From a virus, in IMG/VR virus record IMGVR_UViG_3300046519_000460, positions 1-25,888 of that record: a stretch of DNA of 25,888 bases, one strand, 5' to 3'. Both the position numbers and the translations under genes were made by a program. Shown here piece by piece: positions 1 to 25,888 of the stretch. A model generated the notes under the pieces. The model was not told the origin of the DNA, did no database searches, and saw only the letters and a list, made by a program, of their open reading frames with translations. Each line of letters opens with the position of its first letter. The first letter of the stretch is position 1.

Positions 1-408
1 TTTTGCGATCGCCTCAATGGCTTTCTCGTCGAGCGCGGGGCGAAGAAATGGCTCCGCCTGCATATTGGCCGTGCCGAACTCGACCAGGTGTGCATAACGA
101 GACGGCGATGCCTTCACTGCCTTTTCCGACCCCTTGCGCTTAACCAGCCGCGCCGGTTTATACCGAATGGCGCCAACCGAGACGACCGCAGAGCCGGCCT
201 TGGACTTCTTCCGGGCGCGGCTCGAAATACTCTTCTCCAACAGACCACTATCGACCGAAGGGTTGGCGCGCAGATTGGCGCGGGCCTGCTTTGCGATGAT
301 GCGCGCTCCGACGCGCAGAGAAGCCGTGACGACCCGTTTTGAAACCCGCTCAGGCAACTTCTTGAGCAGATCCTCAATCTCGCGCGCGCCGTTCACATAG
401 ACTGCCAT
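1..408 (-). CDS. HK97 gp10-like head-tail/neck protein (3' end beyond window)
   Basis: Reading the minus strand from the ATG at 408 gives 136 codons open to base 1, so the C-terminus is missing. The visible protein starts MAVYVNGAREIEDLL, has a basic middle rich in Ala, Arg and Lys, and carries the motif YAHLVEFGT followed by EPFLRPAL (about residues 110-128), the signature of the HK97 gp10 family (structural protein at the head-tail interface or tail terminator). A GGAAGG ribosome site lies just upstream of the ATG, inside the end of the preceding gene. It follows the head-closure and connector genes, the usual place for gp10. The family assignment is firm; the exact structural role is known only for relatives. 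Confidence 0.88.
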   Translation of the reverse strand, partial: MAVYVNGAREIEDLLKKLPERVSKRVVTASLRVGARIIAKQARANLRANPSVDSGLLEKSISSRARKKSKAGSAVVSVGAIRYKPARLVKRKGSEKAVKASPSRYAHLVEFGTANMQAEPFLRPALDEKAIEAIAK

Positions 409-411
409 CGG

Positions 412-615
412 TCATCCTTCCGTTGGGGTGCCATCAAGAATGACGTCCTGGCCGTCGATCTCGAATGAAACGGTCACAAGGCTTCGCCCGTCATCATCCT
501 GCTCGACGGCAATCGCTGATTGCCCCGGCAGCAGCACACCATGCTCATCGCACAGAATAAGAGCCCTACCGCCGCGTACACTGGTGCCATCCACCGTCCG
601 GATTACAATTTTCAT
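412..615 (-). CDS. Small hypothetical phage protein, 67 aa
   Basis: The frame is open further upstream, but the ATG at 615 (MKIVIRTVDG) has an excellent AGGAGG ribosome site, and the upstream stretch lies over the end of the preceding gene, so 615 is chosen. The product is 67 residues, acidic, with alternating hydrophobic residues that suggest a small beta-rich fold (IVIRTVDGT, SLVTVSFEIDG). I recognise no family. It sits between the head-closure protein and the gp10-like protein with only a few bases on either side, so it is expressed with the head-tail joining genes and may be a minor structural or accessory protein. Confidence 0.7.
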   Translation of the reverse strand: MKIVIRTVDGTSVRGGRALILCDEHGVLLPGQSAIAVEQDDDGRSLVTVSFEIDGQDVILDGTPTEG

Positions 616-616
616 G

Positions 617-943
617 TCACGCCTCCTGCAGGGACTGGCAGTGCAGCCACATCTCACCCAACTGCCGCGTGCCCGTTACATCGACGATTTCATAGCTGCG
701 CTCACGCCAGAGAATGCGATGCCGTGTCGTCACCTCGGGGTTGAACGGGATGACGAAAGCGACCCGTTTCTGATCCCCGATCTGCCCGCCTTTCAGATAT
801 TCGCGCCCTTGGCCCTCCACGGCCTTACCCCACCGTTTATAAAGGAGCACCCAGGTCTCCACCTGCTCGTTGATGCTGTTGACCTCGATTGACGATGCCA
901 TGATTGAAAGGCGCTGGTCGCGCTGGCCGATCGGCGTCACCAT
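617..943 (-). CDS. Head-closure / head-tail joining protein (HK97 gp9-like)
   Basis: 108 residues. The sequence has the pattern of the Phage_H_T_join family: an N-terminal IGQRDQRLSI strand, a central EGQGREYLKGGQIG loop with KRVAFVIPFNPEV, and the conserved RILWRERSYEIVDV motif (about residues 75-90) followed by LGEMWLHCQS. Relatives of this size close the portal-connector channel after DNA packaging. The ATG at 943 overlaps the stop codon of the connector gene (ATGA), so the two are translationally coupled. Length is normal for the family, and its place between connector and gp10-like genes fits. Confidence 0.85.
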   Translation of the reverse strand: MVTPIGQRDQRLSIMASSIEVNSINEQVETWVLLYKRWGKAVEGQGREYLKGGQIGDQKRVAFVIPFNPEVTTRHRILWRERSYEIVDVTGTRQLGEMWLHCQSLQEA

Positions 944-1515
944 CAGAACACCGACGGGCGATAGAGATCACAGATCCGTACCACCGGCGCTGGCAGATCA
1001 TCCTCAAACCCCGCCGCCAACATCGCATCACGATTGACGTAAAGATGCCCCGTCATCAGCTTCACCGCAGAGATCAGCCCCTTTGGGCATGCGCCCGCCG
1101 GATATCCGACGGTGAATGTCGCCATCACTTCCCCGCCGGCCACAGGCCAGGCCGTGCCGACAGCGGGGAGCAGCCCGCCATCGGCACCGACCCGCCATCC
1201 ACCGGCCGTCATCGCGACCGGTGCCCCCGAAGCGTCCAGATAGGATATCGCCGTCACCGCCAGCGTCGCCGCCGGCCCCACCCCTACCATCATGCCGGTA
1301 CCGAAGCCCGCAAACCTGGCCACCAGCCCCACAGTCGGCGCAAGGCGCAGGCTCGCGCATTTCTGCACCAGGTCGATCGCGGCATCACGCAGGGCGATGA
1401 CCAGATCGTCCTCCCCGTCATCGTCGAGGCGCAGGTGCGCCTTGATAGCGGCAAGCGACACGATCGCGTCGGCATAGCCGTCATCCTCGATGACGGGGGA
1501 GAGCTGGAAAAGCAT
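943..1515 (-). CDS. Head-tail connector protein (phiE125 gp8 / HK97 gp6 type)
   Basis: 190 residues. The N-terminus (LAAIKAHLRLDDDGEDDLVIALRDAAIDLVQ within residues 21-51, helical and acidic) and the C-terminal GLISAVKLMTGHLYVNRDA helix are typical of the phage connector family often annotated as phiE125 gp8, with a middle domain inserted between the helices. Relatives form the ring that attaches under the portal. The ATG at 1515 has a GAGG box about nine bases upstream. The gene ends in an ATGA overlap with the head-closure gene and follows the capsid and the acidic small gene, the classical order. A Gly/Ala-rich segment at about residues 65-90 (MMVGVGPAATLAVTA) belongs to the inserted domain. 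Confidence 0.82.
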   Translation of the reverse strand: MLFQLSPVIEDDGYADAIVSLAAIKAHLRLDDDGEDDLVIALRDAAIDLVQKCASLRLAPTVGLVARFAGFGTGMMVGVGPAATLAVTAISYLDASGAPVAMTAGGWRVGADGGLLPAVGTAWPVAGGEVMATFTVGYPAGACPKGLISAVKLMTGHLYVNRDAMLAAGFEDDLPAPVVRICDLYRPSVF

Positions 1516-1535
1516 GGGCCTGCGCCTCTGCTGGA

Positions 1536-1883
1536 TCAGTCGACGGACACGGCGAGCGACCTGGCGTAAGCGACCGCCGCCAGATCGGGATCAGCCCACC
1601 CCGCGTTCTTGGCCGCCTTCGCCTCGGCCGGCGACAGCCAGATCACGTCGTCCGACTTATGGTCAAGATGGGCACTGAGCACGCGCACCTCGATCGTGCC
1701 CGCCGGCGGGCCGTCCACGGCGGCAGGAGCGGCATCGGCCGCCGCCGGTTCATCTTCAGCCGGTCCATCTTCGGCAGCCTCATCTTCGACCGCAGCCTGA
1801 TCGTCGGCGGACGCCTGTTCTTCGGTGGCGGGAGCGGCGGTATCGGTCAGGTCGGCGACGACCGGAGATTTACGATTGGCCAT
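1536..1883 (-). CDS. Acidic Ala/Glu-rich protein downstream of capsid gene, 115 aa
   Basis: 115 residues in two parts. Residues 10-60 are a low-complexity run of Ala, Glu, Asp and Pro, probably disordered. Residues 60-110 are a compact segment with IEVRVLSAHLDHKSDDVIWL followed by a helix SPAEAKAAKNAGWA. The second part resembles small beta domains found in proteins encoded just after major capsid genes in many tailed phages, but I cannot name the family securely. A strong AGGAGG ribosome site precedes the ATG at 1883. It could be a capsid decoration or minor head protein; that is inferred from position only. Confidence 0.72.
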   Translation of the reverse strand: MANRKSPVVADLTDTAAPATEEQASADDQAAVEDEAAEDGPAEDEPAAADAAPAAVDGPPAGTIEVRVLSAHLDHKSDDVIWLSPAEAKAAKNAGWADPDLAAVAYARSLAVSVD

Positions 1884-1917
1884 ATTGACCTCCTGGGAAT
1901 GAATGGAAATGCAGAGA

Positions 1918-1940
1918 CCGGCGGCGCCCCGCGCCGCCGG
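1918..1940 (-). terminator. Perfect 10-bp GC hairpin just after the capsid gene
   Basis: CCGGCGGCGC at 1918-1927 and GCGCCGCCGG at 1931-1940 are exact reverse complements with a 3-base loop. On the minus strand the hairpin begins 11 bases beyond the capsid stop codon. No U-tract follows (TCTCTGC), so it is either a weak terminator or a 3' stabilising or processing structure for the capsid message. Together with the hairpin at 3190-3212 it brackets the capsid gene. Confidence 0.5.
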
Positions 1941-1951
1941 GCGTCACGCCA

Positions 1952-3172
1952 TCAGGTGGCGCTGTTGCGGTACGTCTTCACCGCGCCGCCGATATCCATC
2001 AGGTTGCCGCCGCTGCGTAGCCAGGCCAGGAAGCCCACCTGCCCCTTCTTCGCATAGGCGCTGTCGGTGTAGCGCTGCAGCTCGATCAGCATCACGTCGC
2101 GGATGACATACTTCTTCAGGTCGCCGAACGCGATCGACAGCGCATTGGCCGCCATCTGCGCGACATGCTGGTTGGTCTTCACCGCATAGCCCAGCACCGT
2201 GTCCAGCTTGCCGTTCGAGGCGACATCCCATCCAGGCAGGAAGATCGGACGGCCATTGGTGTCCTTCAGCAGCTTCAGCTGCATGACGCTGTTGTCATGC
2301 ATCATGAAACCGCATCCGGGGCCGCGATAGGCCGGGTCGACACTGTGCTCAAGGCGGACCAGGTCGTCATAGGTGACGGTGGTCGTCTGCCCCGTTGCGC
2401 CGGTGCGACCGATCGTCGCGGCGGTGATCAGGCCCGTGGGCTGATTGGTGCCGGTGCCGACCGTAAAATGCCGGTTCGTCACGCGGCCAAGGCGGGTGGA
2501 AAGGCGATTGCGAACGAAGGCCTCGACGTCAATCTGGCTGTCCATCAGCAGCTCGACCGGCACGGTGATGACCTTGGAGCTGTACTTGTAGACCGGCAGA
2601 TTCTTCGTGCCGAACGTCGCATCCAGATCCGTGGCGGACTGGTTTTCCGCGACGATCTCACCCTCTTCGCTCGAACCATCGCTGGTCGGCCAGGCCATCG
2701 GGTTACCCTGGGTGGTGCGGATCACCTCCGCCGCTTCGCGCATGCCGCCAAAGGCGAGCAGCGCTTCCAGCACCTGCGTGGCGACATCGGTCTGGATGGT
2801 ATAACCGCCCTCGCCCGGCGTCGTGGTCGACATCGTGTTCTGGATGGAAGCGTTATATTTCTGCCAGTCCTCGGCCGACAGCGCCTTGTCGCCGCCGCGC
2901 AGCCACTTGGCGAACAGGTTGGACGCCTCCGACTTGTCGTCCTTGCCAAGGCGCAGGGCAGCGTCGATCACGCCGTCGCGCAGGGCGGTTTCGGCGGCCA
3001 GCTGGTTCATGCGCTGGTGGCGCTCGATCTTCGCGTCGATCTGCTCGATCTCGGCGATGCCGGCGTCATAGGTCTTCTGGTTTTCGTCGGTCCAGGCACC
3101 ATCACCCTCGACCAGTTCCTTCAGCGCTTTGGACTTCGCCGCGCGCTGCTCACGCAGAGCCTGAATGCTCAT
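1952..3172 (-). CDS. Major capsid protein, HK97 gp5 family
   Basis: 406 residues. The first roughly 100 residues form a charged helical scaffold-like (delta) region with coiled-coil character (IQALREQRAAKSKALKELVE; IAEIEQIDAKIERHQRMNQL). The HK97 fold follows: GEGGYTIQTDVATQVLEALL, then VYKYSSKVITVPVELLMDSQ, HFTVGTGTNQPTGLI and VLGYAVKTNQHVAQ. The protein assembles the icosahedral shell, and in relatives the N-terminal domain is removed by the phage protease encoded next upstream. The cleavage point is probably in the linker around residues 105-120 (inference from HK97). The ATG at 3172 has a GGAG box six bases upstream, immediately after an intrinsic-terminator-like hairpin. The best-supported structural gene in the window. 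Confidence 0.96.
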   Translation of the reverse strand: MSIQALREQRAAKSKALKELVEGDGAWTDENQKTYDAGIAEIEQIDAKIERHQRMNQLAAETALRDGVIDAALRLGKDDKSEASNLFAKWLRGGDKALSAEDWQKYNASIQNTMSTTTPGEGGYTIQTDVATQVLEALLAFGGMREAAEVIRTTQGNPMAWPTSDGSSEEGEIVAENQSATDLDATFGTKNLPVYKYSSKVITVPVELLMDSQIDVEAFVRNRLSTRLGRVTNRHFTVGTGTNQPTGLITAATIGRTGATGQTTTVTYDDLVRLEHSVDPAYRGPGCGFMMHDNSVMQLKLLKDTNGRPIFLPGWDVASNGKLDTVLGYAVKTNQHVAQMAANALSIAFGDLKKYVIRDVMLIELQRYTDSAYAKKGQVGFLAWLRSGGNLMDIGGAVKTYRNSAT

Positions 3173-3185
3173 TTCGCTTCTCCAT

Positions 3186-3212
3186 AAAAAAGGGCCGCGA
3201 AATGCGGCCCTT
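3186..3212 (-). terminator. Intrinsic terminator or processing hairpin upstream of capsid gene
   Basis: AAGGGCCGC (3190-3198) and GCGGCCCTT (3204-3212) pair perfectly around a 5-base loop, and on the minus strand the stem runs into six U residues (3186-3191). This is a textbook factor-independent terminator for leftward transcription, placed between the protease and capsid genes of one operon. The capsid ribosome site (GGAG) follows within about ten bases of the U-tract, so read-through, antitermination or RNase processing must deliver capsid mRNA. No T-run follows on the plus strand, so it is not bidirectional. Confidence 0.75.
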
Positions 3213-3237
3213 GCTCTACTCCCTTTGCGCGGCGCGC

Positions 3238-4023
3238 TCAGGCAGCTCGTGTCAGCAGGTCGACGGCAAGCCGCCGCTGTCGTGCTGAAATCTCGTCTCG
3301 CCGGTCATCGGTGGTCGGCCTCGTGTCCAGAACCGGAGGCTCCGGATCGCGAGCGGGCGGTTCATCCACCAGGATCTTGTTCACCGGCGGATGATCGAAG
3401 GCGGAAAGGTTCCACGCCTTCCGGCCGATCGCGTTTTCAGTCTTGCCGGCGGTTTCGGAAATCACCTCGTCGATCAGGCCGGCGGCAAGCGCCTCCTCCC
3501 CGGTGAACCAGGTCTCGGCATCCATCAGCGCCAGCCAGTCCGCGTCGCCGCCCGCCTTCGCCGCGTAACTGGCCGCGATCGTCCCGTCGATCTTCTCCAG
3601 CAGCGCCGCTTCGGCGCGCAGGTCCACCGCGTTGCCCATCATCAGCGTCCACGCCCGATGGATCATGATGAAGGCACCGGGCGCCGCCACCACATGGTCG
3701 CCGGCAATGGCGATATAGCTGGCCGCGCTGGCGGCCAGGCCATCGACATGACAGGTGATCTTGCCCGAATATTCCCGCATGGCCTGGGCAATCGCCCTGC
3801 CGCCGAACACATCGCCGCCGGGGCAGTCGATCCGCACGGAAACGTCGCCGTCCATGCCCATCAGCTGGCGCGTGAAGCCTTCGGCGCTGATCCCGCCCCA
3901 CCATTCCGCTTCGGACTCCGATCCGGCGATATAGTCATACAGGTAGATCACATTGCCTTCGGCAAAGATGCCGGCGCCCTTGCTGGCGTTGCGGCGATAC
4001 AGGTTAAGCAGCCGGTTGCGCAT
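3238..4023 (-). CDS. ClpP-like (S14) prohead protease
   Basis: 261 residues from the ATG at 4023, which is preceded by AAGGA at good spacing; a GTG five codons earlier (4038) is the alternative. The serine protease core is clear: VSVRIDCPGGDVFGGRAIAQ (oxyanion strand), DGLAASAASYIA with the nucleophile at about Ser99, FIMIHRAW with His122, and an acidic residue near 168 in MDAETWFTG before EEALAAGLIDEVI. These match the ClpP triad order and spacing. The C-terminal 60 residues are Pro- and charge-rich and probably disordered. In relatives this protease matures the prohead by cutting the capsid delta domain. Its start overlaps the end of the portal gene by 20 bases, and a terminator-like hairpin follows its stop. 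Confidence 0.93.
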   Translation of the reverse strand: MRNRLLNLYRRNASKGAGIFAEGNVIYLYDYIAGSESEAEWWGGISAEGFTRQLMGMDGDVSVRIDCPGGDVFGGRAIAQAMREYSGKITCHVDGLAASAASYIAIAGDHVVAAPGAFIMIHRAWTLMMGNAVDLRAEAALLEKIDGTIAASYAAKAGGDADWLALMDAETWFTGEEALAAGLIDEVISETAGKTENAIGRKAWNLSAFDHPPVNKILVDEPPARDPEPPVLDTRPTTDDRRDEISARQRRLAVDLLTRAA

Positions 4024-5353
4024 TGGCCTGTCCTTCACTGGATTTTGCTTCGTTGCTGGATTTTGCTTCGTTGAACGTGTCGCCGCCCTCGGTCTTCCCG
4101 AAGTTGATCAGCCCGCGCACCTCGTCGCGGGTCATGAAACCCTGCTCCCCGGCGCGGCCCAGGGCACTGCGGAATGTCTCGAACAGCGTCTTCAGGTCCG
4201 CCCGCTCCAGCTCGAAGGTGTCGAACTCGGCAACGCGGGAAGCTGTGCGGAACAGCTTGCGATTGATCTCGTTCTGGAACGCGATCAGGTGCCGGCGCAG
4301 CACATAGCGCACGAAGCCCGTGCCCATCTCCGCAACGCCGCTGCCCCAGCTGGTCGTCTTCTCATTGTGCCCGACCATGAACGGCGGCACGCCATAGACC
4401 CGGGCGATCTCCTGCACCTGGAAACTGCGGCTCAGCAGCAGCTCCGCGTCCCGGTTCGGCATCGTGATCGTCTTGATGTCCATGCCGCCGGTCAGCAGCA
4501 TCGGCTTGCCGCCCTGGCCGTTGCGCTGGGCATGTTTCTCGTCGATCTGCGCGCGCAGCTGCTCGACCTGCTCCTTGTCGAACTTCTTTTCCTGCGGCGC
4601 GACCAGCGCATAATCCGGACGGGCCTGGTTCGCGAAGAACTGGCCCGAATAATCCTGCATCGCCAGCGACACGCCGCCCGCGACCTGCAGCGCATAGCGC
4701 AGCGGCGACAATGACCGCGTGCCGTCGAAACCCAGCGACGGCACATGCAGCACATCGTCCTGGTCGAGTACGCGGATCTCCTGCGATCCCACGCCCGGCT
4801 CCGGCCACACGATATAGGCGAGCCGCGAACCGTCCGACCATGGCACCGGCTCGGTGCGCAGCGGGTGCAACGGGATGATCCCCGTCACCCGCGCGCCGGT
4901 GCGCTGGATCTCGGCATAGGCATCGCCATGGAACAGGCGCGACATCACCAGCCATTCCCACCCGGCCGAAGCGACCCAGCGCGGACAGAATTCCTCGTTC
5001 AGCGTCCACCACAGCGGATCATTCTCGCGCCGCGTCCGCTCGCCGTCGCCCTTTCGGTCGTACAGATGCATGGGCAGCGTGGAGATCGCCCCTGAAATCA
5101 GCGAGACGCAGGCCCACACGGTTGAGATCGTCAGCGCGCTGCGTTCCGTCACCACCGGAATGCCCTGCAGCGGCGAAGATCCGGCAAAAACCTCATAGAT
5201 ATCCGTGCCGCGGCGGATCGCGGGCAGCGGAATTTCGGCCGCATTCTGGATGCCGGCCAAATTCTGAATACCAGCAGGCGCCGCATCGGGCACAGGCGCC
5301 GCAGGGGCGTCGGCGCCCAGCAGCCAGCGGCCGATTGTCGTTCGCATGCTCAT
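4004..5353 (-). CDS. Phage portal protein (HK97 gp3 family)
   Basis: 449 residues. The frame is open upstream of 5353, but the ATG at 5353 overlaps the terminase stop (ATGA) and begins a portal-like N-terminus (MSMRTTIGRWLLG), so the upstream extension is rejected. Landmarks: ALTISTVWACVSLISGAIST (about residues 68-87), PLWWTLNEEFCPRW, IIPLHPLRTEPV, DVLHVPSLGFDGTRSLSPL, and IARVYGVPPFMVGH before the FVRYVLRRHLIAFQNEINRK helix. Portals form the dodecameric DNA channel at one capsid vertex. The C-terminus carries the hexapeptide NEAKSS twice, encoded by an exact 18-bp tandem repeat (4038-4073). Confidence 0.95.
   Translation of the reverse strand: MSMRTTIGRWLLGADAPAAPVPDAAPAGIQNLAGIQNAAEIPLPAIRRGTDIYEVFAGSSPLQGIPVVTERSALTISTVWACVSLISGAISTLPMHLYDRKGDGERTRRENDPLWWTLNEEFCPRWVASAGWEWLVMSRLFHGDAYAEIQRTGARVTGIIPLHPLRTEPVPWSDGSRLAYIVWPEPGVGSQEIRVLDQDDVLHVPSLGFDGTRSLSPLRYALQVAGGVSLAMQDYSGQFFANQARPDYALVAPQEKKFDKEQVEQLRAQIDEKHAQRNGQGGKPMLLTGGMDIKTITMPNRDAELLLSRSFQVQEIARVYGVPPFMVGHNEKTTSWGSGVAEMGTGFVRYVLRRHLIAFQNEINRKLFRTASRVAEFDTFELERADLKTLFETFRSALGRAGEQGFMTRDEVRGLINFGKTEGGDTFNEAKSSNEAKSSEGQANAQPAA
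4038..4073 (-). repeat. 18-bp exact tandem duplication in the portal C-terminus
   Basis: Two identical 18-base units, 4038-4055 and 4056-4073, stand head to tail and encode NEAKSS-NEAKSS near the portal C-terminus. The duplication is in frame. It lies just upstream of the overlapping protease start, so it also sets the distance between the protease start and the end of the portal domain. Confidence 0.85.
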
Positions 5354-7101
5354 AGCAATATGATCTCCGGCGGAATTTCGGGCGCCTCCCCGGCCATGGA
5401 GACGGCCCTCGCCATCACCGCAGCGACAATGCCGTCGATCTTGTCCTTCGACCGCTTCTTCGCCGGCATGTAATTCAGGTTCTCGTCGAACCGGATCATC
5501 GTGTTGCGGGCCATATATTCCAGCACCGGATGCCCGCCATGATCCAGCTTGGTCGAATAGACCATGCGTTCGAATTCCTTGGTCGCCTCGCCCAGGCTGC
5601 GGATGCCCTGCCGGACCTCCCGGAAGTCCTCCGCCTCGAACCCCTCTTTCTGCAGGTCGGTGAGCAGCTTCGTGGCATTCCACGGGTCATAGGCTGTCAG
5701 CACCAGCTCGAATTCGCTGCGCCCCCACGCGATCGCCTGCTTCACATAGTCCTGGTCGACCTGGTCGCCGGGCGTCACCTCGACGGCGCCGGCGGCATGC
5801 CATTTGTCCCAGGCAATCTTCGTCTCGCTGATCCGCTTCGCCATCATGCCTTCCGGCATCCAGAAGCGCGGCAACAGGCGCCACAGCGGATCGTCCGTCG
5901 TCGGCTCGAACAGCCACACATGCGCCGTCACGTCGATCGTGGCGGAAAGGTCGAATGCACCAAAGCAACGCCGGCCGCGCATGCGCTCGGCCATCGTGCG
6001 CCAATCGCTTGCCTTGCACGCCTTCCACTTGGCCGGCGGCAGCCACAATGCATGATCGTCCACCCACTGGTTCAAATGATAGCATTTGAACCGCGCTTCC
6101 TTGGCCGGGCTACCTTTCGCCGCCCTGGCTTCACCGCGCAGGAACTGCAGCGTCGGCGAAAGCCCTAGCGAGGGGTTCGCCTGACGCCAGACCGTCTCGT
6201 CTTCCCAATCGGCATTTTCCGGTGCGGCAAAGATCACCACCAGCACGGCCGGATTGTCGATGTCGCCCGAAAGGATCTGCTCGCTTTCCTCCCACAACTC
6301 CACGCCGGTCGGGTTCGTCTTCAACCCGGCCGTCGATGCGAACAGGCCGATCGGTTCCAACCGGCTGCCCTGCCCGCCGCGAAGATCGTCTTCGATCTTC
6401 CGGCTTTTCCATTCGTGCATTTCGTCGCCAAGGGTCACGGTCGGCCCCTTGCCGTGCTTCCCCGCCTGTCCGCCGGTCAGCAGCAGGAAGGACGATGCCA
6501 GCGGCTTCAGCCACATGTGCGACGTGTGCACCTGGATATCGGCGGAAAGCGTATCGCTCAGCGCGATCATCGCCTTCATCTTGTTGAACGGGATCTCCGC
6601 CTGCTCTTCATCGCGGGCAAAGACGAACCCTTCCCCGCCATGAACGCCGTCCATCGCCCAGAACATGAGCGCCAGCGCGGCCAGGAACTCGGACTTGCCA
6701 TTCTTGCGCGGTATCCAGAGCCGAAGCGTCTGGAATATCCGCACGTGCTGCAGCACCGTCTCACCCGTCCAGGGGTCGACGATCTCGATCGGGTGTTTCC
6801 ACCCGAACAGCAGCCGGACGTTGATCTCCTGCCACAGGTTGAGCCGGAACGGCACGCCGGCGAACCTGTCATTCGTCAGCTTGAACGTCTTGGGCCAAAG
6901 GTCGACGACGGCGTCGGCCTTGGCATGATCGAACCATGCACCGGGCTGCGCCGCCGCCTTCTTCCAACCCGTTATCGCCCATCCATAGGACTCGTCGTCG
7001 GCAATCCGCGCCAGCCATGCCGGTAACGGATCATCCTCGGCCCACCAGGGCGACGGCATGGTTGGCGGCATGTCCTGCTCGCCCGTGCGAGCCGCCACCA
7101 T
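5350..7101 (-). CDS. terL: Terminase large subunit (Terminase_1 / HK97 TerL type)
   Basis: 583 residues, normal length. The ATPase domain has the Walker A variant PRKNGKS (131-137) preceded by RLWI, and Walker B VTLGDE with Asp226-Glu227 followed by MHEW. FASTAG at about 254-259 matches the coupling motif. The C-terminal RNase H-like nuclease has the expected acidic residues: Asp384 in FGAFDLSATID, Asp472 in AYDPWNA and Asp556 in KDKIDGIVAA. It cuts concatemeric DNA and drives packaging through the portal. The ATG at 7101 overlaps the small-subunit stop (ATGA), and its own stop overlaps the portal start. No key residue is missing. Confidence 0.96.
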   Translation of the reverse strand: MVAARTGEQDMPPTMPSPWWAEDDPLPAWLARIADDESYGWAITGWKKAAAQPGAWFDHAKADAVVDLWPKTFKLTNDRFAGVPFRLNLWQEINVRLLFGWKHPIEIVDPWTGETVLQHVRIFQTLRLWIPRKNGKSEFLAALALMFWAMDGVHGGEGFVFARDEEQAEIPFNKMKAMIALSDTLSADIQVHTSHMWLKPLASSFLLLTGGQAGKHGKGPTVTLGDEMHEWKSRKIEDDLRGGQGSRLEPIGLFASTAGLKTNPTGVELWEESEQILSGDIDNPAVLVVIFAAPENADWEDETVWRQANPSLGLSPTLQFLRGEARAAKGSPAKEARFKCYHLNQWVDDHALWLPPAKWKACKASDWRTMAERMRGRRCFGAFDLSATIDVTAHVWLFEPTTDDPLWRLLPRFWMPEGMMAKRISETKIAWDKWHAAGAVEVTPGDQVDQDYVKQAIAWGRSEFELVLTAYDPWNATKLLTDLQKEGFEAEDFREVRQGIRSLGEATKEFERMVYSTKLDHGGHPVLEYMARNTMIRFDENLNYMPAKKRSKDKIDGIVAAVMARAVSMAGEAPEIPPEIILL

Positions 7102-7772
7102 CAGTTCGGCTTTTGCCCGGGTGGAGCGGAATTCATGCTCGCCAGCATGCCGACACGCGGCAAATTCTCGGCAGGTGCGGCGTCGGCCAGTTGCGCCGGC
7201 GCCTGAGCATGGGCCTGCGCCTGCATCGATGCAGCCGAAGATTGCTGCGCGCCGGGTGTCTGGAACAGGCCCGGGTTCAGCCCCGCCGCCAGGGCCTGGT
7301 TCTTGAACAGGTCATATTCGTCATGCGGCGTCAGGCCGAACTGGCGGGACAGCGTCATGACATTGTCGAAGCATTCCTGCCGGCGTTTCACCCCCGGATG
7401 GTCGCGGATCATATATCCGCCGGCGACCGTCTTCACGCGCTGCGTCATGCCTTCGCGTTTCAACTGGTCGTTCAGCGCCACCCAATCGGCGAAATAGACG
7501 CAGAAGGTCGCGAAGATCAGCCGATGCTGTTCCTGCAGACGATGTGTGCGGGCAAGCCTCGGCGCCATATCCTTCCACACCGCCACGGCGCCGGCATAAA
7601 GCGGCCCCTGGTCGATCATCGGCGGCGGGCTCAGCACATCCTCGCCGGAAGGCCGCGCCAGCAGCTCGGCGACGCGCTTCTGCTCGTCCTCACGCTTCTG
7701 GACAGCCGACTTCCGGCGGTTCGGAAAGCCCTTCTGTTCCTGATGCGGGTCCGGCTTGCGTCCCTTGACCAT
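7101..7772 (-). CDS. terS: Terminase small subunit, P27 family
   Basis: 223 residues. It begins MVKGRKPDPHQEQKGFPNRRKSA, the GRKP start common in P27-type small terminases. A helical core follows (AVWKDMAPRLARTHRLQEQHRLIFATFCVYFADWVALNDQL within residues 64-104; the last portion, VALNDQLKREG, is conserved), then a HPGVKRRQECFDNVMTLSRQFGLTPHDEYDL segment. The last 60 residues are Ala/Gln-rich and probably flexible. It recognises the packaging site and loads the large subunit. The ATG at 7772 has a GGAG box seven bases upstream. It is translationally coupled to terL and preceded by the HNH gene and a candidate packaging region. Confidence 0.88.
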   Translation of the reverse strand: MVKGRKPDPHQEQKGFPNRRKSAVQKREDEQKRVAELLARPSGEDVLSPPPMIDQGPLYAGAVAVWKDMAPRLARTHRLQEQHRLIFATFCVYFADWVALNDQLKREGMTQRVKTVAGGYMIRDHPGVKRRQECFDNVMTLSRQFGLTPHDEYDLFKNQALAAGLNPGLFQTPGAQQSSAASMQAQAHAQAPAQLADAAPAENLPRVGMLASMNSAPPGQKPN

Positions 7773-7966
7773 AACTCACTCCCCGGCCGACCGATTACGC
7801 GGCCCACCTCCCTCGTTCAAAAAGCCACCTGAAATCAGCAGCCTAAAAAAATGTTTCACGCAATTTCGCGCCGTTTTTTCCGGACTTGAGCACCCGGTCT
7901 TGAGGGGCATCCGCCTAAGGTTTGACCCACCCCCCCCTCACCGTGCGCCCGCGCAACAATGTTGCG
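7773..7966. other. Intergenic region between HNH and terS; candidate packaging (cos) region
   Basis: 194 bases with no convincing gene. It holds an 8-C run (7930-7937), A- and T-rich tracts around 7845-7880, and three GCGCAAC/GTTGCG boxes: 7951-7957, 7961-7966 and 7972-7978, of which the first two form a 6-bp hairpin with a short AAT loop right after the HNH stop. In HK97-like phages the cohesive-end site lies close to the HNH and terS genes, so this is one of two intergenic candidates. No known cos consensus can be matched by eye. Confidence 0.3.
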
Positions 7967-8371
7967 TCAAAGCGCAACCGTCGCCGCCTCGGCCCGCCAC
8001 TCGGCCAGGGTCGGCACCCCGAGGCGCCTCGCCAGCTGGTCGATCGCGACCACGCCCTGCCTCTCGACGCCCTGCTTCATGATGCTGTGGCAGTCGGTGC
8101 AGCAAGGCACCCACCACATGCTGACCCAGAACACTCCGTCATGCACGCGATGCGGATAGAGGTGGTCGACCAGCGCGGTCGCGCTTACCCGATCCTCGAT
8201 CTCGCAATAGCGGCACAGCGGATGCCGCTTCCGAAACGTCGCCGATGCCTTCGCCCAGCGATGATTATACCCACGCTCGGCAGCAGAGCCGCGCCGCGCG
8301 TCATACTCCTTGCGAACCTGCGTGCCCGGCCGATAGCCCGGCGGCCGCAACTGAGGCGGACGAACTGGCAC
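7967..8371 (-). CDS. HNH endonuclease (packaging-associated, HK97 gp74-like)
   Basis: 134 residues from the GTG at 8371, which has GGAG seven bases upstream; a TTG five codons earlier is the only other initiator in the open frame. A basic N-terminus (PPGYRPGTQVRKEYDARRGSA) leads to the nuclease: HPLCRYCEIEDRV (Cys53, Cys56), ATALVDHLYPHR (Asp69-His70, His74) and VPCCTDCHSIMKQ (Cys91, Cys94, His95). This is the zinc-knuckle HNH pattern of small phage nucleases encoded next to terminase, which in HK97 are required for specific cutting at cos. Position immediately before terS agrees. Confidence 0.88.
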   Translation of the reverse strand: MPVRPPQLRPPGYRPGTQVRKEYDARRGSAAERGYNHRWAKASATFRKRHPLCRYCEIEDRVSATALVDHLYPHRVHDGVFWVSMWWVPCCTDCHSIMKQGVERQGVVAIDQLARRLGVPTLAEWRAEAATVAL

Positions 8372-8589
8372 CGGCAGTCTCCACAAAAGCGACGGGCGGC
8401 AAGCCGAAGCCGCCGCCCGTCAGTAGGGGTCCAATCAAGCAAGGGTATGCCCGCATAGCCAGTGCCAAGCATATCTGCTGAATGGCGCATTTTAATGCGG
8501 AAACGAACACCCTTTATTTAATGCGGAATTATTCCGGGGGTTGACAGTGTCCGGACAAAGGAAACTGCCAAAAACGAGGCATCGCACCC
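8372..8589 (-). promoter_or_regulatory. Intergenic region with repeated 12-mer and palindrome; candidate late-gene control region
   Basis: No gene is supported here. An A/T-rich island interrupts the GC-rich flanks. On the minus strand TTCCGCATTAAA occurs twice (8528-8517 and 8502-8491), 26 bases apart start to start. A perfect palindrome TGTCCGGACA lies at 8548-8557, and GGAATAATTCC symmetry at 8525-8535. The region sits directly upstream of HNH-terS-terL and directly downstream of the DUF6362-like regulator gene, the expected place for an activated late promoter. No clear -35/-10 pair could be chosen. Confidence 0.35.
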
Positions 8590-9018
8590 CTAAAGGTTAA
8601 CGTTTGCCTTCGCCGCAATCCGGGTGATCGCCCGGTTGTAGCGCATGCGCAGGGCATCGGGCTGGACGCTCGCACCCATCACATGCGCCACATCCGGCCA
8701 CCCGAAGCCGCCACCATGCCGGCGCAGCTTTACGGTGATGACGGCGGCGATCAGCGGCCGGTCACGCTCGAACACCCAATCGATCCACGCGCCTTCCCCG
8801 GTGAACACACTCTCCACCATCGTCACCTGCGCCGCGCGCAGCCCAGGACGCCCCGGTGCCGCCTCGAAGTAATCGCCAAAGGCATTATGCCGCACGACGG
8901 CGGGCATGCTGGAGCGCGACGCCGAACTGAGCCACCCGCGCTCCGCATCGGGCAGGCGCATCATATAGCCCCACGCCTCGATCATCCGCTCTTCCACCGT
9001 CTCGAAGGTCCAAAACAT
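8590..9018 (-). CDS. DUF6362-like helix-turn-helix regulator
   Basis: The frame is open from an ATG at 9108, with further ATGs at 9051 and 9018. I favour 9018 (142 residues, MFWTFETVEERMIEAW) because the family normally starts at this VEER segment, the earlier codons are A/T-rich and overlap the GGAAGG repeat region, and the 9108 ATG has a pyrimidine-rich, non-ribosomal upstream. Residues 5-40 form a VEERMIEAWGYMMRLP segment. The C-terminal half (RPLIAAVITVKLRRHGGGFGWPDVAHVMG then DALRMRYNRAITRIAAK) looks like a sigma-region-4 or HTH module. From position before the HNH-terminase operon it may be the late-gene activator; that role is inference. Confidence 0.7.
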   Translation of the reverse strand: MFWTFETVEERMIEAWGYMMRLPDAERGWLSSASRSSMPAVVRHNAFGDYFEAAPGRPGLRAAQVTMVESVFTGEGAWIDWVFERDRPLIAAVITVKLRRHGGGFGWPDVAHVMGASVQPDALRMRYNRAITRIAAKANVNL

Positions 9019-9294
9019 GCCCTCGCCCGATCCTTCCACCGCTGGAACCATCACTTCCCGATCCTTCCACTCACCAACACACTGAAAGCACGTAATTAAT
9101 TCTCTCATTTGGAAGGATTGGAAGGATTGGAAGGATTATGAATATTCTATCCTCACACATGCCCGCGCACACCCGCACCCGCGCCTGTCATAGGGTTTCA
9201 AGAAACCTTCCAAACCTTCCAATGGCGCAGAAATCCGCCATTTCTTCCTTCCATCTATCCTTCCGCCAACCTTCCACTTGGAAGGATCGAAAGC
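9019..9294. repeat. Array of 11 GGAAGG/CCTTCC boxes downstream of the primase-helicase gene
   Basis: In about 260 bases the hexamer GGAAGG (usually WGGAAGGW) appears 11 times in both orientations. CCTTCC starts at 9032, 9063, 9206, 9215, 9247, 9259 and 9270; GGAAGG starts at 9111, 9120, 9129 and 9280. The three copies at 9111-9137 are perfect 9-bp tandem repeats (GGAAGGATT), and 9270-9285 is an inverted pair CCTTCCA-CT-TGGAAGG. Chance alone predicts well under one copy. The boxes also run into the optional N-terminal extension of the neighbouring HTH gene. Iteron-like origin, operator array or mRNA element are all possible. Confidence 0.7.
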
Positions 9295-12200
9295 CTAATC
9301 CCACCCCGGCACGTGGTCGTCGTCGGCCCACGGCGGCGCGTCATCGGGCGGCGGATCGGTGGGCGATGCCTGCGCGCGCCCGCCTCCCCCGTCCTCAAAG
9401 GTCACGACATGGCCATGCTCATCCAGGAAGTCGCGTACCTCGCGCACCATGCGCAGGCCCTGCCACTGCATCCCGTTGGAGGCCTTGGTGGTGAAGCCCT
9501 TGGCCTTCATAGCGCTGGTGAAGCCCCTCTGCGTCCAGTCAGGGCCGCCGGTGGCCTTCGCCCAGGCCTTGAACAGCTCATAGAGGTGGGACGACTGCGC
9601 CCGCGCCTCCGGCTCCGGCAGCGCACACAGGCGCAGGAAGGAGGAAAGCGGATCGCTGTCATCCTTGTAATCGGCCGACGCCGTGGTGACGTCCTCCGGC
9701 TCGACGAAGCCATGCTCCATCCAGTCCAGCAACCCCTCCACCATCCACGCCAGGATGCCTGCAAATTCCTTTTTCAGCTTCGCCGGCAGGTCGCGATCGC
9801 GCTCATGCGGCTCCAGGTGCGATTCCCACAGCAGCACCTTCACGCGCCGCCAGATCCCCTCGGTGCCACGCGGGATGTTGGGCATCTCGTTGCACCACAG
9901 CGTCCATTTGAAGATCGGGAAGAATCGGAAGAAGCTGCGGAAATTGTCGCGCACGTTCATGCCGTCGCCGCCGGTCACGGTGTTGATCAGCGCCTCGTTG
10001 ATCTTGGCGCCCACCGGCACCTCGCCCGATGTCAGGAAGCGCACGCCGGGCAACCGCACCAGGTCGGGCGTGGCCGCGTCGCCGCGCTTCTTGCCGCCCT
10101 CGTCCAGGAAGGTCTCGACATTGATGATGTCGCCATAGTCGCCGATCGCGTCGCGGCACGCATTGCCGAAGGTCGATTTGCCGTTCGCCGCGGTCGGGCC
10201 CCACCAGATATGAAAGATCTGCTCGCCGGTGTCGCCGGTCAGGTTATAGCCCATCCATTGCTTCAGATAGCGCCGACGCTCCGCCTTGGGCTGAGCCCAG
10301 TCCACGAACTTGAGCCATTCGGTGGCCTGGCCCGCCGCATCGGCATCATAGTCGCACGCCGCGATCTTGGTCAGCATGTCGGCGCGATCGTGCCGGCGCA
10401 GCTCGACCCGCGCCGGCCCTTCCTCGTCCGCCCGCATGAAGTGTAGCGTACCGTTCTGGCAATTGAGCACCATCGGATTGGTATCGAAGGCGCTCAGCTC
10501 CACCGTACACCAGCGCTTGGCCAGGTTGGCGATGCAGCCGATCCGGCCGGAGCCTTCCGAAGCCCGGCCCCATTTGCCGATCAGCCCGGACAACAGCACC
10601 GCCGCGCCATTCTTATAGTCCACGACGCTGTCCAGCCCGTCATCATGCGCGCCACTGTCGAGATGCAGCCGCTGGTGCCATTTCTCGCGCTGTGGGCTCT
10701 CGTCGGTCACGAGCACGCCCGGATCGTCGACGCCGGTATCGCGGATGAAGCCCGCCTCGCGCTGGATGCCCCGCACGGTCTCGAACACGCTGGCCATCAC
10801 CTCCGCCGGCGTCACATCCTTTTCCTGGTTCAGCACCCGATACCGGCGCCCGTCCCAGCCCAGCCAGCCCTTGGCCGTGGTATAGAGATAATCCCGGCCG
10901 AAGCGCGCGAACCAACGCTCGGCATTGCCCATGTCGGTGCGCTGGAAGGTCGCGCACTTCATGTCCAGCAACATGCCCGACACGTCGAAATTCCACCGCA
11001 TGCCGGCGTCCCACGCCTTGTCGATGTCGCCCTGGTCGATCTCGTCGCACCCGTCGATCGCCGCCTGCAGCACCGCGCGACCGGCCTCCTCCTCGATCAG
11101 GCCCGCCGCCACCCGCCGCGCGATGTCGCGCGCCATGGGGCAGATCGCCCTGGGCTCGTCGGGCAGCCGCTCATACCAGCGCTCCAGCCAGGCTGCCGCC
11201 ACGCGCTTCAGCAGCACCTGCACCCCCGGCCCCTGATCGGTCAGAGAGGCGCCCAAGCTTCCATCCGGAAGCATCTCTTCTTCTGACAACCCGGGGGGCG
11301 GCGGGGGGAAGGCCGCGTCGAAGCGGCGGCGCCATTCCGCCAGATATTGCGCCCGGGTCTCCACGTCGACGATCTTGCCGGCAAGGCCCGCGAGCCGCCG
11401 CCACAGCGTGGCCTTGCCCTCCGGCGTCACCGCCCAGGGCGTCTGCAGCGCCGCGTCCCAGATGAACACGTCCAGCGGCCGCGCATCGGCCAGCACTGCC
11501 TCGATGCCGGCGCGGCCGCCGCCCTCTTCCTCCGGCCGGCGCGCCATGTCGTCGGGGTCCAGTCCCTCGGGCAGCATCGCGATCGACAGCGTGCCGCCGG
11601 GGCCGACGCCGGGCAACGCCGTCTCGCACGCGCGCACCGCCGCCTTGCGCCCGGCCGCGTCGCCGTCGAACAGCAGGATCGGATTGTGGACGGTGCGCCA
11701 TGCCCGCGCGATCTGCTCTTCCGTCAACGCCGTACCCATGGGCGCGACCGCTTCGGCGATGCCGACCTGGTCCAGGCCGATGACATCGAAATAGCCCTCG
11801 ACGACGATCAGCCGCTTGGCCTCCCGCGCGGCCGGGGCGGCACGATGCAGGTTGAACAGCATCCGGCCCTTGTCGAAATGCTCCGACGCCGGGCTGTTGA
11901 TATATTTGACGTCCTGCTTCGCCACGGTCGCCCGCGCGCCAAAGCCGACGCAGCGGCCCCGCGCATCATGGATCGGGATCATGATCCGCGCGCGGAAGCG
12001 GTCGCGCAAACCATCCCCTGCATCCATCAGCAGGTCGGCCGCCTGCAGCGCGCCGGCGCCGGCACCACAGGCGGCGACCGACAGACGCGAAGGCGCCAGG
12101 CCAAGCCCGAACCGCGCGATCGAGGCGATCGACACGCCCCGATCGATCAGCAGCTCGCGTCCCGGCACCGACGCCTGCAGCTGGTCGCGATACCATGCGG

Positions 12201-12558
12201 CCGCCGATCCCAGCACGTCATGCACATTGGCGATCGCCGCCTCGCGCGCCGCCATCTGCGGCGTGGGCGCCGGCACATCGACGCCGGCCGCGTCGGCCAG
12301 ATCCTTCACCGCCTCGATAAAGGAAAGCCCGCGCTGGTCGGTCAGCCAGCGGATGGCATCGCCATGCGCGCCGCAACCGAAGCAGTGATAGAAACCCTTG
12401 TCGTCGTTGATCGTGAAGCTGGGCGTCTTCTCGCCATGGAAGGGGCAGCACGCCTTATATTCGCGGCCCGCCTTCTCGATCTTCAGCGTCGCACCGATCA
12501 GGGTGGACAGGGTGGTGCGGGCGCGCAGCGCGTCCAGAAATGCAGGCGATAGAGACAC
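9295..12558 (-). CDS. Bifunctional DNA primase-helicase (DnaG-type primase fused to P4/D5 helicase)
   Basis: 1087 residues. The N-terminus is DnaG-like: a CHC2 zinc finger (Cys38, His41, Cys59, Cys62 in CCPFHGEKTPSF and HCFGCGAHGDA), then the catalytic region with ARIMIPIHDARGRCVGFGAR, and a TOPRIM domain with VVEGYFDVIGL (Glu254) and LLFDGDAAGRKA (Asp298, Asp300). The C-terminal half is a phage/P4-type SF3 helicase with Walker A GPTAANGKSTFG (Lys794), RFLTSGEVPVGAKINEA, and FKWTLWCNEMPNIP followed by GIWRRVKVL. It should prime and unwind DNA at the phage origin. It starts at a GTG (12558) with only a weak G-rich ribosome site. The last 40 residues are Pro/Asp-rich. It is the core replication enzyme of the phage. 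Confidence 0.94.
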   Translation of the reverse strand: MSLSPAFLDALRARTTLSTLIGATLKIEKAGREYKACCPFHGEKTPSFTINDDKGFYHCFGCGAHGDAIRWLTDQRGLSFIEAVKDLADAAGVDVPAPTPQMAAREAAIANVHDVLGSAAAWYRDQLQASVPGRELLIDRGVSIASIARFGLGLAPSRLSVAACGAGAGALQAADLLMDAGDGLRDRFRARIMIPIHDARGRCVGFGARATVAKQDVKYINSPASEHFDKGRMLFNLHRAAPAAREAKRLIVVEGYFDVIGLDQVGIAEAVAPMGTALTEEQIARAWRTVHNPILLFDGDAAGRKAAVRACETALPGVGPGGTLSIAMLPEGLDPDDMARRPEEEGGGRAGIEAVLADARPLDVFIWDAALQTPWAVTPEGKATLWRRLAGLAGKIVDVETRAQYLAEWRRRFDAAFPPPPPGLSEEEMLPDGSLGASLTDQGPGVQVLLKRVAAAWLERWYERLPDEPRAICPMARDIARRVAAGLIEEEAGRAVLQAAIDGCDEIDQGDIDKAWDAGMRWNFDVSGMLLDMKCATFQRTDMGNAERWFARFGRDYLYTTAKGWLGWDGRRYRVLNQEKDVTPAEVMASVFETVRGIQREAGFIRDTGVDDPGVLVTDESPQREKWHQRLHLDSGAHDDGLDSVVDYKNGAAVLLSGLIGKWGRASEGSGRIGCIANLAKRWCTVELSAFDTNPMVLNCQNGTLHFMRADEEGPARVELRRHDRADMLTKIAACDYDADAAGQATEWLKFVDWAQPKAERRRYLKQWMGYNLTGDTGEQIFHIWWGPTAANGKSTFGNACRDAIGDYGDIINVETFLDEGGKKRGDAATPDLVRLPGVRFLTSGEVPVGAKINEALINTVTGGDGMNVRDNFRSFFRFFPIFKWTLWCNEMPNIPRGTEGIWRRVKVLLWESHLEPHERDRDLPAKLKKEFAGILAWMVEGLLDWMEHGFVEPEDVTTASADYKDDSDPLSSFLRLCALPEPEARAQSSHLYELFKAWAKATGGPDWTQRGFTSAMKAKGFTTKASNGMQWQGLRMVREVRDFLDEHGHVVTFEDGGGGRAQASPTDPPPDDAPPWADDDHVPGWD

Positions 12559-12611
12559 GAATACCCACCCCGAAAATCAGGCAAAAACACAGTTAATGAG
12601 AGGCTGACTGA

Positions 12612-12926
12612 CTAGCTGCCCGGCGCCGGCTGCCATGAGTGCGGCGCCCACATCGAACAGCGGACCTTTCCATGATAGCCGCACTCATGGCAGCCGATCC
12701 CAATGTGACAATTGTTCCTTCCATCGAAGGAGTAGTAGGACGCCATGCCGCCATATTCCCCCGCCGAAAAACATCCTGAGCAGGACTGAGTCCAGGATAC
12801 AGCACTGAGCAGGATCAGCTTTTTGTCATCGAAATCCGGACCGATCGCATAGGAGCGGCGCCGATCAAGCCGCTGGCCGGCGAACGCCTCAGCCTCTTTC
12901 CACTCGCACGCGCGAACTTCCATCAT
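12612..12926 (-). CDS. Small zinc-ribbon-like protein, 104 aa
   Basis: 104 residues with two CxxC pairs (Cys49/Cys52 in QSCSGCF; Cys79/Cys82 in GCHECGYHGKV), the layout of a small zinc ribbon. Between the knuckles is an aromatic segment YYSFDGRNN. No named family is recognised. The start is ATG-ATG (12926 and 12923), overlapping the stop of the preceding gene (TGA), with a G-rich upstream. Its last 28 codons are encoded by a strong inverted repeat (12627-12645 and 12678-12696), which is odd for coding DNA. The C-terminus may therefore have been altered by an inverted duplication. Confidence 0.7.
   Translation of the reverse strand: MMEVRACEWKEAEAFAGQRLDRRRSYAIGPDFDDKKLILLSAVSWTQSCSGCFSAGEYGGMASYYSFDGRNNCHIGIGCHECGYHGKVRCSMWAPHSWQPAPGS
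12627..12696. repeat. 19-bp perfect inverted repeat with 32-base spacer
   Basis: CGGCTGCCATGAGTGCGGC at 12627-12645 is exactly the reverse complement of 12678-12696. It could fold into a 19-bp stem in the mRNA between the zinc-ribbon gene and the primase-helicase gene, or form a cruciform. No T-run follows on either strand. It lies inside the 3' end of the zinc-ribbon gene and 70 bases upstream of the primase-helicase start, so it could affect expression of that gene. Confidence 0.85.
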
Positions 12927-13126
12927 CCCGCCCCCATTTCATTCCCGCCGACGATCGCGCGGATCTGCGCCATCAATGTCGTCGCCCGCGCCACGTCGCG
13001 CCGGCCGGCGCCGGTGCATTCCATCACGATCTGCGTCAGCTCCTGCACCTTGCGCGCACGGCGATAGATCTCGCCGGCCGACAGATAGCCCGGAGCATCG
13101 GTGTCGAGGCGCCCGGCGCCGGTCAC
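12923..13126 (-). CDS. Small hypothetical phage protein, 67 aa
   Basis: 67 residues from a GTG at 13126 that overlaps the stop of the preceding gene (GTGA). The sequence has a helical middle (SAGEIYRRARKVQELTQIVMECTG) and a second helix (RDVARATTLMAQIRAIVGG), suggesting a small helical bundle. No family is recognised. Its stop overlaps the ATG of the next gene, so the four small genes here form a tightly coupled string between dnaN and the primase-helicase. Function unknown. Confidence 0.65.
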   Translation of the reverse strand: MTGAGRLDTDAPGYLSAGEIYRRARKVQELTQIVMECTGAGRRDVARATTLMAQIRAIVGGNEMGAG

Positions 13127-13398
13127 AGCAGCGGTCTCACCACGGCGGCCGGATCGAGCGGCAAAGCCTCACCCCGCGACAGCGCGAAAGCCGTGCATCC
13201 CGGACCACGATCGCCCATCACCCACTCCTGCGGATAATCGGGGTCATCGACGGGGTAGACAAAGCTCCGCGTCAGGATGTCGCACGCATCACCATCCTCG
13301 TCGGACCAGCCATTGCGGCTGCACACGGCGCACCATTGCGCGATGAAGATATCGCCTTCGGTCCCGTTCGAGGGGCGATAGGGGCGCACGTCAGCCAT
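13123..13398 (-). CDS. Conserved phage hypothetical protein with cysteine pairs, 91 aa
   Basis: 91 residues from the ATG at 13398 (MADVRPYRPSNGTEG), preceded by GGAAGG; a farther upstream start is possible but overlaps the preceding gene more. The pattern RPYRPSNGTEGDIF, QWCAVCSRN (CxxC), GDACDIL, DDPDYPQEWV and RGPGCTAF is one I recognise as a widespread but uncharacterised phage protein in alphaproteobacterial prophages. The four cysteines suggest metal binding. The stop overlaps the next start (GTGA). No activity can be assigned. Confidence 0.75.
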   Translation of the reverse strand: MADVRPYRPSNGTEGDIFIAQWCAVCSRNGWSDEDGDACDILTRSFVYPVDDPDYPQEWVMGDRGPGCTAFALSRGEALPLDPAAVVRPLL

Positions 13399-13603
13399 TC
13401 GCCGGCCCTTCCTGAACGCCTGCAATCTTGCTCACCTGCTCGTTATGCCGGCGGATCGCCATCAGCTTGTTGTCGCCCGGCCCAAGGTAATTGCAGTCTT
13501 CGCATTCGACGTGCCAAGTGTAAGGTGCCCAATCTCCATAGGCGAACATGCTCATGTCATCATTGCCGCAGTCTGGGCATGGTTTGATCTTCGGATAAGC
13601 CAT
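13391..13603 (-). CDS. Lar-like small zinc-ribbon protein, 70 aa
   Basis: 70 residues from the ATG at 13603 (MAYPKIKPCPDCGND), just beyond the dnaN stop; a longer reading into dnaN is rejected. Two CxxC knuckles (Cys9/Cys12 and Cys34/Cys37 in VECEDCNYLG) with an aromatic strand between them (YTWHVEC) and a trailing AIRRHNEQ helix give the layout of the Lar restriction-alleviation family. In Rac, Lar modulates type I restriction; here the assignment rests on the zinc-ribbon pattern only, and many small phage zinc proteins look alike. Confidence 0.65.
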   Translation of the reverse strand: MAYPKIKPCPDCGNDDMSMFAYGDWAPYTWHVECEDCNYLGPGDNKLMAIRRHNEQVSKIAGVQEGPANG

Positions 13604-13608
13604 CCCCG

Positions 13609-14745
13609 TCACACCCGAAACGGCATGAGGACATACAGCCGCTGCGAATCCTCCGCGTCCCGCCACAGCGTCGGCGTGGCGGCGTCGCCGAACATCGCCT
13701 GCGTCAGCGCCGCCGCCTCGGTATCGTCGTCGGCCTTGCGCCCGTGCAGCTGCCCCAGAACGTCCAGCAGATATTTGCCGTTGAACCCGATGGTCAGCGG
13801 CTCCGCATCATATTCGCATTCCAGTTCCTCGAACGCCTCGCCCTTTTCCGGCGACACCACCCGCAACCGGCAAAGGTCATGCTCCAGGGAGAGGCTGACG
13901 ACCTTCGTCTTGCCGTCGGCGATCGTCAGCACCCGGTCGACCGCCTGCGCCAGCAGCTTCGGGTCGATCCACAGCGCCCGGTTGTTATCCGTGGGGATCA
14001 CGCGGGTATAATCGGGGAACGTCCCGTCGATCAGCTTCGACGTGATCGATATCGTGCCGAGGTCCACATGGATCTTGCCCTGGGAAAGCGCGATCTCCAC
14101 CGGCCCGGCATAATCGTCCAGCAGGTCGGCCAGCACACCCACCGTCTTCCGCCCTACGATCATGTCGGCCATGCCGGCGGCATCCTCCGGCGCCTCGAAA
14201 TCATAGCGGGCAAGCCGACTGCCGTCCGTCGCCGCGGCGATCAGCCTTTCGCCGGGCAGGTGCAGGAAGATGCCGTTCAGATAATAGCGTACATCTTCCG
14301 TGCTGATCGCTGTACGCACCGCGTCGATCGCCGCGGCCAGGTCGACGCTGGCCAGCGTGAACTGCACGTCCCAGCTGGCAGCCTTCATCAGCGGAAAATC
14401 CTCCGCCGCCAGCGTCGGCAGCGTGAAGCGGGATCGACCGGCGGAAACCACCGCCTTACCGTCCGCCAGCTTGATCGTCGCGATCGCGTCCTCGGGCAGC
14501 TTGCCCGCGATGCTGGAAAGCGTCGCCGCATCCACGCAGAAGCTGCAGGCATGCCCCTTGCCGGGCGCCGCAAGGTCCAGCTGCTGCACCATCTCCAGGT
14601 CCATGTCGCTGGCGCGCAGCGTCATGGTGGAAGGCCCGGCCGTCACCAGCACCGATGACAGGATCGGGATGGTGCTGCGCTTCTCCACCACCTTGGTCAT
14701 CGCCTTCAACGCCGCGCGCAGCGGCTTTACTGCTATTTCGATCAT
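13609..14745 (-). CDS. dnaN: DNA polymerase III beta subunit (phage sliding clamp)
   Basis: 378 residues from the ATG at 14745 (MIEIAVKPLRAALK), which has GGAGG at good spacing and overlaps the upstream stop (TGATG); the open upstream frame is rejected. All three clamp domains are visible: VVEKRSTIPILSSVLV and LRASDMDLEM near the N-terminus, RYYLNGIFLH and AAATDGSRLARYDF in domain 2, then GTFPDYTRVIPTDN and FNGKYLLDVLGQL, ending LYVLMPFRV, equivalent to the MPMRL end of the E. coli clamp. Length is normal. It should form a ring that tethers host DNA polymerase III or repair factors to phage DNA. A phage-borne beta clamp without a phage polymerase in view is notable. Confidence 0.95.
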   Translation of the reverse strand: MIEIAVKPLRAALKAMTKVVEKRSTIPILSSVLVTAGPSTMTLRASDMDLEMVQQLDLAAPGKGHACSFCVDAATLSSIAGKLPEDAIATIKLADGKAVVSAGRSRFTLPTLAAEDFPLMKAASWDVQFTLASVDLAAAIDAVRTAISTEDVRYYLNGIFLHLPGERLIAAATDGSRLARYDFEAPEDAAGMADMIVGRKTVGVLADLLDDYAGPVEIALSQGKIHVDLGTISITSKLIDGTFPDYTRVIPTDNNRALWIDPKLLAQAVDRVLTIADGKTKVVSLSLEHDLCRLRVVSPEKGEAFEELECEYDAEPLTIGFNGKYLLDVLGQLHGRKADDDTEAAALTQAMFGDAATPTLWRDAEDSQRLYVLMPFRV

Positions 14746-15497
14746 CAATGCCTCCGGAATGCGATGCTGCGGTCGGACTGCCAGCACAGCGCGCAGGTCG
14801 CGCAGCAGTCGGTGGCCCCGGTCTGTGCGGGGCATGTGATGGCCAGCGGATCTTCGCCCCAGCCATCGGCCTGGTCCGCGTCCAGCAGCCTGCTGGCATG
14901 GGTCGCGCCCGGCCGGCCGGAAAAGCGCATGGCGAAACGGTCCCACCGTTTGCGCGCCAGCGCGTCCAGCTGCTGGCCGATCGGGTCGCACACCGGGTCG
15001 CGTGCGGTGAAGCCGAACACATGGAGCGCGGGAAAGGCGAACAGTGCATCCTCCCACAGCGTGGCGTAATCGGTGGAATAGAAGTCGCCCAGCACATGCA
15101 GCCGCACCAGGAACCCGCCGGGATGCGCCGCCTGCAGCGCGCTCAGCTCCAGCCACAGCGCCGCTTCCAGCGGGGCGCCGGCGACGATCCGCTCTGCCGC
15201 CTGCATATTATTGCCATAGCATGCCGCCCACGCCGCGCAGCTGCGCGGGCAGGTCGCCCGCTCCTCCAGCGTCAGCGTCAGGATCGGCCATCCCAGCCTG
15301 TGCCCCTTGGCCACCTGCTTGCCGATCTTGCGGCTCTGCAGCCCGGATTTCAGCACCCGCTGCACCTCGCCCGCATCGAACACGCGGGAGGGAAAGATGG
15401 TGCGCCCGTCCCGCCGCGCGGGGTGCAGGGCAGACAGGCTGATGCCATGCCCGCCCGCCGCGACCGACGCATGCCGGCGCAGCGCGGAACGCTTCAT
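14745..15497 (-). CDS. GP88-like cysteine-rich phage protein
   Basis: 250 residues from the ATG at 15497, which overlaps the stop of the ParB-like gene (ATGA). It has two cysteine clusters: ATCPRSCAAWAACYGNN (Cys83, Cys87, Cys93) and TCPAQTGATDCCATCALCW (Cys222, 231, 232, 235, 238), with a conserved core LVRLHVLGDFYSTDYATLW and FGFTARDP between them. This architecture is that of the GP88 group of phage and plasmid proteins of unknown activity. The cysteine spacing suggests an iron-sulfur cluster or structural zinc. It is coupled to dnaN (TGATG) and to the ParB-like gene, so it is probably used together with them in DNA metabolism; that is inference. Confidence 0.78.
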   Translation of the reverse strand: MKRSALRRHASVAAGGHGISLSALHPARRDGRTIFPSRVFDAGEVQRVLKSGLQSRKIGKQVAKGHRLGWPILTLTLEERATCPRSCAAWAACYGNNMQAAERIVAGAPLEAALWLELSALQAAHPGGFLVRLHVLGDFYSTDYATLWEDALFAFPALHVFGFTARDPVCDPIGQQLDALARKRWDRFAMRFSGRPGATHASRLLDADQADGWGEDPLAITCPAQTGATDCCATCALCWQSDRSIAFRRH

Positions 15498-16351
15498 GCC
15501 CCCACCCCGTCGCTGTCGTCCAGCGCTTCGGCCCTGGCTTCCTCTAATGCATCGCGAATGGCGTTTTCGGCGGCTGTCCGCATGTTGATGTCGGGTTCCG
15601 TCGCCTTGGCGCGATTGATGTCCGCCGCCCATTCCTGCTGCGTGCCCCCCCCCATCACCACGGCAATGAAGTCGATCGCCGCTTCGTCGAACGGCCGGGG
15701 CAAGGCAGCGACGGCCGCCGCGATGCCCGGAAAGATCGTGCCGAAATAGCGCAGCGGCTGCCCGGCGAACGCCGCCCCGCCGATCGCCAGCGCCCGGCGC
15801 AACACCGCCTCGCCATCGCGCCGATACACACGCTGCAGGCCGCCCACATTCACCACCTGGCCGGGCTTCAGACTGTCATAATTGGTCGTCCTGCCCAGGG
15901 AGAGGCCGGCCGCCTGCAGCGCATGCTCGATCAGCACCGCCTCCTCGTCACGCGCCTGCAGCGCCGCCTTGAACAGGTCCAGCGCGGTCAGCGGCCGGCG
16001 CTGCTGGTTGAGCGCCACGAACGACGCCGCCTCGTCGGCCGCGCTGACGGACGACACCACCACGCAGGGCAGGTCATAAATGTCATGGCGCATCCGGGCG
16101 GCGGCAAGCCGGTGCTGGCCGTCGATCACCCACAGCGATCCGTCGTCGCGCTTGGCCACGGTCAGGGGCTGGCACAGCCCCCAGTCCCAATGCATGGCGA
16201 TGCGCCGCACCAGGGACTGGCTCGGCCCCGTGTCGATCGACCGCTGATAGCTGGCGTCGATCTGCAGCTGCGGGATCGGCCGGAACTCCAGGCTGGGCCG
16301 CATGCCCCGCTGCGGCTGCACCTTCAGGCGCGCGGTCGCGGCCCGGCTCAT
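15494..16351 (-). CDS. ParB-like nuclease-fold protein, 285 aa
   Basis: 285 residues from the ATG at 16351 (ATGA overlap with the large parB). The N-terminal ParB/sulfiredoxin-like domain has FRPIPQLQIDASYQRSID, WDWGLCQPLTVAKRDDG and WVIDGQHRLAAARM (Asp77-Gly-Gln-His80-Arg81), then SFVALNQQRRPLTALDLFKA. The C-terminal half is helical with an acidic tail (EEARAEALDDSDGVGA). The DGQHR box replaces the GERR box of true ParB and is typical of the nuclease- or ATPase-like branch. No ParA is nearby. Likely roles are DNA binding or processing in phage replication; this is not demonstrated for close relatives I know. Confidence 0.8.
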   Translation of the reverse strand: MSRAATARLKVQPQRGMRPSLEFRPIPQLQIDASYQRSIDTGPSQSLVRRIAMHWDWGLCQPLTVAKRDDGSLWVIDGQHRLAAARMRHDIYDLPCVVVSSVSAADEAASFVALNQQRRPLTALDLFKAALQARDEEAVLIEHALQAAGLSLGRTTNYDSLKPGQVVNVGGLQRVYRRDGEAVLRRALAIGGAAFAGQPLRYFGTIFPGIAAAVAALPRPFDEAAIDFIAVVMGGGTQQEWAADINRAKATEPDINMRTAAENAIRDALEEARAEALDDSDGVGA

Positions 16352-18255
16352 GCGTCCTGTCCTTCGGCGTCCTGCGCCGCGCGATATTCCGCCCAGACCT
16401 CGATCGTCGGCCAGTCCTGCCCGATCGTATCGGCATGCTCGATCAGCGCGGCCAGGCTGTCGTCACCCTGCTCGGCCATGCAGGTATCGTCATCTTCCTC
16501 CGGTTCCTGCACGTCCCAATATTCGCCGTTCGCCCAGCGGAAGAAGTCCAGGCCATCGACATTCACCACCGCCGGCGGCGGGTCCATCGCCAGCAGCTCG
16601 GCCTTGCGCCCGTCCAGGGCAGCGGCGGCCTCCGCCTTCTCCCGCTCCTTCGCCTGCGCGCGGATCTGCGCCTCCGCCTCGTCCAGCAACAACTGCTTCT
16701 CAGCCGCGTCCATCTGCGCATCGATCTCGGCCGGCGTCACCAGTACCTCCATGCCGATGCCGTAACATTCGCCGATGCCTTCCACCTCTTTCGACCGCCA
16801 CAGGTCTGGCCGGCTCGTATTCCAGAACTGGCGTCCCTCGACCTTCCCGGCGCGGACAGTCTTCGCCGCCAGCCATGCCGCGACCGATCGCACCGTCTTC
16901 ACCCGCCGCTCCGCCGCAATCTCCTCCGGCGTCTTTTCAGGCTGCTCCTTGCCCGGCGGCGGGATGACCGTTTCCAGGTCGGCGGCAGGCACGAAGAAGC
17001 GATCTTCCAGCCTCATCGCACCGCCGCTGCCGACGCTGGCGATACGATAGATCTCCATGCCGGCGCTGCTCGCCTTGCCCAGCAGCTTGTCATAGCCGGG
17101 CAGATTGTAGCGATAGCCCTTGTCGACCAGCTTGAACCCCTTGGGCGGCTTCGGCGCGGAACCACCACGGACGCCCGCCGGCACCAGGATGTTCATCGTG
17201 GTCGGATGCGCCTTGATCGCTTCGGCCAGCAGCAGGCGGACGGCTTCGGGCACCTTGTCCCGCGCGATATCCAGCACAAGATGGCCGTCCTTCAGCTTGC
17301 GATTGCCCCATCGCTCGGCATCGCCGAACAGGTCGTCCTCATAGCCGCCGCCGGCCGCCTCATAGGCCTGCGTGCCGATGAACTTGAACAGCGCGTCCGA
17401 TGTCGTCATCTGCGCGCCCTGATAGGCGGCAACGATGCTGTACGGCTTGTGCGGCTTCCAGCCTTTCTTCGCCTCCGCGCGAAAAACCTTCACCTGCAAC
17501 GCCCGGTCCTGCGACCCCGCATAGGCCATCGCCGCATCGATCGTCATCTTGCCTTCGCGCAGCGCGTCCAGGATCTCGTCGGCCAGGCCCGCCAGCCGCA
17601 GCCGCTGCTTCACATAGCGCTCGGAAAATCCGAACCGCTTGGCCAGATCCGCCGGCGACAGCGTGCCCGGTTTCATCAGCGTTTCGAACGCCGCGAATTC
17701 GTCGGCCGGGTTCATATCCCGCTTGCCCAGATTTTCGGACAGCGACAGGTCCACCGCCTCCGCCTGCGCGCGGATCAGCACCGGCACCGGCCAGTCCGCG
17801 TCGATCTCGCCCCGCTCCGCCAGCAGCGCCAGCGCCTGCAGCCGCCGCCCGCCACCCACGATATAGATCGTGCTGTCGTCCACGCGCGGATTGAATGGAT
17901 AGCCGATCAGCGACTGCAACAGCCCCTTGGCGGCGATGTCGTCGGCCATGCTTTCGATGTCGACGGCACTGTTCGTCTTGCGTACATTCTCCGGCGCGCG
18001 TCGCAGCCGCCCGAAGGGAACGGGCGTGATGCTGGACGGCGCGATGCCACCACTTGCGGGCATATTGGGTGCAGCCGGCACCGTGTCGGCGTCCGGCTGC
18101 ACCTGTGCGACCCGGGCGGGCTCGGAAGCCTTGGGCTCCGCCGGCGGGGATTTCGTCTTGGTCTTCGCGCTGCCTTTCGGGGCAGGCGCCTTGGGTGATG
18201 GGGTCGTCTTGGGCGCCGCCGTCTTCGGGGCAGCGGATGCTGTCTTGGCTGTCAT
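16348..18255 (-). CDS. ParB/RepB/Spo0J family protein, large form (635 aa)
   Basis: 635 residues from the ATG at 18255, with GGGAAG upstream; the open extension beyond it is rejected. Residues 1-75 are a Lys/Ala/Pro-rich disordered tail. The ParB N-domain follows: SITPVPFGRLRRAPENVRK, GLLQSLIGYPF, VGGGRRLQALALL (133-145, the GERR box with Glu replaced by Gly) and LSENLGKRDMNPADEFAAF (172-190, canonical). An HTH at about 199-238 (LSPADLAKRFGFSERYVKQ) and a long C-terminal region of about 390 residues complete it. Large ParBs of this type are common on alphaproteobacterial plasmids and integrative elements. No parA or obvious centromere is seen, so plasmid-style partition is not supported. Confidence 0.87.
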   Translation of the reverse strand: MTAKTASAAPKTAAPKTTPSPKAPAPKGSAKTKTKSPPAEPKASEPARVAQVQPDADTVPAAPNMPASGGIAPSSITPVPFGRLRRAPENVRKTNSAVDIESMADDIAAKGLLQSLIGYPFNPRVDDSTIYIVGGGRRLQALALLAERGEIDADWPVPVLIRAQAEAVDLSLSENLGKRDMNPADEFAAFETLMKPGTLSPADLAKRFGFSERYVKQRLRLAGLADEILDALREGKMTIDAAMAYAGSQDRALQVKVFRAEAKKGWKPHKPYSIVAAYQGAQMTTSDALFKFIGTQAYEAAGGGYEDDLFGDAERWGNRKLKDGHLVLDIARDKVPEAVRLLLAEAIKAHPTTMNILVPAGVRGGSAPKPPKGFKLVDKGYRYNLPGYDKLLGKASSAGMEIYRIASVGSGGAMRLEDRFFVPAADLETVIPPPGKEQPEKTPEEIAAERRVKTVRSVAAWLAAKTVRAGKVEGRQFWNTSRPDLWRSKEVEGIGECYGIGMEVLVTPAEIDAQMDAAEKQLLLDEAEAQIRAQAKEREKAEAAAALDGRKAELLAMDPPPAVVNVDGLDFFRWANGEYWDVQEPEEDDDTCMAEQGDDSLAALIEHADTIGQDWPTIEVWAEYRAAQDAEGQDA

Positions 18256-18322
18256 GGCACTTCCCTGTTGCTTGGCCTGTCTTGTTTGGCCTGATGGCGG
18301 CGCCCCGCTCTCGGGGTCGCGG

Positions 18323-18670
18323 TTATGGATATCGGCGATCGATGTCGGGCGGCGGAGGCGCTGAAAGGGGGACGCCCCCGCCACCCTGACCGCCGGAGCG
18401 GGGCTTGCTGTTTACCCCGGCGATGTTGGGTTGCTTCTCACGGTCGATAAGCCGATAGCGCACAGACTTTTTGCCGTTCATGTCGACATATTCAGCAAGT
18501 CCCGCGTCGATCAGCGCGCGGCATGTTTGCGGCAAGAACGGCGCCTGCTCGCCTTGCGCGAGCAAGTACCGGCCGCCACCGTTGACCCGCACGACAGCGG
18601 CGTCACCGCCATGCTGCTGCATCCAGCGAAGCGCGCGCTTCATAGCATCGGTTAGAGTGATGCTGCTCAT
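18323..18670 (-). CDS. Small phage protein with winged-helix-like segment, 115 aa
   Basis: 115 residues from the ATG at 18670, overlapping the stop of the upstream gene (ATGA). Residues 1-75 look like a small winged helix (TDAMKRALRWMQQHGGDAAV, then GRYLLAQGEQAPFLPQTCRA, LIDAGLAEYV). The C-terminus (REKQPNIAGVNSKPRSGGQ) is nearly the same as the C-terminus of the neighbouring gene at 18667-18870, and a 25-residue Gly/Pro-rich extension follows. The upstream open stretch of this frame is rejected. Function unknown; DNA binding is plausible. Confidence 0.68.
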   Translation of the reverse strand: MSSITLTDAMKRALRWMQQHGGDAAVVRVNGGGRYLLAQGEQAPFLPQTCRALIDAGLAEYVDMNGKKSVRYRLIDREKQPNIAGVNSKPRSGGQGGGGVPLSAPPPPDIDRRYP

Positions 18671-18735
18671 GCCTGACCGCCGGAACTGGGTTCGCTGTTC
18701 ACCCCGACGATGTAGGATTGGTGCTCGCGGTCGAT
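18385..18735 (-). repeat. 64-bp direct repeat shared by two adjacent genes (18385-18448 and 18672-18735)
   Basis: The two 64-base segments match at 53 positions with no gaps. Each encodes the C-terminal tail of one of two neighbouring genes, with consensus DREHQ-x-x-I-x-G-V-N-S-x-P-x-S-G-G-Q. In the upstream gene the stop follows at once; in the downstream gene the frame continues for about 22 codons. The preserved frame and conservative changes suggest an old duplication under selection, or gene conversion. Confidence 0.8.
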
Positions 18736-18870
18736 CTCGTCGGCCCAGCGCTCGGCCTGGTCGAAGTCGATCGCACAGATTTCCGCCAGATCGGCCAGCA
18801 TCACGCGGCCCACCTGATTGTACCGCGCCGCGAAATGGCGGCGGGTGATGACATGGTCGATGAAGCTCAT
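18667..18870 (-). CDS. Small hypothetical phage protein, 67 aa
   Basis: 67 residues from the ATG at 18870, overlapping the stop of the zinc-ribbon gene upstream (ATGA). It begins MSFIDHVITRRHFAARYNQVG, continues with a helical VMLADLAEICAIDFDQAERWADEIDREHQ, and ends in the tail YIVGVNSEPSSGGQA that it shares with the next gene. Its own stop overlaps the start of that gene. No known family. The string of coupled small genes suggests early leftward accessory functions. Confidence 0.66.
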   Translation of the reverse strand: MSFIDHVITRRHFAARYNQVGRVMLADLAEICAIDFDQAERWADEIDREHQSYIVGVNSEPSSGGQA

Positions 18871-19238
18871 GCGGCACCCCGCAACAGCGTGCCCGCCAGA
18901 TGCCGCATCGCCAGCGCATTGGTCAGCGCGTCGCGCAGCCGGTCGGCCTCTTCCTCGCTCAGCTCCGCCATGCCGTCGGGCGTGGCGATCAGCACCTGGC
19001 GCGCCGCCGGGCGATAGACCGCCATCACTGCATCGGGCAGCCGCCAGTGCTGGCGCCGGGGCAGGCCATTGAGCGCCCGCAGATGCTCCATCCGCCCGAA
19101 CCGCAGGCATTCGGGGCAGAACAGATGCGCGCCCTCCATCGGCACGAACAGCATGTCCCACCCGGACGGCAGCGCCCCTTCCGGCACGCCCTGATGCATT
19201 TCGGTGCAGCTGCTGCACTGGATCATGTCGTCGCTCAT
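18867..19238 (-). CDS. Zinc-ribbon phage protein, 123 aa
   Basis: 123 residues from the ATG at 19238 (MSDDMIQCSSCTEMHQG), overlapping the upstream stop (ATGA). Two CxxC pairs (Cys8/Cys11 and Cys41/Cys44 in FCPECLRFGRM) make an N-terminal zinc ribbon. A second segment (AVYRPAARQVLIATPDGMAELS) and a helix EEEADRLRDALTNALAM follow. No named family; it is likely a nucleic-acid-binding or adaptor protein. The preceding open extension of this frame runs antisense-like through the winged-helix gene and is rejected. Confidence 0.7.
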   Translation of the reverse strand: MSDDMIQCSSCTEMHQGVPEGALPSGWDMLFVPMEGAHLFCPECLRFGRMEHLRALNGLPRRQHWRLPDAVMAVYRPAARQVLIATPDGMAELSEEEADRLRDALTNALAMRHLAGTLLRGAA

Positions 19239-19795
19239 AAAGCCCCCCGCACGGTCGATTTCCCCGTGGCGACGATCGTCACCACCCGGCGCTGCTTCGG
19301 CCCGATGTTGCGCGCCATGATCAGCCCGCCGGCAATCAGCTGGTTGAAGACGTAGCGGGCGGCCTCCGCGTCCTTCAGCCCGATCTCCCGGGCCAGTTCG
19401 GCATTGGTGCGCGCGGGCAGCTGGTGGACGACGCAACGACGCAGGATGGCCAGCATCCGCCCCGCCGGCGTCTCGGGCTCCGGGTCGGCGCTCTTCCTGC
19501 CCGTGCTGCCCTGCGCCCGCGCCGGGTTGCGCCGCACCGCGAAATATTCCCACACGCCGCCCACCTTGCGCTGGTGCGTGCGGATCTCGCCCTGCGCCGT
19601 CAGATCGCGGGCATACACCGCCACGTCGCGCTGCTGGTCCAGCACCGCGCCGGTCGCATAGACCCGCTCGTCGCCGGCATCCGCGCTGGTCAGCCACGCC
19701 TCGAAATCGGCCATGGAGATAGACATGCACAATGGCCCGATGGCGTACCGGTCGCGTGGCTTCACCGTTGTATCTGCCCCCGTTTCGAACATCAT
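19235..19795 (-). CDS. Winged-helix DNA-binding protein, 186 aa
   Basis: 186 residues from the ATG at 19795, chosen because it overlaps the stop of the CII-like gene (ATGATG); ATGs at 19726 or 19714 would give about 160 residues. The C-terminal half is a winged helix: GRMLAILRRCVVHQLPAR, then TNAELAREIGLKDAEAARYV and FNQLIAGGLIMARNIG followed by RRVVTIVAT. The N-terminal half contains WEYFAVRRNPAR. Phage proteins like this often act as replication initiators or regulators. The exact role is unknown; DNA binding is well supported. Confidence 0.75.
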   Translation of the reverse strand: MMFETGADTTVKPRDRYAIGPLCMSISMADFEAWLTSADAGDERVYATGAVLDQQRDVAVYARDLTAQGEIRTHQRKVGGVWEYFAVRRNPARAQGSTGRKSADPEPETPAGRMLAILRRCVVHQLPARTNAELAREIGLKDAEAARYVFNQLIAGGLIMARNIGPKQRRVVTIVATGKSTVRGAL

Positions 19796-20331
19796 TTGCC
19801 CCGGCGATCCTTCCCGGCGGCCCGGCCGCCTGCAGGCGTGCGCGCAGCCAGCGGCTCCAGCGACATCCGCATCGCCACCGCCGTCGCGATCAGCTCTTCC
19901 AGCTTGCTGTCGATCTCCGCCGCTTCGGCGGGGCTGATCTTCGCGCCCATGTCGCTCGCCACATGCACGGCATCGCGCACCGCGTCGGACACGTCGCCCA
20001 GTTCCCCGGCCAGCTCCACCACGCCGGAAACGATGCTCCCGCCGTCGCCGTCCACATCGGGCAACCGCACGAACACCCCGCCGCGCTGCTTGCACAGCCA
20101 GCTGGTGACATGCGGCCACCCAGGCAGGCCCACGGTGCGGTCCTCAAGGCTGTCGATCAGGTCCAGCGTCGGGAACTCCGGCACATTGGCCAGCCCCATG
20201 TCGCTGATCTTCTGCCGGCGCACGCCGCTTTCGATCGCGGCGGCCTCCTGCCCGCCAAAAGCCTTCACCAGCGCCTTGAACGCCGCCTTGCCCGATTGCT
20301 GCTCGGGCGAGAGGGCGACTACCCGGCTCAT
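19792..20331 (-). CDS. CII-like phage regulatory protein (Phage_CP76 type)
   Basis: 179 residues from the ATG at 20331, preceded by GGAGGG. The N-terminus has an HTH-like segment: FKALVKAFGGQEAAAIESGVRRQKISDMG, then the conserved FPTLDLIDSLE and GWPHVTSWLCKQRGG. This is the layout of the CP76 family of phage CII-type regulators. A long C-terminal helical region with Ala and Asp follows, ending in a basic tail GGRAAGKDRRGK. It probably controls the lysis-lysogeny choice or early replication. A strong hairpin (20346-20372) sits just upstream of its ribosome site. Confidence 0.7.
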   Translation of the reverse strand: MSRVVALSPEQQSGKAAFKALVKAFGGQEAAAIESGVRRQKISDMGLANVPEFPTLDLIDSLEDRTVGLPGWPHVTSWLCKQRGGVFVRLPDVDGDGGSIVSGVVELAGELGDVSDAVRDAVHVASDMGAKISPAEAAEIDSKLEELIATAVAMRMSLEPLAARTPAGGRAAGKDRRGK

Positions 20332-20675
20332 GCGCCACGCCCTCCGGGGGCGCCGGTTGTGCCGACGCCCCCTTCGGCTATCGTGTCGGGACCGAATCGA
20401 CCACGAAGGGCTTCACAATGGCTGAAATCGTCATCATTCCCCGCACCAGCAACGATCTTGAAGTTGGTGCTTTCCGGGATACCGCAGGAAATCCGTGCGT
20501 GGGGCTCAACTTCAAGATGGCGAACGGTGATCACACTGTCGTCACCCTCAGCCTGCCCTTTTTCGTGGCCTATGCTGACCAACTGGCGCATGCGGCTGCG
20601 CAGTTCTCCCGGGATGAGTATTGGCGCGACGTTCCGAAGTGAACGCCCTGCGTCGGTCCAGGGGACAATCTTCAT
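20328..20675 (-). CDS. Doubtful coupled reading frame, possibly a remnant interrupted by an antisense gene
   Basis: 115 codons from the ATG at 20675 (MKIVPWTDAGRSL). The start overlaps the upstream stop and its own stop overlaps the CII-like start (ATGA), so the ends look like true operon junctions. However, most of the length lies antisense to the convincing plus-strand gene 20418-20642, and beyond the first dozen residues the sequence has no recognisable pattern. I read it as the edges of an original minus-strand gene whose middle was replaced by the plus-strand cassette, with the frame open by chance or kept open for coupling. It could instead be a real protein. Confidence 0.35.
   Translation of the reverse strand: MKIVPWTDAGRSLRNVAPILIPGELRSRMRQLVSIGHEKGQAEGDDSVITVRHLEVEPHARISCGIPESTNFKIVAGAGNDDDFSHCEALRGRFGPDTIAEGGVGTTGAPGGRGA
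20346..20372 (-). promoter_or_regulatory. 11-bp hairpin upstream of the CII-like gene
   Basis: On the minus strand GGGGGCGUCGG and CCGGCGCCCCC pair (one G-U) around a 5-base loop, ending about 14 bases upstream of the CII-like ATG and just before its GGAGGG ribosome site. It lies between the divergent plus-strand gene at 20418 and the CII-like gene. It lacks a U-tract, so a translational or stability role for the leftward message is as likely as termination. Confidence 0.4.
20418..20642 (+). CDS. Antisense cassette gene 1: small hypothetical protein, 74 aa
   Basis: 74 residues on the plus strand, opposite to all genes around it. The ATG at 20418 has GAAGGG seven bases upstream. The protein is beta-rich then helical: EIVIIPRTSNDLEVGAF, VGLNFKMANGDHTVVTLSLP, then the helix FFVAYADQLAHAAAQF. 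It is distantly like the other plus-strand cassette protein (20907-21152): both have a strand pair, a V/L-x-L-x-L/M-[TP] strand and an amphipathic helix with an A-x-x-L core. Codon use is less GC-rich than neighbours. Possibly a moron expressed from its own promoter; a TATCGT box at 20379 is a weak candidate -10. Confidence 0.7.
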   Translation: MAEIVIIPRTSNDLEVGAFRDTAGNPCVGLNFKMANGDHTVVTLSLPFFVAYADQLAHAAAQFSRDEYWRDVPK

Positions 20676-20857
20676 CACGCGGTGCCCCCTTCTTCCTGCG
20701 CAGATGCGCGGGGCGCCTCCGTCACAAACATCAGAAAGGCTTCGGCGCGACCAACGATGGTCCGATGATCGGACGGCCCGGTGCGCACCGCCAGCTCAAG
20801 GCAGGCGAGACGATAATCCCGCATTTCACCCGAACTGATATTGCTCGATCCCGACAT
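20675..20857 (-). CDS. Small hypothetical phage protein, 60 aa
   Basis: 60 residues from the ATG at 20857, overlapping the stop of the frame upstream (ATGA). The sequence EMRDYRLACLELAVRTGPSD, HRTIVGRAEAFLMFVTEAP forms a helical unit of a kind seen in small early proteins of alphaproteobacterial prophages; no named family. Unlike its two flanking frames it has no plus-strand gene on the opposite strand and its codon use is normal for the operon, so it is considered real. Confidence 0.65.
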   Translation of the reverse strand: MSGSSNISSGEMRDYRLACLELAVRTGPSDHRTIVGRAEAFLMFVTEAPRASAQEEGGTA

Positions 20858-21204
20858 CACCCGACCTCGCTTTCCGAAGAACAATTTTGATTGAAAGGAT
20901 GCCCACATGCCCGAGTGGAAACAGAATGAAGCGGGGCAGGTTGACCTAAAATCTCTGGTGGGATGGCGAACGGAATTGATCCCGATGGTAGGTCTGCTCC
21001 AAATTCAGTACGCAGAGAGCGACGAAGACCTTCATACTGGCGGCGCAGTTCTTCAATTGGCCATGACCGCTGAACAAGCATTTCTGCTTGCGAAAGATCT
21101 GATGGAAATGCTCGACCGGCTGGAACAGCAGCCGATCGGCACGAAGCAATAGCGATCCGCTGCCGCAGCATTTCGCGCGCACCAGCGTCGACCGATCCAG
21201 CCAT
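20857..21204 (-). pseudogene. Probable 5' remnant of a leftward gene, overprinted by an antisense cassette
   Basis: The frame starts at the ATG at 21204, overlapping the stop of the Cro-like gene (ATGA), and stops in another ATGA overlap at 20857. The first 20 residues (MAGSVDAGAREMLRQRIAI) look like a normal early phage protein with GC-rich codons. From about residue 21 the codons become A/T-rich and unusual (CCA, TTA, TCA), exactly where the plus-strand gene 20907-21152 lies on the other strand. I infer that the plus-strand gene was inserted into or replaced the body of this gene. A functional 115-residue product cannot be excluded. Confidence 0.4.
20907..21152 (+). CDS. Antisense cassette gene 2: small hypothetical protein, 81 aa
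   Basis: 81 residues on the plus strand within the leftward operon. The ATG at 20907 has AAGGA seven bases upstream. The protein (MPEWKQNEAGQVDLKS, then LIPMVGLLQIQYAESDEDL, VLQLAMTAEQAFLLAKDLME) has strands followed by a TAEQA helix, a pattern common in small alphaproteobacterial proteins of unknown role. G+C of the gene is visibly lower than flanking genes, and it contains codons such as CTA and AAA that are rare nearby. It ends about 50 bases before the preserved start of the interrupted leftward gene. Likely a horizontally acquired moron; function unknown. Confidence 0.75.
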   Translation: MPEWKQNEAGQVDLKSLVGWRTELIPMVGLLQIQYAESDEDLHTGGAVLQLAMTAEQAFLLAKDLMEMLDRLEQQPIGTKQ

Positions 21205-21470
21205 CACGCCGCCTCGCTTGTCTGGGCGGCAAGATCGCCGCTTTTGCCGGGCGACGGGGATTGCTGCGGCGCGGTATCCGTCAGGGTATGAGCAACGATG
21301 AACTCTCGAACCTTGGCGACCGTTTGGGGCCACAGCCGGCGCTTACCCCGCACGTCACGCACAAAATGCGGGTCGCCCATGGCGCGCCGGCCAAAGGATG
21401 TTTCGGTCATATCCGACAGCGCCATGAAGGCTTCGATTTCGGCGACCAGTTCAGGGTGATGCTGAGACAT
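21204..21470 (-). CDS. Cro-like first gene of the leftward early operon, 88 aa
   Basis: 88 residues from the ATG at 21470. The core DMTETSFGRRAMGDPHFVRD, VRGKRRLWPQTVAKVREFI (about residues 19-58) has an HTH-like pattern I recognise from small regulators in alphaproteobacterial phages (FGRRAMGDPHFV and LWP being the constant parts). It is divergent from the CI gene, with three operator-like sites between, the position of Cro in lambdoid phages. Leftward transcription from the promoter at 21483-21506 starts immediately upstream. A DNA-binding role opposing CI is inferred. Confidence 0.75.
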   Translation of the reverse strand: MSQHHPELVAEIEAFMALSDMTETSFGRRAMGDPHFVRDVRGKRRLWPQTVAKVREFIVAHTLTDTAPQQSPSPGKSGDLAAQTSEAA

Positions 21471-21482
21471 GCCCGATGACTA

Positions 21483-21506
21483 ATGTAGGACATATCCTAC
21501 CGTCAA
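21483..21506 (-). promoter_or_regulatory. Leftward early promoter overlapped by a CI operator
   Basis: On the minus strand TTGACG (21506-21501) is a good -35 box for the leftward operon. The operator GTAGGA-CATA-TCCTAC (21485-21500, plus-strand reading) fills the spacer, and a TTAGTC/ATTAGT -10-like hexamer follows at about 21484-21478. Repressor bound here would block RNA polymerase. The -10 match is weak, so the exact start is uncertain. Confidence 0.55.
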
Positions 21507-21568
21507 GCGCTAAATGTAGGATAAGTCCCAATCTAGCTTCGCACCCGTCATTGTGGGAAGCCTCCCAC
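21485..21568. promoter_or_regulatory. Three CI operators between Cro-like and CI genes
   Basis: Three 16-bp dyads with 6-base arms and a 4-base centre: 21485-21500 (GTAGGA/TCCTAC, perfect arms), 21516-21531 (GTAGGA/TCCCAA, degenerate right arm) and 21553-21568 (GTGGGA/TCCCAC, perfect arms, variant sequence). The starts are 31 and 37 bases apart. The third abuts the CI start codon, so it could mediate autorepression. Two further copies lie at 22909-22955. Confidence 0.75.
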
Positions 21569-22270
21569 ATGGTCGAGGGAATTTCAACACTCCAGCATTT
21601 TGTCGCACGGGCGCTCGCCTTCGCGCCACAGAAGCGTGATTTTTATGACAGTCTCATTCAGGAGCGGAGCAACACCAAAGGCAAGCCGATCTATGATATC
21701 CAGCGAGGCAAGAGCAAAAAGCCAAATGCAGAAACCTTGCGCCTGATTGCTGAAGTGCTGGAACAGCCCTACGAACTGATTTCAAAGGCTGCGGCCGGTT
21801 TTTCGGTTGAACCTTCTCGCATCGCCCCCGACGTGCCGCCGACGATGCAGAGTGATGACGATACCGTCGAAATCCTTTCAGTCGATCTCTCCTTCTCCAT
21901 GGGGCCAGGCACGTCGATCGACGACTATATCGAGGAAACGCCGGTACGCTTTGGCATGTCATTCCTTAGGGCCATCACGCGATCACCCTTTGAGCGTCTG
22001 CGCCTTGCGCGGGGGGTGGGCGACAGCATGTTTCCTACGCTGGTCGGCGGCGATGTCGTCCTGATCGATACGACGCAGCGGATGCTGAACAAGCAAGACG
22101 GCGTTTATGCGATCTCAATCTACGGCGCTGCAGCGATCAAGCGGCTGCGAACGATCGGACCACAAAGGATCATGGTCAAGTCCGACAACCCACGCGTGGA
22201 CGACCAGGAGGTCGATGCGGAAGACCTCATCATTGCTGGTCGGGTCATCTGGTTTGGGAGAGAATTGTGA
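21569..22270 (+). CDS. CI-type phage repressor, HTH plus S24 peptidase-like domain
   Basis: 233 residues from the ATG at 21569; 31 earlier codons are open but run through the operators, so they are rejected. An HTH lies at about residues 23-72 (DFYDSLIQERSNTKGKPIYD, RGKSKKPNAETLRLIAEVLE). A linker containing AAAG-FSVE (Ala76-Gly77) is a possible self-cleavage point. The S24 domain has GVGDSMFPTLVGGD (Ser153) and the AAIKRL lysine (Lys191), the LexA-like dyad. The gene is less GC-rich than the structural genes. It maintains lysogeny by binding the GTAGGA-N4-TCCTAC sites on both sides and is probably inactivated by RecA during the SOS response. Its stop overlaps the lipoprotein start (GTGA). 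Confidence 0.92.
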   Translation: MVEGISTLQHFVARALAFAPQKRDFYDSLIQERSNTKGKPIYDIQRGKSKKPNAETLRLIAEVLEQPYELISKAAAGFSVEPSRIAPDVPPTMQSDDDTVEILSVDLSFSMGPGTSIDDYIEETPVRFGMSFLRAITRSPFERLRLARGVGDSMFPTLVGGDVVLIDTTQRMLNKQDGVYAISIYGAAAIKRLRTIGPQRIMVKSDNPRVDDQEVDAEDLIIAGRVIWFGREL

Positions 22271-22509
22271 AATGTCGCGCATTAACGCTGTCAGCCGTGA
22301 TGACGCTGGCGATTGCGGGCTGTAGCAAGGCGGCATCCCTTGAGCGCGAATATGCCAATGCCAAGAAAGTGGCAGGATCAGAAACCATTAGGTGCAAGAT
22401 CGCTCGGGAAATTCAGGAGGAATATATACGGAGCGGTGATGCCGCTTCTGCGCAAGGATGGGGCACTACCGCCAGATTTGATTGCTCCATAAGCCGCCTG
22501 CGCATCTGA
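22267..22509 (+). CDS. Small lipoprotein co-transcribed with CI (candidate lysogenic-conversion protein)
   Basis: 80 residues from a GTG at 22267 that overlaps the CI stop (GTGA). Residues 1-18 are a signal peptide (MKCRALTLSAVMTLAIAG) with lipobox IAG-C, so Cys19 would be lipidated and the mature 62 residues exposed in the periplasm. The mature part has two cysteines (Cys44 and Cys73) that may form a disulfide. Coupling to CI means it is made in the lysogen. Small phage lipoproteins in this position in other phages block superinfection or alter the envelope; for this protein that is inference, and no family is recognised. Confidence 0.82.
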   Translation: MKCRALTLSAVMTLAIAGCSKAASLEREYANAKKVAGSETIRCKIAREIQEEYIRSGDAASAQGWGTTARFDCSISRLRI

Positions 22510-22530
22510 AATCACCAGAGCTCAACCGAA

Positions 22531-22908
22531 GTGCAGATCTCGATCTTCTTAGCCGGGGCCAGCTATCCCAATGAACGCGGCCCCTCACGCCGCTTCGAAA
22601 TAGCAATATGCCAACCCGGCGAAGCCGTCGAGCTTCGACCTGAACCGAACAATCCAGCCGATGCCCGAGCGATCGCAATCTATTCCCAGCGCAATGTGAA
22701 GATGGGTTACGTCCCGGCAGAGCGCGCAGCATTGATCGGAACCTACCTACGGCGGGGCCGAATCACCGACGCACAGTTTCAGTGCGCTACCAAAGCTGGT
22801 GGATACATACGGCTCGCCCTTGATGGCGCGCTTATCGTTCTGCCGCCCCCTGCGGATGAAAACACACCCTCGGAATTCTGGCCGGACTTCATCCCGCCGG
22901 ATGACTGA
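22531..22908 (+). CDS. HIRAN-domain protein, 125 aa
   Basis: 125 residues from a GTG at 22531. The sequence has the HIRAN pattern: FLAGASYPNERGPSRRFEIA, CQPGEAVELRPEPNNPADARAIAIYS, then VKMGYVPAERAALIGTYL and a C-terminal strand set ending IVLPPPADEN. HIRAN modules bind DNA ends, including 3' ends at stalled forks in HLTF/Rad5, and occur as stand-alone proteins in bacteria. It is 21 bases beyond the lipoprotein gene in the CI operon, so it should be produced in the lysogen. A role in guarding DNA or in defence is inference. It ends just before the rightward operators. Confidence 0.82.
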   Translation: MQISIFLAGASYPNERGPSRRFEIAICQPGEAVELRPEPNNPADARAIAIYSQRNVKMGYVPAERAALIGTYLRRGRITDAQFQCATKAGGYIRLALDGALIVLPPPADENTPSEFWPDFIPPDD

Positions 22909-22960
22909 ATAGGGCATTTCCTACTTTTGATTTGACTTTGTAGGATGTGTCCTACTATCA
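22909..22960 (+). promoter_or_regulatory. Rightward early promoter with two CI operators
   Basis: A TTGACT -35 box (22932-22937) is followed by a perfect-arm operator GTAGGA-TGTG-TCCTAC (22940-22955) covering the spacer and a TACTAT/CTATCA -10-like region at 22953-22960. A degenerate copy (ATAGGG-CATT-TCCTAC) is at 22909-22924, 31 bases upstream, the same spacing as the first pair at 21485. CI binding here would shut off the rightward operon starting at 22988. Unlike lambda, the two operator clusters flank the CI-lipoprotein-HIRAN unit. Confidence 0.7.
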
Positions 22961-22987
22961 CCCTTCCGTCACCAACGGGAGGCCCCC

Positions 22988-23449
22988 ATGCTCAAGGTCG
23001 AAACCACATTCCCCTTTCCCGGCTCCATCGCCGCCTATGAAGGCATGCGCTGGCGCATCATCAGCCACAATGCCGATGGCACCGCCATCATCGGCCGGGA
23101 TGGCCCCAGCGCCAGCTTCACCCGCCGCGCCCCACTCGCCGACCTGATCGACCCGGCGGAGGTGGACGAGAACGCCCGCATCACCCTGTGCGACCTGGGC
23201 AAGGCGACGCAGAAGCTGTGCATCTTCATCGAAGAGCATCTGCGCGGCCGCAATGAAGTGACACTTGGCCTGCTGGCCCAGGTGCTCGCCTTCACCGCGC
23301 GCAAGGGGATCATCCCCGGCCACCGCGACAACGCCCACATCGCCCAGTGCCTGAGCGCCCTGGGCTGGCGCAAACAGGGCTATGCCGGCCAAGGCGCCCT
23401 GCGCAGCCCCGTCTACGTCCGCCCCGCCGTGATGGAGAAGGCGGCGTGA
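22988..23449 (+). CDS. First gene of the rightward early operon, 153 aa
   Basis: 153 residues; the ATG at 22988 has GGGAGG six bases upstream. The N-terminal half contains YEGMRWRIISHNADGTAIIG, a small beta domain. The C-terminal half (QVLAFTARKGIIPGHRDNAH, IAQCLSALGWRKQGYAGQG, then SPVYVRP) looks like a winged helix of the kind found at the ends of phage replication and VapE-type proteins. It is directly under the CI-controlled promoter. Function unknown; nucleic-acid binding is likely. Confidence 0.75.
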   Translation: MLKVETTFPFPGSIAAYEGMRWRIISHNADGTAIIGRDGPSASFTRRAPLADLIDPAEVDENARITLCDLGKATQKLCIFIEEHLRGRNEVTLGLLAQVLAFTARKGIIPGHRDNAHIAQCLSALGWRKQGYAGQGALRSPVYVRPAVMEKAA

Positions 23450-23655
23450 CCGCCACCGAACCGCTGCGCCAGATCTCGGAAGCCGTGGTCGATGCCGTCG
23501 CCACCCTGCGCCGGGCGCACGCCGAACTGGCGCTGGCGGAAGCGCGTCGCAAGGCGGCAAGGACTGAACTGGATGCAGCCATCAAGGCTGCCGACGCTGC
23601 GGCGGGCAGCATGATGGCCGCACATGAGGCTCTGTCGGAGGCGATCCAGCAATGA
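23446..23655 (+). CDS. Small helical protein, 69 aa
   Basis: 69 residues from a GTG at 23446 that overlaps the preceding stop (GTGA). The sequence is almost wholly helical and Ala-rich with heptad spacing (EAVVDAVATLRRAHAELALA, EARRKAARTELDAAIKAADA, AHEALSEAIQQ), so a coiled coil is expected. No family is recognised. Its stop overlaps the start of the short membrane protein gene, so translation is coupled through this string. Confidence 0.68.
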   Translation: MTATEPLRQISEAVVDAVATLRRAHAELALAEARRKAARTELDAAIKAADAAAGSMMAAHEALSEAIQQ

Positions 23656-23771
23656 GCACCACCCGCCTCTCCCCCCTCACCGCGCTGTGCATCGGCACCG
23701 TCTCCGCCGCGATCGTCGTCGGCGGATGGTGCGCCATGATCGCGCTGTGCAAATGGATCGCATCGGCATGA
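23652..23771 (+). CDS. Tiny membrane protein, 39 aa
   Basis: An ATG at 23652 overlaps the previous stop (ATGA), and the 39-codon frame ends in another ATGA overlap with the next gene at 23768, which strongly supports it although it is very short. The peptide has a single hydrophobic segment (about residues 9-33, LTALCIGTVSAAIVVGGWCA then MIALC) with three cysteines, and short charged ends (TTR at the N-side, Lys34). It should be a one-pass inner-membrane peptide. Possible roles such as exclusion, membrane signalling or a small toxin are speculative. Confidence 0.72.
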   Translation: MSTTRLSPLTALCIGTVSAAIVVGGWCAMIALCKWIASA

Positions 23772-24217
23772 GCAACCAACCAACCGAGATCACGGATGCG
23801 GATCGGGAGGCAGCGCTTGCGTTTCGCCTTTACATTCATTCTCTTCCTGAGGAGGATTACCGCGCCAAGGAGCTTCGCAGAAAGATCCTGAACGGCGAAT
23901 GGGACGATAAGGAGGCCGTCCAAGCCTTCACCCGCCACCGCATCGCCCACGCTACCCCCGCACAGCGTAGCATCCCAGCGCAAGAAACTGCGTTCTCTCC
24001 GGCGGGGGAGACGGTGCGGGAACGGGCGGCGGAGGCAATTGCTCGCGTTCTCGGCATCGACATTTTCGAGCGCTGCCCCAGCGAGGACAGCGACGGGGAT
24101 ATCGGATGCGATAGCTCGTCCTGCCCCGGTGCGCTGACAGAAGATCACGACACGGAGGAGCATCTGGAGCGCATCTACCGCATGGCCGATGCCGCCCTTT
24201 CCGCCGCAGGCCAGTAG
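23768..24217 (+). CDS. Hypothetical phage protein, 149 aa
   Basis: 149 residues from the ATG at 23768 (ATGA overlap). The N-terminal half is charged and helical (ITDADREAALAFRLYIHSLP, KELRRKILNGEWDDKEAVQA, FTRHRIAHA). The C-terminal half has three cysteines in an acidic stretch (ERCPSEDSDGDIGCDSSSCP) followed by a helix HLERIYRMADAALSAAG. The RHRIAH and YRMADAAL segments recur in many phage proteins of unknown role. The acidic Cys-rich loop might bind metal. The frame is open further upstream but conflicts with the coupled starts, so 23768 is used. Confidence 0.72.
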   Translation: MSNQPTEITDADREAALAFRLYIHSLPEEDYRAKELRRKILNGEWDDKEAVQAFTRHRIAHATPAQRSIPAQETAFSPAGETVRERAAEAIARVLGIDIFERCPSEDSDGDIGCDSSSCPGALTEDHDTEEHLERIYRMADAALSAAGQ

Positions 24218-24576
24218 TGACCGCCGCCCTCGCCCGCATCGCCCAGGAAGAGCGCAAGCGCCGCGCAGCTGCATGGCAACGCGAGATCGCGCGAGCCACT
24301 GGCGAGAAGGCGCGCACGCTGCAGGCCCGCGCCCAGGCGGACGACGCCATCTGGTCGTCGATCGCGGAGGCCGCGCGCATCGGCTTTCGCTACTGCGATG
24401 CCGACACGGCCTGGCGCAGCCTCTGCGCCACCCTTGCCGCCGCGATCGCCATGCACGACGCCGGCAAGCTGCCCCGCGCCAAGGTGCAGGATCTGATCGC
24501 CCTGCGCGATTGGTTCTGGACATGGGCGCCGAAGGACGCCGCCGGCGATCGACCGAACGAGGCGAAGGCCGCATGA
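24217..24576 (+). CDS. Hypothetical helical protein, 119 aa
   Basis: 119 residues from a GTG at 24217, overlapping the preceding TAG by one base. It is strongly helical: LARIAQEERKRRAAAWQREI, a coiled-coil-like EKARTLQARAQADDAIWSSI, then RIGFRYCDADTAWRSLCATL and a C-terminal LIALRDWFWTWAPKD. No family is recognised. It ends in an ATGA overlap with the excisionase-like gene, so it is expressed with the recombination genes. Confidence 0.7.
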   Translation: MTAALARIAQEERKRRAAAWQREIARATGEKARTLQARAQADDAIWSSIAEAARIGFRYCDADTAWRSLCATLAAAIAMHDAGKLPRAKVQDLIALRDWFWTWAPKDAAGDRPNEAKAA

Positions 24577-24869
24577 ACGCCATGACATCCCAGCCGGCCC
24601 TGATGACCGAAGAACAGGCCGCCACATGGCTCAGCATTTGCCCGCGCACGCTGCGAAAGCTGCGCACTGACGGCAAAATTCACTACGTCTTGATCCGGTC
24701 GTCCGTTCGCTACACCATGGACGACCTTGCCCGCTTCGTCGAAAGTGCCCGCACATGCCAGTCTATCAACGCGAAGGCTCCCCCTACTGGTGGTACAGCT
24801 TCTCGATCGATGGTCGCCGATTTCGAGGCAGCACGGGCTGCACGACACAGAAGCAAGCGAAGATCGTAG
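24573..24869 (+). CDS. xis: Excisionase-like HTH_17 (MerR-type) DNA-binding protein
   Basis: 98 residues from the ATG at 24573 (ATGA overlap). The winged-helix core TEEQAATWLSICPRTLRKLR, then DGKIHYVLIRSSVRYTMDDL and ARFVESAR (about residues 12-60) is the helix-turn-helix_17 excisionase type that bends DNA at the attachment site and directs the integrase to excision. The last 38 codons overlap the integrase start in another frame (115 bases, 24755-24869); these C-terminal residues are basic and low in pattern. The gene symbol is by analogy. Confidence 0.82.
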   Translation: MNAMTSQPALMTEEQAATWLSICPRTLRKLRTDGKIHYVLIRSSVRYTMDDLARFVESARTCQSINAKAPPTGGTASRSMVADFEAARAARHRSKRRS

Positions 24870-25888
24870 AGGCCGAGAAATTCCAGGACGCGGTCAAGCG
24901 CCCGGGAAAGAACGACCAGTGGCGGCTGCGCGAAGTTCTGGGCACCTATTGGTCCGAACACGCCTGCAACGTCGAGAGCGCCAGCGACATCTTCTTCCAT
25001 TTCGAATTGCTCAGCGAATTTCTTGGCCGCGACCTGCCGATCGACCAGCTCACCAACGCGCTGCTGATGGACTATCGCGGCGCGCGACGCGGCGGATCGA
25101 TCAAAGCCACCGAGGCGATGAAGGAAGGCCGGCCCACGGCGTGGAACCGGCGCATGGTGACGGCGCAGGGCTTCATCCGCGCCGTCAAGCCGCAGACAGT
25201 CAACCGGGATCTGGCCCACCTGCAGGCGGCCATCGGATGGGCGGCCGACGTTCACGGCAAGACGGTGCCGCAACTCAGCTGGAAACGCCTGAAGGCGAAG
25301 GAAGCCCCGCACCGCATCCGCTTCGCCGCCGCAGACGAGTTTGCCGCCCTGATGGAGGCTGCCCATCCGGCCATCAGGCCGATCATCCTGTGCGCTGTCA
25401 CCACCGGCCTGCGCCGCGGCAACATCCTCATGCTCGATTGGCATCAGGTCGACCTGGCCGGCAGCACCATCACCCTGCCCACCGGCAAGGGCGACAAACC
25501 GCACCTCGTCCGCATCGCGCCGGTGCTGCGTGCAGATCTCGTCCGCATCGCGCCGGTGCTGCGTGCAGATCTCGGCCGCACCAGGCCGAAGGACCGCAAG
25601 GGGCCTGTCTTCGATCTCACCAATTTCAGGAAGCGCTGGCAGGCGGCGGTCAAGGCGGCCGAGCTGACCGACTTCAAGTTCCACGACATCCGCCACACCT
25701 TCGCCAGTTGGGCACGCCAGAACGGCGCGGATCTCGCCGACATCTGCGACGCCCTCAACCACAGCAGCGTCAGCGTGACGATGCGCTACGCCCATGTGAA
25801 ACCGACAGAGACGATGACGGCATTCGACAGGGTCGCGGATTTGCTCCAGGCACAATCCCGGTCACAACCGGCAAAAACAGGCAGCTAA
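24755..25888 (+). CDS. int: Tyrosine integrase with an internal 33-bp duplication
   Basis: 377 residues from the ATG at 24755, lying inside the excisionase gene. The N-terminus has an arm-binding-like domain (PVYQREGSPYWWYSFSIDG), then a core-binding domain. Catalytic residues are present in order: Arg220 (TTGLRRGNIL), Lys245 (LPTGKGDKPH), His310 and Arg313 (KFHDIRHTFASW), His336 (LNHSSVSVT) and Tyr345 (MRYAHV). Between the Lys strand and the HxxR box, LVRIAPVLRAD occurs twice in tandem (residues 251-272), lengthening that loop by 11 residues. The stop codon is the last base triplet of the window, so the attachment site lies outside. It integrates and excises the phage genome. Confidence 0.94.
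   Translation: MPVYQREGSPYWWYSFSIDGRRFRGSTGCTTQKQAKIVEAEKFQDAVKRPGKNDQWRLREVLGTYWSEHACNVESASDIFFHFELLSEFLGRDLPIDQLTNALLMDYRGARRGGSIKATEAMKEGRPTAWNRRMVTAQGFIRAVKPQTVNRDLAHLQAAIGWAADVHGKTVPQLSWKRLKAKEAPHRIRFAAADEFAALMEAAHPAIRPIILCAVTTGLRRGNILMLDWHQVDLAGSTITLPTGKGDKPHLVRIAPVLRADLVRIAPVLRADLGRTRPKDRKGPVFDLTNFRKRWQAAVKAAELTDFKFHDIRHTFASWARQNGADLADICDALNHSSVSVTMRYAHVKPTETMTAFDRVADLLQAQSRSQPAKTGS
25505..25570 (+). repeat. 33-bp exact tandem duplication inside the integrase gene
   Basis: Bases 25505-25537 and 25538-25570 are identical and adjacent, and the first bases of a third partial copy (CTCGGCCGC) follow. The unit is a multiple of three, so the frame is kept and 11 residues are added. Exact identity suggests a recent slip or a polymorphic tract. 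Confidence 0.92.

Follow-up and report, generated by a model that had tools for sequence, protein, structure and literature searches.

Phage lambda carries its immunity region in the order cro-OR-cI-rex-OL, with pL leading to xis/int. In the lambdoid imm hybrids (434, 21, P22), the immunity block is exchanged together with its operators between related phages, and the Rhizobium/Sinorhizobium phage 16-3, an alphaproteobacterial temperate phage, has a repressor with OL and OR. The two operator sets of lambda are about 2.3 kb apart and are looped (PMC5880393), and lambda RexA binds DNA and tilts the switch of that phage towards lysis (PMC11077077).

The window analysed here is the entire virus record of 25,888 bases, and its phage is temperate and related to sphingomonad prophages. 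Judged from its sequence, the locus under study has the lambda layout with a different operator family and a HIRAN gene where lambda has rex. It runs from the leftward lytic genes and cro through O1, O2 and O3 to cI, the cargo, hiran, O4 and O5 and on rightward to xis/int. Our literature search, which had most subscription journals outside its reach, found no description of the operator motif, and within that reach the operator family is apparently undescribed. The features, in window coordinates, are as follows.

21204..21470, minus strand: Cro-like repressor gene, 88 aa, first gene of the leftward lytic operon
21478..21506, minus strand: putative cro promoter, -35 TTGACG (21501-21506), 17-bp spacer, -10 TTAGTC (21478-21483)
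21485-21500: O1, GTAGGACATATCCTAC, 0 mismatches to the GTAGGA-N4-TCCTAC-type motif, perfect dyad
21516-21531: O2, GTAGGATAAGTCCCAA, 2 mismatches, imperfect arms
21529-21534: putative -10 of cI, CAATCT, overlapping the right end of O2
21553-21568: O3, GTGGGAAGCCTCCCAC, 2 mismatches, perfect dyad, cI ATG (21569) directly after
21569..22270, plus strand: cI repressor, 233 aa, N-terminal HTH domain and C-terminal S24/LexA-type domain
22267..22509, plus strand: small lipoprotein-like cargo gene, 80 aa, lipobox LAIAGC, in a slot that is variable in relatives
22531..22908, plus strand: stand-alone HIRAN-domain protein, 125 aa, PF08797 with 44.9 bits against a cut-off of 24.7
22909-22924: O4, ATAGGGCATTTCCTAC, 2 mismatches, imperfect arms, directly after the HIRAN stop codon
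22932..22961, plus strand: putative rightward promoter, -35 TTGACT (22932-22937), 18-bp spacer, -10 TATCAC (22956-22961)
22940-22955: O5, GTAGGATGTGTCCTAC, 0 mismatches, perfect dyad
22988..23449, plus strand: first gene of the rightward operon, 153 aa, no Pfam/PHROG family found
24573..24869, plus strand: excisionase-type HTH protein, 98 aa, phrog_66 (E=3e-7), PF12728 in the same frame
24755..25888, plus strand: tyrosine integrase, PF00589 (E=9.7e-23), 3' end at the record edge

The preliminary description had placed five dyads of this type around the repressor operon, three between the cro-like and cI genes and two behind the cI-lipoprotein-HIRAN unit, and all five were found there. The first two sites of each cluster are 31 bp apart, as it had stated (O1-O2 and O4-O5; O2-O3 is 37 bp), and the third site does abut the CI start, with O3 ending at 21568 and the ATG at 21569. 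The statement that all sites share 6-base arms holds for the perfect dyads O1, O3 and O5 and was too loose for the whole set, because the arms of O2 and O4 are imperfect. The distance from O1 to O5 is 1455 bp. Fourteen motif matches with up to three mismatches occur in the window against 3.3 expected, a number reached by none of 100 shuffles, and the sole further site with at most two mismatches is at 2918, inside the major head gene.

The promoters were assigned by eye from consensus-like hexamers, and that of cI is the least certain of them. As read from the sequence, O1 fills the spacer of TTGACG-N17-TTAGTC on the minus strand and O5 fills that of TTGACT-N18-TATCAC on the plus strand, and these two outward promoters face the cro/lytic genes and xis/int, respectively. 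The putative cI -10 has the form TAnnnT in most relatives. On the minus strand, the cro-like gene is followed leftward by ParB-like genes, a sliding clamp, a primase-helicase, terminase, portal and major head genes, and leftward is the lytic direction. Rightward come cI, the small lipoprotein-like gene, hiran, O4/O5 and the operon that reaches the excisionase-type protein and the tyrosine integrase.

The CI protein matched PF00717 (E=7.5e-13) and a PHROG transcriptional repressor (E=4.5e-28). Its structural model (pLDDT 89.5) has lambda CI and a lambda-186 hybrid among its best structural matches; the C-domain matches LexA, 186 CI and lambda CI (Z about 11-15), and the N-domain matches TP901-1 CI (Z 7.9), SinR and 434 Cro (Z 7.3-7.6). 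Pfam gave no HTH match for CI or for the Cro-like protein, and the latter had no PHROG match either. The four-helix model of the Cro-like protein (pLDDT 79) gave weak Foldseek matches with E of at least 0.15, nearly all of them to HTH proteins (ClgR, HipB, 434 Cro). Both models look like HTH folds, with a weak match for Cro.

The catalytic pair S153 and K191 is present in the window CI, and in the family alignment the Ser is found in 89/89 and the Lys in 85/89 sequences, with Arg in its place in L082, L088, L101 and L105. In 88 of the 89 sequences a Met precedes the conserved Gly at the S24 self-cleavage place; the remaining one has Leu, and neither Ala nor Cys occurs there, so the Ala-Gly or Cys-Gly cleavage site of self-cleaving S24/LexA repressors is absent. 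In the window CI the Met-Gly consists of residues 111-112 (about 21899-21904), where lambda CI has Ala-Gly. It may slow or block self-cleavage of CI, and as it differs from lambda and LexA, induction may not run as in lambda.

The locus resembles lambda in the divergent cro and cI genes with several similar operators between them, in the second cluster of the same motif beyond the cI operon over an outward promoter to xis/int, and in a CI with an HTH N-domain and an S24/LexA-type C-domain. It differs from lambda in the operator sequence, in the far cluster of two sites against three, in the mirrored orientation and in apparently having HIRAN and variable cargo in place of rexAB; the Pfam and PHROG family scans named no Rex family behind cI in the window. 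The HIRAN gene behind cI may be likened to RexA in its lysogen-expressed operon, but it belongs to a different Pfam family, and some relatives are without HIRAN. Phage 16-3 is similar in that it is described as having two operator regions.

The locus is very probably (about 0.9) a temperate-phage immunity region with the mirror image of the lambda layout, in which the CI of the lysogen would bind both clusters and silence both outward promoters. From this arrangement we infer CI binding, Cro binding, cooperativity, autoregulation and looping. In the lysogen, CI would most likely be present on both clusters, and at O1 and O5 it would cover the -35/-10 spacers, so that the cro/lytic and xis/int operons would be off. 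The pairs of sites 31 bp apart, which is about three helical turns, would suit cooperative CI dimers bound side by side. Autoregulation would likely act through O2 and O3, which lie at the putative promoter and the start codon of cI, and at O3, which abuts the cI ATG throughout, it is plausible. Cro would probably stop cI through the same sites in competition with CI.

CI looping over the 1.46 kb between the clusters is likewise plausible. The dyads could also be operators of two independent clusters that form no DNA loop, the second simply putting the xis/int promoter under the same repressor, and we give this slightly less than an even chance. Each cluster has its own full promoter-plus-operator arrangement, and the distance between them varies freely with the cargo, by our estimate from roughly 1.1 to 2.8 kb. 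However, variable spacing above 1 kb is compatible with loops, and in lambda, whose layout is the same, a loop spans about 2.3 kb (PMC5880393). Among the structural matches of CI was also the lambda CTD octamer, only as a fold match.

Scans with CI and with HIRAN yielded 20 loci in genomes and about 100 in viral sequences, some of which share a contig. In the search of genome contigs a single CI sequence gave no match, whereas the CI alignment did. Almost all of the 20 genome loci come from named sphingomonads; one is from a MAG labelled Salinicola and one is assigned only to Proteobacteria. The 84 distinct CI N-terminal domains were grouped by BLAST, and the class borders depend on this grouping. 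The class of the window (class 1) has 25 members, and all 25 loci carry a GT(A/C/T)GG(A/G)-N4 dyad in both clusters, the second cluster being some hundred bases further downstream in L025 and L077. Among the other 59 domains the motif of the window occurred once (L060), which was counted as a chance match. When no more than one mismatch to the motif of the sub-class was allowed, 78 sites were counted in the operator regions (22 kb) of the 25 loci and 0 in the other 248 kb. Moreover, the -35 TTGAC lies directly before O5 in 25/25 class-1 loci, TTGAC immediately precedes O1 on the minus strand in every one of the 18 loci in the GTAGGA and GTAGGG groups, and the cI ATG comes directly after O3 in all 25 class-1 loci, in L017 after a variant O3.

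Each variant of the CI recognition segment is accompanied by a motif that differs in a single base, at both clusters alike. Segments of the TKGKPIYD type pair with GTAGGA, TTGKPLWD with GTAGGG, GVNRGFF with GTCGGA and NRSFF with GTTGGA (L077, one locus), and these pairings look like a DNA-recognition code. Every class-1 locus also keeps the Cro-like gene, whose type is not the same in the GTAGGA/GTAGGG and the GTCGGA groups, so the sites are correlated with both Cro and CI. It is nevertheless very unlikely that they are mainly sites of Cro or another regulator and that CI uses different DNA. Between the GTAGGA and GTAGGG groups the CI segment changes from TKGKPIYD to TTGKPLWD while the Cro segment DPHFVRD is nearly unchanged, and since Cro hardly differs there, this motif change follows CI. 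In addition, O3 adjoins the cI ATG, and no second operator-like motif stands out between the cro-like and cI genes in the class-1 sequences inspected. That the dyads are RNA structures (an attenuator or a start-codon hairpin) and not protein-binding sites is scarcely credible: the 6-bp inverted repeat of O3 is perfect and adjoins the cI start codon, and its GTGGGA arm stays the same across operator variants, but the O3 stem is imperfect in many relatives (e.g., GTGGGATGCGCCCTAC, GTGGGACATGTCCGAC), its right arm follows the operator variant, and O1 and O5 lie inside promoter spacers, ahead of any likely transcription start.

In the GTCGGA group (L003, L017, L024, L065, L075, L077 and L085), the middle operator is replaced by a stretched pair of half-sites with a conserved centre, e.g., GTCGGAAACTTCAGGCTTCCGAC. 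The O1-O3 spacing in these seven loci is 58 bp, compared with 68 bp.

Most of the other classes carry a class-specific motif that likewise recurs at both clusters: CACC-N4-GGTG, TGCCC-N4-GGGCA, GCGATAATCG, GTGCA..TGCAC, CGCTAC.., CGGCAT.. and TACGA.. Eight operator classes have at least two members; except for that of the window, the operator classes were assigned by eye. Over the 84 modules, the best ungapped match between the flanks of the same locus averaged 13.9, compared with 9.0 for flanks of different classes, and the highest of 10,000 permuted means was 10.25, below the observed value. Among these modules, L053, L060, L120, L121 and some others had no clear motif common to both flanks.

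The motif was also used alone as a query. When GTAGGANNNNTCCTACSGTCAA, a DNA pattern of O1 plus the -35, was run against 2.9 million viral contigs, 12 stretches were retrieved, and 12/12 encode the N-domain of the window CI at the pattern; about half of these contigs had already been found in the CI search and the others were new. One of the loci, L137 (1230-2186), has a window-type N-domain joined to a different S24-like C-domain, is without HIRAN and has kept both clusters; it appears to be a domain-shuffling hybrid. Matches to the distal motif without CI in the stored stretch were obtained at L138-L148, and for this 17-base pattern roughly ten chance matches are estimated in a collection of such size. 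The split CI operator system put forward in the preliminary description is thus upheld by a motif specific to one class of CI DNA-binding domain and present in both clusters of 25/25 modules, by sites over the two outward promoters and by the retrieval of the CI gene with the motif alone. The lambda-type topology, the joint exchange of the domain with both operator clusters among relatives and the recurrence of HIRAN come in addition to that description.

On the CI C-domain tree, which was built from few columns by a quick method and has weak support in places, the N-domain class changes 40 times, where the least possible number is 7 and the shuffled mean 46.9. The C-domain of the window is nearest to that of L002 (75%), which belongs to another class. 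The relatives have replaced the CI DNA-binding domain many times, and both operator clusters along with it. Loci L037 and L061 are about 94% identical upstream of cro and at least 90% identical downstream of O5, and differ strongly in cro, O1-O3, the CI N-domain, the cargo and the O4/O5 promoter stretch of about 60 bp, and moderately in the CI C-domain and HIRAN. One exchange of the whole block spanning cro and O5 explains this more simply, because the whole of this segment differs while the outer flanks are >90% identical. For the same pair, a separate swap of the distal operators as a patch of about 60 bp was considered and dropped, as all of cro-O5 differs. In our reading, the family evolves through exchange of this cro-O5 block, with additional recombination within cI. 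The exchange of an immunity block resembles that in the lambdoid imm hybrids, unlike which the CI N-domain here also changes partner with a conserved C-domain. The family keeps its immunity layout while the repressor domain and two distant operator clusters change together, and this makes it an unusually clean natural data set on the joint replacement of repressors and operators, from which the reading of DNA by HTH domains and the origin of new immunity groups could be learned.

The locus also marks a cargo slot with some defence-like genes and a recurrent HIRAN partner. The HIRAN protein has an acidic, FWPDxIPPD-like C-terminal tail. In 117 of the 125 loci obtained by similarity, a set partly searched with HIRAN itself, hiran follows cI after 0-2 kb of variable cargo. 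Six phage records found by the operator motif have the same operators and no HIRAN match (the records may be fragments), and HIRAN as an obligate partner was rejected on account of them; it is frequent, not universal, at these loci. It is unlikely, in our view, that HIRAN, produced alongside CI in the lysogen, takes part in the switch by sensing DNA ends or stalled forks and tipping CI towards induction, thereby replacing or joining the RecA-driven self-cleavage that Met-Gly may hinder. If it were, its role would be a DNA-damage input unlike that of lambda.

The slot between cI and hiran is highly variable (e.g., L003, L033, L064, L068 and L135) and is probably expressed in the lysogen. In scans of the cargo genes, single members matched SIR2/ThsA, a STAND/AAA ATPase, PemK, DUF7946/7947 and several PADLOC candidate families. 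In L127 the second operator cluster is directly behind cI, and in L135 the 379-aa protein behind cI reads like an O-antigen acyltransferase.

Two minor observations concern the rightward operon. A short hairpin, which often pairs the RBS GGAGG, lies at the start of the rightward transcript (22962-22982) and in the same place in 68 relatives; its mean z was -1.9 over 68 loci with mononucleotide shuffles and only -1.1 for the window alone with dinucleotide shuffles. The integrase gene contains a 33-bp tandem duplication of 2.3 copies (25505-25580), by which LVRIAPVLRAD is encoded twice.
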